A DNA stretch of 64,000 bases from the NCBI RefSeq assembly GCF_001642935.1, contig NZ_CP016761.1, positions 372,001-436,000 of the forward strand, in the 5' to 3' direction. Positions 1 through 64,000 of this stretch are shown piece after piece. The notes beneath the pieces were generated by a model. The model did no database searches and had not been told where the DNA came from. It saw only the letters and a list, made by a program, of their open reading frames with translations. Position 1 is the stretch's first letter; the number at the start of each line of letters is the position of its first letter. Both the position numbers and the translations under genes were made by a program. This stretch comes from Fictibacillus arsenicus. Its GTDB lineage: Bacteria; Bacillota; Bacilli; Bacillales; Fictibacillaceae.

Positions 1-1
1 T

Positions 2-1333
2 GTTACGATTCTTAAGATGCGTGCACCGGGAATGACATTATTCCGTATGCCGATGTTCACTTGGTCATCGCTTGTAACAATGGTTATTATCATTTTTGCT
101 TTCCCAATTTTAACAGTAGCACTAGCACTTATGTCATTTGACCGTTTATTCGGAAGTCATTTCTTTACTCTTCAAGGGGAAGGGATGGATATGCTTTGGG
201 CAAACCTCTTCTGGTTATGGGGTCACCCAGAGGTATATATCGTAATCTTGCCGGCATTCGGTATTTTCTCAGAAATTATTTCTACGTTCTCTAAAAAAAC
301 GTTGTTTGGTTATAAGGCCATGATCTGGTCTATGCTTCTTATCGCTGGATACAGTTTCTTGGTATGGGTCCACCACTTCTTTACGATGGGCTCAGGAGCA
401 GCCGTTAACTCTGTATTCTCCATTACAACAATGGCGATCGGTATTCCGACGGGGGTTAAGATCTTTAACTGGCTGTTCACGATGTACAGAGGTAAGATTC
501 AGTTTACAACACCGATGCTCTGGTCACTAGGCTTTATTGTGAACTTCGTAGTCGGCGGGGTTACAGGTGTCATGCTTGCAATGGCAGCTGCTGACTATCA
601 GTACCACAACACATACTTCCTGGTATCTCACTTCCACTATGTGCTGATCGCAGGTACAGTGTTTGGCTGTTTTGCAGGTCTTATCTACTGGTACCCTAAG
701 ATGTTTGGCTACAAGCTGAACGAACGTATCGGTAAATGGGTATTCTGGCTGTTCACAATCGGATTTAACGTATGTTTCATGCCTCAATACTTCCTAGGTC
801 TTGATGGTATGCCTAGACGTGTGTACACGTACAGCGAAGAGTCTGGCTGGGGTCCATTGAACATGGTTTCTACACTCGGCGGATTCATGATGGGTATCGC
901 GTTCTTAGTTCTTGTTTACAACATGTACTACAGCTTCCGTTTCGCGAAGCGTGAAACAACTGGTGACGCATGGGATGGCCGTACGCTTGAATGGTCTACT
1001 CCATCAGCAATGCCGCCATTTTATAACTTTGCTAAAATTCCAGAGGTTACTGGTCTTGACCATTTCTGGAGACAGAAGCAAGCAGGCAAGGTAGAGAAGT
1101 TAACTGCTAAAGATATTAAAAAGATTCATATGCCTAGCAACTCTGGTGTACCGTTCATTATGGGATCGTTCTTCTTCGTTCTCGGATTCGGTTTTGTATT
1201 TGACTGGATGTGGATGGCGATTCTCGGTGGAATTGGTGTTATCGGAACATTGATTTACCGTTCATTTGAATATGATGACGGGTATTATGTAAGTGTTGAA
1301 GAAGTACTCGAAACAGAAAAGATTTCTAAATAA
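2..1333 (+). CDS. ctaD: cytochrome c oxidase subunit I, 3' part (caa3 type)
   Basis: Catalytic heme-copper subunit of the caa3 terminal oxidase, which reduces oxygen to water in the cell membrane and pumps protons. The reading frame is open to the left edge ([11 protein letters not shown]...), so the true start lies outside the window and the first ATG seen (position 17) is internal. The CuB/heme motifs are visible in order: HPEVY (His-Tyr pair), the HH of VHHFFTMG, and HFHYV carrying the axial heme histidines. Many membrane helices follow one another and the C-terminal cytoplasmic part is the length usual in Bacillus. ctaE begins 14 bases downstream, so ctaD-ctaE-ctaF form one operon. Identification is firm; only the 5' part is missing. 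Confidence 0.97.
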
Positions 1334-1347
1334 GGAGGCGTGAAAAA

Positions 1348-1968
1348 ATGGCACATGCAGAAACACACGACCCCAACACGCCTTTAGAGTATCGTTCGGA
1401 GGTCGGGCGTTTAAATATTCTCGGTTTCTGGATCTTCCTAGGGGCAGAGGTTGCGTTATTCGCAACGCTATTTGCAACGTATATGGTTTTAACGCATCGA
1501 ATTGCAGACGGTCCGGCTCTTGGTGAACTGTTTGAAGTAAAGAGTTTGTTGATTCAAACCTTCTTGCTTCTAACAAGTAGTTTCACTTGCGGACTCGCTG
1601 TTCACGAAATGCGCCGTCATAATGTAAAAGGCTTGATGCTTTGGATGATTATAACTCTTGGGTTAGGTCTCGGATTCCTTTACTTCGAGATTCAGGAGTT
1701 CTTGCACTTCATTCATGAGGGTGCAAACATTGGTACAAGTGCAGCATGGTCAGGATTCTTCGTTCTTGTAGGTACGCACGGTGCCCACGTAACGTTCGGT
1801 ATCTTCTGGGTAACGATGGTCTTGATCCAAGTGGCTAAGCGCGGTTTGACGCCAGCCACTTCTGCAAAAGTTTTCATCACTAGTCTATACTGGCACTTCT
1901 TAGACGTTGTGTGGATTTTCATCTTCACTGCCGTTTATCTGATGGGGATGGTGATGCATCATGGCTAA
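1348..1968 (+). CDS. ctaE: cytochrome c oxidase subunit III
   Basis: Structural subunit III of the caa3 oxidase, a 206-residue membrane protein with about five hydrophobic helices, the usual short bacillar form. A good ribosome site (aaggaggcg) sits just before the ATG. It is placed between ctaD and ctaF, and its last codons overlap the start of ctaF by 8 bases, which points to translational coupling. Family known from the heme-copper oxidase set; not catalytic itself. Confidence 0.96.
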   Translation: MAHAETHDPNTPLEYRSEVGRLNILGFWIFLGAEVALFATLFATYMVLTHRIADGPALGELFEVKSLLIQTFLLLTSSFTCGLAVHEMRRHNVKGLMLWMIITLGLGLGFLYFEIQEFLHFIHEGANIGTSAAWSGFFVLVGTHGAHVTFGIFWVTMVLIQVAKRGLTPATSAKVFITSLYWHFLDVVWIFIFTAVYLMGMVMHHG

Positions 1969-2371
1969 TAAAACTGCAGCTAATGGACATGGCGGATTCC
2001 CTTGGAAACACTTAATTGGATTCGTGCTCTCCATCGTGTTGACGCTAGTCGCACTATGGGTCGCATTGGAAACTGATTTATCACTGACTTGGATTTTAAT
2101 TATCATTTTCGGATTTGCGTTCTTGCAGGCTGCCTTGCAGCTCTTGATGTTCATGCACTTAACAGAGAACTCAACTAGCACTAAGCTTACGGGCCGCGTA
2201 CAGGTAGGTAACATCCTATTTGCAGCGTTCGTAGCCATCGTGATCGTTATCGGCTCTGTCTGGGTAATGACAGCAGGCCACGCAAAACACGAAAAACATG
2301 ACGTACCGAAGACTGAGAACCATGAAAACCATGGCGGTGGAAATGATTCTGAGGAGCATGGAAGTCATTAA
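1961..2371 (+). CDS. ctaF: cytochrome c oxidase subunit IVB
   Basis: Small subunit IV of the caa3 oxidase, 136 residues with three membrane helices (roughly residues 15-35, 42-65 and 80-102), needed for assembly or stability in the family. The start overlaps the end of ctaE. The C-terminal tail after the last helix is unusually rich in histidine (HAKHEKH, ENHENHGGG, EEHGSH), which could bind metal such as copper; that is an inference. A strong terminator follows the stop codon and ends the operon. Confidence 0.93.
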   Translation: MANKTAANGHGGFPWKHLIGFVLSIVLTLVALWVALETDLSLTWILIIIFGFAFLQAALQLLMFMHLTENSTSTKLTGRVQVGNILFAAFVAIVIVIGSVWVMTAGHAKHEKHDVPKTENHENHGGGNDSEEHGSH

Positions 2372-2384
2372 TATGTGTGAGAAA

Positions 2385-2416
2385 GCCTCTTGCTTATTGA
2401 AGCAGGAGGCTTTTTT
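2385..2416 (+). terminator. rho-independent terminator of ctaDEF
   Basis: GCCTCTTGCTT pairs with AAGCAGGAGGC (one G-U pair) around an ATTG loop and is followed by six T. It lies 13 bases after the ctaF stop. Confidence 0.9.
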
Positions 2417-2471
2417 GTGTGGGAATTGGATGATGTGGGCTCTCGTTGGGCGAGAGCCTTTCATTTTTTGA

Positions 2472-2644
2472 GATTATGCTCGCTCTGGGGGATTTATGCT
2501 CGCCCTGAGGGATTTATGCTCGCCCTGGGGGATTTATGCTCGCCCTGGGGGATTTATGCTCGCCCTGGGGGATTTATGCTCGCTCTGGGGGATTTATGCT
2601 CGCCCTGAGGGATTTATGCTCGCCCTGAGAAGTTTATGCTCGCC
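2472..2644. repeat. 20-bp tandem repeat, about 8.5 copies
   Basis: The unit GATTTATGCTCGCCCTGGGG repeats head to tail with exact 20-base period from 2491 to 2630. A degenerate first copy lies at 2472-2490 and a partial last copy at 2631-2644. Variation is limited to a few positions (CCCTGGGG, CTCTGGGG, CCCTGAGG, CCCTGAGA). It lies right after the ctaF terminator and fills the gap to the convergent NERD gene. An open frame runs through it, but this only reflects the repeat. Similar 20-base units occur near 40553. Confidence 0.9.
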
Positions 2645-2668
2645 AAAAGAACTTTAGCCCTCTTGAAC

Positions 2669-3637
2669 TTATATGGGTAGTTGAAGTTGATATCGTCTTC
2701 CTTTACCTGAACCTATGTATGGCAAGTTCATTGAAGAAAATATTCGCGTAGCCACATGTCTAGACGAGATCTGCAAAAAATCACAAGCTTCCTTATTTGA
2801 AATAGAAGTTCCATACAGGAGGGCGTAATCATCAAGAGTAGGCAAATGGAGGTTCATGGACTTCAAAGAACACTTCGAACAATACCAAGTCCCATATTTC
2901 CTAACCACTGGCATATAAAAGCACTTAGTACAATAAACCCCTTTGATAATATCCTTTTCTTCAATCTGATACCTTTTTAATAAGTCGGGATTATCGGGAG
3001 TATGTTGGCGTACGAGCAGCTTCGAAAGTTTTGTAATCTCTTTTTTCGTCAGCTTCTCAACGGAATGCATCTTTTCGAAAACTTGAATTCGTTCTTGTAG
3101 ATAAGGACTATGGGTGACATATTGAAGTACGTCTTTATGAGAGGGAAGGGATTTGATGATGGTTCTGGGGTTACTCATTACAACCAGAGAATGAATAGGG
3201 ATATTAGGAACACGGTTTCTAGACAGCCAATCGGTTAATTGCGATCGCTGGCGCTTTACTTGATAAATGGGATTTTGGAATGCTTCTTCACTGCCGTCAT
3301 CTCTTGCTCGAATAACCTGATTGAGGTGATCAAAATGTAAAGTTCCAGTGATATATTTTATTTCGAGGATTAAAATATAGCGTGTGGATATAAGAAGCGT
3401 ATCAATCTGAAAAAAACTATCGTTGGCAGCAAGCCTTAAATCATGAAGAACAGAATAGCCCTTACTCAAGAAAGGTTTTAAAAAATAATCGTTCGATTGT
3501 TCACCATGATGTCCTGCGAGTCTTCCGCCTAATTCATCTGAAATGGTTAAAAGTTTGGGATGGTTTTGAATCAAACGCCGCTGAAACACCTCTAGCTTTT
3601 TGATTCTAAGCGACTTTGAGCGATCTTTAACTAGCAT
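2669..3637 (-). CDS. NERD domain-containing protein
   Basis: 322-residue protein with a nuclease-related (NERD) domain at about residues 40-160. The restriction-endonuclease-like core is visible: a conserved glu/his-rich start (GHHGEQSND), the FQIDTLLIS strand with its Asp, and EIKYITG, which matches the E-x-K of such nucleases. The C-terminal half has a four-cysteine zinc-ribbon-like stretch (CTKC...CSKC near residue 245) and a possible helix-turn-helix end. NERD proteins are thought to act on DNA, but most are uncharacterised. It stands alone, convergent with ctaDEF and downstream of proBA. Confidence 0.85.
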   Translation of the reverse strand: MLVKDRSKSLRIKKLEVFQRRLIQNHPKLLTISDELGGRLAGHHGEQSNDYFLKPFLSKGYSVLHDLRLAANDSFFQIDTLLISTRYILILEIKYITGTLHFDHLNQVIRARDDGSEEAFQNPIYQVKRQRSQLTDWLSRNRVPNIPIHSLVVMSNPRTIIKSLPSHKDVLQYVTHSPYLQERIQVFEKMHSVEKLTKKEITKLSKLLVRQHTPDNPDLLKRYQIEEKDIIKGVYCTKCFYMPVVRKYGTWYCSKCSLKSMNLHLPTLDDYALLYGTSISNKEACDFLQISSRHVATRIFSSMNLPYIGSGKGRRYQLQLPI

Positions 3638-3700
3638 TGATGACCTCCTTTGCTACATACCTATTCTCTTCAACTGAAGTTTTACCTGCCGGAAAACAAC

Positions 3701-3730
3701 AAAAAAAACAGGCCCGCAAATGCGAGACTG
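3701..3730 (-). terminator. terminator of proBA
   Basis: On the minus strand CAG-CTCGCA pairs with TGCGGG-CTG with single-base interruptions and is followed by eight T. It lies 23 bases after the proA stop. Confidence 0.75.
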
Positions 3731-3752
3731 CTTATACAAAATGTAGCTTATA

Positions 3753-5024
3753 TTACCTAATCTGCCCATCACCAGTCATACGATATTTAATCGTAGTCAG
3801 TGCAGGTAACCCCATCGGCCCGCGGGCATGAAGCTTTTGTGTCGAGATTCCGATCTCAGCTCCAAATCCAAGCGCTGAGCCGTCTGTGAAGCGTGTTGAA
3901 GCATTATGGTATACGGCAGCTGCATCAACGGCATTCAAGAACGTCAGCGCTGTCTCAGCGTCTTCTGTCACCACAGCTTCAGAGTGCTTCGTGCCATAAC
4001 GCTCAATGTGAGCCACAGCTTCTTCAACTGATCCAATTACTTTCACAGCTACAGCCAGGCTTAAATATTCTTCAGCCCAGTCTTTCTCAGTAGCTGGAAT
4101 AACGTCTGGCAGTATCTCACCAGCATTTTCGTCACCATGAACTTCAATACCATGCTTATCAAATAAAGCTGCAACACGATCTTTGTTCTTTTCCAACCAT
4201 GCTTCATGAAAGATAAACGTTTCGGCTGCATTACACACGGCAGGGCGGTCTGTTTTTGCATTCTCTAAAATTTCCAGTGCTTTTTCAACGTCTGCAAATT
4301 GATCGACATAGATGTGGCAGTTACCGACACCTGTTTCGAGCACAGGTACTGTTGCATTCTCAACCACTGTCTGGATCAGCGTTCCACCGCCTCGAGGAAT
4401 CAACACGTCAATGTGCTCTTTCATCGTAAATAACTGTCCGGCAGCTTCGCGGTCTGTTGAAGCGATGAACTGTACAGCATCTTCAGGGATCTTTGTATCA
4501 GCTAATGCTTTATGAATCACAGATACAATTGCGGAGTTGGAATGAATCGCGTTCGATCCGCCTTTCAATACGATAGCATTCCCCGATTTAAGTGCTAATC
4601 CAGTAGCATCAACGGTTACATTCGGACGTGCTTCATAAATCATTCCGATTACACCTAATGGAACTCGGACTTGTTCTACTTTTAACCCGTTATCTAAAGT
4701 CCATCCTGATAAAATTTCTCCGACAGGATCCTGAAGTTCAACCACTTCACGAAGGCCGTCAGCGAATTCTTTAACACGGGCAGAAGTTAGACGCAGACGG
4801 TCCATAAGGGCGTCTGAAAAACCTTTTTCTTCACCATTAACTAAATCCTTTTTGTTCTCGTTTAAAATGAAATCCGATTCTTTTTCTAAAACATCTGCGA
4901 TTACTAATAAAGCTTCGTTTTTCTCTTTTTCAGTCAGTAAGGCAAGCTTTTTAGAAGCTTTCTGTGCCAGCTTTGCCTGGTCTTTTACATTCAATGGTTT
5001 GGTTGTACTATTAAAAGTACTCAT
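3753..5024 (-). CDS. proA: gamma-glutamyl phosphate reductase
   Basis: Second step of proline synthesis: reduces gamma-glutamyl phosphate with NADPH to glutamate-5-semialdehyde in the cytoplasm. It has 423 residues, the usual family length, an aldehyde-dehydrogenase fold, and the catalytic cysteine in RPAVCNAAETF. The C-terminal end TQKLHARGPMGL is typical of ProA. It lies 52 bases downstream of proB and is surely co-transcribed. No T-box or other leader was seen upstream of the pair. Confidence 0.97.
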   Translation of the reverse strand: MSTFNSTTKPLNVKDQAKLAQKASKKLALLTEKEKNEALLVIADVLEKESDFILNENKKDLVNGEEKGFSDALMDRLRLTSARVKEFADGLREVVELQDPVGEILSGWTLDNGLKVEQVRVPLGVIGMIYEARPNVTVDATGLALKSGNAIVLKGGSNAIHSNSAIVSVIHKALADTKIPEDAVQFIASTDREAAGQLFTMKEHIDVLIPRGGGTLIQTVVENATVPVLETGVGNCHIYVDQFADVEKALEILENAKTDRPAVCNAAETFIFHEAWLEKNKDRVAALFDKHGIEVHGDENAGEILPDVIPATEKDWAEEYLSLAVAVKVIGSVEEAVAHIERYGTKHSEAVVTEDAETALTFLNAVDAAAVYHNASTRFTDGSALGFGAEIGISTQKLHARGPMGLPALTTIKYRMTGDGQIR

Positions 5025-5076
5025 CCAACGCCTCCTTGTAATTTTTAAACGTTTGTTTAATTTTCATCAAAAAATC

Positions 5077-6210
5077 TTAGTGAATCGGTACTGCTAAACG
5101 TGTGTGACACACTAAATCATCATTGTTGATCGCTTCTTCTGGACCAACGTCTTCAAGTTCGTCTGTTGAGAAGCCTTTGATTTTAATGAGCTGTTTCGAT
5201 GAATAATTAGAAACACCTAGTCCAACTTCATTGCCATCAAGGTCTTTGATGCGGACGACAGAACCTTTTTTAAAGTGTCCACTTACGTAATGAATTCCAG
5301 TAGGATAAAGGCTCTTAAGGTCATCGATTCCTTCTTTCGCTTTATTGGTTACGACAATTTCGCCTTCAGGACCTGAATGGAACGCAATCCATTGCAATTT
5401 TGTATCCAGGTTGAATTCGTTCTTTTTAGGAACAAAATAAGTCCCTCGTGCGTCTCCTGTTACTGCTTTATGAATGATGTCATTTGCTGTTGCGTTACCA
5501 AGGAATGATGAGATGCCTGAAGCCATTGCAATCTTGACTGCATCAATTTTAGAACGCATTCCGCCTGTGCCGACAGCACTGCCGGGTTCGCCAGCGGATT
5601 CCTCAATTTCTGGTGTGATTTCGCTCACTTTCGTTAAAAGCTTAGCTTCCGGATTTTTTCTTGGGTCTTCCGTATATAGACCGTCAATATCTGAAAGGAT
5701 AATCAGTTGATCCGCATCTACAAGTCCTGCCACTTTTGCAGAAAGTGTATCGTTATCTCCAAACTTTAATCGTTCAACTGTTACCGTATCATTTTCATTC
5801 ACGATTGGAATGATGCCGCGGTCTAATAGAACATTTATTGTATTTCGTGCATTGTGATAACGATTGCGGTCAGAGAAGTCACTTCTTGTGATCAAGATTT
5901 GTGAAGCTGTATATCCATGAGACACAAATCTTTCGGAATAAGCTTCCATGAGAAGACCTTGCCCGATTGAAGCAGCTGCTTGTTTTTCAGATAAGGTAGT
6001 TGGACGGTTTAAGCATCCTAATCTTCGGTAGCCTGCTGCAACAGCGCCGGAAGAAACCAGCAATACTTCGTGTCCTTCATCTTTTAATTTAACGACTTCA
6101 TCTACAAGACGCTCTAACTTACGTCTGCTAATATCACCAAGTCCGCTCGTCAATGAGCTGGAACCAATCTTAATTACAATACGTTTATTTTTTGTTTCAT
6201 TAAAATCCAT
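5077..6210 (-). CDS. proB: glutamate 5-kinase with PUA domain
   Basis: First and feedback-regulated step of proline synthesis: ATP-dependent phosphorylation of glutamate. It has 377 residues, with an amino-acid kinase domain (residues about 8-255; IVIKIGSSSLT, VNENDTV, GTGGMRSKIDA) followed by a C-terminal PUA domain (about 280-360). It is the first gene of the proBA operon. The upstream 250 bases contain no match to the T-box core that controls some Bacillus pro genes, so regulation is unclear. Confidence 0.97.
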   Translation of the reverse strand: MDFNETKNKRIVIKIGSSSLTSGLGDISRRKLERLVDEVVKLKDEGHEVLLVSSGAVAAGYRRLGCLNRPTTLSEKQAAASIGQGLLMEAYSERFVSHGYTASQILITRSDFSDRNRYHNARNTINVLLDRGIIPIVNENDTVTVERLKFGDNDTLSAKVAGLVDADQLIILSDIDGLYTEDPRKNPEAKLLTKVSEITPEIEESAGEPGSAVGTGGMRSKIDAVKIAMASGISSFLGNATANDIIHKAVTGDARGTYFVPKKNEFNLDTKLQWIAFHSGPEGEIVVTNKAKEGIDDLKSLYPTGIHYVSGHFKKGSVVRIKDLDGNEVGLGVSNYSSKQLIKIKGFSTDELEDVGPEEAINNDDLVCHTRLAVPIH

Positions 6211-6474
6211 ATTTGTTGTTAATCACTCCTGTTTTGTTAGTTAGTTTTTTGTATTTTTTATTTTACTTGTCCGGTCAAAAATTCAACGTTACTGAGTATA
6301 ACATGGTCAGATTTTATGACAACAGGGTTTGGTGAGATAGTGTAGAATACGGGCAAAAAGTGAAGAAAATCGAAGAAAAGAGTGATATATACGCTATAGA
6401 GGGTGAGGGGAGATGACAAGGTGATGAGCCGCGGTATACAGTGAAATTTTCAGGTTTAATTTACCAATAAATGC

Positions 6475-6500
6475 AAAAACCCCTCTAAATGATAGAGGGG
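6475..6500 (-). terminator. terminator of the 90-aa membrane protein gene
   Basis: On the minus strand CCCCTCTATCATTTAGAGGGG is followed by five T, 14 bases after the stop codon of the gene at 6515-6787. Confidence 0.85.
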
Positions 6501-6514
6501 AGCAATGTTTTATC

Positions 6515-6787
6515 TCAATATTCTTTTTCCATTTTGCGTTTCGCCAAGTATGGACGGCCCCAAACAACGTATGCTGCATAATGAGCAAAAACGACGTTTG
6601 CAATGAATACCGTTATAAAGAAACTATGAACAAACAGGCTTAAACTGTCATATGCCATAAATAATCCAACGTAAGTCCATAACAGGGCGATAAACGGTAT
6701 CTGTGCAAGTGCGAGCTTACGGCTATCATGCCACAAGAATAGAGGTGTCGCAGTTGCTACAAACAAATAAACCATAAAAACATCCAT
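6515..6787 (-). CDS. small membrane protein, unknown
   Basis: 90 residues with three hydrophobic segments (about 3-17, 28-48 and 52-76) and a basic C-terminus (RPYLAKRKMEKEY). I do not recognise a family. It is monocistronic, with a clear terminator downstream and an AT-rich promoter region upstream. Size, hydrophobicity and flanking signals support a real gene; function is unknown. Confidence 0.7.
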   Translation of the reverse strand: MDVFMVYLFVATATPLFLWHDSRKLALAQIPFIALLWTYVGLFMAYDSLSLFVHSFFITVFIANVVFAHYAAYVVWGRPYLAKRKMEKEY

Positions 6788-6940
6788 TACATATCAACCC
6801 CTTGAAGTAGTGTACACGCTTACAATTTTGACAAATTAGCGTCTAAAATGTGAACGATTTGTTACATTTAGTATACCACAATAGGAGAAAAATGCCACAT
6901 GGATTTGTACATTTTTTTGAAAATTCAAGTTATTAAGTAT

Positions 6941-6977
6941 AAAAAAGAATCCGAAAGCCCAGCAAGGCAACGAATTC
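6941..6977 (-). terminator. terminator of yojF-bshB2
   Basis: On the minus strand GAATTCG..GCC pairs with GGC..CGGATTC with an internal loop and one wobble, then six T. It lies just after the bshB2 stop. Confidence 0.7.
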
Positions 6978-6990
6978 TAAGACTTAAAAA

Positions 6991-7635
6991 TTATAACGGA
7001 TACCGCCAAAATCTTTCTTTTTGAACCCATTCGAGCATCGCAGGATCTTTTTCTACGCTATTAACAAGCCATTGCGTCTGGGAGCGATGCGCTTTGATGC
7101 AGTTCATTTTATCTTCAAAAACATCAGAAACATCTGTAACGATGTGAGGTGCACCAAGGTTTTCTTCAGAATTCCTGGCAAAAGCCACACATAAAAGCTC
7201 TGGCCGCGCCGACTCATCCATGCTCTTAACCGCACGCACTACGGCTCTTCCCGTTGCTTCATGATCGGGGTGCACACTGTATCCTGGATAAAAGGTAATA
7301 ATCGTTGCTGGCTTCACTTCATCAATGACAGATAAAAATTGTTCAGCGAGAAGCTGTTCGTCTTCAAACTCGATCGTCTTATCGCGAAGTCCAAATTGAC
7401 GCAGATCTTCAATGCCAACTGCCGCACAAGCATTCTCCAATTCTTTTTGACGGATAAGAGGGAGGGATTCACGGGTTGCGAAAGGCGGATTTCCCATGTT
7501 TCTTCCCATCTGGCCTAGAGTAAGGCAAATATAAGTAACGGGTGAACCCTTTTTCGTATGTTTGGCAATTGTCCCTGATACTCCAAAAGCTTCATCATCC
7601 GGATGAGGAAAGATGACTAATAAGTGATCGTTCAT
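6991..7635 (-). CDS. bshB2: bacillithiol biosynthesis deacetylase BshB2
   Basis: Zinc-dependent LmbE/PIG-L family deacetylase. It removes the acetyl group from GlcNAc-malate during synthesis of bacillithiol, the main low-molecular-weight thiol of bacilli. It has 214 residues. The zinc motif HPDDE is at about residues 11-15 and the second ligand region HPDHE is in the middle. It is preceded by yojF with a 15-base gap, the same pairing as yojF-yojG in B. subtilis. The specific BshB2 call rests on this context and on overall similarity. Confidence 0.93.
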   Translation of the reverse strand: MNDHLLVIFPHPDDEAFGVSGTIAKHTKKGSPVTYICLTLGQMGRNMGNPPFATRESLPLIRQKELENACAAVGIEDLRQFGLRDKTIEFEDEQLLAEQFLSVIDEVKPATIITFYPGYSVHPDHEATGRAVVRAVKSMDESARPELLCVAFARNSEENLGAPHIVTDVSDVFEDKMNCIKAHRSQTQWLVNSVEKDPAMLEWVQKERFWRYPL

Positions 7636-7650
7636 GAATGATAACCTCCT

Positions 7651-8001
7651 TTATACATCAAATGGGGAAGAACTGAGCTGAAGAGCGACAGCCAGACGGC
7701 CTTCCTGATCGTGACCCGCAAGAAGAAGCCTTCCTTCTGAGTCGATTTCCCAATGTGTTAATCCTTCTGCATAGATCCAGCCAAGTTCAATCTTTAAACC
7801 GACACGAAAAGGACCGATTCCCATGATCTTTCCAGACAAAGGTGTTACTTTTCCGTTTCGGATATATGCATTAACAGTAAGTACTGATTCATTATTGTGA
7901 TTGGCATAAGCGCCATTTGTCGTTTCCAAATGCAAGTAAAGGTCTTTACCGATAAGTTGATCCAGTGCGTTCTGGACGTCATTAGCTTGAATAGGCTGCA
8001 T
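7651..8001 (-). CDS. yojF: YojF family protein
   Basis: 116-residue soluble protein matching the YojF family (DUF1806), which is regularly found next to bshB2. Its function is not established. The conserved neighbourhood suggests a role connected with bacillithiol metabolism or with BshB2, but this is inference. The start is supported by the ribosome site aggagtg a few bases upstream. It is the first gene of a two-gene operon. Confidence 0.88.
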   Translation of the reverse strand: MQPIQANDVQNALDQLIGKDLYLHLETTNGAYANHNNESVLTVNAYIRNGKVTPLSGKIMGIGPFRVGLKIELGWIYAEGLTHWEIDSEGRLLLAGHDQEGRLAVALQLSSSPFDV

Positions 8002-8078
8002 ACTTCACACTCCTGCTTATGATAGATGTACTTATTATAATTCAAAACAGCAGAAATCGTGTATGATATGCCTGCCAT

Positions 8079-8110
8079 AAAAAAGAGAGCCGATTTTATC
8101 AAACCGGCTC
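8079..8110 (-). terminator. terminator of pdxK
   Basis: On the minus strand GAGCCGGTTT pairs with AAAATCGGCTC around a short loop and is followed by a T-rich run. It lies between the pdxK stop and the yojF promoter. Confidence 0.88.
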
Positions 8111-8123
8111 ATCTATAAAAGTA

Positions 8124-8936
8124 TTACTTATTTAGTTTATCGCGGTATGCTCCGTGCCATGTTGGTCCTACATATTGATTAAGTTCAAAACCTGATGCGA
8201 TTGCTTCTGTAATAAAATCTTTTGCAGTAAGAATCGCTTCACGGGCAGGCTTTCCTTTTGCAAGTTCAGCTGTGATTGCAGCTGAGAACGTGCATCCTGC
8301 TCCATGCGTCCACGTTGTTTCAATTCTTTCTGATTCTAATACTTCGAACTCGTCTCCATCATATAAAACATCTACTGCACTTTCGTGATCCAGCTTGCCG
8401 CCGCCTTTTACGATAACGTATTTTGCACCGTTTGATTGAATCTTGTGAGCTGCTTCCATCATCTGTTCAACCGTTGTGATTGGTTCCATGCCAGCAAGTT
8501 GAGCTGCTTCAAAAAGGTTAGGAGTAACAACGGTTGCTTTTGGTACAAGGACGTTCTGCAGTGTGCTTGCCAGTTCAGGGTGCAATGGTTCTGCTCCCTT
8601 ACAAACCATTACTGGATCAATTACTACGTTTTGAAGAGTATGCTTGTCAATGAGATCAGCTGTTATTTGAATTGCTTCCACAGAGGCAAGCATACCTGTT
8701 TTTAATGCGTCCACTCCAATTCCTGATACGACAGTTTCCAGTTGCTTTTTAAACATATCAACCGGAAGTAAAAATACTTCATGGAACCAGTCGCGATGCG
8801 GATCTTGAGCGACTACAACGTTAAGTGCTGTCATACCGTAAACGCCAAGCTCCTGGAACGTTTTTAAATCTGCTTGAATACCTGCTCCGCCGCTAGTATC
8901 AGAGCCTGCAATAGTAAGTGCTTTTTTAGGTGACAT
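8124..8936 (-). CDS. pdxK: pyridoxine/pyridoxal/pyridoxamine kinase
   Basis: ThiD-like ribokinase-family enzyme of 270 residues that phosphorylates B6 vitamers, and possibly hydroxymethylpyrimidine. N-terminal TIAGSDTSGGAGIQADLK binds substrate; THGAGCTFSAAI carries the anion hole and the cysteine near residue 214 typical of the B. subtilis PdxK branch. Overall it resembles B. subtilis PdxK more than ThiD of the thiamine operon, and no thiamine genes or TPP riboswitch are nearby. It is monocistronic with its own terminator. Confidence 0.88.
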   Translation of the reverse strand: MSPKKALTIAGSDTSGGAGIQADLKTFQELGVYGMTALNVVVAQDPHRDWFHEVFLLPVDMFKKQLETVVSGIGVDALKTGMLASVEAIQITADLIDKHTLQNVVIDPVMVCKGAEPLHPELASTLQNVLVPKATVVTPNLFEAAQLAGMEPITTVEQMMEAAHKIQSNGAKYVIVKGGGKLDHESAVDVLYDGDEFEVLESERIETTWTHGAGCTFSAAITAELAKGKPAREAILTAKDFITEAIASGFELNQYVGPTWHGAYRDKLNK

Positions 8937-9048
8937 TCTATGATCTCCTTTTCAGTTCGTTTCTGCTTCTGTAACAGATTATATCAAAAGAAAATGGGAA
9001 AAGGAAAAGTTGCGTTTATTAGTAAATAACACCAATCAAGCGAAAGAG

Positions 9049-9102
9049 TTGACTTATTTGTATATACAGGTTAAATTGTTTTTTGTAATATGTATATACA
9101 AG
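9049..9102 (+). promoter_or_regulatory. treP promoter with two TreR operator-like sites
   Basis: A -35 TTGACT (9049-9054) and a -10 TAAATT (9072-9077) with 17-base spacing enclose the palindrome-like TTGTATATACAGG (9058-9070). A second copy, TGTATATACAAG (9091-9102), lies about 32 bases downstream. Both resemble the TTGTATATACAA operators of B. subtilis TreR, and treR is the third gene of this cluster. Repression by TreR is inferred. Confidence 0.75.
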
Positions 9103-9212
9103 TTTTATGATTCTTTGGAAACGCTTCATGCAGCAGTTTGATTAAAGTAATAGTTTTCATCACATGATAATTAAGGGTATAGAAACGATAAGTCCTTTTT
9201 TATCAGCATAAA

Positions 9213-9226
9213 TGGAAACGGTTTCT
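9213..9226 (+). promoter_or_regulatory. catabolite-responsive element (cre)-like site before treP
   Basis: TGGAAACGGTTTCT fits the CcpA cre consensus except for its last base, and it touches the treP ribosome site. A weaker copy, TGGAAACGCTTCAT, lies at 9116-9129. Location suggests glucose repression of trehalose uptake by CcpA; not proven. Confidence 0.55.
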
Positions 9227-9240
9227 AGGAGGGAACATTA

Positions 9241-10647
9241 ATGAGCAAAATCCGCGAAACAGCTGAACAAATCGTCGAGGCTCTCGGCGGTAAAGATAAT
9301 ATATCTGCAGCTACACACTGTGTCACACGGCTTCGCCTCGCATTGAAAGACGAAGGGAAAGTAGATGAGAAAGCACTTGAAGATATTGATCTCGTTAAAG
9401 GATCATTCTCAGCAAACGGCCAGTATCAAGTCGTGATCGGACAAGGAACCGTTGATAAAGTGTACAACGAATTTATCGACATCACTGGTACAGGACGGGC
9501 TTCAAAGGAAGACATTAAAGATGAAGCAAGCAAGAAATTGAATCCGCTTCAACGAGCGATCAAAGCATTAGCGGATATTTTTATTCCGATCCTTCCTGCC
9601 ATCGTTACTGCAGGTCTATTGATGGGTATCAACAACATTCTGACTGGGCCGGGAATTTTTTATGATGAAAAATCTTTTATTGATGTTCATAAAAACTGGG
9701 CAGATCTCGCCGGAATCATTAACCTGATCGCAAATACTGCTTTCGTGTTCCTGCCTGGTTTAATCGGATGGTCAGCCGTTAAGAAATTTGGCGGAAGTCC
9801 TTTGCTTGGTATCGTACTTGGTCTGATGCTCGTCCATCCAGATCTTTTAAATGCTTGGGACTACGGTAAAACAAAGGATATTCCGACATGGAATCTGTTT
9901 GGTCTGCCGATTGAAAAAGTCGGTTATCAAGGTCAAGTATTGCCAGTCTTGATCGCATCTTATGTATTGGCTAAAATTGAACTCTTTTTGAAAAAGCGTA
10001 TTCCTGATTCACTGCAGCTGTTGTTAGTTGCGCCAATCACATTGTTAGTAACAGGATTTTTAGCATTTATCGTTATCGGTCCAATTACGTTCTCGATCGG
10101 AAATGCTGTGACAGACTTTTTCGTATCTATTTTTGATAACTTTGCTTGGTTAGGCGGATTGATTTACGGAGGATTTTACGCACTTCTCGTTGTGACGGGA
10201 ATGCACCATACGTTCTTAGCTGTCGATCTGCAGCTTATCTCAAATACGGGCGGAACGTTCTTATGGCCGATGCTAGCATTATCAAACATCGCTCAAGGTT
10301 CAGCTGCACTTGCCATGTTCGTTGCTTCACGCGATGAGAAGCTTAAAGGTTTAGCTGGAACATCAGCTTTATCAGCTTATCTCGGAATCACAGAACCTGC
10401 GATGTTCGGGGTTAACTTACGCTTTAGATATCCATTTATCTTTGCGATGATCGGTTCTGCAATCGCAGGTATCGTGATTACAATCGCCGGCGTAAAAGCA
10501 TCTTCCATTGGTGTAGGCGGAATTCCTGGATTCCTTTCAATCCTTCCTGGAAGCTGGGGGTCATTCTTTATCGGAATGGGAATCGTAATCGTCGTGCCAT
10601 TTGTACTGACGTATTTCTATGCGAAATTGAAAAAAGAAAAGAAGTAA
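9241..10647 (+). CDS. treP: PTS trehalose transporter, EIIBC
   Basis: Membrane permease that takes up trehalose and phosphorylates it to trehalose-6-phosphate. It has 468 residues. The EIIB domain (about 1-80) has the phospho-cysteine at residue 27 in AATHCVTRLRL; the EIIC domain (about 105-460) has some ten helices. There is no EIIA domain, so a separate glucose-type EIIA must supply phosphate, as known for TreP. The ribosome site aggaggg is strong. It is the first gene of treP-treA-treR and is followed by a stem-loop. Confidence 0.96.
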   Translation: MSKIRETAEQIVEALGGKDNISAATHCVTRLRLALKDEGKVDEKALEDIDLVKGSFSANGQYQVVIGQGTVDKVYNEFIDITGTGRASKEDIKDEASKKLNPLQRAIKALADIFIPILPAIVTAGLLMGINNILTGPGIFYDEKSFIDVHKNWADLAGIINLIANTAFVFLPGLIGWSAVKKFGGSPLLGIVLGLMLVHPDLLNAWDYGKTKDIPTWNLFGLPIEKVGYQGQVLPVLIASYVLAKIELFLKKRIPDSLQLLLVAPITLLVTGFLAFIVIGPITFSIGNAVTDFFVSIFDNFAWLGGLIYGGFYALLVVTGMHHTFLAVDLQLISNTGGTFLWPMLALSNIAQGSAALAMFVASRDEKLKGLAGTSALSAYLGITEPAMFGVNLRFRYPFIFAMIGSAIAGIVITIAGVKASSIGVGGIPGFLSILPGSWGSFFIGMGIVIVVPFVLTYFYAKLKKEKK

Positions 10648-10664
10648 ACTAAAACAATTAAAAC

Positions 10665-10700
10665 AAAACAACCGGATGAACTTTGATTTCCGGTTGTTTT
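10665..10700 (+). terminator. stem-loop after treP
   Basis: AAAACAACCGGA pairs with TTCCGGTTGTTTT around an 11-base loop. The T-run is part of the stem, so it may act as a weak terminator or as a processing hairpin between treP and treA. Confidence 0.6.
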
Positions 10701-10712
10701 CATTCATTATAG

Positions 10713-11029
10713 AAGGCTCTTTTCAAAAAGCTGCTTTCAAAAGAAGATTGTTCTCCGAGAGATTTTGAAGAGCACATCTTTGAAACGGTTAATTGGAGAG
10801 GAAGGGCGAGACTCCTCGAAAATGAAATTCACATTTTCTTCGTGCGATGTAATGCTGTCGCAGACTTCCTTGTCCTGCAGGATGAGTGGGACAGGTGAGA
10901 CCGATCATGTCGCTATGCGACGATTGGGCTCACCGCACACCCTGCAGAAAGCGAGTCCTGTAGCGGAAATTAACCTCATTCAACGGAGATCAACCACTTT
11001 CAAGAACAACAAAGAATACGAAAACAGCA
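10713..11029 (-). repeat. dispersed palindromic repeat, copy 1 (reverse, type I cassette)
   Basis: Copy of the ~130-330 bp element found eight times in this window. Core features in reverse order are GGTTAATTGGAG, GGTGAGAC...GGGCTCACC, and GTAGCGGAAATTAACC, with outer arms containing TCTTTTCAAAAAG and GAAAACAGC. It carries the same internal cassette as the copy at 21.4 kb (TTCACATTTTCTTCGTG and ATGCTGTCG). It lies between treP and treA. An open frame running from it into treA produces a false N-terminal extension. Confidence 0.88.
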
Positions 11030-11058
11030 TTATCGAAAATAATTATGGCGGTGAAAAA

Positions 11059-12747
11059 ATGAAGAACGAACCATGGTGGAAACGATCAGTTGTCTATCAG
11101 ATCTATCCGAAAAGCTTTAACGATACAACTGGAAACGGAACCGGAGATATTCAGGGGATTATTGATAAGCTCGATTATCTGAAGAACTTAGGGGTCGATG
11201 TATTATGGCTGACTCCGATCTATGATTCTCCGCAGCGTGATAACGGATATGACATCCGTGATTATTATAAAATTTTTGATGAATATGGAACGATGGAAGA
11301 CTTTGACCGTTTGCTTGAGGAAGCGCACAAACGTGATTTGAAAATCATCATGGATATTGTCGTAAACCACACGAGCACCGAACATGATTGGTTTCAGCAG
11401 TCACGTTCTTCTAAAGACAATCCATATCGAGATTTTTACATTTGGAAAGATCCTGCTGATGGCGGCGAACCGACAAACTGGATTTCCAAATTCGGAGGTT
11501 CTGCGTGGAAATTAGATGAGGAGACAGGACAATATTATCTTCATCTCTTCGACGTGACGCAGGCTGATCTAAACTGGGAGAATGAAGAAGTCCGACAGAA
11601 GGTATACGAGATGATGAACTTCTGGTTTGAGAAGGGTGTTGATGGCTTCCGTCTGGATGTTATTAATCTAATCTCAAAAAATCAGGAGTTTCCTGATGAT
11701 GATGGATCAGTGGCACCTGGTGACGGGCGTAAATTTTACACAGATGGACCTCGTGTTCACGAATATATGCAGGAAATGAACAGAGAGGTTTTCTCAAAGT
11801 ATGATGTATTGACCGTAGGAGAAATGTCATCCACAACGATCGATAATTGTGTAAAGTACACGAATCCAGAACGTAAAGAGTTAAGCATGACTTTCAACTT
11901 TCATCACCTAAAAGTGGATTATCCGAACGGTGAAAAGTGGAGTGTTGCCGATTTTGATTTCTTGAAGCTTAAAGAAATCTTATCCACATGGCAGGTCGAG
12001 ATGCATAAAGGCGGAGGATGGAATGCGCTCTTTTGGTGCAACCATGATCAGCCAAGAATCGTATCCCGTTATGGGAATGATGGAAAGTACCGTGTAGAAT
12101 CAGCAAAAATGCTTGCGACAACAATCCATATGATGCAAGGTACGCCTTACATCTTTCAAGGTGAAGAGTTCGGTATGACAAATCCGAAGTTCGATTCGAT
12201 CGAGCAGTATCGCGATGTGGAGTCCTTGAACATGTTCAAGCTTTTAAAAGAAGAGGGACTGAGTGAAGAGCAGATTTTAGAAATTCTGAAGCATAAATCG
12301 CGTGATAATTCGCGTACGCCTGTTCAGTGGAACGATGAAGAGAAAGCCGGATTTACATCAGGCGAGCCTTGGATTCCGGTTGCGAAGAACTATAAAGAAA
12401 TTAATGCAGAAGCGGCTGTAAAGGATGAGAATTCTGTCTTTTATCATTATCAAAAACTGAATAAGCTCAGAAAAGATCTGGACATTATGACTTATGGCGA
12501 TTATGAGCTTATTTTAGAAGATCACCCTGAAATTTTTGCTTATTTCCGTAATGGTGATAATGGCGAAAAACTGCTTGTTGTTAATAATTTTTATGGCAAG
12601 GAAACTAAGTTCACTTTGCCTGAAGAAAATGTGGCTGAAGGCTATAAAGCGTATGTGCTGATAAGCAATTATGATTCTGAGCCAGAAGATTTTTCTTCAT
12701 TTACGATGAGACCTTATGAATCAGTTGTTTTTCACTTGAAAAAATAA
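11059..12747 (+). CDS. treA: alpha,alpha-phosphotrehalase (trehalose-6-phosphate hydrolase)
   Basis: Cytoplasmic glycoside hydrolase family 13 enzyme that splits trehalose-6-phosphate made by TreP into glucose and glucose-6-phosphate. It has 562 residues from the chosen start. GH13 regions seen in order are DIVVNHTS, GFRLDVINL (nucleophile Asp near residue 200), GEMSS (acid/base Glu), and NHDQPR. The start at MKNEPWWKRSVVYQIYP matches the family and follows ggcggtgaaaaa. The open frame continues 98 codons upstream through a dispersed repeat, and that part is rejected. Operon with treP and treR. Confidence 0.95.
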   Translation: MKNEPWWKRSVVYQIYPKSFNDTTGNGTGDIQGIIDKLDYLKNLGVDVLWLTPIYDSPQRDNGYDIRDYYKIFDEYGTMEDFDRLLEEAHKRDLKIIMDIVVNHTSTEHDWFQQSRSSKDNPYRDFYIWKDPADGGEPTNWISKFGGSAWKLDEETGQYYLHLFDVTQADLNWENEEVRQKVYEMMNFWFEKGVDGFRLDVINLISKNQEFPDDDGSVAPGDGRKFYTDGPRVHEYMQEMNREVFSKYDVLTVGEMSSTTIDNCVKYTNPERKELSMTFNFHHLKVDYPNGEKWSVADFDFLKLKEILSTWQVEMHKGGGWNALFWCNHDQPRIVSRYGNDGKYRVESAKMLATTIHMMQGTPYIFQGEEFGMTNPKFDSIEQYRDVESLNMFKLLKEEGLSEEQILEILKHKSRDNSRTPVQWNDEEKAGFTSGEPWIPVAKNYKEINAEAAVKDENSVFYHYQKLNKLRKDLDIMTYGDYELILEDHPEIFAYFRNGDNGEKLLVVNNFYGKETKFTLPEENVAEGYKAYVLISNYDSEPEDFSSFTMRPYESVVFHLKK

Positions 12748-12756
12748 TTGTGAATA

Positions 12757-12829
12757 CGCTTCGTTGACAAGTTGATTGGAGCGGAAATCAACCTCCACTT
12801 CTTACTAGCAACTAAATAACGAAAACAGC
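12757..12829 (-). repeat. dispersed repeat, minimal deletion form (copy 8)
   Basis: GTTGATTGGAGCGGAAATCAAC (positions 12771-12792) is the right end of the element joined directly to its left end, leaving a short palindrome. The flanks also match: CTTCGTTGACAA on one side, and AGCAACTAA...GAAAACAGCC on the other. It looks like a copy that lost the whole centre. Confidence 0.7.
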
Positions 12830-12858
12830 CAAAAATAATGCTACAATAAGCATGGTGA

Positions 12859-13581
12859 ATGATGATGCGAAAAAATAAATTTCAAGAAATCTATCAAGAA
12901 CTTTCTTCACAAATTGCAGAAGGTATTATAGCGGCTAACACCCAGCTTCCATCTGAACACGAGCTTGCAGATCGCTACGAAACATCAAGAGAAACGGTTA
13001 GAAAAGCGTTGAACCTTTTATCACAAAATGGATTTATTCAAAAAATCCGGGGGAAAGGCTCGATCGTCCTTGAGACGAACAAGTTCAGTTTTCCTGTTTC
13101 AGGATTAGTCAGCTTTCAAGAGCTGTCAGAAACGATGGGGAAAAGCAGTGTAACGACCGTTCATGAGTTTGGATTGATTGAACCAGACAGTTTCTTACAG
13201 CAGCAGTTGCAGGCTGATTCGAATGATCTCGTTTGGAAAGTGATCCGTTCCAGACAGATTGATGGGGAAACCATTATTTTGGACAAGGATTTCTTTTTGA
13301 AAAAATACATTCCGAAGCTGTCGAAAGAAATCGGTGAAAAATCAATTTACGCGTATTTAGAAAAAGAGCTAGGATTAACAATCAGCTTTGCGAAAAAAGA
13401 AATCGTAGTCGTTGAGTGTACAGAAGAAGATAAACATCTGCTGGACCTAGACGGATTTCAGCACATCGTCGTTGTTAAAAACTATGTGTATTTAGACGAT
13501 GCGAGTCTTTTTCAATATACTGAATCCCGCCACAGATTAGATAAGTTTCGCTTTGTGGATTTTGCGAGGCGGGGAAGATAG
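12859..13581 (+). CDS. treR: trehalose operon repressor, GntR family
   Basis: 240-residue regulator with an N-terminal winged helix-turn-helix of GntR/HutC type (residues about 5-72, PSEHELADRYETSRETVRKAL) and a C-terminal UTRA effector domain. In B. subtilis TreR binds trehalose-6-phosphate and releases the tre operators. The two TATATACA sites before treP are the likely targets. Three consecutive ATG codons make the exact start uncertain by a few residues. Last gene of the tre operon, followed by a clear terminator. Confidence 0.93.
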   Translation: MMMRKNKFQEIYQELSSQIAEGIIAANTQLPSEHELADRYETSRETVRKALNLLSQNGFIQKIRGKGSIVLETNKFSFPVSGLVSFQELSETMGKSSVTTVHEFGLIEPDSFLQQQLQADSNDLVWKVIRSRQIDGETIILDKDFFLKKYIPKLSKEIGEKSIYAYLEKELGLTISFAKKEIVVVECTEEDKHLLDLDGFQHIVVVKNYVYLDDASLFQYTESRHRLDKFRFVDFARRGR

Positions 13582-13585
13582 AAGA

Positions 13586-13620
13586 AGGAGTGATGAGGAA
13601 ATTGCCTCGCTCCTTTTTTT
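13586..13620 (+). terminator. terminator of trePAR
   Basis: GGAGTGATGAGG pairs with CCTCGCTCC around a short loop, then seven T. It lies 5 bases after the treR stop. Confidence 0.88.
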
Positions 13621-13659
13621 GTTGGTTTTATAGCGTGCGGGCATGTCGGTCTTTGTCGG

Positions 13660-13770
13660 CAAATGTAAACTCGTGGATAAACCCCTAAAATTTCTGGATT
13701 GAAGGGCAAAATTTTTGGATTCACCCCACAAACTCGTGGATTCAACAGCAAAACTTTTGGATTCATCTTA
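13660..13770. repeat. degenerate short tandem repeats
   Basis: About five imperfect units of 21-24 bases built around CTCGTGGATTCA or TTTTTGGATTCA and separated by AAA-rich stretches. They fill the gap between the treR terminator and the Nudix gene. Open frames here give NPKxxLxNP-type repeats and are not believed to be genes. Similar units occur at 15905 and 40553. Confidence 0.6.
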
Positions 13771-13778
13771 ACTAGCCA

Positions 13779-14264
13779 CTAATTAATATCTCCCACATAC
13801 ACTTCAAAGTTACCTTTACCGCTATTTAGCCCTTGAATCATCGGGATCAGCTCCTGGGGATAGAAGTTATACTCCGAAAGCTCGCCAACCGGCAGCCAAA
13901 CAACACCTGTTTGAGTAGAATCCGGCTCCATTGGCTCAAATTTCTCTGGAATTTCCATCAAACAAGTTTCAAAAATATGCTCCACAATGTGTCCCTGATT
14001 ATCCATAGGCTGATCAGAAATGTGATTTTTACTAATAAACTCTCGCACCCAAAGAAGCCTGCCAGTTACAGCCTTCACACCAAGTTCCTCCATGCATTCT
14101 CGGACTACTGCATCTGATAATGTTTCATTAAAATCCTGCCCGCCGCCGGGTATTATGTATTTTTTAATATTACCGCTTTGCTTTTCAATCGTGAGTAAGT
14201 GCTGATTATGTATGATTAACGCCTTCACCGAACTTCGAATTTTATACAAATGAACACCCTCCAA
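13779..14264 (-). CDS. Nudix hydrolase
   Basis: 161-residue hydrolase of the Nudix family, which cleaves nucleoside diphosphate-X compounds with metal help. The Nudix box is at about residues 40-62: GGGQDFNE, then AVVRECMEELGV, giving the G-x5-E-x7-RE-x2-EE-x-G pattern. Substrate cannot be told from sequence. Single gene, convergent with tre and divergent from the NhaC gene. Confidence 0.88.
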   Translation of the reverse strand: MEGVHLYKIRSSVKALIIHNQHLLTIEKQSGNIKKYIIPGGGQDFNETLSDAVVRECMEELGVKAVTGRLLWVREFISKNHISDQPMDNQGHIVEHIFETCLMEIPEKFEPMEPDSTQTGVVWLPVGELSEYNFYPQELIPMIQGLNSGKGNFEVYVGDIN

Positions 14265-14419
14265 TACTAGTCTTTACTTTAATTTACCACTCTTAATGTG
14301 TTGACAGCATCTGTAAAGTCCGTTAGTATGTAAAACAGTTACTCATTTACTTCAACGCATAAAAGCGTTTAAGCATGTAAGTGAAATTATGATTCATATG
14401 AACGGAGAGATACATCATT

Positions 14420-15823
14420 ATGAAAAAACAGATCTCATTACCGATAGCGCTCGTTTTGTTTGCTGCGATTTTTGCTGTTATGTTTACGAGTCTTGTTTAT
14501 ATAAAAGTAGAGCCGCACATTCCGCTGCTCGCTTGTTTAATTTTACTGTCTGCAGTCGGTGCACTATTTGGAGCCAGCTGGAAAACCCTCGAAAAGGGAA
14601 TGTTCAACGGAATCATTGCTGGTCTTCAGCCGATCATGATTCTCTTAACCGTTGGTCTTGTCATTGCTAGCTGGATGTTAAGCGGAACGGTTCCAACGCT
14701 GCTGTTTTACGGTATGGATATCATTCAGCCAGAATGGTTCGCTGTCAGCGCACTCCTTATTACAGTGATCGTTTCATCGTTTACGGGAAGTTCTTTTACA
14801 ACTGTTGGTACGGTTGGAGTCGCTCTAATGGGAATCGGACACGTGTTAGGTGTGAATCCGGCATTGGCAGCAGGAGCAGTTGTTTCGGGAGCATGCTTTG
14901 GAGATAAAATGTCGCCTTTATCAGATTCCACTAACTTTGCACCAGGTGTTGTCGGTGTGAACATGTTCGAACACATTCGCCATATGATGTGGACAACTGT
15001 GCCCGCATTCATACTAACGGCAATAGCATTTTTTGTTCTTGGTGGAAAAGGTACAGGAGCCACTAATTTTGAAGAAATTCAGCAGATTCAATCGGTTCTT
15101 TCAAATGAATTTCCCATCCATGCAGTAACGCTTATTTCACCGATTGTTGTACTTGTTTTAGCGTTTAGAAAACTTCCTATCATTCCAATTTTATTAGCAG
15201 GTGTGGTCGTATCCATTGCGGTTTCATTTTTCCTAGTGCCTGATCTGACTGTACAAAAAGTGATGAGCGTTATGCAGAATGGTTTACAGACGGAAACCGG
15301 AAACGCAACAGTAGACAGCATCGTAAACAAAGGCGGATTATTGTCGATGATGTGGTCGATTTCACTTGTACTCATTGCATTAGGATTAGGCGGAGTGATT
15401 CAAGCACTTGGATTGTTCGATCTATTGTTTGGTGCTGTAAAAAACACTGCGCAAAAAGCAGGGAAGCTTATTGCAACAACATTAGCTTCTTCAGTAGGAA
15501 TAAACTTGCTTGCAGGCGAGATGTACTTATCGATTCTTTTGCCGGGGCAGGCGTTAAAAGACGCATACGTAAAATCAGGTGTACCATTAAAGAACTTGTC
15601 ACGAACAGTGGAAGATGGGGGAACACTCGTGAATCCGCTCGTACCTTGGAGTGTGAGTGGGGCTTTCTTCGCGTCAACACTGGGAGTCTCAGTCATTGAC
15701 TACATCCCATACGCATTGTTCCTATGGTTATCACCAATGTTTACATTGCTGCTCGCGTACACAGGCTGGAGCATCGGCCAGAAGAAATCACAAACAGATA
15801 AAGGCGAACATGAAGCTGCATAA
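14420..15823 (+). CDS. nhaC: Na+/H+ antiporter, NhaC family
   Basis: 467-residue membrane protein with about eleven hydrophobic helices and the NhaC family core (SGACFGDKMSPLSDSTNFAPG; GGTLVNPLVPWSVSGAFFAS). Members exchange sodium, or in some cases malate/lactate, for protons. It is preceded by ggagagata and a plausible promoter, and appears to be transcribed alone. The exact substrate is uncertain; the symbol is family-based. Confidence 0.88.
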   Translation: MKKQISLPIALVLFAAIFAVMFTSLVYIKVEPHIPLLACLILLSAVGALFGASWKTLEKGMFNGIIAGLQPIMILLTVGLVIASWMLSGTVPTLLFYGMDIIQPEWFAVSALLITVIVSSFTGSSFTTVGTVGVALMGIGHVLGVNPALAAGAVVSGACFGDKMSPLSDSTNFAPGVVGVNMFEHIRHMMWTTVPAFILTAIAFFVLGGKGTGATNFEEIQQIQSVLSNEFPIHAVTLISPIVVLVLAFRKLPIIPILLAGVVVSIAVSFFLVPDLTVQKVMSVMQNGLQTETGNATVDSIVNKGGLLSMMWSISLVLIALGLGGVIQALGLFDLLFGAVKNTAQKAGKLIATTLASSVGINLLAGEMYLSILLPGQALKDAYVKSGVPLKNLSRTVEDGGTLVNPLVPWSVSGAFFASTLGVSVIDYIPYALFLWLSPMFTLLLAYTGWSIGQKKSQTDKGEHEAA

Positions 15824-15904
15824 AGTATTAATAGTGAGACTCATCAGGTTATGGAAGAAGCCTTTTGAGTCTTTTTCTTAGCTTCTTATGAAATTTTTGT
15901 ATTT

Positions 15905-16075
15905 TTGACGCTCTTATATGGGAATTGTAAGCTCGAAAACAAACTTGGGGCGAAGATAAAGCTTCACGGGGCGAAACTTTAAATAGATGGGGCGCAACGT
16001 ACCATAGTAAAACTGTAAGAGTTCGGGTGAAACTCCATCGCTATTGGGCGAACGTGTAATAGATAAAAGAACACG
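15905..16075. repeat. degenerate repeats downstream of nhaC
   Basis: Recurring GGGGCGAA motifs with variable spacers (TTGGGGCGAAG, CGGGGCGAAAC, TGGGGCGCAAC, TTGGGCGAACG) fill about 170 bases of gene-free DNA between nhaC and fruA. Period is irregular. No coding sequence or known RNA was recognised here. Confidence 0.5.
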
Positions 16076-16121
16076 TACCGTAAAAGCCCCACCAAAATGA
16101 AAGAATGGTCAACATAATGAA

Positions 16122-16155
16122 AGAGGGTTCCCTTCCATGGGACACCCTCTTTTTG
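16122..16155. terminator. terminator between nhaC and fruA
   Basis: AGAGGGTTCCC pairs with GGGACACCCTCT (small internal mismatch). A T-run follows on the plus strand and a weaker one (TTTCATT) on the minus strand, so it may serve fruA as well. Confidence 0.75.
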
Positions 16156-16159
16156 TTCT

Positions 16160-18037
16160 TTATTCTTTTACTTCTTTCTTTAAAAGTCCAGCGATAAACG
16201 CGGTAACCGCTGCACCTATTAAAATCGCTAATACATAAAGCAGAGGGTTGCCGTTTACGATCGGAATAACGAATGCTCCGCCATGCGGTGCTGGCAAACC
16301 GATGCCAAACACCATGGAAAGTGCCCCAGCCACAGCTGAACCTGCGATTGCTGCAGGTATGACACGTCCTGGATCGGCAGCTGCAAAGGGAATAGCTCCT
16401 TCCGTAATAAACGAAGCACCCATGATGTAGTTTGTCTTTCCGGCTTCTCTTTCAGCTTTCGTATACTTCTTTTTAAATAATGTTGTTGATAATGCAAGCC
16501 CAAGCGGCGGTACCATACCGCCGGCCATAATGGCAGCATGAGGCGCGAAGTTTCCAGCATCAATCATCGCGATTCCAAATGTGAAGGCAGCTTTATTGAT
16601 CGGACCGCCCATATCGATTGCCATCATACCGCCTAAGATCAATCCAAGCAATACGAGGTTCCCAGTCCCCATTCCTTTCAGCCAAACAGTCAGCCCATCA
16701 TTCAGTGCTTTTACAGGTTCGATTACAATGTACATCATAATAAGGCCAGTCAGTAAAATACCGAACAATGGATAAAGAAGAACAGGCTTGATGCCTTCCA
16801 GTGAATCTGGCAATGTACTGAACGCTTTCTTTAAGCCAAGAACGAGATAGCCAGCTAAGAAACCAGCAATCAATCCGCCTAAAAATCCAGCTCCGCCTGT
16901 TGCAGCCATGAAACCGCCGACCATACCAGGAGCAAAACCAGGTCTGTCCGCAATACTCATCGCGATGAATCCCGCAAGAACAGGAATCATTAATGCAAAA
17001 GCATTCCCGCCTCCAATCGTATTCAATGCTTCAGCGATCGGATGATAGGAAGGATCATTAGGATCAAAGGCTTTAATTCCAAAAATGAATGAGATAGCGA
17101 TCAAGATACCACCGCCGACAACGAATGGAAGCATGTTTGATACACCGCTCATTAAATGCTTATAAAATCCTGATCTTCCACTTTTTGAAGTGTTATTTTT
17201 TTCATCTGATCGAGAGGTTCCTGTGCTTTTATAAACAGGTGCATCTTGATCAAGTGCTTGCTGAATAAGTTCTTCAGGTTTTCTGATCGCTTGAGCAACG
17301 GGAACCTGAATCACATGCTTGCCGTGAAAACGGTCCATTTCCACCTGTTTATCGGCTGCTACAATGATCGCGTCGGCTTCTTCAATATCTTTTTTTGTAA
17401 GACCATTCTTGATTCCACTCGAACCGTTTGTCTCAACTTTTAGATTTACGCCCATTTCCTTTGCTTTTGCTTTAAGAGAATCGGCAGCCATATATGTGTG
17501 GGCGATACCTGTCGGGCAGGCAGTAACCGCTAAGATCTTTTGTCGTGATGCGGATACGATTGGGTCTTCTTCTGTTTGCATCTCTTTTTCTTTTGCATCA
17601 ATAGCCTGCAGAATTTCTTCTTTTGTTGCAGCGGTTTCGAGTTTTTTTCTGAATTCCGTATCCATTAAAAAGCTTGAAAGTCTTGAAAGGGTGGCTAAGT
17701 GATCATTGTTTGCGCCTTCATAAGCTGCAATCATGAAGAACAAATGAGCGTTCTGACCATCCAATGATTCATAATCAATACCGTCTTGAGAACGGCCAAA
17801 TGCGATTGCGGGCTGGCTGACGGCATTTGTTTTAGCATGCGGGATTGCGATGCCTTCACCAATACCTGTTGTGCTCTGGCTTTCACGTGCTAGAATCGCT
17901 TTCTTATACTCTTCTTTATTATTTAACTTGCCCGCAGCATCCAGCTGTTCGATTAGTTCGTCGATCACTGACTCTTTCGAACGGGCGTCCAGGTTTAATA
18001 TAATGGTATCTTTCGTAAGTAAATCTGTGATTTTCAT
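16160..18037 (-). CDS. fruA: PTS fructose transporter, EIIABC
   Basis: 625-residue permease that imports fructose as fructose-1-phosphate. Domain order: EIIA (about 1-145, phospho-His67 in IAIPHAKT), EIIB (about 165-265, phospho-Cys174 in VTACPTGIAHTYMAAD), and EIIC (about 285-620). It is the last gene of fruR-fruK-fruA, starting 27 bases after fruK. Induction probably depends on FruR and fructose-1-phosphate. Confidence 0.97.
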   Translation of the reverse strand: MKITDLLTKDTIILNLDARSKESVIDELIEQLDAAGKLNNKEEYKKAILARESQSTTGIGEGIAIPHAKTNAVSQPAIAFGRSQDGIDYESLDGQNAHLFFMIAAYEGANNDHLATLSRLSSFLMDTEFRKKLETAATKEEILQAIDAKEKEMQTEEDPIVSASRQKILAVTACPTGIAHTYMAADSLKAKAKEMGVNLKVETNGSSGIKNGLTKKDIEEADAIIVAADKQVEMDRFHGKHVIQVPVAQAIRKPEELIQQALDQDAPVYKSTGTSRSDEKNNTSKSGRSGFYKHLMSGVSNMLPFVVGGGILIAISFIFGIKAFDPNDPSYHPIAEALNTIGGGNAFALMIPVLAGFIAMSIADRPGFAPGMVGGFMAATGGAGFLGGLIAGFLAGYLVLGLKKAFSTLPDSLEGIKPVLLYPLFGILLTGLIMMYIVIEPVKALNDGLTVWLKGMGTGNLVLLGLILGGMMAIDMGGPINKAAFTFGIAMIDAGNFAPHAAIMAGGMVPPLGLALSTTLFKKKYTKAEREAGKTNYIMGASFITEGAIPFAAADPGRVIPAAIAGSAVAGALSMVFGIGLPAPHGGAFVIPIVNGNPLLYVLAILIGAAVTAFIAGLLKKEVKE

Positions 18038-18064
18038 AGTACTACCTCCCCAAAAGGTAAAGCT

Positions 18065-18976
18065 TTATATCTCTTTAATAGAGATTTCTTTTACTAATTT
18101 CTCAACTAGCTCTTTTGTACAAAGATCTTCCGAAAATGCAGTAGCACTACCAGAAGCGACTCCGTAATTAAATGCGGTTTGAATATCGTTATGCTGGATA
18201 ATCTGTGACAGAAAACCAGCTACTACTGAATCTCCAGCGCCAACAGAATTTTTTACGATTCCAGCTGGTACATTAGCAAGAAGAGCGTGCTGCTTATTAA
18301 GGAAAATTGCACCCTCACCAGCCATAGAAACGATGACATTCTCCACACCTTCATTCAGCAATTTCTTCCCATAAAAAACCGCGTCTTCAACACTCTCAAT
18401 CTTAGTTTGAAAAAGAGCGCCCAGCTCGTGATGATTAGGTTTTATTAAAAATGGACTATGAGGAAAAGTCTTTATAAGTGCTGTTCCTGCTGTATCAATA
18501 ACAGCTTTTACACCTTTTTGAAGGCATTTTTTTGCAATCTCTCCGTAAAAATCTTCTGAGATAGATTGAGGGATACTTCCCGCTAAAACGAGAAAGTCAC
18601 CTTCATTCATACTGTTTATCTTTTCAAGCAGTTTTTTCTGATTAGAAGAAGAGATACTTGGGCCAAGTCCATTAATCTCTGTTTCTTTTTCGGATTTGAG
18701 TTTTACATTGATTCTTGTAACATCCGAAACTGTTATGAAATCGTGGATAATCGTTTCATTTGTGAGAAATTCTTTTATGAATTCTCCCGTAAAGCCACCG
18801 GTATATCCTAAAGCAGTACTTTCAATCCCTAGACGTTTAAGGACTCTGGAAACATTGATTCCTTTTCCGCCAGGATACATTTGCGCTGATTCTGTCCGGT
18901 TCAGATGACCTTCTTTAAAGTATTTTACTCTTGCGACGTAATCAATGGATGGATTGAGTGTGCAAGTATATATCAT
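18065..18976 (-). CDS. fruK: 1-phosphofructokinase
   Basis: PfkB-family kinase of 303 residues that turns fructose-1-phosphate from FruA into fructose-1,6-bisphosphate for glycolysis. The two PfkB signatures are present: MYPGGKGINVSRVL near the N-terminus and NSVGAGDSVVAGF with the catalytic Asp near the C-terminus. Its first codons overlap the end of fruR by 4 bases, indicating translational coupling. Confidence 0.96.
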   Translation of the reverse strand: MIYTCTLNPSIDYVARVKYFKEGHLNRTESAQMYPGGKGINVSRVLKRLGIESTALGYTGGFTGEFIKEFLTNETIIHDFITVSDVTRINVKLKSEKETEINGLGPSISSSNQKKLLEKINSMNEGDFLVLAGSIPQSISEDFYGEIAKKCLQKGVKAVIDTAGTALIKTFPHSPFLIKPNHHELGALFQTKIESVEDAVFYGKKLLNEGVENVIVSMAGEGAIFLNKQHALLANVPAGIVKNSVGAGDSVVAGFLSQIIQHNDIQTAFNYGVASGSATAFSEDLCTKELVEKLVKEISIKEI

Positions 18977-19725
18977 GATGTCACAACCCTTATTTCTGTT
19001 TTATCTTCAAAATCATAGGCAGCGTCTTCGTCCATTTCGTTTGTTAAAATGACAGCTTCGTTTAAATCAGCAACTTTGGAGAACGAAGCTTCGTTGAACT
19101 TGCTGTAATCAGCTAAAATAAAAGCTTCTTGTGAAAGAGAGATCGCAAGCCGTTTTACTGCTGCTTCCTCAGGGTCAGGTGTAGTGAATCCCGCCTCAAG
19201 ATGTACGCCGTTTATCCCCATGAAGCATTTATCGAACCTGTATGAGCTTAAGCTGTTAAGTGCTCCGCTGCCGACAAGTGCTTTTGTTTTGGGTTTAACG
19301 AGACCGCCAACCAAATACGTAGTAATTTGGTGTTCAGTCAAAGCCTCCAGGTGAGAAATGCCGTTCGTGACCACAGTTATCGCTTTATCCTTCAAATGAG
19401 GGATCATCAGGTGTGTTGTCGTACCGGCATCAATGTATATACAGTCGCCATCATTGACGATCGTTGCGGCAAAGTTTGCGATTTTCTCTTTTTCTGAAGA
19501 ATTTCTGGCTGTCTTTTCGACCACGCTTAACTCTTCACTTTTTTGGTGCAGAAGAGAAGCGCCGCCGTGTACTCGTTTAAGTTTCTTTTCTTTTTGAAGC
19601 TGGCTCAAATCTCTCCGGATTGTTGATTCGGAAGAAGATGTGGCCTCTACTAGTTCTTGTATCGTAACGACTTGCTTTTCGCCTAATCGTTCAATGATTT
19701 TACGATGCCTTTCAGGAGTTAACAT
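18973..19725 (-). CDS. fruR: fructose operon repressor, DeoR family
   Basis: Regulator with an N-terminal DeoR helix-turn-helix (TPERHRKIIERL...ESTIRRDLSQL, residues about 3-57) and a sugar-phosphate-binding C-terminal domain (IYIDAGTTT, NGISHLE, VLVGG-like segments). Probably senses fructose-1-phosphate. I chose the ATG of MLTPERH because ggagg lies 8 bases before it; an in-frame ATG six codons upstream overlaps that ribosome site. First gene of the fru operon. Direct repeats upstream are its likely operators. Confidence 0.94.
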   Translation of the reverse strand: MLTPERHRKIIERLGEKQVVTIQELVEATSSSESTIRRDLSQLQKEKKLKRVHGGASLLHQKSEELSVVEKTARNSSEKEKIANFAATIVNDGDCIYIDAGTTTHLMIPHLKDKAITVVTNGISHLEALTEHQITTYLVGGLVKPKTKALVGSGALNSLSSYRFDKCFMGINGVHLEAGFTTPDPEEAAVKRLAISLSQEAFILADYSKFNEASFSKVADLNEAVILTNEMDEDAAYDFEDKTEIRVVTS

Positions 19726-19762
19726 TTTATAAACCTCCAACAATCTTCATTCATTGACCTCA

Positions 19763-19832
19763 GTTTAACGTAAGCCCTTACATTTTTCAATCAAAAACAT
19801 TCAAATTCAATCAAAAACAATCAATGATATCA
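19763..19832 (-). promoter_or_regulatory. fru promoter with FruR operator repeats
   Basis: Two exact 14-base direct repeats TTCAATCAAAAACA (19786-19799 and 19806-19819) sit exactly 20 bases, two helical turns, apart. A partial third copy (ATCAATGA) follows. On the minus strand a -35 TTGAAA (19785-19790) and a -10 TTAAAC (19763-19768) with 16-base spacing overlap the first repeat. DeoR-type regulators commonly bind such TGTTTTTGATTG repeats. Confidence 0.75.
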
Positions 19833-19880
19833 TCAACAAATTTATCCAATTGCTTGTTATAATGGTAGGTACAACATAAT

Positions 19881-20110
19881 AAAAGGCTGTTTTAGTAAAC
19901 ATTGTTGCTGTTTGAAAGTGGTTGATTTCCGCTCCAGGATGCTCGCTTTCCGCGGGGCGTGCGGTGAGCCTCCTCGCGCTTTGCGCCTTTAGGAGTCTCA
20001 CCTGTCCCGCTGATCCCGCAGGAGTCTCGCACCTTGCACTCCAATCAACTAGGCAAAGAAGCTTCTTAACAAAAAAATTTGAATAGCTACAAACTTTTTT
20101 TAAAAAGCCT
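19881..20110 (+). repeat. dispersed palindromic repeat, copy 2 (basic form)
   Basis: Basic form without a cassette: outer arm AAAGGCTGTTTTAGTAAAC, then GTTGATTTCCGCTCCAGG, central hairpin GTGAGCCTCCT...AGGAGTCTCAC, then CTCCAATCAACT and outer arm ending AAAAAGCCT. GTTGATT and AATCAAC are inverted ends. It occupies the gap between fruR and the AAC(3)-like gene. Confidence 0.9.
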
Positions 20111-20128
20111 AAAGAAAGAGTGAACAGA

Positions 20129-20941
20129 ATGGATACTGATTTTCCAAAAACGAGGTCTTCTTTAGCTGAAGATTTCCGCAATCTTGGTTTGAAAGAGGGC
20201 ATGACTGTAATTGTGCACTCTTCCCTTAAATCGCTAGGCTGGGTAGTGGGCGGACCGGTTGCCGTTGTACAAGCTTTGATGGACGTACTAACAGAAGAAG
20301 GAACACTTGTGATGCCTGCACATACTGCTCATTATTCAGATCCCGCTGGCTGGCTGAATCCGCCGGTACCTGAAGAATGGTGGCCAGTCATTCGTGATGA
20401 AATGCCGGCTTTTGATCCTGAGATTACACCGACATATTTTATGGGAGCGATTGTTGAAGCTTTTCGAACGTTTCCTGGAGTAATAAGAAGCAACCATCCT
20501 ACTGAATCTTTTGCGGCGTGGGGGAAAAATAAAGAAACGATCATAAACGGTCAAACTCTTGATTTTGCTTTAGGAGAGGATTCACCGCTTGGGAAAATGT
20601 ATGAACTGGGCGGCCACGTTCTTTTAATTGGCGTGGGTTATGAATCTAATACGACGATGCATCTGGCAGAACACCGTGTTCCTAACCCAAAAACAGAAGA
20701 GAACGCAGGACCATATTATCTGGATGGCCAGCGCGTTTGGAAGACTTTTACTCAAGTTTCTTATCGTGAGGAACTTTTTGAGGAGATCGGCAATGCATAT
20801 GAGGAAGCAGGTCACACAGTAAAAAAAGGGAAAGCAGGATTAGCAGAATGCCGTCTGATTCCGCAAGTGGAACTAGTGGACTTCACGAAACAATATCTTG
20901 TAAACTACGATAAGGCATTAAAGCCTGCAACGAATGCTTAA
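20129..20941 (+). CDS. aminoglycoside N(3)-acetyltransferase-like protein
   Basis: Member of the antibiotic N-acetyltransferase (AAC(3)) fold, 270 residues. Typical pieces are VIVHSSLKSLGWVVGG, EGTLVMPAHT, NHPTESFAAWG, EDSPLGKMYELGG, and the conserved HLAEHR. Chromosomal members in Bacillus (YokD/BA2930 type) use acetyl-CoA; whether this one acts on aminoglycosides cannot be told. The ATG start has aaagaaagag 8 bases upstream; a GTG three codons earlier lacks a site. Confidence 0.88.
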   Translation: MDTDFPKTRSSLAEDFRNLGLKEGMTVIVHSSLKSLGWVVGGPVAVVQALMDVLTEEGTLVMPAHTAHYSDPAGWLNPPVPEEWWPVIRDEMPAFDPEITPTYFMGAIVEAFRTFPGVIRSNHPTESFAAWGKNKETIINGQTLDFALGEDSPLGKMYELGGHVLLIGVGYESNTTMHLAEHRVPNPKTEENAGPYYLDGQRVWKTFTQVSYREELFEEIGNAYEEAGHTVKKGKAGLAECRLIPQVELVDFTKQYLVNYDKALKPATNA

Positions 20942-20996
20942 TTTGTAGAATTTACGGGTATCTTAAGAGCAAATCCACTGAAAAGAGGGAATTGTT

Positions 20997-21359
20997 ATGA
21001 GACGTTCCGTACCTGCAACGATTATTTCATTTATTGTAGGCATCATTCAATTAATTTTAGTTTTACGTTTCATTTTTCAATTGTTCAACGCAAATGAAGG
21101 AGCCGCCTTTGCTCAGCTAATATATGGATTAAGTGAGCCGCTGCTGCTGCCTTTCAAAGCTATATTCCCGAACATCGAACTCGCAAATGGTTTTGTTGTA
21201 GAGCTGTCGACCATCATAGCGATTATTGTCTATGGAGTGGTGGGTATGCTGCTTAAGCGACTTTTCACAGTCAGAAAAGACCCCGTGCACCGAGAGACAG
21301 TGATCAGGGAAGAGCCGACATCGCACGAGAAGAGAATTATTGAAGAGAAGCGCAGATAA
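20997..21359 (+). CDS. YggT family membrane protein
   Basis: 120-residue protein with two or three hydrophobic helices and the YggT/Ycf19 pattern (FIFQLF...YGLSEPLLLPFKAIFPN), followed by a charged C-terminal tail (about residues 95-120). Function unknown; family members have been linked to membrane organisation or osmotic tolerance. Preceded by gggaattgtt; a dispersed repeat follows. Confidence 0.75.
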   Translation: MRRSVPATIISFIVGIIQLILVLRFIFQLFNANEGAAFAQLIYGLSEPLLLPFKAIFPNIELANGFVVELSTIIAIIVYGVVGMLLKRLFTVRKDPVHRETVIREEPTSHEKRIIEEKRR

Positions 21360-21362
21360 ATT

Positions 21363-21644
21363 GAAAGGCTGTTTTCATAAACTTTGTTGTTCTCGTAAGT
21401 AGTTGATTTCCGTTCCAGGATGCTCGCTTTTCCGCGGGGTGTGCGGTGAGCCTCCTAGCGCTTTGCGCTTTAGGAGTCTCACTGCCCCACTCATCCCGCA
21501 GGACAAGGAAAGTTTCGACAGCGTTACATCTCACGAAGAAAATGTGATTTTTCATTTTCGAGGAGTCTCGCACCTTGCACTCCAATCAACTTGTCAATGA
21601 AGAGAATGGACGTAAGAAAGCAACATTATTTTAGAAAAGAGCTA
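21363..21644 (+). repeat. dispersed palindromic repeat, copy 3 (type I cassette)
   Basis: Same ends and central hairpin as copy 2, with an extra block of roughly 60 bases between the hairpin and the right end (GACAGCGTTACATCTC, AAAATGTGATTTTTCATTTT). The block is shared with copy 1 and forms its own small hairpin. Confidence 0.9.
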
Positions 21645-21650
21645 ATTAAA

Positions 21651-21688
21651 AACGCACTCTCCCGACATTGGGGGTGTGCGTTTTTTGA
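21651..21688. terminator. bidirectional terminator
   Basis: ACGCACTCTCCC pairs with GGGGGTGTGCGT, with T-runs on both strands. It serves the converging yggT and DsrE genes. Confidence 0.85.
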
Positions 21689-21715
21689 TTCGGTTACCAT
21701 CGATTAATTTATGTA

Positions 21716-22057
21716 TTAAGCAATCGTAATGACTTCATATTGCGCCGATAGTTCAACGAAATGCGCCATTCCAGAGATTTCTCCAGCTGCCAGTTCATTC
21801 TCCACATTGTAATGATCCACGCAAGTTTTGCATCCAAACACTTTTACACCCTTTTCTTCGATTTCTTTCAGGTGAAGGGAGCACAATGATTGTTCTGTCA
21901 GGCAGTAAACACCGCGATTCATAAAAAAGATTGCTGCAGGCAGGTCTGTTTGCTGTTTCAGTACAGTAAAATATGTTTCCATCACATTTTCGCCTAGGGC
22001 AGGGTCGTTGCCAGTACCAAAAGAATCTGTAGTGACTAGAATGATTTTATTTTGCAT
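21716..22057 (-). CDS. yedF: DsrE-like protein related to the C-terminal half of YedF
   Basis: 113 residues matching the DsrE/F-like domain of the sulfurtransferase-like selenium-metabolism protein YedF: VTTDSFGTGNDPALGENVM, AIFFMNRGVY, and GVKVFGCKTCVDHYNVENEL with a CxxC pair. The N-terminal TusA-like domain usual in clostridial YedF is absent. The family is described as co-occurring with selenium use. That matters here because a UGA-containing peroxiredoxin gene lies at 37249. Single gene with convergent terminator; function otherwise unknown. Confidence 0.75.
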   Translation of the reverse strand: MQNKIILVTTDSFGTGNDPALGENVMETYFTVLKQQTDLPAAIFFMNRGVYCLTEQSLCSLHLKEIEEKGVKVFGCKTCVDHYNVENELAAGEISGMAHFVELSAQYEVITIA

Positions 22058-22152
22058 AAAAAATCACGCCTCTCTTTTTTTATGTGAATTATACCATGCT
22101 TTGACTAGGTTAAGAGACTCTTTGGTATCCTAGTTAGGAGGAGGGTGATAAC

Positions 22153-22896
22153 ATGAATGATTCTCTATTTACAGTAATAGAAAAACAAGAAGGACGCCGT
22201 GCCACGTTTGAAGTCCTTGAATATAAAGAATTGCCTGTAACGAGTGCCGGGTCCAGTTCATCTTATTATGCAAAGGAAACGGGCGTTAAGCTGAAACAAG
22301 TCCGGATTACACTTCGCCAAGGTGCGGTACAAGCTGAGGCGGGTGCTCTTCAGTTTATGAAGGGTGATCTGCAGCTGAAAAGCAACGCAGGCGGTGTTGG
22401 CGGTTTTATGAAAAAAATGGCTTCTAATATTCTTACGGATGAGTCTTTGTTCAAGCCTCTCTATGAGGGTACGGGTGAGATTTATTTAGAGCCTTCCTAT
22501 GGACATTACCTTTTAATGAACCTTAACGAAGAAGAAGTAGTTGCAGATAAAGGAATGTTTTATGCCGCGGAGCCTACAGTGCAGCTTGGTGTCTCAAGAC
22601 AAAAACTAACATCTTCTATAAAAGGTGATGATGGGCTGTTTCAGACAAAATTAAAGGGTTCGGGCTTTTGCGTCCTGCAAAGTCCAGTGCCGCTAAATCA
22701 GATTATGAAAGTTCAATTGAATGATGAAAAACTGCAAGTAGACGGTACGTTTGCTCTTCTTAGAAAAGGTGACATCGACTTTTCGGTTAAGCGTGCATCT
22801 TCTTCCATTGTCGGATCCGCAACGAGCGGGGAAGGCTATTTACATGTTTTTGAAGGAACAGGTGAAGTGTGGCTGGCTCCTACATTAGGCAGATAA
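22153..22896 (+). CDS. AIM24 family protein
   Basis: 247-residue protein of the AIM24 (former DUF124) family with glycine-rich beta repeats (EAGALQFMKGDLQLKSNAGG, GEIYLEPSYGHYLL, GEGYLHVFEGTGEVWLAP). Bacterial members have no defined function. The strong site aggagga precedes the ATG. Monocistronic, ended by a terminator shared with the convergent Hsp20 gene. Confidence 0.85.
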   Translation: MNDSLFTVIEKQEGRRATFEVLEYKELPVTSAGSSSSYYAKETGVKLKQVRITLRQGAVQAEAGALQFMKGDLQLKSNAGGVGGFMKKMASNILTDESLFKPLYEGTGEIYLEPSYGHYLLMNLNEEEVVADKGMFYAAEPTVQLGVSRQKLTSSIKGDDGLFQTKLKGSGFCVLQSPVPLNQIMKVQLNDEKLQVDGTFALLRKGDIDFSVKRASSSIVGSATSGEGYLHVFEGTGEVWLAPTLGR

Positions 22897-22905
22897 AACG
22901 AACAA

Positions 22906-22937
22906 AAGGCTCCTCATGGTATATTGAGGAGCTTTTT
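22906..22937. terminator. bidirectional terminator
   Basis: AAGGCTCCTCA pairs with TGAGGAGCTTT, with T-runs on both sides. Shared by the AIM24 gene and the opposing Hsp20 gene. Confidence 0.85.
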
Positions 22938-22942
22938 CATTC

Positions 22943-23428
22943 TTATTCTTCAAATTTTCCTTCGTCATTCTCGTTCGGAACCTCAATTGGAACAGTAGGA
23001 TTAGCAGTCTCTCCACCACTCTTGTTAACGGTTATCATTAAAATTCCATTATTGTATTGAGCTTTAATATCTTCATTTCTAAACATAAAAGGCAGCTGCA
23101 CAAATCGTTCTGTCCGTTTCATTGATTTTCTCTCTTGGAAATGACCGGTACGTTTATTCTTCATTGACCGAAGTTCTTCTTTTTGAGCTTTAATCTGAAG
23201 TCCCTGGTTGAGCACTTCGATTTGGATATCTTTAGGCTCATATTCTTTTAAGTTTGCGTAGATCCTGTAATCCTGAGTTGTTTCTTCTGTTTCCACCTCA
23301 AATGACAGCTGATCTGCGTATTGCTCGAATTGGGTTATTCCCTTGTTAACAAACTGTTCAAATGACTTTAGCCAGTCATCCATAGAACGGTTATTAAAGA
23401 AAGGCATCAATGGACCTTTTCCAAACAT
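22943..23428 (-). CDS. Hsp20/alpha-crystallin-like protein next to gerPF-like gene
   Basis: About 161 residues; an alpha-crystallin domain is seen at about residues 50-145 (YRIYANLKEYEPKDIQIEVLNQGLQI; final strand NNGILMITVNK). The C-terminal tail has TVPIEVPN, a variant of the I-x-I anchoring motif. The ATG chosen has ggggg about 8 bases upstream; a TTG two codons earlier is less likely. It starts 12 bases after the gerPF-like gene, so both probably follow the same sigma-K-type promoter. It may be a spore-coat small heat-shock protein (as CotM/CotP in B. subtilis); inference. Confidence 0.82.
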   Translation of the reverse strand: MFGKGPLMPFFNNRSMDDWLKSFEQFVNKGITQFEQYADQLSFEVETEETTQDYRIYANLKEYEPKDIQIEVLNQGLQIKAQKEELRSMKNKRTGHFQERKSMKRTERFVQLPFMFRNEDIKAQYNNGILMITVNKSGGETANPTVPIEVPNENDEGKFEE

Positions 23429-23440
23429 CCGCAATACCCC

Positions 23441-23659
23441 CTACGCATTTCCGGCATTATTAGAATCAAATACATCAGGGTCCAGTGTGTTTGTTGCGCT
23501 GACAACATTAATCGTCTGAATAAAGTTCCCTGTATTTCCGCCGCCAGAGCCGTTATATCCTTTTCCTGTTGTCTTAGGATTGATTACTAACGTATCGCCG
23601 AAATTCACAACCCCTTCTGCCGCATTGATGTTGATAGGTGCAACAATCAAACAGGGCAC
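23441..23659 (-). CDS. gerPF: GerPF/GerPA-type spore germination protein
   Basis: 72 residues with the GerP small-protein pattern: VAPININAAEGVVNFGDTLVINPKTTGKGYNGSGGGNTGNFIQTIN, then VVSATNTLDPDVFDSNNAGN. The middle (KGYNGSGGGNTG) and the NVVSATNT..DPDV end match GerPF best. GerP proteins sit in the coat and let germinants reach inner receptors. It starts with GTG after aagggggtg. It lies opposite to gerPA instead of at the end of the gerP operon, which is unusual. Could also be counted as a stand-alone gerPF paralogue. Confidence 0.82.
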   Translation of the reverse strand: MPCLIVAPININAAEGVVNFGDTLVINPKTTGKGYNGSGGGNTGNFIQTINVVSATNTLDPDVFDSNNAGNA

Positions 23660-23714
23660 TTTAACACCCCCTTCTTAAAAAAAGGTTTACGAGTGTGACG
23701 TCGTCCCTTTGAGA

Positions 23715-23742
23715 TAGCTTATGTAGGTAGAAGCCTAAAGGT
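23715..23742 (-). promoter_or_regulatory. sigma-K-type promoter for gerPF-like and hsp20
   Basis: On the minus strand AC (23742-23741) and CATAAGCTA (23723-23715) are 17 bases apart, matching the mother-cell sigma-K pattern AC-N16/17-CATANNNTA. The start codon lies about 55 bases downstream. Confidence 0.7.
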
Positions 23743-23760
23743 GAATAGATGTTTTTTATC

Positions 23761-23788
23761 ACAGAAAGATGGGCGTATGCATAGCATA
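23761..23788 (+). promoter_or_regulatory. sigma-K-type promoter for gerPA operon
   Basis: AC (23761-23762) followed after 17 bases by CATAGCATA (23780-23788), again the sigma-K pattern. It faces away from the minus-strand promoter 20 bases to the left, so both gerP units are predicted to be switched on together late in sporulation. Confidence 0.72.
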
Positions 23789-23819
23789 TGAGGAGAACCT
23801 AACAAAGGACTGAACGTAT

Positions 23820-24041
23820 ATGCCGGCTATCGTAGGAAAGATTTCTGTAAACTCCGTATCTAGCGGTTCCGTATTTCATGTAGGTGACGTCCAGACGATC
23901 TGCCCGGTTAGTTATGCCAAAACTTATGCGGGTGCTGGTTCATTTAATACAGGTGATAATCTTCGTTTGCATAATGGATATAACGTTACATTTACGCAAG
24001 ATCCGGACGTTAATGACAATAACAACGCTACAAATTTTTAA
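23820..24041 (+). CDS. gerPA: spore germination protein GerPA
   Basis: 73 residues: MPAIVGKISVNSVSSGSVFHVGDVQTI, YAGAGSFNTGDN, DPDVNDNNNAT. This is the usual GerPA size and pattern. Coat-associated; gerP mutants in other species germinate slowly because germinants do not pass the coat. First gene of the operon after the sigma-K-type promoter. Confidence 0.92.
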   Translation: MPAIVGKISVNSVSSGSVFHVGDVQTICPVSYAKTYAGAGSFNTGDNLRLHNGYNVTFTQDPDVNDNNNATNF

Positions 24042-24096
24042 GCGACATGCAAATTCCTTAGAAAGAAGGCATACATCTTACTAAGGAGCTGATTGT

Positions 24097-24723
24097 ATGA
24101 ACGAGGAGAGCAACTATTATTTAAGCAAGATGAAGCAGATGCTCGAGGACCAGAATGACAGAATTAAAGAATTGGAGCACCAAATAAAAAAGCTTAAAAG
24201 GCAGGTTAATGTACTCGCTGATGAACCTAAAACGGTAGAATACAAGTTTGATCAATTAAAAGTAGAAAAGCTTGAGGGAACCCTTCACATCGGAATAGGG
24301 CATTCGGCTGAAAGCAAAGATTTAATCGAGCAATTCAATATCGGCCAGAATACGGTTCAAATGCCAGGACAAATGAAGCGCAGTGTCATAGAAAATCCTA
24401 ATTACCGTGAAATGATAAAAGCGATGGATGAGTTTTTTATAAAAGAAGCTCCTGTATATTTGCAATCTCTTGAAACGAAAATAAATGTTCCGCTAGATGA
24501 ATCGTACCGTGTTTTTATCTTGGAAGATGTTCAGCGTCAGGTGCCGGGAAGAATTAAGCATTATCTTACAAAATATGAACCAAAAGATGAGAGGGGACGC
24601 AAAGAAATTCTTCAAAAGACGAAAGAAGATATCTATCGGGGAATTGAAACCTTCATTGTTCACTTAAAAGATTCAAAATCAGACGGAGGTGGAGAGAGTG
24701 AAATTTTGCGTAACCAACCATGA
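24097..24723 (+). CDS. gerPC: spore germination protein GerPC
   Basis: 208 residues; N-terminal coiled coil (about 5-45, MLEDQNDRIKELEHQIKKLK) followed by the GerPC core (KLEGTLHIGIGH...). Needed for coat permeability to germinants in the GerP system. The ribosome site aaggag precedes the ATG. Its end overlaps gerPD by 26 bases. Here it follows gerPA directly, whereas B. subtilis has gerPB in between. Confidence 0.9.
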   Translation: MNEESNYYLSKMKQMLEDQNDRIKELEHQIKKLKRQVNVLADEPKTVEYKFDQLKVEKLEGTLHIGIGHSAESKDLIEQFNIGQNTVQMPGQMKRSVIENPNYREMIKAMDEFFIKEAPVYLQSLETKINVPLDESYRVFILEDVQRQVPGRIKHYLTKYEPKDERGRKEILQKTKEDIYRGIETFIVHLKDSKSDGGGESEILRNQP

Positions 24724-24868
24724 GTTGTTTGTAGGTGAGATCAACATCATCGGGGTTGGTCTATCATCTGTTGTTTTAGTGGGCGATGCAGACTGCATCA
24801 ATCTTGGATCAGCGTTTGACACACCTCCTGAGTCACTTGTTTTAGGAACATCGCTCGTTCCGCTATAG
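24698..24868 (+). CDS. gerPD: spore germination protein GerPD
   Basis: 56-residue protein starting with GTG after ggaggtgga: MKFCVTNHELFVGEINIIGV, then GLSSVVLVGDADCINLGSAF and DTPPESLVLG. The DTPPESL end is a GerPD hallmark. It overlaps gerPC and ends 10 bases before gerPE. Confidence 0.9.
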   Translation: MKFCVTNHELFVGEINIIGVGLSSVVLVGDADCINLGSAFDTPPESLVLGTSLVPL

Positions 24869-24878
24869 AGGTGAGAAA

Positions 24879-25274
24879 ATGTACAGAACATCTGCAGTTG
24901 ATGAAGTGATCTTAAATTCACTTGCCTCATCTTCCATTTTACAAACAGGTGATACAGAGAAAATTCAATGTTTTTCTGCTGCTCTTGCTATTCAAAGAGA
25001 ACGTACAGATTTTGGCAGGTTTGATATCCCGTTAAACAAGTACGACATTTTTTCACAGCCAGTCGTTGTTCCTGTATGTCCGTCAGTACAAATCAAAAAA
25101 ACGTTTAACGCTTGTCCTTTTATAAGAGTGGGAAAAATTGATATTCTCGGTGTATCAAGTTCCGCTCTTCTTCATATAGGCTCAGTCAACGAGATGACGC
25201 TGCAATCCCGTGTAAAGCATATTCGTAACTTTCTTAAAAATCCTTATCCAGAAATTGAGGAGGAGGAATCATGA
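24879..25274 (+). CDS. gerPE: spore germination protein GerPE
   Basis: 131 residues with two GerP-like repeats (NSLASSSILQTGDTEKI and LGVSSSALLHIGSVNEM) typical of GerPE. Start supported by gaggtg. Ends with a 4-base overlap with gerPB. Confidence 0.88.
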   Translation: MYRTSAVDEVILNSLASSSILQTGDTEKIQCFSAALAIQRERTDFGRFDIPLNKYDIFSQPVVVPVCPSVQIKKTFNACPFIRVGKIDILGVSSSALLHIGSVNEMTLQSRVKHIRNFLKNPYPEIEEEES

Positions 25275-25471
25275 ATCTGTTTGTCAGTCAGACAATTGTA
25301 ATTCAGCAATTAAAAGTAGAAGGCATTCAAAATTCCTCAGTACTCCAGATCGGCAGCGCTGGCGTTATACAACCGGTCTCGCAATTATTTAACACAGGCG
25401 GTCATATAGGTCCGGCTCCTCAACTTCCTGATCCTGATCTTCCTTCAGTTCCTTTAGGGCCGCCTTCATAA
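25271..25471 (+). CDS. gerPB: spore germination protein GerPB
   Basis: 66 residues: MNLFVSQTIVIQQLKVEGIQ, NSSVLQIGSAGVIQPVS, FNTGGHIGPAP and a proline-rich end, as in GerPB. In B. subtilis gerPB is the second gene; here it sits at the 3' end of the gerP run, after gerPE. Ribosome site gaggagga. Confidence 0.88.
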   Translation: MNLFVSQTIVIQQLKVEGIQNSSVLQIGSAGVIQPVSQLFNTGGHIGPAPQLPDPDLPSVPLGPPS

Positions 25472-25484
25472 GAGGTGAATATGA

Positions 25485-25925
25485 ATGGACACTTGGAAAC
25501 AAATGATGGACTGGAAAAGGATGGCGGAAGAATACTTTGGCGACCAGTTCTTTGCACCTAATCAAGCACCGAGTTCTGAGATAAGGAACGAAAATCCGCT
25601 TTGCAACATATACGAAACACCTCAGGAAATCTGCTGTGTACTTGCGCTGCCTGGATTGAACCGCACCGAGGACGTTGAAGTACTTGTAGATCCATTCAAA
25701 TTGACGGTGCAAGGGAAATTATCTATTTCTCTTGATTCCTATCGTTTGAATACCGAAGAATTTCAGCTTGGGGAATTTAGGCGGGAGATCACACTTCCTG
25801 TCAGGGTACACCAAGATCCTGTTCAAGCGCATTACAGAAAAGGGCTGCTTTTTATCCGGATGCTGAAAGATACAAGACCTGGTGCCAATCAAAGAAAAGT
25901 AAATCTGCATTGGGTACAGGAATAA
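25485..25925 (+). CDS. Hsp20-like protein at the end of the gerP operon
   Basis: 146 residues with an alpha-crystallin-like domain (about 40-135; CNIYETPQEICCVLALPGLNR, VLVDPFKLTVQGKL, REITLPVRV, KGLLFIRML). It starts 13 bases after gerPB with gaggtg, so it belongs to the gerP transcript and is probably made in the mother cell. Together with the other Hsp20 at 22943 it frames the gerP cluster, suggesting a coat-assembly role; inference. Confidence 0.8.
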   Translation: MDTWKQMMDWKRMAEEYFGDQFFAPNQAPSSEIRNENPLCNIYETPQEICCVLALPGLNRTEDVEVLVDPFKLTVQGKLSISLDSYRLNTEEFQLGEFRREITLPVRVHQDPVQAHYRKGLLFIRMLKDTRPGANQRKVNLHWVQE

Positions 25926-25984
25926 GTAATGAAGCTTGACGAGCGCTTAGGTTATCGCTTACAATTTAGAAAAATAACGGAAGG

Positions 25985-26194
25985 AACAGGTGTATACGTC
26001 CAATGAGCAAATAATCTTATTTTTAGCCATTTACTTGAATAATTAAGTAGAACGCTAGATAGGATTACTCTGCCCATTTTTAGGACTTAACTACAGGCCT
26101 GTTTTTTTGTTGCCAAAAAACCGTTTTTTCACGCGGTTTGTATGGTGATATTCGGCGTGGGCAGACCTCTCTAGTAAAACTGGGAGGTTTTTTT
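25985..26194 (+). promoter_or_regulatory. attenuator-like leader of the ABC-F gene
   Basis: A leader of about 200 bases holds a tiny frame MSK-stop at 26005 (after GGAAGGAACAGG). It also holds a small hairpin TACTT...AAGTA, a T-rich stop after CAGGCCTG (about 26095-26110), and a final hairpin at 26165-26188 (ACCTCTC..AGT with ACTGGGAGGT, one bulge) followed by seven T and directly by the ATG. The ribosome site GGGAGG is part of the last hairpin's 3' arm. Leaders with an upstream ORF and a terminator are known for antibiotic-induced ABC-F genes such as vmlR. Confidence 0.65.
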
Positions 26195-27844
26195 ATGCTT
26201 TTATTAGAATCAATCGGACTTGAAAAGTCATACAAAGGAAAATTAATTTTAAAACAAACTGAGCCGTTTCAGCTCTTTAATAAAGATCGTATTGGGTTAG
26301 TGGGGTTGAATGGAACAGGAAAATCAACATTCTTAAAGCTGCTTTCTCTGATGGAAGAAGCAGATTCTGGATTTGTTCAGCATTATGGCACGTTTGCTGT
26401 TGTCAGCCAGTTTGAAGAAAGTGCACAAAAGATTACAGCAAGAAGTGAAGGTCAGTGGAACCTTAAAGGGAAAAACTATGAAACAATGAGCGGCGGTGAA
26501 AAAACACGTACTCAGATAGCGGCAGCTCTTGAGCAGCAGCCAGACATTCTTATTTTAGATGAGCCGACGAGCCATTTGGATGTTGAAGGGATGGATCAGC
26601 TGGCAAAAGTTCTTCATCATCATAAAGGTGCCGTGTTGCTCGTGTCCCATGACAGAACTTTTCTTGATATGGTTTGCACAAAAATAATCGAACTTGATCA
26701 GCAAACATTTACGTTGTATCACGGAAATTACGCAGAATATCTCATTCAAAAAGAGCAAAAACAAGAGCGGCAGCAGTTTGAATATGAGCAATATGTAAAA
26801 GAAAAAACGAGGCTGGAGAATGCTGCAAAGGAGAAATCATCAAAAGCCAAGGGCATGAAAGATAAACCAGCTCGCATGTCATATAGTGAGGCGAAATTAG
26901 GGAAAATGAAGGTTCGAAGTGCAAAAAGGTCTTTGGAGAAAGCTTCGAAGGTAATTGAAAAAAGAATCGAGATGATGGATAAGAAAGAAAAGCCAAAAGA
27001 ACAGCCAAAAATCGATTTTGATATTCAGCAGTTTTCAGTCATACATGGCAAACAAGCGCTGGCGGTTAAACAACTTTCCGTTGGGTTTGACGAGCGTCAG
27101 CTTTTTATTGACCTATCTTTTACTGTAAAGCCAGGTATGAAGGTTGTTTTAACAGGTAAAAACGGAACAGGAAAATCAACCCTTTTAGAAGCAATATATA
27201 GAGGGAATGAACAAATAGAAAAATCAAAGCAGCTAAAAATTGGCTATTTTCATCAGCATCTAAATATCCTTGATGAGACAAAAAGTATTTTAGAAAATGT
27301 CATGGAAAACAGCTTGTATGAGGAGACATGGGTAAGGACGATATTAGCGAGGCTTTTATTTAAACGTGAAGATGTATTTAAAAAGGTTGAGGTGCTTAGC
27401 GGCGGAGAAAAGATGAAAACCGCATTAGCGAAGCTTTTCTTGAATGATTATAATTTGTTATTGCTTGATGAGCCGACGAATTATCTGGATTTGTTCACGA
27501 GAGAAGCATTAGAAGAAGTGTTAATCGCTTATCCGGGTACATTTATCCTTGCGACACATGATAGAAGATTAATGGAAAAAGCAGCAACACATGTTTTGGA
27601 TCTTCAGCCTCCAGGAGCTTATTGGTTTGAGGGGAGCTATAAGGAATATCTTGAAAATAAGAATGGCGATATAAAAACAGGTCCAAAAACCATAGATCAC
27701 AAAGATCATTTACTGAAGCTTGAACTTGAAATGACAGATTTAATCGGACAGCTTTCATTAACTTTGAATGAAGAAGAGAAAATAAGACTTGATCAAAGGT
27801 ATCAAGAAGTATTAAAGGAAATCAGACTTATAAAGGCTCAATAA
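26195..27844 (+). CDS. ABC-F family ATPase (ribosomal protection type candidate)
   Basis: 549-residue soluble protein with two ATP-binding cassettes and no membrane part. Cassette 1: GLNGTGKST, MSGGEKTR, LILDEPTSHLD. Linker of lysine-rich helix (about 190-275). Cassette 2: GKNGTGKST, LSGGEKMK, LLLDEPTNYLD. C-terminal helix like that of VmlR. ABC-F proteins act on ribosomes, and many protect them from lincosamide, streptogramin or pleuromutilin drugs. The attenuator-like leader supports drug-induced expression; drug range unknown. The start at MLLLESIGLEK is chosen; the upstream TTG extension runs through the leader hairpin. Confidence 0.88.
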   Translation: MLLLESIGLEKSYKGKLILKQTEPFQLFNKDRIGLVGLNGTGKSTFLKLLSLMEEADSGFVQHYGTFAVVSQFEESAQKITARSEGQWNLKGKNYETMSGGEKTRTQIAAALEQQPDILILDEPTSHLDVEGMDQLAKVLHHHKGAVLLVSHDRTFLDMVCTKIIELDQQTFTLYHGNYAEYLIQKEQKQERQQFEYEQYVKEKTRLENAAKEKSSKAKGMKDKPARMSYSEAKLGKMKVRSAKRSLEKASKVIEKRIEMMDKKEKPKEQPKIDFDIQQFSVIHGKQALAVKQLSVGFDERQLFIDLSFTVKPGMKVVLTGKNGTGKSTLLEAIYRGNEQIEKSKQLKIGYFHQHLNILDETKSILENVMENSLYEETWVRTILARLLFKREDVFKKVEVLSGGEKMKTALAKLFLNDYNLLLLDEPTNYLDLFTREALEEVLIAYPGTFILATHDRRLMEKAATHVLDLQPPGAYWFEGSYKEYLENKNGDIKTGPKTIDHKDHLLKLELEMTDLIGQLSLTLNEEEKIRLDQRYQEVLKEIRLIKAQ

Positions 27845-27925
27845 TACTGGAGATGCAGTTGAAAGGTTTAGCTTTACTCTTAAAAAGGTACAGAATAATC
27901 GTATTACCTATTAGGAGGCGATAAA

Positions 27926-28336
27926 ATGGAATTAAGAGATATTATGACTTCAGATATTGAGACGTGTGAACCAAGTACGAAAATTACTAAAGTTGCCGGT
28001 TTAATGAAAAGTTTAGGAATAGGCTCTATTCCGGTCTCTGAAAATGGGGAACTAAAAGGAATTGTTTCCGATCGGGATATCGTCATTCGGTGTGTAGCTG
28101 ACGGGAATATTGAAGGGACAGTCAGTGATGGTATGACATTAGATCCTGTTACAGGGACACCTGATATGACGATTGATGAGGCTAAGAAGCTAATGTCTGA
28201 ATATCAAGTACGCAGACTTCCTGTTTTGGATAATGGAAATGTGGTTGGTATTGTTTCATTAGGAGACCTTGCTGTTAAACATGAAGACAACGATAAAGCA
28301 GGAGACGCACTTACTGAGATTTCTAAGCCTTTGTAA
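27926..28336 (+). CDS. CBS domain pair protein
   Basis: 136 residues consisting of two CBS motifs (about 1-55 and 72-125; IMTSDIETCEPSTKI, IVSDRDIVIR, RRLPVLDNGNVVGIVSLGDL). Such pairs bind adenosyl compounds. Stand-alone members like B. subtilis YhcV have no assigned role. Strong ribosome site taggaggcg. An IS element begins 8 bases after the stop and may have displaced the native terminator. Confidence 0.88.
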   Translation: MELRDIMTSDIETCEPSTKITKVAGLMKSLGIGSIPVSENGELKGIVSDRDIVIRCVADGNIEGTVSDGMTLDPVTGTPDMTIDEAKKLMSEYQVRRLPVLDNGNVVGIVSLGDLAVKHEDNDKAGDALTEISKPL

Positions 28337-28437
28337 AATACCAAAAGGGGCTGACCCAAAAGTGTAAAAACTTTTGAGGTTATGCCTCTTTTTTATATAG
28401 TTGGTTTTTATAAAAAAATAATTGACTCGTTTCGCTT

Positions 28438-29973
28438 TTAGGCGGCCTTTTTGGCCGCCGATTTTAATAGGTTGTGGGCTAAACTGATCAGCCCAATCTC
28501 AATATTTACCTTCGGTAAGCCCCTGAGGAAAAACCTCCGGAACGACCGATTGCCCTTGAACTGACCGAAAACACTCTCTATGTCGATTTTTCTTCTCGCA
28601 TAGAGTTGTTTTCCTTCGTCTGTCCAAAGGCGTTCTTTTACTTTCGATTTTAGTTCCTGGTAGGCTTCATTCACCTGTGTACTTCTGCCATACTTTGAGG
28701 TTGTGCAATCTTTTCGAAATGGACAACCCTCGCATTCGTTACACTGGTAAACTCTGATCGTGGATTCATACCCCGATTCCGTTGTTTGCTTCTTCTCCCC
28801 GGTGAAATAAAGATATTTGCCTGCAGCACAAGTGAACGTGTCTTTTTCTTCATCATAAACCCAGTTCGATTGGTGATGAGGATTTTTTTTAAAGGACCTT
28901 TTTTGTTCCTTCTCAAACAGGCCATATTTAATGTATGCTTCCTGCTTTTTCTCTTCTAAATACGCATAGTTTTCTTCTGAACCATAACCTGCATCTGCGA
29001 TAATGCGTTTTGGATCAATATTAAATTTCGCTTTGACTTCTTGAAGATGCGGGATAAGACACCGTGTGTCTCCTGGGCGTTGGTGCAGGGTATACGATAA
29101 GATGAACTGTTCGTTTGATGCCATTTGAACATTGTACCCAGGCTTCAATTGCCCGTTTTTCATATGGTCTTCCTTCATACGCATGAAGGTCGCATCTGGA
29201 TCTGTTTTTGAAAAACTTTTTCGATCACCACAGATGGATAAGTTCTTCTTATACTTAAGACTTCTTGGCAGATAGTCTTTTTTCATGACCTTTATAGCTT
29301 TCTTAAGTTCTTTATTCTTTGGTTCTTTCTCCAGTTTTCCTTCCCATTCTTTTACTTTGTTTTGAATCTTCTCAGGTGAAATAACCGTCTTTTCATTCTC
29401 TTCACAAGACGCTTCTTCTTTCCAGACACCATCGATCTGTGTAATGAGCTCCTCTACTTTACCCTCAAGTTTTTCTTTATATTTTTCCGTGCTCTTCCTC
29501 CAAACAAATGTATACCGATTGGCGTTCGCTTCAATCTTTGTTCCATCTAAAAAGTAAGAATCGAGTTGAACTTGTCCTTCTTCTACTAGTAATACAATCA
29601 CTTGTTTAAACAAGTCGTCTATTAATCCCTTTAATCGTTCGGAACGAAACCGATTAATTGTACGGAAATCAGGCGTTTGAAAACCACTCAGCCACATAAG
29701 AGGAAGGTGAACGGTTAGCTGATGAGCAATTTCTCGGCCAGAATACATGCGCTGTGTATAGGCATAGACAAGAATCTTCGCCATCATTTTTGGATGATAT
29801 GTACTTCGCCCGCCTCCGGGATAATACTTAAGGAAGTGTTGGTCAGGAACACGCTCGATCATTTCGTTTACAACGCGTGCCACACTATGCGAGGGAATTA
29901 ATTCACTTATATCCATTGGAAGAGTCAGTTGATCCATGTTATAATCGATGAAAGAAATATGATCATGTTTCAT
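28438..29973 (-). CDS. IS1182-family transposase
   Basis: 511 residues from the ATG with ribosome site aaaggagcg (MKHDHISFIDYN). N-terminal DUF772-type domain (about 30-110, HPKMMAKILVYAYTQRMYSGREI) and C-terminal DDE domain (SYFLDGTKIEANANRY; IIADAGYGSEENYAYLEE; CNECEGCPFRKDC zinc-like cysteines; RKIDIESVFGQFKGNRSFRRF with the catalytic Glu). Intact length suggests the element may be active. The frame extends 26 codons upstream without a ribosome site. Confidence 0.93.
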   Translation of the reverse strand: MKHDHISFIDYNMDQLTLPMDISELIPSHSVARVVNEMIERVPDQHFLKYYPGGGRSTYHPKMMAKILVYAYTQRMYSGREIAHQLTVHLPLMWLSGFQTPDFRTINRFRSERLKGLIDDLFKQVIVLLVEEGQVQLDSYFLDGTKIEANANRYTFVWRKSTEKYKEKLEGKVEELITQIDGVWKEEASCEENEKTVISPEKIQNKVKEWEGKLEKEPKNKELKKAIKVMKKDYLPRSLKYKKNLSICGDRKSFSKTDPDATFMRMKEDHMKNGQLKPGYNVQMASNEQFILSYTLHQRPGDTRCLIPHLQEVKAKFNIDPKRIIADAGYGSEENYAYLEEKKQEAYIKYGLFEKEQKRSFKKNPHHQSNWVYDEEKDTFTCAAGKYLYFTGEKKQTTESGYESTIRVYQCNECEGCPFRKDCTTSKYGRSTQVNEAYQELKSKVKERLWTDEGKQLYARRKIDIESVFGQFKGNRSFRRFFLRGLPKVNIEIGLISLAHNLLKSAAKKAA

Positions 29974-30068
29974 AAAAAAATCGCTCCTTTTGTATGGTTG
30001 TTGTTGTGGTGACTTAATCATACTAAATAGGGCGATTTTTTTATTGTGCAAAAAGACATATTAAAAAA

Positions 30069-30113
30069 GGCTGACACCAAAAGGTCACGTTATGTGTCCT
30101 TTTGAGTCAGCCC
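30069..30113. repeat. palindromic right end of the IS element
   Basis: GGCTGACACCAAAAGGTCAC pairs with GTGTCCTTTTGAGTCAGCC around GTTAT. The hairpin includes the terminal inverted repeat and an inner inverted copy of GGCTGAC, upstream of the transposase promoter. Confidence 0.85.
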
Positions 30114-30122
30114 CTTTGTTTT

Positions 30123-30317
30123 TTATTTATCTTTTTCTTCTCTTTCACTTGCGATAGTTGGCGGTTCTTCTTGTGAGGTAATGTCAGTATCATAACCGAT
30201 CTGTCTTAGATCTTCAGTGTCTGCCACAGTACCGCCAGCCATTCCTTCGTTAATCATCCTATCGATATCTAAGTATAGTTCATCTTTTCCTTCATAAGCT
30301 TTATCCTTATTACTCAT
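30123..30317 (-). CDS. small acidic hypothetical protein
   Basis: 64 residues (MSNKDKAYEGKDELYLDIDR...), acidic, hydrophilic, no membrane segment. The ATG chosen has aaagga 8 bases upstream; an in-frame ATG three codons earlier overlaps that site. Family not recognised. It lies between the IS element and the riboswitch, reading toward the IS. Confidence 0.65.
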   Translation of the reverse strand: MSNKDKAYEGKDELYLDIDRMINEGMAGGTVADTEDLRQIGYDTDITSQEEPPTIASEREEKDK

Positions 30318-30371
30318 TCTTGTCATCCTTTCTTTTTAAAGTGAATGCTCTTTAAAACCACAAAAAATATA

Positions 30372-30400
30372 TTGTTGTCTTAGATTTTTGCTATTATAAT
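30372..30400 (+). promoter_or_regulatory. vegetative promoter before the c-di-GMP riboswitch
   Basis: TTGTTG (30372-30377), 17-base spacer, TATAAT (30395-30400). Transcription would start near 30407, just ahead of the aptamer. Confidence 0.75.
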
Positions 30401-30412
30401 TGAAATTAATGG

Positions 30413-30485
30413 AAGCGTGGAAGCATACTTTTTATTTGGGCATCTATAAGTATGTGGAGCTAGTGATGCAACCGGCCGGCATAAG
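30413..30485 (+). ncRNA. cyclic-di-GMP-II riboswitch aptamer
   Basis: The conserved core of class II c-di-GMP riboswitches is visible: TTGGGCATC (30436-30444) and TAGTGATGCAACCGGCC (30461-30477). P2 forms from CATACTT (30424-30430) and AAGTATG (30448-30454). The pseudoknot forms from GGGCATC and GATGC (30465-30469). These helices differ in sequence from the Clostridium acetobutylicum example I recall yet keep pairing. The 3' P1 strand (CCGGC) is also the 5' arm of the terminator that follows, so ligand binding and termination should exclude each other. P1 itself pairs poorly with GCGTGG. Confidence 0.82.
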
Positions 30486-30516
30486 AAGACTTTATCTTCT
30501 GTTGTGGGCTTTTTTA
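30475..30516 (+). terminator. riboswitch expression-platform terminator
   Basis: GCCGGCATAAGAAGA pairs, with a few mismatches, with TCTTCTGTTGTGGGC and is followed by six T. It lies 58 bases before the start of the controlled gene. Confidence 0.8.
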
Positions 30517-30573
30517 TTTTGTCCAAAAAGTCAGGAAGAAAACAAAAATTAACGGGAAAAGGAGTTTTTCAAG

Positions 30574-31647
30574 ATGGCAAATCATGCAGTGCGGGCATTT
30601 TCTTATGATCGAGGAAACCATTTTGCTTTTGGGCATTTGAAAAATAATCATCATGTGAAAAAGACTCAGCATCTTGAAGTCATTCCTCCCGAGAAACTTC
30701 ATAAAGAAAATAAAAAAGAAGATTATTTTGAAAAGAGTGTTCATGAAAATAAACCTTTTAAAACGTATACCAGAAAAGATATAGAGAAACATCATCAAGG
30801 AGCAAAAGAAGCGGAACGGATCTATAACAACTGGAGGCATGAATTAGCGGATAGCTCCTCTGACTTTATCCATTCTATTAAAGGTGAGCTGAAAGAAACT
30901 CCTGAAACTGGCTTAGATACCTTTAAAGAAGAAGTTTCTGAGTCACTTGAAAAATTTTTGCTCGGTTTAAAGAATAATCTGGAGAAATTGCTTGCAGACT
31001 CGCCACAAGGTCAAGTAAAGAAACATTTAAAATCTGCTGAAGGATTATTAGAGACGGTACGGGAATTATTATGGAACCAAATTGAAGAGATTGTTAAGAA
31101 GCATGTACCTGAGGAACCAGGAAATCAAAACGGGGAAAGTGACCCAACGAACGAAATTGAACTGCCAGTAGAGGAAACAAACCCGCCAGTTCAAGTTCCT
31201 CCATCAACCAATCCTTCAGTGAACAATCCTGTTGTAACACTTGCGCCAAACCAGGTATTTTCTTCAGGTTCGTTTAAAATGGAGGTAAGAGTCGGAAGCC
31301 TGACTTCAGAAATAAAGTTTGCCGATCCCAGCAAAAAGTCAGAAGGAACAACCATGTTCTATATCGTGGACGGATATGGAACGAGAAAAGCAGTAGATAT
31401 TAAATTTTCTAATGAAACGCTTCAAAAGCTTTTCGAAAACCGTATTAAAGATTCGAAAATCTATAAAAAAGAAATTTCGTTGGAAAGTTTTAATGCCGTA
31501 CTTAAAAAGATTGAGGCTTACATGAAAGAATTGTCTTCTATTAACCCTGAACGGTTAAAATCAAAGGTATATGGTGAGAAAGAAAATTTAAAACTTGAGA
31601 ATGTAATCGATAAGTTCACTGATCTTTTTTACTCATTAAGAATGTAA
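30574..31647 (+). CDS. hypothetical protein under c-di-GMP riboswitch control
   Basis: 357 residues, hydrophilic, no signal peptide or membrane helix. The N-terminal 55 residues are rich in His and Lys. A helical, Lys/Glu-rich middle (about 60-190) is followed by a proline/asparagine linker (about 200-230, PPSTNPSVNNP). A compact C-terminal domain of about 130 residues has beta strands (FKMEVRVGSLTSEIKFADP, TTMFYIVDGYGTRKAVDIKF). I recognise no family. Ribosome site aaaaggag. Control by a c-di-GMP aptamer suggests a role in surface, motility or matrix behaviour; inference only. Confidence 0.82.
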   Translation: MANHAVRAFSYDRGNHFAFGHLKNNHHVKKTQHLEVIPPEKLHKENKKEDYFEKSVHENKPFKTYTRKDIEKHHQGAKEAERIYNNWRHELADSSSDFIHSIKGELKETPETGLDTFKEEVSESLEKFLLGLKNNLEKLLADSPQGQVKKHLKSAEGLLETVRELLWNQIEEIVKKHVPEEPGNQNGESDPTNEIELPVEETNPPVQVPPSTNPSVNNPVVTLAPNQVFSSGSFKMEVRVGSLTSEIKFADPSKKSEGTTMFYIVDGYGTRKAVDIKFSNETLQKLFENRIKDSKIYKKEISLESFNAVLKKIEAYMKELSSINPERLKSKVYGEKENLKLENVIDKFTDLFYSLRM

Positions 31648-31695
31648 TGAAACTTAAATCATTACAAGCCGTATATAACAATAAGCAGAAATATG

Positions 31696-31725
31696 AAACG
31701 CTCAAGAAAAAGGGGCGTTTTTTTT
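31696..31725 (+). terminator. terminator of the riboswitch-controlled gene
   Basis: AAACGCTC pairs with GGGCGTTT (one G-T pair) and is followed by T residues. Confidence 0.8.
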
Positions 31726-31765
31726 ATTCAAATCCATTCCAATATAAAGGGAAAAGGAGACAAAA

Positions 31766-32209
31766 ATGAAAAAGACTTTAATGGCCGCTTTATTATCAAT
31801 CACGGTATTAACGGGTTGTTCTGCAGTGAATGAAGTAACAAATGGTCTGAACTATGTACCTGAAGCTACTGAGTATATTAATGATGTACAACAATTTTCA
31901 AAAGAGATTTCTGCAATTGCAGAAACGGCAGTAAACGACCCAAAAGCGAGAGAAGAACTTGAACAGCTGCTGGGAGATATGAAATCAGACATTAGTGAGT
32001 TTAGCGATTTAACACCGCCTTCTGTGTTTGAAGATGTTCACAATCAGGTGATTGAACATAATAATCAGCTTCAAGAGGGAATAGATAAGTATTTATCAGT
32101 TATAAAAGACGGGGAACTGAACGCTGATCTGCTCGAACAAAGCGGTTTGCTGGATGATATCGCTGTTTACAATGATCTATTATCACAAATTAAAAAACTC
32201 GGCGAATAA
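31766..32209 (+). CDS. lipoprotein (DUF6376-like)
   Basis: 147 residues with a lipoprotein signal peptide (MKKTLMAALLSITVLTGCSA, lipobox LTGC, Cys18) and an acidic helical mature part. Resembles the DUF6376 lipoproteins of Bacillus, whose function is unknown. Good ribosome site aaaggaga; own terminator downstream. Confidence 0.8.
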   Translation: MKKTLMAALLSITVLTGCSAVNEVTNGLNYVPEATEYINDVQQFSKEISAIAETAVNDPKAREELEQLLGDMKSDISEFSDLTPPSVFEDVHNQVIEHNNQLQEGIDKYLSVIKDGELNADLLEQSGLLDDIAVYNDLLSQIKKLGE

Positions 32210-32211
32210 TT

Positions 32212-32244
32212 TTAAAACAGCTGCAATCTTGTAGCTGTTTTTTC
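32212..32244 (+). terminator. terminator of the lipoprotein gene
   Basis: AACAGCTGC pairs with GTAGCTGTT and runs into six T. Confidence 0.8.
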
Positions 32245-32261
32245 CTACCTATCCCTGCTTT

Positions 32262-32576
32262 CTTAAGCTGTTTTCCTAAGCAATGTTGCCTTTGTAGATG
32301 TTGATTTCCGTTCCAGGATGCTCGCTTTCCGCGGGGCGTGCGGTGAGCCTCCTCGCGCTTTGCGCCTTTAGGAGTCTCACCTTCAAGTAAGTTTGTGTGC
32401 TCCTGCGTCTACAAGCAAATCGTAACGAAGCATGTTCCTCGTCGCATGCCTTGCAAGAAGTATATTCAGGTAGTTGGCACGCAGGAGTCTCGCACCTTGC
32501 TCTCCAATCAACTAGTCAAAGAAGCCTACTCAACTAAAAAATGTTCAAAAGTAGCAATCTTTTAGAAAAGAGCTTT
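32262..32576 (+). repeat. dispersed palindromic repeat, copy 4 (type II cassette)
   Basis: Same outer arms (TAAGCTGTTTTCC ... TTTTAGAAAAGAGCTTT) and hairpin as the other copies, but with an insert of about 110 bases (TCCTGCGTCTACAAG, CCTCGTCGCATGCCTTGC). The insert is related to that of copy 6 and different from the type I cassette. Confidence 0.9.
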
Positions 32577-32645
32577 TTTTATGTTACAAATCGACTATTT
32601 TCGGGAATATGACAGTGAGAAAAATGGCGAGGGTGGGTATAAAGC

Positions 32646-32798
32646 ATGAATGATTATCATCTTAAGATTGAAGATTACTTGCAGCTATTAAAAAGAAGAT
32701 ACAAAAAGGGAAGGCTGCAGGCAAAACAATACCGTAAAAGAATCGAGCTTATAAACATGTGGCACATTCGGGGTGTTGTTAAAGTGCCGAAAGAATAA
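32646..32798 (+). CDS. small basic protein, unknown
   Basis: 50 residues (MNDYHLKIEDYLQLLKRRYK, then KGRLQAKQYRKRIELINMW), strongly basic, helical. Ribosome site gagggtggg lies about 8 bases before the ATG. Not recognised. Plausible as a real small gene because of its site and composition, but unsupported by any family. Confidence 0.5.
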   Translation: MNDYHLKIEDYLQLLKRRYKKGRLQAKQYRKRIELINMWHIRGVVKVPKE

Positions 32799-32858
32799 TT
32801 TAAGTTATGACTGATCGATGTCGATAATATAAACACGACTAGACTTGGCAGGTGCAGC

Positions 32859-33506
32859 ATGGTTTCAATAAACAATACATTCAAACAGGTGGAGCATTCG
32901 AAATATGATTATATTCTTCATATTGCGTTTGCCGTTCTTCTCTGTTTATATAGTTTTCTTTTATTATTCTCCAGCAAACTGCTAGGTTCTCTGTTTTTTA
33001 TTTTTGGTGTAATTTTGCTAAGTTTAACGGTTTGGAAAGGGATTAAAACCTTTTTTTCGATCGCTGGAGTAATCCTTATGCTATGGCTGTTATTTTATAG
33101 CAGAATTCTTTGGATTGATGCTCTTCAAGTTTTGCCGGTGTTTTTTTATGAAATCTTCCAGGCATTATTTTTCCTTGGGTCTGCAATCGGAATAGCTCTA
33201 TTATATAGTTTAGCTATTAAATCAGCCCCGCTCTCTAATCTGGTGAGCAGACATACTGTACATGGGATGTATTTTCTGACTGCTATCCTTTTGATGCCCT
33301 ATACATTAATCTATACCTATGGAGCATTTATGCAAGGTGATCTAAACGGGGTGTTCTGGTCGGTTCTCATCCTCGTTCTATGGGGGATTTTATATGCTGT
33401 TCAGCTTATAACTCATGAAAATAAAGTTATGAGAATTGGTTTATTTGCCGTTAACATCGGCATTGGATGGTGGACGATTAACAGGTGGATAATGATCCTT
33501 TCATAA
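32859..33506 (+). CDS. multi-pass membrane protein, unknown
   Basis: 215 residues with six to seven hydrophobic helices from residue 20 to the end. No motif recognised. Ends just before a bidirectional terminator shared with the Bax-inhibitor gene. Confidence 0.75.
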   Translation: MVSINNTFKQVEHSKYDYILHIAFAVLLCLYSFLLLFSSKLLGSLFFIFGVILLSLTVWKGIKTFFSIAGVILMLWLLFYSRILWIDALQVLPVFFYEIFQALFFLGSAIGIALLYSLAIKSAPLSNLVSRHTVHGMYFLTAILLMPYTLIYTYGAFMQGDLNGVFWSVLILVLWGILYAVQLITHENKVMRIGLFAVNIGIGWWTINRWIMILS

Positions 33507-33510
33507 GAGA

Positions 33511-33532
33511 AGAGAAGCCCGCGGGCTTCTCT
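33511..33532. terminator. bidirectional terminator
   Basis: Perfect palindrome AGAGAAGCCCGCGGGCTTCT continuing CT, between converging genes. Confidence 0.85.
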
Positions 33533-33535
33533 TTA

Positions 33536-34267
33536 TTAGTTTCGCCTAATTTTTGCCAATAGATGAAGGATCTCAAAGTATAACCAGACTAATGTTACCA
33601 TCAAGCCAAATGCGCCGTACCATTCCATGTATTTGGGAACACGCTGGTTTGCTCCATATTCGATAAAGTCAAAATCAAGAACCAAATTAAGCGCCGCTAT
33701 AACTACGATAAATAGACTGATACCAATACCTATTGGTCCTGAACTATGAAGGTAGGGAATATCGATTCCGAAAAAACCTAAAATGAAACTCGTAAGATAA
33801 ACAAGCATAATTCCGGCGGTTGCAGAGAAAACGATCAATCTGAAATTGTGTGTAACTTTAATGATTCGGAGCATATAAGCGAGCAGCAAGGCAAATAGCG
33901 TACCGAATGTTAATGCCGCGGCCTGCATTGTGATTCCATTAAACTGAGATTCAAAGTTTGCAGATATTCCGCCTACTGCCAATCCTTCCAGAGCCGCATA
34001 AAAAGGTGCCAGCAGCGGAGCGGTTTTAGGAACAAAGGCAATGATTAAAGCTGAAATGAGTCCCCCGATCACACCAATCATGATTAAGTGGCCAACAGGT
34101 TCCCCTATATTATATTGATGCCAAGTGTAAAAGGAAGAAGCCATTAAAATGATCAGTAGAATAAAGGTTTTATAAACTGTTCCTGATAATGTCATCTGTT
34201 TACTGACAGAGGTTCCTCCAAATTTATTAAAGGGTGTACCTTTTAAAGCAGGATTAGCACTTCTCAT
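33536..34267 (-). CDS. Bax inhibitor-1/YccA family membrane protein
   Basis: 243 residues; short soluble N-terminus, then seven membrane helices (from about residue 33). The pattern PFYAALEGLAVGGIS, a late acidic-rich segment NLVLDFDFIEYGANQRVPKYMEWYGAFGL and a final helix fit the YccA branch of the BI-1 family, which includes pH-sensitive calcium channels such as YetJ. Ribosome site ggaggtag is strong. Confidence 0.88.
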   Translation of the reverse strand: MRSANPALKGTPFNKFGGTSVSKQMTLSGTVYKTFILLIILMASSFYTWHQYNIGEPVGHLIMIGVIGGLISALIIAFVPKTAPLLAPFYAALEGLAVGGISANFESQFNGITMQAAALTFGTLFALLLAYMLRIIKVTHNFRLIVFSATAGIMLVYLTSFILGFFGIDIPYLHSSGPIGIGISLFIVVIAALNLVLDFDFIEYGANQRVPKYMEWYGAFGLMVTLVWLYFEILHLLAKIRRN

Positions 34268-34488
34268 AAAAAACTACCTCCTTACCTTTCTTCCATATAA
34301 CTATACGATTTTTCTATTGTAAAGTTTCATGTTTAAGCCATTTACTTCTCTCCAATTTAAGACACAAGTCCCTCTTGATATTTTTTGAAATTATGGTTCT
34401 TTAGGAAGTAATGACTATTTTGGACAAAGACCGACAAATAAAACATAAATTGGATGTATTATATAAATGAAAGAAGGGAGGTGAATTT

Positions 34489-35313
34489 GTGCGAATTCCA
34501 AGCATCATTATGCAAGGTTTGATCGCAGGTGCCATCCTTTTTATTCCTGGTGAAGTATTTGCCGAGAAAAACAATGAAGATAAACAAAATTCAGCAGCTG
34601 AACAAAAAACTCAATCGGATCTTAAACAGGATAATGCAAAAGCTGATATTCCTGACCGAGAATCTCTTAAAGAGAATGTATCAAAACCTGAAGTTTCTGA
34701 AGCTAGGACGAAGAAAATGAAAGGGGATACATCTAGCTCTAAAGGTTCGGAGAAAAGGTATGAAGCCAGAGAGAAGAATGCTGCTGCTGAAAAAAATAGG
34801 TCTTCTCAGCAAACAAAATACTCGAATGGACTAAAAAAATCAGTTCCTCAAGGACAACTCAAAAAGAATGTTCCAATAAATCAGCCTGTGAAGAAAAGGG
34901 CTGAAACATCAAAGTACATACATACAGAAACGCCTATAAACCAATCAGTACTGCCTGAAGTAACGGCAGAGGATGAACAAAGGAAGAAGCTCTTTTTATC
35001 AAAAAAGAAGATCAAAGAACAGCGGGAAAAAGCTGCATCAAAACTTCCTATCGAGCTTCCTTCTAAAGAACTTCCCATACAGCCGGATACAAAGGCAATA
35101 CCATTAACTGCTGGACAAAGCTCTTCTCATTCATCATCCTCTAAGGACGCTGGAAATGGAGGAGCGCCTTTAGCCAATGTTAAGGCTAATTTGGTCCTGC
35201 CGTTAATCTTTGCTGATAGTGAAAAAGTTTCTGTGTATTTTAGCAGAATGGACCTCTTGAGAAGTCAATGGGTGAACGCACCGCCATCAATGCCACCGGA
35301 AACTGCTCTTTAA
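34489..35313 (+). CDS. secreted lysine/glutamate-rich protein
   Basis: 274 residues starting with GTG after gggaggtga. Signal peptide MRIPSIIMQGLIAGAILFIP ends near AEK (residue 26). The middle (30-200) is low-complexity Lys/Glu/Gln/Ser. The C-terminal 50 residues (LVLPLIFADSEKVSVYFSRM, then WVNAPPSMPPETAL) look structured and may be a conserved end. Family not recognised. It lies just upstream of another secreted low-complexity protein in the same orientation. Confidence 0.72.
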   Translation: MRIPSIIMQGLIAGAILFIPGEVFAEKNNEDKQNSAAEQKTQSDLKQDNAKADIPDRESLKENVSKPEVSEARTKKMKGDTSSSKGSEKRYEAREKNAAAEKNRSSQQTKYSNGLKKSVPQGQLKKNVPINQPVKKRAETSKYIHTETPINQSVLPEVTAEDEQRKKLFLSKKKIKEQREKAASKLPIELPSKELPIQPDTKAIPLTAGQSSSHSSSSKDAGNGGAPLANVKANLVLPLIFADSEKVSVYFSRMDLLRSQWVNAPPSMPPETAL

Positions 35314-35376
35314 TTTTTCATGGAGATATTGTGATGTTATTAAATCAACCATTTGAAAATTAAGGAGCGAATTATA

Positions 35377-36783
35377 ATGAAAAAAGTCAACCGTACATTT
35401 GTAAAATCTTTAGTATTTGCTGGAACATTAACTCTTGCGGCAGTTGTAGGAACAGGTGCTGCTGAAGCGGCTGGTAATAAAACAGAGCATGCGATAAAGG
35501 CTCAAAGCTCAAAAGCATCTCAAGGACAAGTACAAGCTAAGGATGAGAAGTATGCAAAACCATCTAAAGTTACTGTGAAAGTTCAGAAACCAGTTAAAGC
35601 TGAAAAGCCGGTTAAGGCTGAAAAAGCAGCAAAACCTGCAAAAGCTGAAAAGCCTGTTAAAGATAAGAGTCACTCTCAAGGTGCAGAGCATGCAAGTGAA
35701 AATGCAAAGAAGCATGCTGCTCTTAACTCAGCTATTCATGCTGCTCCCACTGAAAAAGAAGAGCCAGTAGTAACTGAGCCTGTAACAGAGGAACCAACTG
35801 AGGTTACAGTTCCAGTTGAGGAAGAAGAAACTGAAGTAATCGAAATTGAAATTCCTGAAGCAGACAGTGATGAAGGTAAAACTGATGAAACTGTAACTGA
35901 AGAAGAGGATGCAACTCGCAACGATGAAGATACTGATGTGGATTCTGATGAAGAAGCTGTGAAAGAAGACGATGATGACTCTGAAACAGACGAAGTTCAA
36001 GAGGAAAATGAAGACAATCCAGTTAAAGAAGAAGAGGGGACAGATGTTATCGCTGACGAAGATGCAGTGAAAGAAGATGATTCTGACGAAGAAGAATCTG
36101 AAGATACTGAAGAAGTAAAAGAAAACAAATCTCTTCAAAACAAAATCAATTCTAATGCATATGAGCGTTCAAGTGAAAACGCGAAGCTGCATGCTGCACC
36201 AAACGCTGCTGTTCACGCTGCAGAAGCAGAAGAAGTACCAGCTGAAGAAGAAGTGACTGAGGAAGCACCAGCAACTGAGGAAACTACTACTGAAGAAGAA
36301 GTGACTGAGGAAGCTCCGGCAACTGAAGAAACTGCGACTGAAGATGAAGCAACTGACGAAGCTCCAGCAGCTGAAGAAACAACTGAAGAAGTTGAAGAAG
36401 AAGCAAAAGAAAACAAATCTCTTCAAAACAAAATCAACTCTAATGCGTATGAGCGTTCAAGTAAAAACGCGAAGCTGCATGCTGCACCAAACGCTGCTGT
36501 GCACGCTGTAGAAACAGAAGAAGCTCCAGCTGAAGAAGAAGTAACTGAAGAAGCACCGGCAACTGAAGAAACAACGACTGAAGAAGAAACATCTGAAGAA
36601 GTTACTGCTCTTTTAAACAAGATCCGTTCTTTAGCAGCTGAGCATGCTAGTGAAAATGCGAAACTTTATGCGGCAATCAATGCAGCTATTTTAGCAGTTG
36701 AAGATGTATTAGAAGAAAATGCTTCTGAAGTTGTTGAAGTACCAGCAACTGAAGAAGAGACAGCTGTAATTGAAGTAAAATAA
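35377..36783 (+). CDS. secreted acidic repeat protein
   Basis: 468 residues from the ATG with taaggagcg. Signal peptide MKKVNRTFVKSLVFAGTLTL then AAVVGTGAAEAA. After a Lys/Pro-rich part (KPVKAEKPVKAEK, about 50-100) come long Glu/Thr/Val stretches. Four copies of a motif S-x-NAK-x-HAA-x-NAA-x-HA (near residues 107, 267, 367, 425), two preceded by the same block NKINSNAYERSS, are spread between them. Likely surface or matrix protein; function unknown. Its extreme composition produces long false frames on the other strand. Confidence 0.8.
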   Translation: MKKVNRTFVKSLVFAGTLTLAAVVGTGAAEAAGNKTEHAIKAQSSKASQGQVQAKDEKYAKPSKVTVKVQKPVKAEKPVKAEKAAKPAKAEKPVKDKSHSQGAEHASENAKKHAALNSAIHAAPTEKEEPVVTEPVTEEPTEVTVPVEEEETEVIEIEIPEADSDEGKTDETVTEEEDATRNDEDTDVDSDEEAVKEDDDDSETDEVQEENEDNPVKEEEGTDVIADEDAVKEDDSDEEESEDTEEVKENKSLQNKINSNAYERSSENAKLHAAPNAAVHAAEAEEVPAEEEVTEEAPATEETTTEEEVTEEAPATEETATEDEATDEAPAAEETTEEVEEEAKENKSLQNKINSNAYERSSKNAKLHAAPNAAVHAVETEEAPAEEEVTEEAPATEETTTEEETSEEVTALLNKIRSLAAEHASENAKLYAAINAAILAVEDVLEENASEVVEVPATEEETAVIEVK

Positions 36784-36792
36784 TTGTTTTTG

Positions 36793-36823
36793 AAAGTCAG
36801 GGGTAGTGTCCCCTGGCTTTTTT
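36793..36823 (+). terminator. terminator of the acidic repeat protein gene
   Basis: AAAGTCAGGGG pairs with CCCCTGGCTTT, then a T-run. Confidence 0.88.
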
Positions 36824-37084
36824 ATTTTTGTTCTTGTAGAAGTGTCAATATAATAACCTATTTGGTGAAAATAATGCTTAGATTTTTCAATATAACACCA
36901 AAGATGGTGAAATTATTGGTGCGTTTGGTGAAATTAATTCTAGTTGGCTCCTTCTGAACTTCAAAGTGCCAACAAAACCGGTGATTAAGTAATTGGCGTC
37001 AGTCAAGCTGCCTAATTTTGTACGATTTATAAGTATGTCCACTCTAAATTTGATGTTTTTTTGCTAGTTTTCCTTCTATATCCG

Positions 37085-37216
37085 CTAGACAGCTACACCT
37101 GCATCTTTAACAATGTATCCAACAATCTCAGCACTTATGGAGACAAGCTCTTTCCCTGCCGCATAAGTTAAATAATAACTATATATTCCAACGTTTTCTT
37201 TTAAAGGAACAGGGAA
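37085..37216 (-). pseudogene. possible gene remnant (C-terminal fragment)
   Basis: A 43-codon open stretch bounded by stops translates on the minus strand to FPVPLKENVGIYSYYLTYAA followed by GKELVSISAEIVGYIVKDAG and VAV. It reads like the end of a real protein but has no start or ribosome site. I do not recognise the family. The surrounding 36824-37248 region holds no other gene that I can see. Confidence 0.3.
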
Positions 37217-37248
37217 CTATATTCTTGAGAACAAAGGAGGTGGGTTAG

Positions 37249-37716
37249 TTGTTAAATACGGGCGATCGAGCACCAGATTTTACGTTGCCATCCACGCTTC
37301 AAAAAGATATTTCTTTGGCGGATTTTAGAGGCAATAAAAATGTACTTGTAGCGTTCTATCCGCTAGACTTTACACCTGGCTGAATAAAGGAAATCACCTC
37401 TTGGAAAGAGGATTATCAGCGTTTTAAAGATGCTAATACAGAAGTGCTTGCGATAAGTGTGGATCATATTTATTCCCATAATGTTTTCTCTGCTAGCCTT
37501 GGGACGCTTCCTTATCCGCTTTTAGCCGATTGGCATAAAAAAGTGACAAAAGCTTTTGGCGTATTAAACGAAAAGAATGGTACTGCAATTCGTTCTTGTT
37601 TCGTAATTGACCAAGATGGGATTATTCGATACTGCAACCATAAGTTTGATGCTAACGAAAGACTTCAATATGAGGAAGTATTTAAAGCTTGTGAAAACTG
37701 TGGAAAGGAAGAATAG
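37249..37716 (+). CDS. peroxiredoxin with in-frame TGA at the peroxidatic site (candidate selenoprotein)
   Basis: Reads as a 155-residue Bcp/AhpE-like peroxiredoxin if TGA codon 45 (37381-37383) is translated. The start is TTG with aaaggagg 8 bases before it: [20 protein letters not shown], then [13 protein letters not shown]-[TGA][11 protein letters not shown], [36 protein letters not shown], and an end with ACENCGKEE. The family has Cys exactly at the TGA position (FTPxCT). A hairpin CCTCTT-GGA-AAGAGG begins 14 bases after the TGA, as expected for a bacterial SECIS. Coding is intact after the TGA. Alternative: a recent nonsense mutation of the catalytic cysteine. Confidence 0.75.
37393..37414 (+). 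promoter_or_regulatory. SECIS-like hairpin after the TGA
   Basis: CCTCTT pairs with AAGAGG around a GGA loop, with AAT/ATT pairs outside a two-base bulge (37392-37413). The loop G lies 20 bases beyond the TGA. That fits the known bacterial rule of a G at the start of a small apical loop about 16-37 bases downstream. Confidence 0.6.
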
Positions 37717-37718
37717 CA

Positions 37719-37892
37719 ATGGACAAGAAACATAAATACAACAATCAACATGAAGATCCGACAGCACATGCTGAAAAGGAAATTAATGAATTTTTTTATG
37801 ATGAAAATCGGGAAGATGATGGTCATCCTACTGACTATATGAACAATGATATGCCAGCGGTAAATATTGCGAAACCTGATGATGAAAAATAA
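37719..37892 (+). CDS. small acidic hypothetical protein
   Basis: 57 residues (MDKKHKYNNQHEDPTAHAEK, EINEFFYDENREDDGHPTDY, MNNDMPAVNIAKPDDEK). It begins 2 bases after the peroxiredoxin stop with ggaaaggaag before it, so it is co-transcribed. Not recognised. A terminator follows. Confidence 0.7.
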   Translation: MDKKHKYNNQHEDPTAHAEKEINEFFYDENREDDGHPTDYMNNDMPAVNIAKPDDEK

Positions 37893-37920
37893 AAGCTGCA
37901 TTTAGCGGCTTTATTTTTTT
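37890..37920 (+). terminator. terminator of the peroxiredoxin unit
   Basis: AAAGCTGC pairs with GCGGCTTT around ATTTA (one mismatch), then A and a T-run. Confidence 0.75.
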
Positions 37921-38025
37921 GAGGAAGCTTGTACAAAACACCATGAATACGGCGCCATCTTTAAGATGATGTGTTACTATAGAAGAGAAAATATGCTGAT
38001 ATAGGAATAGGAAGGAACCGGCTTA

Positions 38026-39084
38026 ATGAATATATTTCTTACCGGAGCTACCGGTTTTTTAGGTGGACGCTTAATTCAAAATTTAGCGCGTGAAGGACAT
38101 ACGTTATTTGTACTGGCGCGTAATATAAAAAAAGCGGAACAGCTTCTTTTAAAGACAGCTGATCTTAAAGGCGATATTCATATTATTCAAGGAGATATTA
38201 CAGTTCCTGATCTGGGTATGAACAAGGAGACTCAACAGGAGCTTGCCAATAAAATTGATGTTTTTTATCATATGGCCGCCCTTGTAAAGTTTGATCTTGA
38301 TCTTAAAGAAGAACTTTTTCAAATAAATTTTTCAGGGACCAAATATGCTTTAGAGGCAGCAGAAAAAATGGGTGTATCGCATTTTTACTATGTCAGTACG
38401 GCTTATACTTTAGGAAAAGACGAATCTGCAAAAGAAGAGCTTCATTCGTTAGACCGTTCGTTTAATAATCCTTATGAGGAAAGCAAGTGTAAAGCTGAAC
38501 ACCTCTGTATGGATTATAAAAAACTCTTCAACGTTACCATTTTAAGACCTGCCATCATTATCGGCGATTCCAAAACAGGGGAAGCTGATTCGAAGTTTAC
38601 TCTTTATGGTTTATTGAGAAGTCTAGAAGTTTTCAAAAAGAGATTTCAGCGTAAAGGACTGGGTGAACGCGTTTTTCATTTATTGTGTGAAGAAGGCAGC
38701 ACTCAGAATCTCGTTCCTGTAGATTATGTGGCGGATGTATTATCAGATGTGCTGCAAAAAGGCAGAGAAAATAACATTTATCATATTACAAACAGCAATC
38801 CGCCGTTAAGTGCTGATGTATTTCAAATCATGAGAGACAAGGCTGGACTCGATCTTTTCAAACTTGCTCCTTATGATTATGAGCCGAATCTTAATGAGGA
38901 AGAACTGCTGTTGAACAATGTAGTTGATGTATATAAGAACTATTTGAATCGAAACATTGCGTTTGATGACTCAAACACGCAAGAGCTGCTTAAAACATTA
39001 GATAAAAAACCACTCCAAATGGATGAAGAGATGATTAAAAGAATTATTAAAGGCTATCGAGATAATTCTTCAATTACAAAATAA
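38026..39084 (+). CDS. NAD(P)-dependent epimerase/dehydratase-like (extended SDR)
   Basis: 352 residues with an N-terminal nucleotide-binding motif (FLTGATGFLGGRLI) and the extended SDR active-site pattern: YVSTAYTLG followed by NPYEESKCKAE (Y-x3-K). It resembles the NAD-binding_4/thioester-reductase-like group. Substrate unknown. Transcribed alone; ribosome site ggaaggaacc. Confidence 0.82.
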   Translation: MNIFLTGATGFLGGRLIQNLAREGHTLFVLARNIKKAEQLLLKTADLKGDIHIIQGDITVPDLGMNKETQQELANKIDVFYHMAALVKFDLDLKEELFQINFSGTKYALEAAEKMGVSHFYYVSTAYTLGKDESAKEELHSLDRSFNNPYEESKCKAEHLCMDYKKLFNVTILRPAIIIGDSKTGEADSKFTLYGLLRSLEVFKKRFQRKGLGERVFHLLCEEGSTQNLVPVDYVADVLSDVLQKGRENNIYHITNSNPPLSADVFQIMRDKAGLDLFKLAPYDYEPNLNEEELLLNNVVDVYKNYLNRNIAFDDSNTQELLKTLDKKPLQMDEEMIKRIIKGYRDNSSITK

Positions 39085-39167
39085 TCTGAATGCATCTATT
39101 TACAAAATATGCATATACTGGTATAGTGGAGAAGTAAATTATTCTAACAAAACCCAAGGAGGGATGT

Positions 39168-39251
39168 ATGATGAGACAACTTAAAGGATTGACTTCAGAG
39201 AGTGTATTGTTTCTTGTACAGCCTATTGGGACAATGAAGAATAGCAGATAA
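39168..39251 (+). CDS. 27-residue small ORF with strong ribosome site
   Basis: Reads MMRQLKGLTSESVLFLVQPI followed by GTMKNSR. Perfect site aaggaggg 5 bases upstream. A terminator lies at 39293, so it forms its own short transcript; CATATACTGG upstream could be part of a promoter. Not recognised; could be a small peptide gene or the translated part of a small RNA. Confidence 0.5.
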   Translation: MMRQLKGLTSESVLFLVQPIGTMKNSR

Positions 39252-39292
39252 CGTTTTATGATTTGTAATTTCTGCGATTAAATTTGTCATTT

Positions 39293-39327
39293 TAACCATG
39301 GGCTGTGCAATCAGTTCATGGTTTTTT
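39293..39327 (+). terminator. terminator of the 27-aa ORF
   Basis: AACCATG pairs with CATGGTT over a 16-base loop, followed by six T. Confidence 0.75.
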
Positions 39328-39365
39328 ATATGAAAAAGAGGCTATTTGTGCACCTCTCTTTCTTT

Positions 39366-39393
39366 AAAGAACCGTATTCTGCGGTTCTTTTTT
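39366..39393 (+). terminator. second terminator before rsgA
   Basis: AAAGAACCG pairs with CGGTTCTTT, then a T-run. It isolates rsgA from the small ORF. Confidence 0.75.
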
Positions 39394-39436
39394 ATTACAA
39401 AAAAAATTAGACAACATTTATTCGGAGGGTATTACA

Positions 39437-40498
39437 TTGAATTTAAAATCACTAGGTTGGAATCAAACATTTGAAGAAGCTTTTAAGGCATATGAAAATC
39501 AGTTACTTGTTCCGGGCAGGATCAGCGTTGAGCATAAAGGTCTTTATGACGTTCTTACAGAACACGGTGAACTGCTTGGCGAAATTACAGGGAAAATCAG
39601 ATTCAACGCTACTGGAAGACACGATTATCCTGCCGTAGGTGATTGGGTTGCTGTTTCAGCTGTTCCTCAAGAAGGAAAAGCTTATATTCATGGGATCTTG
39701 CCTCGAAAGAGCAAGTTTTCAAGGAAAGCAGCAGGTCTGACGACAGAAGAACAAATTGTAGCGACTAACGTAGACACTGTATTTTTAGTGAATGCTACAA
39801 ATCAGGATTTTAATCTGCGCAGATTGGAGCGCTACTTATTGATGGCATGGGAGAGCGGGGCTACACCAGTTATCGTTCTAAGTAAAGCTGATCTTTGCGA
39901 TGATGTACAAAAGTATATGGATGAGGTTGAGACAATAGCATTTGGAGTACCCACTTTCGCAGTCAGTGCGGAAAGCGGTATAGGCCTTGATGCACTATCT
40001 TCTTTTATAAAAGAAGGAGAAACCGTTGCGCTATTGGGATCCTCTGGGGTTGGAAAGTCAACACTAGCCAATAAGCTTTTTGGCCAGGAAGTATTAAAGA
40101 CGAACGATATTCGTGAAGAAGATGGAAAAGGAAAGCATACGACGACTCACCGAGAGCTGCTCGTACTTGAAAACGGAGGAATACTGATTGACACACCAGG
40201 AATGCGCGAGCTGCAGCTTTGGGAAGGTGACAACAGTTTAAGGCAGAGCTTCCAGGATATTGAGGCATTTGCGGAGCAATGCCGGTTCCGTGACTGTACA
40301 CATAATAATGAACCGGGATGCGGCGTCCAGACGGCTATTGAAACCGGTGAATTGGATGAAGAACGTTATAACAGCTTCCTAAAGCTTCAGCGTGAACTCG
40401 CTTATTTTGCCAGAAAAGAGGATCAAAAACTGGCTCTTGCAGAAAGAGCACGCTGGAAAAAGATTGCGGGTGACCGTACAAGAGTTCATAGGAAATAA
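39437..40498 (+). CDS. rsgA: ribosome small subunit-dependent GTPase A (RsgA paralogue)
   Basis: 353 residues; N-terminal OB fold, circularly permuted GTPase (VLSKADL, then GSSGVGKST, then DTPGMRELQ) and a C-terminal zinc knuckle (CRFRDCTHNNEPGC). RsgA releases late 30S assembly factors. It is longer than the house-keeping YloQ-type RsgA (about 295 residues) and not in the prkC-rpe neighbourhood, so it is probably the second, longer paralogue found in many bacilli. Ribosome site cggaggg; monocistronic. Confidence 0.88.
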   Translation: MNLKSLGWNQTFEEAFKAYENQLLVPGRISVEHKGLYDVLTEHGELLGEITGKIRFNATGRHDYPAVGDWVAVSAVPQEGKAYIHGILPRKSKFSRKAAGLTTEEQIVATNVDTVFLVNATNQDFNLRRLERYLLMAWESGATPVIVLSKADLCDDVQKYMDEVETIAFGVPTFAVSAESGIGLDALSSFIKEGETVALLGSSGVGKSTLANKLFGQEVLKTNDIREEDGKGKHTTTHRELLVLENGGILIDTPGMRELQLWEGDNSLRQSFQDIEAFAEQCRFRDCTHNNEPGCGVQTAIETGELDEERYNSFLKLQRELAYFARKEDQKLALAERARWKKIAGDRTRVHRK

Positions 40499-40510
40499 GA
40501 TATGAAAATC

Positions 40511-40546
40511 ATCCCCAAAAGGAAACGCCCTTTTGGGGATTTTTTA
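40511..40546 (+). terminator. terminator of rsgA
   Basis: ATCCCCAAAAGG pairs with CCTTTTGGGGAT and is followed by a T-run. Confidence 0.92.
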
Positions 40547-40552
40547 TTTTTG

Positions 40553-40612
40553 TGAGCGATTTCTGAAGTTTACGAGCGGTTCCAGGGATTTACGAGCGAT
40601 GCTTAAAATACT
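40553..40612. repeat. 20-bp repeat remnant after rsgA terminator
   Basis: Three degenerate units with 20-base period: GAGCGATTTCTGAAGTTTAC, GAGCGGTTCCAGGGATTTAC, GAGCGATGCTTAAA. The GAGCG...GGGATTTA layout mirrors the tandem repeat at 2472-2644 (GCTCG...GGGATTTA), also right after a terminator. Confidence 0.6.
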
Positions 40613-40725
40613 CTAGCTATCACTAAAGATAAAACTGCTTTGTTTCTTGTTCTATACAATTTTCTATATAAAAAGGTTTTTTATAGGGAATCATCAAATT
40701 AAGAAGTGTAGAGGAGGGATAGGAA

Positions 40726-41133
40726 GTGGCTCAAACGTTTACGATTCAAACACACCAGCGAGACGAAATGTATGAGATTACGAGTTCACTGCAAGCTTAT
40801 CTGGAGGAGCAGCGTGTAAAAGACGGAGTGATGTATGTGTACTGTCCGCATACCACAGCAGGCATTACGATTAATGAAAACGCAGATCCTGATGTTGTAA
40901 AAGACATGCTGATGAGGCTTGATGAAGTGTACCCATGGGAACACCCCAAATATCGGCATGCTGAGGGCAATTCAGCTTCTCATTTAAAAGCCAGCACGGT
41001 TGGTTCCTCACAAGTCATACTGATCCAGAATGGCGAATTGCTGCTTGGAACATGGCAAGGCATTTATTTTTGTGAATTCGATGGACCAAGGACAAGAAAG
41101 TATCACGTTAAAATACTGTCTAATCATAATTAA
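40726..41133 (+). CDS. yjbQ: YjbQ family protein (UPF0047)
   Basis: 135 residues with the YjbQ core: [34 protein letters not shown], and [15 protein letters not shown]. The conserved His residues suggest metal binding. Members have been proposed as secondary thiamine-phosphate synthases, but physiological role is unsure. Strong ribosome site gaggaggg. Monocistronic. Confidence 0.9.
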
Positions 41134-41141
41134 TTTGATGC

Positions 41142-41172
41142 AATCCGCTGAGTACATTTCAGCGGATTTTTT
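41142..41172 (+). terminator. terminator of yjbQ
   Basis: AATCCGCTGA pairs with TCAGCGGATT, then seven T. Confidence 0.9.
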
Positions 41173-41356
41173 TATTTTCCTACTAAAGTTCTAGTTGCGG
41201 AATGTAAGGGATTTTGTTGAACATTAGGGAAAACTTTTAAATTTAAAATAAAATATCTATTTTTTCAAAATTTTAGTTGTCTACTGCCGCGGATTCATGT
41301 ACTATTTTTTTAAATAGTTGCAATTATCAAAATATTCTTACGAGGGGGATTTTTAG

Positions 41357-42550
41357 GTGGGGATTAAAAAAGGGTTAAAAGTATTAGTAGCTTCTGCATT
41401 GTCTTTAGGACTTTTAGCAGGCTGTAATGCTTCAGGAGGATCAGGAGGCAGTGGTGGAGGAAGCGGAAAGGTTATTAAAATTGCAACACAGACTCCATTA
41501 TCAGGAGGAAGTGCAACACTTGGAGAATCTATTAAACTTGGTGCGCAGCTTGCTCTTGAAGAAAACAAGAAGAAGTTTGAAGACTTAGGGTACAAGCTTC
41601 AGCTTCAGCCATATGATGATCAAGCTGACCCTAAAAAAGGTGTAGCTAACGCCCAGCTTATCGGTTCTGATAAATCCATCCTTGGGGTAGTCGGCCACTT
41701 GAACTCAGGTGTTTCTATCCCGTCATCTGAAGTCTATGAAAAGTACAACGTTCCGATGGTTTCTCCAGCTAATACAGCTACGGAAGTAACAGACCGCGGA
41801 CTTAAGACAGTAAACCGTATCGTTGCACGTGACGATTTCCAAGGTCCTGCAGGTGCAGACTTTGCGATTAATAAATTAGGAGCTAAAAAGATTTTTGTTA
41901 TCCAAGATAAAACAGCCTACGGAACAGGTTTAGCTGATGCGTTCAAAAAGGCAGCTGAAGACGCAGGGGCTGAAATTCTTGGATATGAAGGAATTACTGT
42001 TGGAGAGAAAGATTTCAATGGTGTTCTTACACAAGTACTGTCAAAGAAACCTGACTTAGTATTCTTTGGCGGACTTTATACAGAAGGCGGCCAGCTAATT
42101 CGTCAAGCGCGTGACAAAGGGATCAAAATCCCATTCATGGGCGGAGATGGAATGGACTCTTCTACTCTTGTTGAGATCGCAGGCGATGCTGTAGAAAACG
42201 TATACTACACATCTGTTGCCGCTGATGCGAGTAAAACAGATGAAGGCAAAGATTTCTCTTCAAAATACAAAGAGAAATTTAACAAGAACGTAGAATCTTA
42301 TTCTGCTTATGGCTATGATTCTATGAGCGTTTTACTAAAAGGACTTGAAGCTGCAATTGAAGGCAATGATGGAGATCTTCCATCCCGTGAGAAAGTGGCA
42401 GAAGAAATCCGTAAAATTCAAGAGTTTCAAGGTGTAGTAACAAAAGTCGGATTCGATGACAAAGGTGATAACAAGTTCGCTAAAGTATATATTTATAAAT
42501 TCAGTGAAGCTAAATATCCTGGAGTACAAGAAGGCGAAATCAGTAAGTAA
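41357..42550 (+). CDS. livJ: branched-chain amino acid ABC transporter, substrate-binding lipoprotein
   Basis: 397 residues beginning with GTG after gagggggat. Lipoprotein signal with LLAGC (Cys23), a Gly/Ser linker (SGGSGGSGGGSG), then a Leu/Ile/Val-binding fold (KIATQTPLSGGSATLGESIKLGAQLAL). It captures branched-chain amino acids outside the membrane for LivHMGF. The 200-base upstream region is AT-rich; a weak CodY-like TTTTTTCAAAATT is present but not convincing. First gene of the liv operon. Confidence 0.93.
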   Translation: MGIKKGLKVLVASALSLGLLAGCNASGGSGGSGGGSGKVIKIATQTPLSGGSATLGESIKLGAQLALEENKKKFEDLGYKLQLQPYDDQADPKKGVANAQLIGSDKSILGVVGHLNSGVSIPSSEVYEKYNVPMVSPANTATEVTDRGLKTVNRIVARDDFQGPAGADFAINKLGAKKIFVIQDKTAYGTGLADAFKKAAEDAGAEILGYEGITVGEKDFNGVLTQVLSKKPDLVFFGGLYTEGGQLIRQARDKGIKIPFMGGDGMDSSTLVEIAGDAVENVYYTSVAADASKTDEGKDFSSKYKEKFNKNVESYSAYGYDSMSVLLKGLEAAIEGNDGDLPSREKVAEEIRKIQEFQGVVTKVGFDDKGDNKFAKVYIYKFSEAKYPGVQEGEISK

Positions 42551-42564
42551 ACCAACGTTTACAT

Positions 42565-42606
42565 GAGAGGGAATGACCCTAAAGGCCATATCCCTCTTCT
42601 TTTTTA
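42565..42606 (+). terminator. intra-operon stem-loop after livJ
   Basis: GAGGGAATG pairs with CATATCCCTC through an inner mismatch and is followed by a T-rich run. Probably a partial terminator giving more binding protein than permease, as is common in ABC operons. Confidence 0.65.
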
Positions 42607-42641
42607 CATAAACTCCCTAGTTGTGAAAGAGAGGAATATTT

Positions 42642-43628
42642 ATGTTAGCTGAAATTTTACAAACTTTGCCTCAAGTTCTTGTTGATGGTTTAGCTCTTGG
42701 TGCAATTTATGCGGTTATCGCACTTGGATACACGATGGTTTATGGAATATTGGAGCTTATCAACTTTGCTCATGGTGAAATTTTCATGACAGGTGCTTTT
42801 ATCGGTGTAGCTATGCTCATTTTGATGACAGGAATGGGCTGGCTTGCAGCTATGCCTGCTATTCTGGCATTGATTCTTGTGCTGGTCGTTACTTCCATTC
42901 TTACCGGGTTTATGGGTGTAGGTATTGAACGGATGGCTTACAGACCGCTCCGGAACTCGCCTAAGCTTATCACACTGATTTCTGCGATTGGTGTCTCGTT
43001 TTTGCTTCAAGATTTGGTTCGTTTTATAACGGAATACAAGAGAGGGAACTACATTTTAACTGGCCCTTCCATGTTTAATGAGCAGTTTGCGATTAAATTT
43101 TCTAGCATTTCTTCATCATTCAGTGATGCGTTTTTTAAGACTTCAACGATTATCCTCATCATTTCTGTCGTGCTAATGATGATAGGACTGGACTTTTTCG
43201 TTAATAAAACAAAATGGGGAATGGCGATGAGAGCTGTTGCACAAGATCGTGAAACAGCATCGCTCATGTCGATCAACGTGAACAAAGTCATCTCGCTAAC
43301 TTTCTTTATCGGATCAGCTCTTGGAGGAGCAACGGGTGTACTGTTTGCTGTTCAATATGGAACGATCGATCCTTATATCGGTTTTATCCTTGGCTTAAAA
43401 GCATTTACAGCTGCTGTACTAGGCGGAATCGGAAATATTCGGGGTGCTATGGCAGGCGGTATTATGCTTGGACTTCTGGAAATGTTTGCCGCAGCAAATC
43501 TCCAGCTTTTAACCGGCGGTATTTTTGGGGCTGAATATAAAGACGTTTTTGCGTTTGCAATCTTAATTATTGTTTTGATTTTCAAACCAGAAGGACTGTT
43601 TGGCAAAGCAGTTACAGAGAAAGTTTAG
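42642..43628 (+). CDS. livH: branched-chain amino acid ABC transporter permease LivH
   Basis: 328 residues, about eight membrane helices, with the LivH pattern (GLALGAIYAVIALGYTMVYG; INFAHGEIFMTGA; GKAVTEKV end). Forms the membrane channel with LivM. Starts 91 bases after livJ; livM starts 10 bases after its stop. Confidence 0.95.
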   Translation: MLAEILQTLPQVLVDGLALGAIYAVIALGYTMVYGILELINFAHGEIFMTGAFIGVAMLILMTGMGWLAAMPAILALILVLVVTSILTGFMGVGIERMAYRPLRNSPKLITLISAIGVSFLLQDLVRFITEYKRGNYILTGPSMFNEQFAIKFSSISSSFSDAFFKTSTIILIISVVLMMIGLDFFVNKTKWGMAMRAVAQDRETASLMSINVNKVISLTFFIGSALGGATGVLFAVQYGTIDPYIGFILGLKAFTAAVLGGIGNIRGAMAGGIMLGLLEMFAAANLQLLTGGIFGAEYKDVFAFAILIIVLIFKPEGLFGKAVTEKV

Positions 43629-43638
43629 GTGAAGGTGC

Positions 43639-44928
43639 ATGCATAAGCTGACAAATAAACTAAAAGGCAACAAACTGGCTCAGATCATTCTGCTGGTGCT
43701 CTATGTATTAGTAACTTCACTGAGCCTATACCTGGCTCAAGCATCTGTAACAGCATTTCTTCTTCTGTTATTTTCTTTGCTTCTCTTGTACTACACGGAA
43801 CTGCCTGACCGATTAAAATGGGTGATTGCAGGTGTGGTATTGATTGGCGTCATACCATTCGTTTCAAGTACGGGGCCAGGGTACCAGTCATATATGGAAG
43901 TGGCTACGGTTGTAGGAATCTATGTTGCGATGGCACTGGGATTGAACATTGTAGTCGGTTTGGCCGGACTCTTGGATCTGGGATTTGTGGCGTTCTTTGC
44001 CATTGGCGCTTACACGTACGGAATCTTTGCTACAGGCCAGGCAGCTAATTTTATGCCATTCGGAGATTTTCCGCTATCTGGGGAGAGCTTCTGGATCTTT
44101 ATTTTGATCGGCTGTTTTGTAGCGGCGCTTTTCGGAGTGCTTTTAGGTATACCAGTTTTGCGTGTGAAAGGAGATTATCTTGCAATCGTTACACTCGGCT
44201 TTGGGGAGATAATCCGAATTGTCTTCAACAACCTTGATAAGCCTGTAAATATTACGAACGGTGCGATGGGGCTGGCTTCTGTAAAGCCGCCTGAAATTTT
44301 CGGCTATCAATTCGTTTATCCGAATCAGTTTTATTTTATCGTTCTAGCAATCTTGTTGTTTGTCATTCTGGCTGTAAGAAGATTCGAATATTCAAAGATT
44401 GGCCGTTCATGGAAAGCGGTTAGAGAAAATGAGATTGCTGCACAATCAATGGGAATCCATCTTGTAAGGACCAAACTATTGGCATTCGCGATCGGAGCAT
44501 CTTTCTCCGGAATGATGGGAGTCGTCTTTGCAGCTAAGCAGACGTTCGTTGATCCTACAAGCTTTACATTGCTCGAGTCTATTACGATTCTCGTAATGGT
44601 TATCTTAGGAGGAATGGGCAGTGTGCCTGGAGTTATTTTAGGTGCCGCGGTGATCACGATCTTAAACCTTCAAGTTCTCACAGAAGTAACAAATTACTTG
44701 AATCAGTTAAGCCTTAACGGGGTTATCAGTTTTCCAGAGGCACTAGCACCTGCTAAAATGCAAAGATTTATTTTTGGAGCTATCTTAATAGTATTTGCAA
44801 TCTATCGTCCTCAAGGATTAATTCCGGCAAAAAATCCAGTGTTCGATGAGGAATCTTTAAAAGAGGGTTCCAAAAAGCACAGAAAAGAACAGATTACAGT
44901 TGAACCTGATAAAGGATTTCAAGCATAG
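43639..44928 (+). CDS. livM: branched-chain amino acid ABC transporter permease LivM
   Basis: 429 residues, nine to ten membrane helices, LivM pattern (VGLAGLLDLGFVAFFAIGAY; GDYLAIVTLGFGEIIRI; GGMGSVPGVILGA). The C-terminal 35 residues are charged and cytoplasmic. Second permease of the liv system. Confidence 0.95.
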   Translation: MHKLTNKLKGNKLAQIILLVLYVLVTSLSLYLAQASVTAFLLLLFSLLLLYYTELPDRLKWVIAGVVLIGVIPFVSSTGPGYQSYMEVATVVGIYVAMALGLNIVVGLAGLLDLGFVAFFAIGAYTYGIFATGQAANFMPFGDFPLSGESFWIFILIGCFVAALFGVLLGIPVLRVKGDYLAIVTLGFGEIIRIVFNNLDKPVNITNGAMGLASVKPPEIFGYQFVYPNQFYFIVLAILLFVILAVRRFEYSKIGRSWKAVRENEIAAQSMGIHLVRTKLLAFAIGASFSGMMGVVFAAKQTFVDPTSFTLLESITILVMVILGGMGSVPGVILGAAVITILNLQVLTEVTNYLNQLSLNGVISFPEALAPAKMQRFIFGAILIVFAIYRPQGLIPAKNPVFDEESLKEGSKKHRKEQITVEPDKGFQA

Positions 44929-44942
44929 GGGGGCGGTATGAA

Positions 44943-45719
44943 ATGTCTATATTAACAGTGAGTAATTTAACAAAACAATTTGGCGGTCTCGTTGCTGTAA
45001 ATTCAGTGGATATTACCGTTGAAAAAGGATCGATCACAGCCGTTATTGGTCCGAATGGAGCGGGAAAAACTACTTTTTTTAATTTGATTACAGGTGTTTA
45101 TCAGCCTGATAAAGGAAATGTGCAGCTTGGATCAACTTCCTTAATCGGAAAGAAACCGCATGATATTGCAAGACAAGGTATTGCACGAACGTTTCAGAAT
45201 ATCCGTCTGTTCTCAAATATTACGGTTCTTGAAAATGTGATGGTAGGGCTGCACAAACAATTAAGAGCTGGCCTAGTCGGAACACTTTTTCAAACTAAAA
45301 CGATACGCGAGGAAGAAAAGCGTGCACAGGAAGAAGCGTATCATTGGCTTGAATATGTCGGTCTTGCTAAGCATTTGAATGAAGATGCTCAAAATCTTTC
45401 ATACGGAGCGCAGCGGAGGCTGGAAATAGCCCGTGCTCTCGCGACAAAACCGAAACTCCTTCTGCTCGATGAACCAGCAGCTGGGATGAACCCAAGGGAA
45501 ACGAGGGAGTTAACAGAATTCATACATCGTATGAGAGAAGATCTTGATGTTACGATCGTATTGATCGAACATGATATGAGACTCGTTATGGAAATTTCGG
45601 AACAAATTTTTGTTTTGGATCATGGTGAAAAAATTGCTGAAGGAAAACCTGCAGAGATCCGTAATAATGTAAAAGTGATTGAAGCCTATCTTGGAAAAAG
45701 TGCCGTAACACCAGCGTAA
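44943..45719 (+). CDS. livG: branched-chain amino acid ABC transporter ATPase LivG
   Basis: 258-residue ABC ATPase: Walker A GPNGAGKTT, signature LSYGAQRR, Walker B LLLLDEPAAGMNP, His switch in IEHDM. The long insert and the AAGMNP after Walker B are typical of LivG. Ribosome site gggggcgg. Confidence 0.95.
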   Translation: MSILTVSNLTKQFGGLVAVNSVDITVEKGSITAVIGPNGAGKTTFFNLITGVYQPDKGNVQLGSTSLIGKKPHDIARQGIARTFQNIRLFSNITVLENVMVGLHKQLRAGLVGTLFQTKTIREEEKRAQEEAYHWLEYVGLAKHLNEDAQNLSYGAQRRLEIARALATKPKLLLLDEPAAGMNPRETRELTEFIHRMREDLDVTIVLIEHDMRLVMEISEQIFVLDHGEKIAEGKPAEIRNNVKVIEAYLGKSAVTPA

Positions 45720-45730
45720 GGGGGAGAACG

Positions 45731-46438
45731 ATGAGTATTTTGCAGTTGAAGGATGTAAACACATTTTACGGTGGTATCCATGCGCTAAAAGGGATCAGCA
45801 TCTCTGTTGAAAAAGGGGAGATCGTTACATTAATCGGTTCGAACGGTGCAGGAAAATCGACTACGCTGAAAACGATCAGCGGTCAGGTGATGCCGAAAAC
45901 TGGCTCGGTTATTTATGAAGGAAAAGATATTTCAAAACAGCCGGCTCATTTGACGGCACAAACTGGGATTGCACATGTACCTGAAGGAAGAAGAATTTTC
46001 CCAAGACTGACTGTAAAAGAGAATCTTGAGATGGGTGCTTTTATCGTCAAAGATAAAAAGATCGTAAAAGAACGGATGGAAAAAGTATTTCAATACTTTC
46101 CTCGTCTTCAGGAACGTTTGAGCCAAAAAGGAGGCACCATGAGCGGCGGTGAGCAGCAGATGCTAGCGATAGGACGTGCGTTAATGTCAAAGCCTCGTCT
46201 ATTGCTGCTGGATGAGCCATCCATGGGATTAGCGCCAGTTATTGTAGAACAAATCTTTGACATAATCAGTGATTTAAACAAAGAAGGCATGACTATTCTC
46301 TTGGTCGAACAAAATGCCTATCAGGCTCTGCAGGTTGCACATAGAGGGTATGTGATACAAACTGGAGAAATCGTGATGGCAGGACAGGGACAGGAATTGA
46401 TTACAAATGAACAAGTCCGTGAAGCATATCTAGCTTAA
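45731..46438 (+). CDS. livF: branched-chain amino acid ABC transporter ATPase LivF
   Basis: 235-residue ABC ATPase: Walker A GSNGAGKST, signature MSGGEQQM, Walker B LLLLDEPSMGLAP. VPEGRRIFPRLTVKENL is a LivF hallmark. Last gene of the operon; starts 11 bases after livG. Confidence 0.95.
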   Translation: MSILQLKDVNTFYGGIHALKGISISVEKGEIVTLIGSNGAGKSTTLKTISGQVMPKTGSVIYEGKDISKQPAHLTAQTGIAHVPEGRRIFPRLTVKENLEMGAFIVKDKKIVKERMEKVFQYFPRLQERLSQKGGTMSGGEQQMLAIGRALMSKPRLLLLDEPSMGLAPVIVEQIFDIISDLNKEGMTILLVEQNAYQALQVAHRGYVIQTGEIVMAGQGQELITNEQVREAYLA

Positions 46439-46446
46439 ATGCTGCA

Positions 46447-46486
46447 GAAGAAAACCTGGCTGAAGAAAAGCCCGGTTTTCTTTTTT
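46447..46486 (+). terminator. terminator of the liv operon
   Basis: GAAAACCTGGCT pairs with AGCCCGGTTTTC (one mismatch), followed by six T. Confidence 0.9.
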
Positions 46487-46556
46487 GCTGTAGAATTCCT
46501 TTTGAAATTGGTTAGAAATGTTATAATTTAAAAGGAAAAAGAAAGGGGTATGAATC

Positions 46557-47027
46557 ATGATTAAAGTACTCTTTGTTTGTTTAGGTAATATATGCCGTTC
46601 GCCAATGGCTGAGGCTATTTTTAGAGATCTGGTTAAAAAAGAAGGTCTAGAGGGGAAAATATCGATTGACTCTGCAGGAACAGGAAACTGGCATGTTGGC
46701 GAACCGCCGCATGAAGGTACAAGAAATATTTTAACGAAGAATCAAATATCATTTGAGGGTCAAAAGGCGCGTCAAATTAAAACGAACGATCTAACACAAT
46801 ATGATTATATTATTGGAATGGATGCAGAGAACATTGGGAACATGCACAAGATGGCTGGGCAATCAGAGACAGGCATGATTGCAAGACTTCTGGATTTTGT
46901 GCCGGAAAATGAGTTTGAAGATGTACCAGATCCGTATTTTACCGGTAATTTTCAAGAAGTGTATGACCTTGTAACAGCCGGATGCGAAAGATTGCTTATC
47001 GAAATAAAAAATAGAGAATCGCTATAA
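46557..47027 (+). CDS. yfkJ: low-molecular-weight protein-tyrosine phosphatase
   Basis: 156 residues. The P-loop VCLGNICRSPMAEAIF (Cys8 nucleophile, Arg14) and the general-acid loop DVPDPYF define the family. Together with the later yfkH, yfkF, yfkD and yfkAB homologues, its place matches the B. subtilis yfk region, so YfkJ is the likely orthologue. The GNAT gene follows after 15 bases. Confidence 0.92.
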   Translation: MIKVLFVCLGNICRSPMAEAIFRDLVKKEGLEGKISIDSAGTGNWHVGEPPHEGTRNILTKNQISFEGQKARQIKTNDLTQYDYIIGMDAENIGNMHKMAGQSETGMIARLLDFVPENEFEDVPDPYFTGNFQEVYDLVTAGCERLLIEIKNRESL

Positions 47028-47042
47028 ACAGGAGGATTTATA

Positions 47043-47468
47043 ATGGGTGAGATCAGGCAATTGTCATTAGAGCATGAAGTACGCGAAGCTTTTCCTGTGA
47101 TGAACCAGCTGCGGACTCATCTCTCAGAGGACTTGTTTTATGAATTATTTCTTCAAATGCAAAAAGAAGGCTACACACTATTTGCAAATTACCATAACGA
47201 AAAGATTGTCGCACTTGCCGGATTTGCCATTCTAACGAACTTTTATGATGGAAAACATGTATATTTATATGATCTGATTACGGATTCAGAGGAACGTTCA
47301 AAGGGATATGGAGAGGAACTGCTAGCCTTTTTGGAATCATTTGCAGTCCAGAACAACTGCAATTGCGTAGTGTTGAGTTCTAATGTGAATCGTTTAGATG
47401 CTCACCGTTTTTATGAAGAAAAAATGCATTACGAAAAACCGAGTTATGTATTTAAGAAACGATTTTAA
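47043..47468 (+). CDS. GNAT family acetyltransferase
   Basis: 141 residues with a GNAT fold: the acetyl-CoA loop is visible as DLITDSEERSKGYGEELLAFL, followed by RLDAHRFYEEKMHY. Substrate unknown. Ribosome site acaggagga; co-transcribed with yfkJ. Confidence 0.87.
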   Translation: MGEIRQLSLEHEVREAFPVMNQLRTHLSEDLFYELFLQMQKEGYTLFANYHNEKIVALAGFAILTNFYDGKHVYLYDLITDSEERSKGYGEELLAFLESFAVQNNCNCVVLSSNVNRLDAHRFYEEKMHYEKPSYVFKKRF

Positions 47469-47502
47469 TAAGGCTGTCTCTCAGGAGCAACAATCTTTTA
47501 TA

Positions 47503-47724
47503 AAAGCTGTTTTCGCAAACATTGTTGCTTTTGAAAGTAGTTGATTTCCGCTCCAGGCTGCTCGCTTTCCACGGGGCGTGCGGTGAGCCTCCTGCCGCTT
47601 TGCGCCATTAGGAGTCTCCACCTGACCACTCGTCCCGTAGGAGTTTCGCACCTTGCGCTCCAATCAACTTGCAAATGGGGAGAAAAAACATCCATTAGCA
47701 ACAATCTTTTAGAAAATAGCTTTA
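47503..47724 (+). repeat. dispersed palindromic repeat, copy 5 (basic form)
   Basis: Shows the full inverted structure: AAAGCTGTTTTCGCAAACAT at the left and the matching complement AGATT...TTTAGAAAATAGCTTT at the right (outer arms). Then come GTTGATT/AATCAAC inner arms and the central GTGAGCCTCCT/AGGAGTCTCCAC hairpin. Just before it, at 47487-47510, a stray right end (AGCAACAATCTTTTATAAAAG) suggests an earlier copy at the same place. Confidence 0.9.
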
Positions 47725-47740
47725 AATAAAGATGCATCAT

Positions 47741-47768
47741 AAACCACCACACAGGATGTGGTGGTTCA
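47741..47768. terminator. bidirectional terminator
   Basis: AACCACCAC pairs with GTGGTGGTT, with T-rich sequence on the sspH side. Confidence 0.85.
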
Positions 47769-47771
47769 TTT

Positions 47772-47951
47772 TTATTGTTCATCCAAACTTGAAACCGAAA
47801 CACTTTGCTTATTGTTTGGTTCATCGAGAGGATGGATTGTAGCTGTTCCATTTTGCTGATCTACATGCTCAATATAAATGCTTTGTCCATTATATGTAAC
47901 GTTAGCCATGGCAGATGATTCAGAGATCTCTTGTGCACGTTGTGCGTCCAT
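47772..47951 (-). CDS. sspH: H-type small acid-soluble spore protein
   Basis: 59 residues (MDAQRAQEISESSAMANVTY, NGQSIYIEHVDQQNGTATIH, PLDEPNNKQSVSVSSLDEQ), matching SspH: xxQRAxEIS start, ANVxYxG, I-HVD, and SLDE end. Made in the forespore late in sporulation. Ribosome site ggaggcaagg. Upstream CATATTATA with GATATT could be a sigma-G/F-type promoter; weak. Confidence 0.9.
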   Translation of the reverse strand: MDAQRAQEISESSAMANVTYNGQSIYIEHVDQQNGTATIHPLDEPNNKQSVSVSSLDEQ

Positions 47952-48023
47952 TTTCCTTGCCTCCTTTTTAATTTTAACAAATATAATATGTGTTTATATT
48001 TCCTTGAATATCCCTAGGTAATA

Positions 48024-48078
48024 AAAAAAGCTGGCTTATTAAGATCAAATTCTGATCTATTGAGCCAGCTTTCTTTTT
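48024..48078. terminator. long terminator hairpin
   Basis: AAAGCTGGCT pairs with AGCCAGCTTT, with an inner stem AGATCA/TGATCT. T-runs on both strands. It ends the minus-strand glsB-like gene. Confidence 0.88.
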
Positions 48079-48111
48079 TAATTTGGGTTATGTTCTTTTT
48101 GTGTTTTTAAA

Positions 48112-48366
48112 TTATGCACGGCTACGCATGCTGCGCATAATCCAGCTTACAATAAGTACAACTACGATAGCACCGATGATAGCTGGAATAATTGCGAAAC
48201 CAGCAACCGTTGGACCCCAGTCTCCTAACAGTAAGCCACCTAACCAAGCACCAACGAAACCTGCGATAATGTTACCGATGATTCCACCTGGTACGTCACG
48301 CCCTGTTAATAGTCCTGCTAACCAACCAATGATTCCTCCAATTATAAGTGCCCATAATAAACTCAT
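48112..48366 (-). CDS. GlsB/YeaQ/YmgE family membrane protein
   Basis: 84 residues, three glycine-rich helices (LLWALIIGGIIGWLAGLLTG, GIIGNIIAGFVGAWLGGLLL, IIPAIIGAIVVVLIVSWIMR). The family is often induced by general stress. Ribosome site aaggaggaa. Monocistronic. Confidence 0.9.
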   Translation of the reverse strand: MSLLWALIIGGIIGWLAGLLTGRDVPGGIIGNIIAGFVGAWLGGLLLGDWGPTVAGFAIIPAIIGAIVVVLIVSWIMRSMRSRA

Positions 48367-48512
48367 TTAAAATTCCTCCTTTTTTTTGTGTGGTTGTAAT
48401 ATGGAATTATTCTTAAGTTACCCATTATAAAAAAATATAAACTTCTGTCGAAAAAAGTTTTTATCACCATAAGGAAAGGGAATGATATAGGAAATATACA
48501 ACTAAGTTAGGG

Positions 48513-49397
48513 GTGAGAGGACCATTGACTTTATGGCATATTCTTAAACACATGAAGGCAAAATCTTTTGGAATTGAATTTATGCATGGCTTTAAAAGAG
48601 GAGATGTAACAGGGCTGGCAGCACAGCTTGCTTACTATTTTCTTTTATCTTTGTTTCCTTTTTTAATTTTCTTATTAACACTCGGTGCTTTCTTTATAGA
48701 ACCTGCTGAAGCACTTGACCTGCTCGAACATTTTGTTCCAGCAGAGGCGATGGATTCAGTAAGAGAAAATTTGTTGGCAGTACTTGAAGGAAGAAGCGGG
48801 GGATTGCTATCTATCGGGATTTTAGCAACTATCTGGTCAGCATCAAACGCCATCAATGCTGTTATTAAAACATTGAACGAAGCATATGGAGTGGAAGAAT
48901 GCAGAGGCTTTGTTAAAACAAGACTGTTATCGATCTTTTTAACTTTTGGCGTTGTTTTCGCATTTATTGTAGCTTTAGTTTTTCCGGTGTTCGGTAAGAT
49001 GCTGGGCAATGCGGCATTTTCCTATTTAGGTTTAAGTGATGAATTTCTAACGATCTGGTCCGTACTTCGCTGGCTTATCAGTTTCTTTCTTATCGCAACA
49101 GTTGTTTCTATTCTTTACTATATGGCCCCATGCAAAAAGTTAAAATACAGTGAAATCTGGTATGGTTCTCTCGTGGCTACTTTTTTATGGCAGATCGTAT
49201 CATTAGGTTTTGCTTTTTATGTCGATTACTTTGGAAATTATTCGCAAACGTACGGAAGTATCGGAGCTGTTATTGTACTCATGCTGTGGTTCTATCTAAC
49301 AGGAATCGTACTGCTTTCAGGCGGTGTACTTAATGCTACATTCCATAAATATAAGATCGATTTTGCCAAGAAAAGGGGCTTGTTAAAGGCTGAATGA
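48513..49397 (+). CDS. yfkH: YihY/virulence factor BrkB family membrane protein
   Basis: 294 residues, six membrane helices, family pattern GDVTGLAAQLAYYFLLSLFP and LWFYLTGIVLLSGGVLNA. Not a nuclease despite the old RNase BN name. Position after yfkJ agrees with B. subtilis yfkH. Start uncertain: the GTG at 48513 has a poor site, while a TTG at 48525 lies just after GAGAGG. Confidence 0.88.
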   Translation: MRGPLTLWHILKHMKAKSFGIEFMHGFKRGDVTGLAAQLAYYFLLSLFPFLIFLLTLGAFFIEPAEALDLLEHFVPAEAMDSVRENLLAVLEGRSGGLLSIGILATIWSASNAINAVIKTLNEAYGVEECRGFVKTRLLSIFLTFGVVFAFIVALVFPVFGKMLGNAAFSYLGLSDEFLTIWSVLRWLISFFLIATVVSILYYMAPCKKLKYSEIWYGSLVATFLWQIVSLGFAFYVDYFGNYSQTYGSIGAVIVLMLWFYLTGIVLLSGGVLNATFHKYKIDFAKKRGLLKAE

Positions 49398-49440
49398 TTG
49401 GAAAAGCTAGTAGTACCTTGAAATAAGGAGGTATTGCTAA

Positions 49441-49545
49441 ATGGGAAAAAGCAACAAACAAAACACAAACCAAAGCAAGAACAACAAAAATGAAAGTAAA
49501 CACAAGACAAGCAGCAGTGCTAACAAAAAGAATAACTTTCATTAA
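49441..49545 (+). CDS. 34-residue Asn/Lys-rich peptide
   Basis: MGKSNKQNTNQSKNNKNESK followed by HKTSSSANKKNNFH. Perfect ribosome site aaggagg 9 bases before the ATG and a terminator 6 bases after the stop. Composition recalls minor small acid-soluble spore proteins, but no family match is clear. Confidence 0.65.
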   Translation: MGKSNKQNTNQSKNNKNESKHKTSSSANKKNNFH

Positions 49546-49550
49546 TATGT

Positions 49551-49582
49551 AAAAGCTGTCCGGTTACGGGCGGCTTTTTTTG
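49551..49582 (+). terminator. terminator of the 34-aa gene
   Basis: AAAGCTGTCC pairs with GGGCGGCTTT (two wobbles or mismatches), then a T-run. Confidence 0.8.
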
Positions 49583-49668
49583 CTTTATTACGAAGACTTT
49601 AAAGCAATTTTGTGATTGTGTTATAATGTTTTTCGTTGTGCCTCTAGACAGAAAGGGAGGGAGATAAG

Positions 49669-50265
49669 ATGGAAGAACTTATACTCTCATTTATTGAATT
49701 TTTAAAGCAGTTTTCGTATTTTGGACTTATTATTGCACTTACTTTTGAATTTGTTCCCGCTGAGCTGGTTCTCCCGCTCGCAGGGTTTTGGGTATATGAA
49801 GGTGATATGAATTACTGGCTTGCTGTATTTGCTGGAACTTTAGGAGGTACGCTAGGCCCGCTGACGCTTTATGCACTCGGCAGATATGGCGGAAGACCTT
49901 TTCTAATCAAGTACGGCAAGTATGTTTTTATTAAAGAAAGAGAAATTAATGCTGCAGATCGCTTTTTTGAGAAGTATGGTGCAGGAGTCGCGTTTTTCGG
50001 ACGGTTCCTTCCTGGCGTAAGGACTACGATATCTGTTCCGTGCGGCATGGCAAAAATGAATGTTTGGGTATTTTCCATCTATACATTTATTGCGATGTTT
50101 CCGATTACTGCATTTTATATTTATCTTGGGAAACAATTCGGACCGCAGTGGAAAGATGTAGGCGCAAAGGCAGAAGAATATATGCTCCCCGTGGCTGGAA
50201 TTATTGTAACAGCCATTCTATTATTTTTTGTTTTTAAAAAGGCTAGAAAATGGACATCTGTGTAA
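49669..50265 (+). CDS. DedA family membrane protein
   Basis: 198 residues with the DedA core: FEFVPAELVLPLAGFWVYEG, GTLGGTLGPLTLYALGRYGG, and FFGRFLPGVRTTISVPCGMA with its conserved Arg residues. Members flip undecaprenyl phosphate or related lipids. Ribosome site gggagggag. Confidence 0.9.
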   Translation: MEELILSFIEFLKQFSYFGLIIALTFEFVPAELVLPLAGFWVYEGDMNYWLAVFAGTLGGTLGPLTLYALGRYGGRPFLIKYGKYVFIKEREINAADRFFEKYGAGVAFFGRFLPGVRTTISVPCGMAKMNVWVFSIYTFIAMFPITAFYIYLGKQFGPQWKDVGAKAEEYMLPVAGIIVTAILLFFVFKKARKWTSV

Positions 50266-50271
50266 AAGACT

Positions 50272-50525
50272 CTTCTTTGATAGTTGATTGGAGTGTAAGG
50301 TGCGTGCCTATCACATGAGAAGCTTCTCGCAAGGCATGCGACGAGGAAGCTCACGTCGGCAGTATTTACTTGTAGACGCAGGAGCAAGAATACTTCCCTG
50401 AAGCGGACAGGTGAGACTCCTAAAGGTGCAAAGCGCGAGGAGGCTTACCGCCCGCCCGCGGAAAGCGAGTACCTGGAACGGAAATCAACCACTTTCAATA
50501 GCAGCAATGCTAATAATAACAGCAA
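50272..50525 (-). repeat. dispersed palindromic repeat, copy 6 (reverse, type II cassette)
   Basis: Reverse copy with GTTGATTGGAGTG at its start and CGGAAATCAACC at its end. The cassette (GCAAGGCATGCGACGAGGAA, CTTGTAGACGCAGGAGCA) is the type II block of copy 4. The rest of the 50266-50667 gap shows only AT-rich promoter-like DNA for the vanZ-like gene. Confidence 0.9.
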
Positions 50526-50667
50526 AAGGGGAAATACACCGCGTAAGTTGAAGAAAAATGTTGGAGAGATTTTGTGTCTTTTACCTGTATCTCCTTAAGA
50601 CCTTTGCGTGTTAAACTTAAAAAGGCACTTATGGGAATTTTTGAAATAAAGGCAGGAGAAAGGCAAT

Positions 50668-51132
50668 ATGAAAAAAGTTAGAATTGTTTTTAGTGTGATA
50701 GGTGCACTTTTCTTTATTGTGTACATGGCCGTTCTTATAAAAGCCACGCTTTTCTCATTTAATGAGTACGTATATGGAAAGTCAGCAAACCTTGTTTTGT
50801 TCGATAGTATACGCCTTATGTGGAGAAGCGGAGATTACTGGCTGATTTTTAAGAACATTATCGGCAATATTATCTTATTTTTACCTCTTGGTCTTTTGCT
50901 GCCTTTAATTTTCCGTGTGTTTAATTCATGGCGGCTTATGTTTGTAATCGGGTTTGGTACGAGCTTTGTTATTGAAGTGCTGCAATACGAATATGCAAAA
51001 AGAATTTTTGATATCGATGACATACTTCTTAACGGATTAGGCGCAATGACAGGCTTATTTATCTATAAGTTCTTTGCACTTCTATTTCGTCTTATGGAAC
51101 GACCCTTTACTGGAAAAAAGAGAAAAAAATAA
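50668..51132 (+). CDS. VanZ family protein
   Basis: 154 residues, four membrane helices, VanZ-like pattern (NIIGNIILFLPLGLLLPLIF; EVLQYEYAKRIFDIDDILLNGLG). Members are sometimes linked to teicoplanin resistance, but most are uncharacterised. Ribosome site aggagaaag. Confidence 0.88.
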   Translation: MKKVRIVFSVIGALFFIVYMAVLIKATLFSFNEYVYGKSANLVLFDSIRLMWRSGDYWLIFKNIIGNIILFLPLGLLLPLIFRVFNSWRLMFVIGFGTSFVIEVLQYEYAKRIFDIDDILLNGLGAMTGLFIYKFFALLFRLMERPFTGKKRKK

Positions 51133-51155
51133 AACCGGGCTCAGCCCGGTTTTTT
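51131..51155. terminator. bidirectional terminator
   Basis: AAAACCGGGC-TCA-GCCCGGTTTT between converging genes; T-runs both ways. Confidence 0.92.
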
Positions 51156-51606
51156 ATTTTGTTTCTTTTCTTAGTACACGGTTAACACGTTTTGTCAGCA
51201 TTTTCATTCCATCTCCGCCAGCTTGGTAATGACGAAGCTTACCTTCTGCATCAAATACATAATAAGCAGGAACATATTCATTTTCAAATGCATCCGTTAA
51301 TGCATGGTTATTGTCTACAAAGATTGGCTGTGTAATATCATGTTCTGCAGCAACTTCTTTGATCTGTGCAATATCAAGATCCTTCTCAGAACGAGGCATA
51401 TGAACGGCAATAACGTTCAGTTCATCTTTGTAATCATCTCTGAACTGGTTGATGCTCGGCATTGCTTCTTTACATAAACCACAGCTGACTGACCAGAAGT
51501 GAATAAGGGTCGGCTTGTCGCCAACAAGATCGCTCTTAGAAACTTCACCATTGATCCACTCTGTTGCACCGCTAAGTTCAGGCATATCCGAACGTAATCT
51601 CATCAT
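51154..51606 (-). CDS. thioredoxin-like thiol-disulfide oxidoreductase (TlpA/ResA-like)
   Basis: 150 residues, thioredoxin fold with active site FWSVSCGLCKEAMP (CxxC) and a cis-Pro loop YVPAYYVFD. No signal peptide, so cytoplasmic, unlike ResA. May reduce peroxides or disulfides with bacillithiol or thioredoxin systems; inference. Two adjacent ATG codons at the start. Confidence 0.87.
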   Translation of the reverse strand: MMRLRSDMPELSGATEWINGEVSKSDLVGDKPTLIHFWSVSCGLCKEAMPSINQFRDDYKDELNVIAVHMPRSEKDLDIAQIKEVAAEHDITQPIFVDNNHALTDAFENEYVPAYYVFDAEGKLRHYQAGGDGMKMLTKRVNRVLRKETK

Positions 51607-51728
51607 ACAAATCTACTCCTTATAAATCAAATTGTGTAAGTATCATTAATTCTAGTTTAAAGATTGCGCATTCAATGTCAAAATTCCTGCTTTTCATAAT
51701 ATGGGTAAAGTACAAAAAAATATTTAAT

Positions 51729-52904
51729 CTATGCTGTTTTTGTCTGTACAGCAGAAGTGCGGCTTTTCGTAAATATGATCGGCAGGCAGAGAATAAATAA
51801 CATACCGCAGATCGCAAAAACAAAAGCACCGCCTTTAAACCAGCTGATAAAACTCCCCCCGATTAATGGACCTGCCATACTTCCGATGCTAAAACTGATC
51901 CCTGCTAAAATGTTGCCGGCTGGAAGGTGGTATTTTGGAAGCAGATCACTCATATAGGCGATTCCCAGAGAAAACATAGATCCGACAAACATACCTGAGA
52001 AAAAGAACAAGCCAAGAAGAACCCAGAAGGAATGTATTGTCCAATAGGTAGCTAAAAATGAGAAAAACCCTGAAACGAAAGAAAAAATCAGAATAGGCTT
52101 TCGTCCATATTTATCACTTAACACCCCTAACGGTAACTGAAAAACCAGGCTGCCTAATACAAAAGCAGGCAATAAGACCGCTACCCAATCCAGACTTATA
52201 CCGTTGCGAAGGGCAAACACAGGAAAAGATCCATGAAGTGTTGCTTCTAGAAATCCGTATGCAAACGGAGGAAGCAATGAAACCCAGGCTATTTTAAAAA
52301 CATCTTTATAACGTGAAAATGCAGTAACACCAGCCATTCGTGCTGACTCGGTCTCTGGTTTTTCATTACGAATACTTGTCATTAATATAAAAGAAATTAA
52401 GCAAAGACCTGCTGCAAGCCAAAACGGCAGATTTTCGTTTACCTCGAGTATTTTTGTCATGAGAGGTCCGATTCCAAAACCAGCACCGAATGCTATACCG
52501 TAAACAGAAATATTCCTTCCCCGCTTGTTTTCTGGACTATTTGAAGTGATCCATGTTTGAGTAGAGAAATGGAGCATATGATCACCGATTCCGATAAGAA
52601 GCCGCAGCACGAACCAAAACCAAAATACTTTCCAGATTGGAAACAACGAAAAACATAAAATGACTGCTAAAAGACCTGACATAATAAGCGGTTTATAGCC
52701 TAACTTGCGCAGAGGCTTTTCTATGAACGGAGAAGCGATCAAAATCCCGATATACAGCGCAGTTGCATGGAAACCGTTTAACGATGCAGAGGTTCCGTTC
52801 TGTTCAAAAATAACCGCTATCAGCGGCAATAACATGCCTTGTGCGAAACCAGAAATAAAAACAATACTGACTAAAACAGAGAATCTATATGTTGAAAGCT
52901 GCAT
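51729..52904 (-). CDS. yfkF: MFS transporter (YfkF-like)
   Basis: About 391 residues, twelve membrane helices; MFS signature between helices 2 and 3 (FIEKPLRKLGYKPL) and again LGVLSDKYGRKPIL in the second half. The start is taken at MQLSTYRF, 6 bases after aaaggaga; an 11-codon extension upstream lacks a site. Position near yfkD matches B. subtilis yfkF. Substrate unknown, possibly drug efflux. Confidence 0.85.
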   Translation of the reverse strand: MQLSTYRFSVLVSIVFISGFAQGMLLPLIAVIFEQNGTSASLNGFHATALYIGILIASPFIEKPLRKLGYKPLIMSGLLAVILCFSLFPIWKVFWFWFVLRLLIGIGDHMLHFSTQTWITSNSPENKRGRNISVYGIAFGAGFGIGPLMTKILEVNENLPFWLAAGLCLISFILMTSIRNEKPETESARMAGVTAFSRYKDVFKIAWVSLLPPFAYGFLEATLHGSFPVFALRNGISLDWVAVLLPAFVLGSLVFQLPLGVLSDKYGRKPILIFSFVSGFFSFLATYWTIHSFWVLLGLFFFSGMFVGSMFSLGIAYMSDLLPKYHLPAGNILAGISFSIGSMAGPLIGGSFISWFKGGAFVFAICGMLFILCLPIIFTKSRTSAVQTKTA

Positions 52905-52992
52905 GAGCATCTCCTTTTCAAAACAAACTAAAACCATTGTACAATGGATGCAGTTAAAAGTTGAATAAAAACTTTACCAGAGGTGTGCGGCA

Positions 52993-53376
52993 ATGGACTT
53001 TAAAATGAATGAAAAAGGATTTGAAACAACCGTTGAATATGGAAACTTAAAAATAAGCGGAGATGCCGAATATGGATTCAGGCCATTTCAGCTGCTTGTA
53101 TCATCTGTAGCGGTTTGCAGCGGCGGTGTTTTAAGAAAAGTGTTAGAACGTATGAGACTGCCATACGAAAACATTGATGTTCAAGCAAAAGTGACACGTG
53201 ATGAAAAGGAAGCAAACAGAGTATCAGACATTCATCTGCATTTCGTAATAAAGGGAAATGAACTTCCGCATGAAAAAGTAGAAAAAGCTTTAGTGGTAAC
53301 TCGTAAAAATTGTTCGATGGTGCAGTCTGTTAAAGACAGCATCAACATCACCGAAAGCTTTGAAATACACGCATAG
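52993..53376 (+). CDS. OsmC family protein
   Basis: 127 residues with the OsmC/Ohr fold: GFRPFQLLVSSVAVCSGGVL (first conserved Cys) and VTRKNCSMVQSVKDSI (second Cys). Such proteins reduce organic peroxides. Divergent from yfkF. Ribosome site agaggtg. Confidence 0.87.
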   Translation: MDFKMNEKGFETTVEYGNLKISGDAEYGFRPFQLLVSSVAVCSGGVLRKVLERMRLPYENIDVQAKVTRDEKEANRVSDIHLHFVIKGNELPHEKVEKALVVTRKNCSMVQSVKDSINITESFEIHA

Positions 53377-53380
53377 TAAG

Positions 53381-53418
53381 AAGTCCTGATTCTAACTGTG
53401 AATCGGGGCTATTTTTAT
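53381..53418 (+). terminator. terminator of osmC-like gene
   Basis: AGTCCTGATTC pairs with GAATCGGGGCT (two wobbles), then ATTTTT. Confidence 0.75.
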
Positions 53419-53502
53419 TTCCAACAATACCCCAGAGAAAGAGAGCAGTACTCGCGGATAAATTTCATGTGATAGAAAAAAATAGGGGTAAAGGAGGAAA
53501 TT

Positions 53503-54369
53503 ATGAGAAAAAGAATTTTTATTATCATATTCGTTATGCTCTTTGCTTTTACAAACCAGGCGTTTGCAGCGGAAAAAACAACTGAAAAGCCTGCAGAAAA
53601 ACCGTCAGAAAAAACAGCTGAAAAAACGGCTGAAAAAGCGGATGACAAAGCTGGCAAAAACGCAGACATAAAAGTTCCTGGTTCGGTGCTAAGCATCTCT
53701 AAAGAAAATACGTACCCTAACTCAGCACAAGATCTCCCATATCTTGAGCCAAGCAAGCTTGCAAAGGCGATGCTTAAAACATCTGATGTGCCGATTACGA
53801 ATCCTGATCTCATCAGACTATTGAATGAATCAAGCATTAATGCTTCTAAAGTGGCATTCTGGTACCGTGCTAAAATTTACTTAGGTCAATGGCCGCTTTC
53901 GTATCAATCAACCGAGACTACTGTAAACTGGGAGCATCAGCAGATCAATACAAACCGCTTGGACAATCGAGGGGCAAAGTCAGTAGCTAAATTATATTAC
54001 AACCAGACAGCTCATAAAAAAGTGAGCGGCGGACTGACAGCTTCTATTCCAAACAGCGAAGCGGTTCAAAAGATGATGCTCATTACAGCAGCAGAAAAAT
54101 CAAAACTGCCGCTTGCCTTCCAGACAGCAGTAGGTGCAGGAACAAAGAAATCAAACGTATACCATGTTTCTCCGAAGCAAGTCGGCTACTTATACAGTTA
54201 TGTTCCGGCAGTTAACGAAAGAGGAAGAGTTACTTACGGAGAAGTGTACATTGTTCTAAAAGGCGGAAAAAGAGAAATCGTCATTCAGAACGTAACACAG
54301 CAGGGAATCGGAGCTTGGATTCCGATCCAAGACCACGTATCATTCCGTTTTCATACGAGCAATATGTAA
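53503..54369 (+). CDS. yfkD: YfkD-like secreted protein
   Basis: 288 residues. Signal peptide MRKRIFIIIFVMLFAFTNQA then FAAEK; a short repetitive EKPAEKPSEKTAEKTAEK stretch (27-45); then the conserved YfkD domain (SVLSISKENTYPNSAQDLPY, WYRAKIYLGQWPLSYQS). Function unknown; genomic order yfkF-yfkD-yfkAB is as in B. subtilis. Ribosome site aaaggagga. Confidence 0.88.
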   Translation: MRKRIFIIIFVMLFAFTNQAFAAEKTTEKPAEKPSEKTAEKTAEKADDKAGKNADIKVPGSVLSISKENTYPNSAQDLPYLEPSKLAKAMLKTSDVPITNPDLIRLLNESSINASKVAFWYRAKIYLGQWPLSYQSTETTVNWEHQQINTNRLDNRGAKSVAKLYYNQTAHKKVSGGLTASIPNSEAVQKMMLITAAEKSKLPLAFQTAVGAGTKKSNVYHVSPKQVGYLYSYVPAVNERGRVTYGEVYIVLKGGKREIVIQNVTQQGIGAWIPIQDHVSFRFHTSNM

Positions 54370-54402
54370 AAAAGGACAGCGTCTAGACGGCTGTCCTTTT
54401 TC
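54369..54402. terminator. bidirectional terminator
   Basis: AAAAGGACAGC-GTCTAGACG-GCTGTCCTTTT between yfkD and the convergent hxlR-type gene. Confidence 0.9.
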
Positions 54403-54416
54403 TTATACAGAGACTA

Positions 54417-54740
54417 TCAATGGTCGACCCACTGTTCGCTCCAATCTTGTATAGCATTAATAATTGATTTTAATGAATTCCCTTTATCCGTCAGTGAATA
54501 TTCAATTCTTACAGGAGTCTCCGGATAAACGTTGCGCTTTACAATTCCAACTGATTCTAATTCCTTCATGCGTTCCGTAAGCATACGGTCACTCATCTCA
54601 GGAATTTGAGATTTAATATCTTTAAAACGTTTAGGACCGTCCATCAAAACACGAATGATGAGTCCTGTCCATTTTTTACCAATTATATCCATGGCAACTT
54701 CATATTTCGGACACATAGTGCTGTAATCCATATCATTCAC
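54417..54740 (-). CDS. HxlR family transcriptional regulator
   Basis: 107 residues, winged helix-turn-helix: CPKYEVAMDIIGKKWTGLII, then RFKDIKSQIPEMSDRMLTER, as in HxlR/HypR. The N-terminal Cys may be redox-active. Target unknown; the divergently placed or nearby genes do not include an obvious partner. Confidence 0.9.
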   Translation of the reverse strand: MNDMDYSTMCPKYEVAMDIIGKKWTGLIIRVLMDGPKRFKDIKSQIPEMSDRMLTERMKELESVGIVKRNVYPETPVRIEYSLTDKGNSLKSIINAIQDWSEQWVDH

Positions 54741-54832
54741 CTCTATACTACAAAGCTTAAACTACGTTTAATATTTGCCTTTTATTATACGTTTTAAACT
54801 TACTTTTGTAAAGTTTATAACTTTTTACCGCT

Positions 54833-56017
54833 TTAAAGCTTTGCAGTTCTACCAGAAAAATCAATATCTTCATAATAAGAATGCTTAACAAGAACATTAG
54901 GACCCAGGCATTTAACAGCAGGGCAGTGGCATCCAAGTTCTTTAGCGAGCTTTGAATCATTCCAAGTCTTATAAGCATCAAGCAGGCTAGTATCTTTGAT
55001 GTTCCCAAGCGCAGGAGCATCACCGAAATCAGTCACGATAATATTGCCGTCGAATAAATTTATGTTCAGGCGTGATCTTCCGTCAGGGTCATTTCTAACC
55101 GTTACATTTTCCTCATTCTGAAGCCTTCTCAGCAATTGAAGGTCTTTCTCGTTGTCGGAACATGCATAAAAAGGCAAGGTACCAAACAGCATCCATGTCT
55201 TTTTATCCCGTATGTCCAGAAGTCTGTGGATACTTTCTCTCATTTCATCCAGATTGATTGTTTCTAGCGTGCTTGCAAAGTCACTCGGGTACATAGATTT
55301 TAATGAATAATGCATATTTGGAGGGTCAGTCATTTTAACATATCCACTATCATACATAGGATGAATTTCATGTCTTTGACATCCCATCTCCTCAACAACC
55401 TGCTTATGTATCTTTTCTAAGTGAGGGGCAGTTCTACTGTTTATCATGGTCTCAGCAGATACTAAAACTCCCATATCAGATAAAGTCTTTGAATTAGTTA
55501 TCATCCTGTCAAATAATGCTTTTCTTTGTTCTCTTGTAGGCTTTCTTTCCATCATGGCAAAGCCAGTATCTATAAACTCATCCTCTGTTACCCAATTATG
55601 AGATATATGTAATACATCTAAATAAGGTGCTATTAGCTTATATCTTTCAATGTCTAATGTAAGGTTAGAGTTGATCTGAGTGTAGATACCTCTGATATGA
55701 GCATATTTCAATAAAGGCAGTACATAATTTTCTACTGACTTTAAGGAAAGCATAGGCTCTCCTCCTGTAAGGCTCATTGTCCTCAAGGCAGGAATTTCAT
55801 CTAATCTTTGCAGTAATAGCTCTAATGGGAGTGCTTTAGGGTCTTTATGTTGGAGGGTATGTCCTACAGCACAATGTCTACACCTCATATTACAGAGGGT
55901 AGTAGTAGTAAATTCTATACTGGATAAAGTTGTTTTACCATACTGCTCAAAATCTAGATAAGCCTCCCAAGGATCATTTTTTATTGTGATTTCAGGTTTA
56001 GCTACTTGTTTATTCAT
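54833..56017 (-). CDS. yfkAB: radical SAM/CxCxxxxC motif protein YfkAB
   Basis: 394 residues. The radical SAM cluster motif CNMRCRHC lies at about residues 42-49. The C-terminus has CHCPAVKC, the CxCxxxxC motif that names the family. In B. subtilis 168 the gene is split as yfkA/yfkB; here it is a single frame. Substrate unknown. Ribosome site aggagta. The 256-base gap upstream shows only AT-rich promoter-type sequence. Confidence 0.92.
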   Translation of the reverse strand: MNKQVAKPEITIKNDPWEAYLDFEQYGKTTLSSIEFTTTTLCNMRCRHCAVGHTLQHKDPKALPLELLLQRLDEIPALRTMSLTGGEPMLSLKSVENYVLPLLKYAHIRGIYTQINSNLTLDIERYKLIAPYLDVLHISHNWVTEDEFIDTGFAMMERKPTREQRKALFDRMITNSKTLSDMGVLVSAETMINSRTAPHLEKIHKQVVEEMGCQRHEIHPMYDSGYVKMTDPPNMHYSLKSMYPSDFASTLETINLDEMRESIHRLLDIRDKKTWMLFGTLPFYACSDNEKDLQLLRRLQNEENVTVRNDPDGRSRLNINLFDGNIIVTDFGDAPALGNIKDTSLLDAYKTWNDSKLAKELGCHCPAVKCLGPNVLVKHSYYEDIDFSGRTAKL

Positions 56018-56273
56018 GTCAAATTACTCCTATCGAATTAATACTTCATTATTATGAGCAGTTGGTATAGATTTAAATGAAAACTGAAAATAACTTATAT
56101 TTTAGCAACAGTTTAGAGAAATTGACAGCGAATATCCCAAAATGGACAATACTTATCTTAACTGAACAATTGGTAAAGAAAAAGGGTAAACTTATGTTGT
56201 CAAAAGTCTAAACTAATATTGGCAAACGCGTCTGGCCTTGTTAAAGTAGAATGGATGGAAAGGAGAGATCAAC

Positions 56274-56465
56274 ATGGGTAACTCTATTCAGGATAAATCC
56301 TCTCAAAAAGAATATATTAAAAATCGTATTGATTTATTAGTTGATGTTTTAGATTCTATAGATGCTGAAACAGCCGGGATTGATGAGATCGACAAGATTA
56401 TTTCAATGCTCGACGATCTAGAAGAGAAGTGTAAGCAATTTCGTTACGACTGGGAAGAAAAATAA
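56274..56465 (+). CDS. SE1561-like small protein
   Basis: 63 residues, acidic and helical (KNRIDLLVDVLDSIDAETAG, IDEIDKIISMLDDLEEKCKQ). It resembles the SE1561 family of Bacillales, function unknown, often found next to fumarase as here. Ribosome site aaaggaga; terminator follows. Confidence 0.8.
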   Translation: MGNSIQDKSSQKEYIKNRIDLLVDVLDSIDAETAGIDEIDKIISMLDDLEEKCKQFRYDWEEK

Positions 56466-56470
56466 GTTTG

Positions 56471-56506
56471 AAATCCGTTTCTTTATTAAAGGGACGGATT
56501 TTTTTG
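56471..56506 (+). terminator. terminator after the SE1561-like gene
   Basis: AAATCCGT pairs with ACGGATTT, then a T-run. Confidence 0.82.
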
Positions 56507-56569
56507 TTATAATAGATGCATTAGTATTGATTACGCTTACAACAGCAGTCATAAAGGGGTAGTGGAGAG

Positions 56570-58117
56570 ATGGAAAAATTTCAGGAAAGTATGTATAAAC
56601 TGATTGTAGAAACATCAACCAAATTGCCAAAAGACGTCCGCCGTGCCATTCTTGCAGCAAAACTTAAAGAAAATGCAGGAACTCGCGCAGCTATGTCTTT
56701 AGATACGATTACAGATAATATTTTAAAAGCAGACGAGAATGTATCACCGATCTGCCAAGATACAGGACTTCCTACGTTTAAAATTAAAGTCCCTGTAGGC
56801 GCGAACCAGATTAAGATGAAAAAGGCCATCCGCCAGGCGATTGCTGATGCAACAAAAGATACGAAGCTTCGTCCGAACTCTGTTGATTCTATCACTGGAG
56901 ATAACAGTGGTGACAACCTTGGTGACGGAACTCCTGTTATCAAGTTTGAACAATGGGAAGAAGACTATATCGATGCTCGTCTTATTCTAAAAGGCGGCGG
57001 ATGTGAAAATAAGAATATCCAGTACAGTCTCCCTGCTGAACTAGAGGGCTTAGGACGAGCGGGACGTGACTTGGATGGTATCCGGAAATGCATCATGCAC
57101 TCTGTATACCAAGCACAAGGACAAGGGTGCAGTGCTGGCTTTATTGGAGTTGGAATCGGCGGAGACCGCACATCTGGATATGAACTGGCAAAGGAAATGT
57201 TGTTCCGTTCAGTAGATGACGTTAACCCGAATGAAAACCTTCGCAAGCTTGAAGAGTATGTAATGGACAACGCAAATAAACTCGGAATTGGAACGATGGG
57301 ATTCGGCGGAGAAACGACACTGTTAGGCTGTAAAATAGGCGTTATTAACCGTATCCCTGCTAGCTTTTTCGTATCTGTTGCCTATAACTGCTGGGCATAT
57401 CGCCGTTTGGGTGTAAAACTGAACGCTGAAACTGGAGAGATCCAAGAGTGGCTGTATCAAGAAGGCGAAGAGATCGATTTTGCAAAAGCAGATAAAGAAG
57501 CAGCTGCAGCACTAGAGCAACAAGAGGAGAAAACAAGAAGCATTACTTTGGAAGCTCCGATTACTGAAGAGCAAATTCGTGAGCTGAAGGTTGGAGATGT
57601 TGTTACAATCAACGGCATGATGCATACTGGGCGCGACGCGATTCATAAGCATCTTATGGATAATCCAGCTCCGATCGACTTAAACGGTCAGATCATCTAT
57701 CACTGCGGACCTGTTATGGCAAAGGATGCTGAAGGAAACTGGGAAGTAAAAGCTGCTGGGCCAACGACAAGTATTCGTGAGGAGCCTTATCAAGGAGACA
57801 TCATGAAGAAGTTTGGCATCCGTGCTGTAATCGGTAAAGGCGGCATGGGACCAAAAACACTAGCTGCCCTTAAAGACCATGGCGGTGTATACTTAAACGC
57901 GATCGGCGGCGCAGCGCAGTATTATGCGGAATGTATGGAAAAGGTTGAAGGTGTCGATCTCATGGAATTCGGTATTCCTGAAGCGATGTGGCATATCCGT
58001 GTTAACGGCTTTACAGCTGTCGTAACAATGGATTCCCACGGAAACAGCCTGCATGAGCATGTTGAGAAGTCATCGTTACAGAAGCTGGAGCAGTTTAAAG
58101 ATCCAGTATTTAAATAA
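56570..58117 (+). CDS. fumA: class I (iron-sulfur) fumarate hydratase
   Basis: 515 residues, with the alpha and beta parts fused. N-terminal part: ENVSPICQDTGLPTFKI (cluster Cys), GGGCENKN, GQGCSAGFIGVGIGGDR with further cluster cysteines. C-terminal part (about 330-500): DVVTINGMMHTGRDAIHK, AAGPTTSIREEPY, GKGGMGPKTL. Converts fumarate to malate with an oxygen-sensitive 4Fe-4S cluster. Many bacilli use class II FumC instead or as well; none is seen here. Confidence 0.94.
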   Translation: MEKFQESMYKLIVETSTKLPKDVRRAILAAKLKENAGTRAAMSLDTITDNILKADENVSPICQDTGLPTFKIKVPVGANQIKMKKAIRQAIADATKDTKLRPNSVDSITGDNSGDNLGDGTPVIKFEQWEEDYIDARLILKGGGCENKNIQYSLPAELEGLGRAGRDLDGIRKCIMHSVYQAQGQGCSAGFIGVGIGGDRTSGYELAKEMLFRSVDDVNPNENLRKLEEYVMDNANKLGIGTMGFGGETTLLGCKIGVINRIPASFFVSVAYNCWAYRRLGVKLNAETGEIQEWLYQEGEEIDFAKADKEAAAALEQQEEKTRSITLEAPITEEQIRELKVGDVVTINGMMHTGRDAIHKHLMDNPAPIDLNGQIIYHCGPVMAKDAEGNWEVKAAGPTTSIREEPYQGDIMKKFGIRAVIGKGGMGPKTLAALKDHGGVYLNAIGGAAQYYAECMEKVEGVDLMEFGIPEAMWHIRVNGFTAVVTMDSHGNSLHEHVEKSSLQKLEQFKDPVFK

Positions 58118-58130
58118 ATGATGTTATAGG

Positions 58131-58165
58131 AACCGCAGTTCATTGACTGAACTGTGGTTTTTTTT
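58131..58165 (+). terminator. terminator of fumA
   Basis: AACCGCAGTTCA pairs with TGAACTGTGGTT and is followed by six or more T. Confidence 0.92.
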
Positions 58166-58267
58166 GTATGTACAGAATCACCGCTGTTTCCTTAATATCC
58201 CTAGCATGGTTTTGGCTAATCAAAACACAATAAAGGTATAGGTTGTCGTTTGAAGGAGGAAGTTCTT

Positions 58268-59080
58268 ATGAAAATCAACCGGCTCCTGTGCCTGATTTTG
58301 GTTTCCATTATATTTTTTACCCAATCACATGTTACTTATGCCGAACGAGGTGTATCGAATCAAAAGCTGGAATGGTTTTTTGAAAAAAAGGGGAAAGAAA
58401 CTCCACCGGTCACTGATTCGAAATATCTTGAACTCATTAACAAATATGACAGTCTTTTTCTAGGTGATCCAAACAAAAAAGACATCTATTTAACGTTTGA
58501 TAATGGGTATGAAAACGGTTATACAGATAATGTGCTGGATGTATTGAAACGAAAAAAAGTACCTGCTGCCTTTTTTGTAACCGGACAATTTATGAAAACT
58601 CACCCTCACCTAATAAAAAGAATGGCTGAAGAAGGGCATATAGTAGGTAATCATTCATATCATCATCCAGATCTGACACAAATTTCTGATTCGCGTTTAA
58701 AAAATGAATTAGAAAAAGTAAAACTGAGATACACAGAACTCACTGGTAAGACAGATATGCACTATCTGCGTCCGCCTAGAGGTGTTTTCAGTGAAAGAAC
58801 GATTATGCTTGCAAAAAAAGAAGGCTACACTCATGTGTTTTGGTCACTTGCATTTCTTGATTGGGAAACCAACAAACAGCGTGGTTGGCAGTATTCCTAC
58901 AACCAGATCATGAAACAAATCCATCCTGGCAGTATTTTATTATTGCATACCGTATCAAAAGACAACGCGGATGCACTTGAAACAACGATCGAAGCCCTGC
59001 AAAAAAGAGGATATACCTTTAAAAGTCTGGACGAACTGCAGTTAAAGAAAGCTGCGCCTCCTTTATTGTTCAGATCATAA
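58268..59080 (+). CDS. pdaA: delta-lactam-biosynthetic de-N-acetylase
   Basis: 270 residues. Signal peptide MKINRLLCLILVSIIFFTQS; NodB-type deacetylase domain with YLTFDNGYENGYT, GNHSYHHPDL (metal His pair) and LRPPRGVFSERT. PdaA removes acetyl groups from muramic acid so that muramic-delta-lactam, needed for spore germination, can form. The ATG follows tgaaggagga; an upstream in-frame TTG overlaps that site. Position matches the B. subtilis yfk-yfj region. Confidence 0.92.
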   Translation: MKINRLLCLILVSIIFFTQSHVTYAERGVSNQKLEWFFEKKGKETPPVTDSKYLELINKYDSLFLGDPNKKDIYLTFDNGYENGYTDNVLDVLKRKKVPAAFFVTGQFMKTHPHLIKRMAEEGHIVGNHSYHHPDLTQISDSRLKNELEKVKLRYTELTGKTDMHYLRPPRGVFSERTIMLAKKEGYTHVFWSLAFLDWETNKQRGWQYSYNQIMKQIHPGSILLLHTVSKDNADALETTIEALQKRGYTFKSLDELQLKKAAPPLLFRS

Positions 59081-59083
59081 GAT

Positions 59084-59118
59084 TGCACCTTTGTGAATGA
59101 TCCAAAGGTGCTTTTTTA
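59084..59118 (+). terminator. terminator of pdaA
   Basis: TGCACCTTTG pairs with CAAAGGTGC, then six T. Confidence 0.9.
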
Positions 59119-59182
59119 TATTCTTATTGGTAGAACTGGCGCATTTCGTCTACAATAAGAAAAGCGACTTTTTAGCGAGGAA

Positions 59183-60580
59183 ATGAGTGGAAATTATATG
59201 AAAAATACAGCTAATCCTATCATAAAAACTGGACAAAGCTTTCCTTTAAGTATTAAAAGACTAGGTATAAATGGAGAAGGAATCGGATTTTATAAACGCC
59301 AGGTGGTATTTGTTCCTGGTGCTCTTCCTGGTGAAGAAATTCAGGTGGAAATCACAAAAGTGTTTCCGAACAGAGCAGAAGGCAAAATTAAAAAGATTAA
59401 AAAGAAGTCAAAAAACCGGACAACTCCGCCATGCCCCATTTATGAGGAGTGCGGAGGCTGCCAACTTCAGCATTTGGCCTATCCGTCACAGTTAAAAGAA
59501 AAAAGGGATGTCGTTGCACAGGCATTTGAACGTTACACAAAAATTCCTAAAGACGAACTTCCTCTAGAGAAAACTATTGGGATGAAAGAACCATGGTATT
59601 ACCGTAACAAGAGCCAGTTTCAAGTTGGCAAGTTAAACGATACAGTAATCGCAGGTTTATACAGCAGCAACTCTCATAAATTGATTAATATCGATCACTG
59701 CCTGGTTCAGCACGAAGATACGAATATCGTGACGAATAAAGTTAAACAGATCATACGTGATCTTAACCTTCCAGTTTATAACGAAAGAAAACGAACAGGG
59801 AGCATTCGCACAATTGTGGTTCGTACAGCCTTTCGTACGGATCAAATCCAGCTTGTCCTTGTTACAGCAACAGAATCTTTTCCTAAAAAAGAACTGTTCA
59901 TAGCAGAGGTGAAAAAACGGCTTCCGCAAGTAACTTCCTTCGTTCAAAATATAAATGAAGAAAAGACGTCTCTTATTTTTGGAGATCAAACAGAAGGCGT
60001 GTACGGTAAAGACACGATAACAGAGCATTTAGGAGATCTTCGCTTTGAGCTTTCTGCACGCGCATTCTTTCAACTGAATCCCCAGCAGACGGTAAAACTT
60101 TATGATGAAGTAAAAAGGCAGGCAAAGCTGACTGGCAAAGAAAAGCTTGTGGATGCTTATTGCGGCTCCGGAACCATTGGAATGTGGCTTGCAAAAGATG
60201 CAAAAGAAGTAAGAGGGATGGATATCATTAAGGAATCCATAGAAGATGCAAGAAAGAATGCGGAAAAACACGGCATTTCAAATGCCCAGTATGAAACGGG
60301 AAAAGCAGAAAAACTGCTGCCTAAATGGCTAAAAGTAGGCTGGCGTCCTGACGTGATTGTTGTAGATCCACCGAGAACGGGCTGTGATCAAGCCTTTCTA
60401 GAAACAGTTGCAAAGATAAAACCAAAACGAATGGTTTATGTTTCTTGTAATCCTTCAACTTTAGCAAAAGATGTCCACATGTTGATAAGTAAAGGATTTG
60501 AAGTTGAAAACATAACACCTGTGGATATGTTTCCGCAAACAGCACAAGTAGAAGCTGTTTGTACGTTGGTCTTAAAGTAA
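59183..60580 (+). CDS. rlmD: 23S rRNA (uracil-5-)-methyltransferase (RlmCD/RumA-like)
   Basis: 465 residues. TRAM domain (about 15-75, [20 protein letters not shown]), iron-sulfur cysteines ([11 protein letters not shown]), then the methyltransferase: [42 protein letters not shown] and the catalytic [13 protein letters not shown]. It matches the YfjO position of B. subtilis next to pdaA. The start may instead be the ATG five codons later, which has a better spaced site. Confidence 0.9.
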
Positions 60581-60608
60581 CACTAGTTTAGTATGGGGAG
60601 GCTTTCTT

Positions 60609-61172
60609 TTGACTTCAGAAAAAGAAAAGATGATTAACGGTGAAATGTATCGGCCAAATGATCCTCAATTAGAGAAAGAGCGCATAGAAGCAAGAAGGTT
60701 AACGAGATTGTACAATGACACTTTCGAGAACGAGGCTGAAAAGAGAAGCAAGCTTATTAAAGAATTATTTGGCTCAACTGGTGAAAACATTGGTATAGAA
60801 CCTAATTTCAAATGTGATTACGGGTACAACATACATGTTGGGAAAAACTTCTACGCGAACTTTGATTGTACAATTCTAGATGTTTGTGAAGTTCGCATTG
60901 GGGATAACTGCATGATGGCCCCAGGGGTTCATATCTATACGGCAACACATCCGTTAGATCCTCATGAACGAAACTCAGGGAAGGAATATGGAAAGCCTGT
61001 TCATATTGGAGATAATGTATGGCTAGGAGGCGGTTCTATTATTAATCCAGGTGTAACAATCGGCAACAATGCTGTAATTGCATCAGGGGCGGTAGTCACG
61101 AAAGATATACCAGATAAAGCAGTTGTAGGTGGAAACCCAGCAAGAATTATAAAAGAGCTTTCAGTAAAATAA
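60609..61172 (+). CDS. maa: maltose/sugar O-acetyltransferase
   Basis: 187 residues; N-terminal Maa domain ([20 protein letters not shown]) and left-handed beta-helix hexapeptide repeats ([17 protein letters not shown], with the catalytic His; [20 protein letters not shown]). Transfers acetyl from acetyl-CoA to sugars. Starts with TTG after ggggaggc. 28 bases after the methyltransferase gene. Confidence 0.9.
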
Positions 61173-61199
61173 TAATTTTATTGCTTCAAAAATTCTGAT

Positions 61200-61347
61200 A
61201 TATACACACTATCCACATGGTTTTCCACAGAAACTGTGTACAATCCACAATTTTTGCACAGAATTGCACATATTAATTTATATGGTTAATCAATTTATTC
61301 ACATTATACACATAGCTGTTGATAACTTTATCCACAGGTTATGCACT
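61200..61347 (+). promoter_or_regulatory. DnaA-box cluster
   Basis: Three perfect DnaA boxes (TTATNCACA): TTATTCACA at 61295, TTATACACA at 61304 directly abutting it, and TTATCCACA at 61328. At least six single-mismatch boxes surround them, for example ATATACACA 61200, CTATCCACA 61209, TTTTCCACA 61221, TTTTGCACA 61252, TTATGCACT 61339, and on the other strand TGTTGATAA 61317 and TGTGTACAA 61235. No dnaA or dnaN gene is near. B. subtilis has similar clusters outside oriC that titrate or reload DnaA. Confidence 0.8.
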
Positions 61348-61366
61348 TTTGAAAATTCCTTATATT

Positions 61367-61399
61367 AAAAAAAGACCTGCTATCCCAGCAGGTCTTTTT
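61367..61399. terminator. bidirectional terminator
   Basis: AAAGACCTGCT-ATCCC-AGCAGGTCTTT with T-runs both ways. Ends yfhD on the minus strand. Confidence 0.92.
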
Positions 61400-61403
61400 G
61401 CAC

Positions 61404-61568
61404 TTAGCGACGGCCGTTTTTCTGGCGTCGGTCAGCGGCTTGTGCACGAGCTTGCGCTTCAAGATCGTTTTGATCTGCCAATTCACTTGAGTACTCGACG
61501 TCAAGTCCTTTGGCTTGTGAAGCATTAGCTTTGTTGTGCGATGGGGACTTTCGGTTACGTTTTTCCAC
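61404..61568 (-). CDS. yfhD: YfhD family protein
   Basis: 54 residues starting with GTG after aaggaggta: MEKRNRKSPSHNKANASQAK, then GLDVEYSSELADQNDLEAQA, RAQAADRRQKNGRR. The GxDVEYSxELAD...EAxARAxAADRRQ pattern fits the YfhD family of Bacillus, function unknown, probably spore-related. Confidence 0.78.
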   Translation of the reverse strand: MEKRNRKSPSHNKANASQAKGLDVEYSSELADQNDLEAQARAQAADRRQKNGRR

Positions 61569-61687
61569 AAAAATACCTCCTTAAAGATATACAATGTTTG
61601 AAACGTAAATCAAAAGCTTGTGAGGAACTTGTCCTCGAACTTAGAATGTGCAGAATACTAAAATCTGATACAGGAAGAATTCACCAC

Positions 61688-61825
61688 TTATGAATAGTCT
61701 TCATTCGTCATTTCTTTAGTTTCTGCAACGGATTCTGCAGATTTTAATTCTTCTTTGTAAGTGACTTCTTGCGTTTTGGTTAAATCGTTATTGCGTTCTT
61801 TTGCTTCGCGTTTGCTGCTTTTCAT
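61688..61825 (-). CDS. yfhE: YfhE-like small protein
   Basis: 45 residues (MKSSKREAKERNNDLTKTQE, VTYKEELKSAESVAETKEMT, NEDYS). LTKTQEVTY resembles the YfhE family, and the neighbour downstream is YfhD, the same pairing as in B. subtilis. Ribosome site aaggaggtc. Confidence 0.65.
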   Translation of the reverse strand: MKSSKREAKERNNDLTKTQEVTYKEELKSAESVAETKEMTNEDYS

Positions 61826-61850
61826 AATAAAGACCTCCTTTAAAAATTTT

Positions 61851-62047
61851 CTAAAGCTTTTGTGTTGCTCTTCATTGAAAAATTGATTGGAGTGAAAGGT
61901 GCGAGACTCCTGCGGGACGAGCGGTCAGGTGGAGACTCCTAACGGCGCAAAGCGCCAGGAGGCTCACCGCACGCCCCGCGGAAAGCGAGCATCCTGTAAC
62001 GGAAATCAACTGCTTTCAAGAGCATCAAAGTTTTACCGAAAAAGCCA
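61851..62047 (-). repeat. dispersed palindromic repeat, copy 7 (reverse, basic form)
   Basis: ATTGATTGGAGTG at one end and ACGGAAATCAACT at the other, with the central hairpin GGTGGAGACTCC...GGAGGCTCACC. No cassette. The outer arms (CTAAAGCTTTTGTGTTGCTC, AAGTTTTACC) are more diverged than in copy 5. Confidence 0.9.
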
Positions 62048-62083
62048 AAAAAAGACCACCCTCAAAAGATGAAGGTGGTCTTA
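62048..62083 (-). terminator. terminator of the GNAT gene at 62117
   Basis: On the minus strand AAGACCACC pairs with GGTGGTCTT and is followed by seven T. Confidence 0.9.
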
Positions 62084-62116
62084 GTATGTGCAAGCTTTAT
62101 TAACTTGTTTCGTGTA

Positions 62117-62677
62117 TTAAGCTTCCTTTAATTGCTCCTCTGCCACTTCAAGCGGCTGAGTACGCAGCTGATGCATCAAATAGTTATCTTTTTCGATCTG
62201 ATAAAGGTTATAAATTTCTTCGCCTTGATTGAGCTGGTCGTAGATATCCTTGCGTGATTCATTTGCAAGCGTCACATAAGGGATTTTTTCTGCAGCTTTT
62301 TGTGAGCGAATGTTTACCTTTCGGATTCTCATAAATACGGTATGAATATCCTTTTCAAAAAATAACTCAGAAAAAAATGCTTCTTTTGCTAAGTTATTAT
62401 AACCCTTGCCAAAGTATGGCTGACCGATCCATGTTCCAAGAAAACCGTAGCCATCTTGAACATCGAATAAATTAATGGTGCCGATAGGATTATGCCACTC
62501 ATCCAAAATCGTTCTGGAAATGATATTTCCTTGGTCTTCTTCCTCGATCGTTTGCTTCGTTAAAAACATGAATTCTTCAAAAGAAGCAGCTTTTTGACGT
62601 ACAAAAGGGAAGACGTCTGGGTGCACCATTAAATTGTAAAGAACATGACTGTCTGATAAATCACGCTTTTTCAACAA
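62117..62677 (-). CDS. GNAT family acetyltransferase with structured leader
   Basis: 186 residues, RimJ/RimL-like GNAT fold: RKRDLSD-like start, HPDVFPFVRQK, NPIGTINLFDVQDGYGFLGT, WIGQPYFGKGYNNLAKEAFF (acetyl-CoA loop), RIRKVNIRSQKAAEKI. Substrate unknown. Starts with TTG; its ribosome site GGAGGG is locked in the hairpin CCCTC-TAG-GAGGG. Preceded by a 250-base leader with a tRNA-like fold, so expression is probably regulated at RNA level. Confidence 0.85.
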   Translation of the reverse strand: MLKKRDLSDSHVLYNLMVHPDVFPFVRQKAASFEEFMFLTKQTIEEEDQGNIISRTILDEWHNPIGTINLFDVQDGYGFLGTWIGQPYFGKGYNNLAKEAFFSELFFEKDIHTVFMRIRKVNIRSQKAAEKIPYVTLANESRKDIYDQLNQGEEIYNLYQIEKDNYLMHQLRTQPLEVAEEQLKEA

Positions 62678-62683
62678 TTTAAT

Positions 62684-62925
62684 CCCTCCTAGAGGGCAGA
62701 ATTATCCCCCACCCTCGAATTAAGAATAAAAATTAATTCGGGGTGGGAATCGAACCCACTAGGACCAGTCATAGCTGGTGGCGCACCAATTGCCTTCCCT
62801 TGCTCAATATTTAATTTATGAAAATAATTTTTGTGTTCAAAGAGCACTTTTTAGTTAACCCGGATTAATTGAAATCCGCATGTTGCTCTTCTTGTATCAT
62901 AAGACATTTTTCTAAAAAAGAAAAT
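62684..62925 (-). ncRNA. structured leader with tRNA-like element
   Basis: On the minus strand, in order: an outer stem AAGAGCA/TGCTCTT enclosing GCGGATT/AATCCGG; then a tRNA-like part with D-like arm GGC-AATTGGTGC-GCC (62794-62780), arm ACCAG-CTATGA-CTGGT (62779-62764), CCTA, and a canonical T-arm GTGGG-TTCGATT-CCCAC (62759-62743); then a hairpin of about 15 bp (62747-62708) that reuses the CCCAC of the T-arm; then the hairpin hiding the ribosome site. The acceptor stem pairs over only three bases, so it is not a functional tRNA. No known riboswitch class recognised. Confidence 0.55.
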
Positions 62926-62927
62926 AG

Positions 62928-64000
62928 TTATTTTATAGATTTTTTGTAAATTATTTCGCCTTCAATCATCGTCATAACTGGGGTTGCAGAAAAGTGGAAC
63001 GGATGCTCTGTCCACAAGGATAAATCAGCATCTTTCCCGGGTTCAATACTTCCGACACGATTCGCTATTCCAAGGTTTCTGGCTGGTGCAATCGTGATTC
63101 CTTCAAGCGCCTTTTTTTCGCTTAAACCTTCCCGTACTGCAATAGCTGCACAAACGTTCAAGTATTGGATAGGGATATATGGATGATCAGTTGTGATCGA
63201 AACTTCGACATTATTTTCAGATAGTATACGATACGTGTCCCATGTTTTGTTTTTTAGTTCAATCTTAGACTTTCGGGTTAATGTTGGCCCAACGCTGACC
63301 TTCAGATTTAGATCTTTTAACGAATCTGCAATTAAGTGTCCTTCTGTACAATGCTCAATTCGGAAATCCAGGTTAAACTCTTCTGCAAATCGGACAGCTG
63401 ACAATATATCATCAGCACGGTGAGCATGGATACGCACAGGTATCTCGCGATTTAAGGCTGCAGCAATCGGAGCGACACGGAGATTATCCTGATAAGCCGA
63501 ACCCTGTGCCTGGTAAAAAGCTTCACGGAGCATACCCATAATTCCCATGCGGGTAATGGAATCATTATGGCGTCCGCTATGGATCCGTTTTGGATTCTCT
63601 CCTAGTGCAATTTTAAGTCCAGCCGTTTCTTTTATAATCATTTTCCGTATATCATGACCGTGTGTTTTAATAACTGAAGTCGTGCCGCCGATTACATTCG
63701 CGCTTCCTGGCATGATGTGGGCGGTAGTAACTCCGAATCTTACAGCATCTTTAAATGCAATGTCCAGAGGATGACAGCCGTCGATCGCGCGTATATGCGG
63801 TGTAAGTACCTCATGTGTTTCATTGGCATCGTTTCCTGCCCAGCCTGTCCCTTCATCATAAAGACCCAGATGTGTATGTACATCAATAAATCCAGGGAGA
63901 AGATGAAGGTTTTCTGCATGTATAACTTCCATTTCAGAAGAAGGCTCAATATTAGGTTCAACAGCAAGGATCTTTCCGTTTTCTATTAAAACATCTCCTT
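62928..64000 (-). CDS. amidohydrolase family protein, 5' end outside window
   Basis: At least 356 residues; the frame is open to the right edge (GDVLIENGKILAVEPNIEPS before the internal ATG at 63932). Metal-dependent hydrolase motifs: PGFIDVHTHLG (HxH), RIHAHRADDI, RIEHCTEG, and ITTDHPYIP with the catalytic Asp. Ends with a typical GSIEPGKDADLSLWTEHP. Substrate unknown; imidazolonepropionase-like amidohydrolases are the nearest group. The start lies beyond position 64000. Confidence 0.88.
   Translation of the reverse strand, partial: GDVLIENGKILAVEPNIEPSSEMEVIHAENLHLLPGFIDVHTHLGLYDEGTGWAGNDANETHEVLTPHIRAIDGCHPLDIAFKDAVRFGVTTAHIMPGSANVIGGTTSVIKTHGHDIRKMIIKETAGLKIALGENPKRIHSGRHNDSITRMGIMGMLREAFYQAQGSAYQDNLRVAPIAAALNREIPVRIHAHRADDILSAVRFAEEFNLDFRIEHCTEGHLIADSLKDLNLKVSVGPTLTRKSKIELKNKTWDTYRILSENNVEVSITTDHPYIPIQYLNVCAAIAVREGLSEKKALEGITIAPARNLGIANRVGSIEPGKDADLSLWTEHPFHFSATPVMTMIEGEIIYKKSIK

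Follow-up and report, generated by a model that had tools for sequence, protein, structure and literature searches.

Selenocysteine (Sec) peroxiredoxins are an established bacterial selenoprotein family, as the initial annotation of the present locus had noted; reviews, in their available sections, enter it as 'Peroxiredoxin (Prx), TxxU' under PF00578/COG1225 (PMC9312934, PMC13188914). According to the accessible parts of earlier counts, 12 Sec peroxiredoxins were listed in 2006, when the Bacillales total stood at 3 selenoproteins of 3 families (PMC1794560), 43 were found in the Sargasso Sea (PMC1088965), and a survey of 2016 recorded 91 in 78 organisms (PMC5029168). A 2026 review states, in the section available, that aerobic bacteria seldom keep selenoproteins, the selenol being too easily oxidised (PMC13188914). 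The available sections of these five papers (PMC9312934, PMC13188914, PMC5029168, PMC1794560, PMC1088965) describe no Bacillales Sec peroxiredoxin, a listing in their supplementary material being possible.

The locus studied here lies in a window (the whole stretch of DNA analysed) of 64,000 nucleotides from Fictibacillus arsenicus. The genus presumably lives aerobically. Compared with the TxxU family, as far as the available descriptions go, the gene shares the PF00578 fold, the peroxidatic Sec, the PxxxTxxU motif and an in-frame hairpin after the UGA; it differs in that every sequence examined of its own group of orthologues (clade A) is a Sec form, and in the 3 nt hairpin loop of that clade. 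The Fictibacillus gene is an added member of this established family. Among NCBIfam families, the best score was obtained with PrxU (NF040737, which we take to be the Eubacterium acidaminophilum enzyme), but the 85.9 bits are far below the cut-off of 270 and the protein has 155 residues against the 233 positions of the profile. None of the 13 NCBIfam families listed for the read-through protein passed its cut-off. By the title cited for the PrxU family, its host is strictly anaerobic, unlike Fictibacillus.

Among the solved structures compared, the highest Z was found for the 1-Cys peroxiredoxin AhpE (1xxu, 4x0x), which is of the same length and has the peroxidatic residue, the Thr and the Arg in place. 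The Thr and Arg of the AhpE active site have catalytic roles. Clade A resembles AhpE also in having no conserved resolving Cys, although a CxxC is found at the C-terminus of the Fictibacillus proteins. The catalytic residue of AhpE is Cys and its thiol is mycothiol, which, to our knowledge, is not expected in bacilli.

Gene and reading frame

The following features define the gene, all on the forward strand:

37236..37244, + strand: ribosome-binding site GGAGGTGGG, kept in 13/13 aligned Fictibacillus upstreams, window included
37249..37716, + strand: predicted Sec-peroxiredoxin coding frame, TTG start, UGA as Sec codon 45, TAG stop, 155 residues
37381..37383, + strand: in-frame UGA in place of the peroxidatic codon (PxxxTxxU), TGA in 18/18 genus genomes and in 53/53 distinct clade-A sequences

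The initial annotation had described a continuous peroxiredoxin frame with a good ribosome site and a TGA at codon 45, placed at the catalytic Cys, and both points were confirmed. The TGA at 37381-37383 is the sole interruption of the frame and stands in the context FTPG-U-IKEI. When the UGA was read as Cys, the protein matched AhpC-TSA (PF00578) with an E-value of 1.6e-37 and 128.6 bits, against a cut-off of 26, over residues 5-128, with the UGA at the peroxidatic residue. Redoxin (PF08534) matched over residues 4-133 of the read-through protein. A plain listing of open reading frames of at least 60 aa returned only a 90-aa downstream fragment (37444-37716), so that automatic annotation probably misses or splits the gene, as had been anticipated.

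The window was also scanned for frames opened by one read-through TGA, with at least 40 codons before it and at least 60 after, and 17 frames were obtained; family matches were tried for the Sec-peroxiredoxin frame only. One frame with a single TGA (2271-2657) holds a tandem array at 2474-2644, with a 20-base unit, 8.6 copies and 94% matches.

The window protein ends in a CxxC (CENC). This feature, which had been pointed out before, is present in 18/18 Fictibacillus sequences and in 0/35 other distinct clade-A sequences; it thus stands for the genus but not as a feature of the clade.

Distribution and phylogeny

Within the genus, an orthologue was found in 18/18 genomes (one per species), with 77-99% identity and one TGA each. 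At a threshold of 1e-30, the gene was present in 26/34 genomes of the family, all with TGA, and the other 8 gave no match. The carriers belong to the own genus (18/18) and to the sister genus g4, taken as Pseudalkalibacillus (8/8); the gene was found in 0/7 genomes of g3 and 0/1 of g2.

The order was represented by 397 sampled genomes, which at 1e-25 gave 58 matching places, spread over 52 genomes. These places included 32 clade-A and 22 clade-B (WTPVUGAQ) places, and all 54 carried TGA. Four TGA-free matches were considered as Cys orthologues and rejected as Bcp/PrxQ-type paralogues (TPGCTTEACDFRD); no Cys orthologue was thus found among the matches at 1e-25 in this sample. Counting all clade-A loci, TGA occupies the peroxidatic codon in 72/72. 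A scan of 84,980 GTDB species genomes with two conserved peptides, which sees only genomes holding one of them, returned 43 loci. Of these, 28 were from Bacillales, 28/28 with TGA, and the other 15/43 were Flavobacteriaceae or Aquimarina genes with TGT or TGC, that is, Cys proteins. The latter were rejected as orthologues, the three that were placed in the tree falling on the Bcp side. Of 398 genomes sampled across the phylum, 12 gave a match; the window genome was the sole clade-A carrier among them, and three B-like genes with TGA were present.

In a tree of 51 proteins, which included 21 clade-A members, clade A formed one group (support 100/99), and clade B did so only weakly (support 76/44). 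Clade B (L117-L137, L139, e.g. L118) is a second Bacillales Sec-peroxiredoxin with the motif WTPVUGAQMPSYED. It resembles clade A in the Sec position, in a predicted structure downstream and in having TGA in 22/22; it differs in forming a separate clade, in its downstream motif and in a hairpin that lies further downstream. One genome (G155) has two clade-B copies and one clade-A copy.

It had been proposed to look for alternation between TGA and TGC/TGT at this position among orthologues, and no alternation was observed in anything found. The outcome that had been named as speaking against the Sec reading, with Cys in the relatives, TGA in this strain alone and signs of decay, was likewise absent, since 18/18 genus sequences and 32/32 order-sample orthologues have TGA. 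The proposal that this strain makes a selenium-dependent peroxidase is supported by the sequences as far as the Sec reading is concerned; it does not hold as a peculiarity of the strain, because the gene is genus-wide and present in many Bacillales. On the genomes compared, the Sec peroxiredoxin has a wider distribution, and is more consistently a Sec form, than the initial annotation supposed.

Selection on both sides of the UGA

Pairwise pN/pS was determined for the 40 codons preceding the TGA and, on its downstream side, for codons +1 to +4 and +10 to +100. In the genus (18 sequences) the upstream value was 0.113 and the downstream value 0.117; in g4 (8 sequences) they were 0.149 and 0.145. 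Selection therefore sees the full-length protein. No signs of decay were observed in these two genera.

These values bear on the possibility that an ordinary Cys peroxiredoxin has suffered a nonsense mutation, or that the TGA is a sequencing error. Such an explanation would agree with the ORF listing, in which a 90-aa fragment is all that appears. It is hardly credible when pN/pS is equal on both sides of the TGA, the TGA is shared by all 18 genus genomes and all 53 distinct clade-A sequences, and the hairpin described below is conserved. By its conservation, the UGA at 37381 is a sense codon under selection.

The hairpin downstream of the UGA

37397..37411, + strand: SECIS hairpin, arms 37397-37402 and 37406-37411, loop GGA 37403-37405

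The hairpin CCTCTT-GGA-AAGAGG, with its first base 14 and its loop G 20 bases after the TGA, was found exactly as it had been reported. Its folding energy is -6.0 kcal/mol, with a z of 0.07, and 94/200 shuffles fold equally well or better. Since shuffles fold as well, folding energy was dropped as evidence for the hairpin, and the argument rests on conservation.

Nearly the whole hairpin corresponds to codons +5 to +9 (ACC TCT TGG AAA GAG). Among the 26 family genomes these codons show zero synonymous change (pS 0.000) and rank lowest of 132 overlapping five-codon windows, for which the median pS is 0.695. All six pairs form in 53/53 distinct clade-A sequences (318/318 cells), two of them with one G-U variant each. 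In L071 and L115, which belong to one genus, two pairs are changed on both sides, from C-G to U-A and from U-A to C-G; these double compensatory changes are probably one event. In the control, shuffles were 98.8% paired on average, and 0/500 reached the observed level. The observed count of double-change pairs was reached by 4/500 shuffles, and the number of further pair types, one of five covariation measures, was not above shuffles (500/500). When the 3' arm was slid by 1 to 3 columns, pairing dropped to 65-68%. The conservation pattern indicates that the hairpin after the UGA is under RNA-level selection.

A published model of bacterial SECIS elements (PMC13188914, Fig. 2 legend) served for a comparison made by hand. 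As given there, the model has an apical loop of 3-9 nt, a stem of 4-16 bp, a G in the first two loop positions, 16-37 nt from the UGA to the apical loop and an MFE <= -7.5 kcal/mol, and a subset of SECIS elements lies outside it (PMC13188914). The window hairpin falls within the model in its loop (3 nt), its stem (6 bp), its spacing of 19 nt and its loop GGA, both G columns of which are invariant in the 53 sequences. It differs from the model in its energy, which misses the limit: both the hairpin and the first 50 nt fold with -6.0 kcal/mol. Over 57 nt, -11.0 kcal/mol is attained, but a second hairpin is needed for this. Among the 53 distinct clade-A sequences, 19 reach -7.5 kcal/mol within the first 50 nt.

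Sec-decoding machinery

The initial annotation had named selA, selB, selD and tRNA-Sec as the genes on whose presence the Sec reading depends, and all of them are in the genome, which consists of one contig (C1) of 4,055,461 bases. SelB is full-length (361 bits, cut-off 242, C1:2017222-2019084), the tRNA-Sec scored 58 bits against a gathering score of 47 and has the anticodon TCA (ARAGORN), and SelA matched with an E-value of 1.6e-138. The genes selB, tRNA-Sec and selA lie within about 9 kb. They are adjoined by selD (L016:16554-17609, about C1:2022553-2023608), which carries a UGA of its own in GGUGCK and scored 414 bits with the SelD profile when this UGA was read as Cys. Ordinary calling would give selD a truncated N-terminus. 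A gene for MnmH (tRNA 2-selenouridine synthase) lies about 7 kb from the tRNA-Sec gene (L016:2126-3178).

Two formate dehydrogenase alpha genes scored above the family cut-off (L153 at C1:2138770 and L154 at C1:1016590). Formate dehydrogenase alpha is the selenoprotein most usual in bacteria; here, both copies have Cys at the Sec place, in NCSRYC, which we take to be the position of U in the Sec form. The interval between selB and selD (L016:13095-16527, L168:11144-14581) holds a glycosyltransferase and a phosphonate-type ABC transporter, with PhnE and PhnC above their cut-offs in Fictibacillus and similar ORFs in G030. Two further matches stayed below the cut-off, namely that of the Fictibacillus binding protein to a putative selenate transporter family and that of the glycosyltransferase to the selenosugar synthase SenB. 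From these matches, the genes may possibly serve selenium uptake or storage.

Across the order sample, a strong SelA match (E < 1e-100) was found in 48/49 genomes that carry a clade-A or clade-B peroxiredoxin with TGA, compared with 181/397 overall, as counted by hand from tables of genomes that are related to one another; 57 further genomes of the sample gave a weak SelA match only. Neither Sec-peroxiredoxin was found, at the threshold used, in 133/181 SelA genomes, and within the family SelA occurs without the peroxiredoxin gene in 7 genomes of g2 and g3. The Sec trait thus often serves other proteins and does not predict the gene.

The exception among the carriers is G029, in which the TGA peroxiredoxin is intact but neither a SelA match nor a tRNA-Sec above the cut-off was obtained. 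In its sister G030, a block of 19.5 kb contains selA, selD, selB, the tRNA-Sec gene and the aconitase AcnA (1487 bits). This block gave 12 matches each in G028 and G032, a few of them at other places of these genomes, whereas in G029 only two short stretches (185 and 41 bases) were matched. Since aconitase is unlikely to have been lost, the pattern is more simply explained by a missing contig. The sel genes are probably lacking from G029 through an assembly gap, or else they were lost very recently.

G029 is the genome that would speak for a UGA decoded by a suppressor or near-cognate tRNA, giving Cys or Trp instead of Sec, and low-level read-through does occur without a dedicated system. What is missing from G029 is the whole syntenic block, aconitase included. 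With the complete Sec machinery in the window genome, SelA in nearly all carriers and a hairpin under RNA-level selection, decoding as Cys or Trp is highly improbable. The gene very probably encodes a selenocysteine peroxiredoxin, as judged from the sequence comparisons.

Promoter and neighbouring features

37193..37217, + strand: GTTTTC-N13-GGGAAC, a sigma-B-like promoter whose first base is 56 nt upstream of the start codon
37719..37892, + strand: ORF of 57 aa, acidic, directly behind the peroxiredoxin
37892..37919, + strand: inverted repeat with a T run behind it, terminator-like, read by eye

The pattern GTTTTC-N13-GGGAAC or a close variant, which we take to be near the sigma-B consensus, occurs in 18/18 Fictibacillus upstreams, with its first base about 56-58 nt before the start. 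As it was written after the upstream alignment had been viewed, it is a lead. It was found in 4/35 other clade-A upstreams and in 0/25 B-type upstreams. Dinucleotide shuffles give expectations of 0.72/53 and 0.25/25; a sigma-B reading outside Fictibacillus was set aside as weak on these counts. In Fictibacillus, the upstream sequences suggest that the peroxiredoxin is induced via a sigma-B-like promoter.

A stress promoter would also fit a conditional use of the gene, in which the main product is a truncated peptide of 44 residues, or the UGA and hairpin act as a regulatory, selenium-sensing switch with rare read-through. Bacterial Sec insertion competes with termination, which counts in the same direction. 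Against this, constraint on codons +1 to +4 and +10 to +100 is no weaker than on the codons preceding the UGA, and such a role is therefore very unlikely to be the main one. The full-length selenoprotein is the reading followed below.

The 57-aa ORF was found in 11/12 named Fictibacillus loci and in 0/16 other named loci compared, and gave no NCBIfam match. It is possibly co-transcribed with the peroxiredoxin. The gene is also adjoined by a secreted-looking Glu/Thr-rich repeat protein (window 35353-36783), whose gene contains a 48-base tandem repeat at 36242-36391; an ORF similar to it is present in 10/12 named Fictibacillus loci.

Fold, active site and proposed mechanism

The AlphaFold model, based on 43 sequences, had a mean pLDDT of 92. 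The highest VIA-align Z was obtained with AhpE (4x0x; Z 24.6, rmsd 1.6, 148 residues, 37% identity), and it is within 1 of the Bcp4 and Prx I entries. The top profile matches also include 2-Cys Prx and Bcp entries. Given this tie in Z, the fold does not settle the peroxiredoxin subfamily.

Thr42, residue 45 and Arg115 are invariant in the 43 sequences, residue 45 being the only invariant Cys/Sec column. In the motif PxxxTxxU of the 53 distinct clade-A sequences, T and UGA were found in 53/53, P in 43/53 (window included) and G in 10/53. The Gly for Pro, unusual for a peroxiredoxin, occurs in L058, L061, L063, L066, L069, L091, L093, L096, L097 and L098, with the variant motif FYGMDFTPGU (FYGMNFTPGU in L066).

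Cys148 was considered as a clade-wide resolving residue and rejected, because a Cys within the C-terminal 12 residues is present in only 34/53 distinct clade-A sequences, and 17/53 contain no Cys anywhere. Since no Cys is kept clade-wide and so many sequences lack any, the comparison points to an ancestral catalytic cycle that was most likely one-Sec with an outside reductant. The C-terminal CxxC of Fictibacillus may be a lineage addition, perhaps providing resolving residues.

By analogy with the known bacterial pathway, SelD and SelA would make Sec-tRNA-Sec. SelB, holding the hairpin at 37397-37411, would deliver it to the ribosome, and Sec would enter at position 45. As in the family, the Sec45 selenolate, positioned by Thr42 and Arg115 within a fold like that of AhpE, is expected to attack peroxide and to form a selenenic acid. 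The latter could be reset by an outside thiol, either a thioredoxin-like protein or bacillithiol, which we presume to be a candidate reductant in Fictibacillus. Through the sigma-B-like promoter, the enzyme would be induced in the general stress response of Fictibacillus.

Implications

Fictibacillus, presumably an aerobic spore-former, might keep its Sec apparatus chiefly for one stress-induced (sigma-B) selenoperoxidase, both copies of the usual client, formate dehydrogenase, being Cys forms. SelD was the only other selenoprotein seen when SelD and formate dehydrogenase alpha, the two candidates considered in this genome, were inspected, and SelD would serve the selenium supply itself, that is, the Sec apparatus and MnmH. 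Most SelA genomes of the order are without a Sec-peroxiredoxin, which makes such a single client less likely, and on balance we regard it as rather doubtful. If true, it would oppose the idea that aerobes give up their selenoproteins on account of an oxidative cost of Sec.

The predicted peroxide-defence selenoenzyme is fixed in 18/18 genomes of a genus of bacilli that is taken to be aerobic. Of the 397 genomes sampled from the order, 49 carry Sec peroxiredoxins, which belong to two clades; ordinary ORF calling splits or loses such genes. The hairpin would represent a compact SECIS element (6 bp, 3-nt loop) for which natural compensatory variants are available, and the genus offers a culturable lineage for asking why Cys does not replace Sec.
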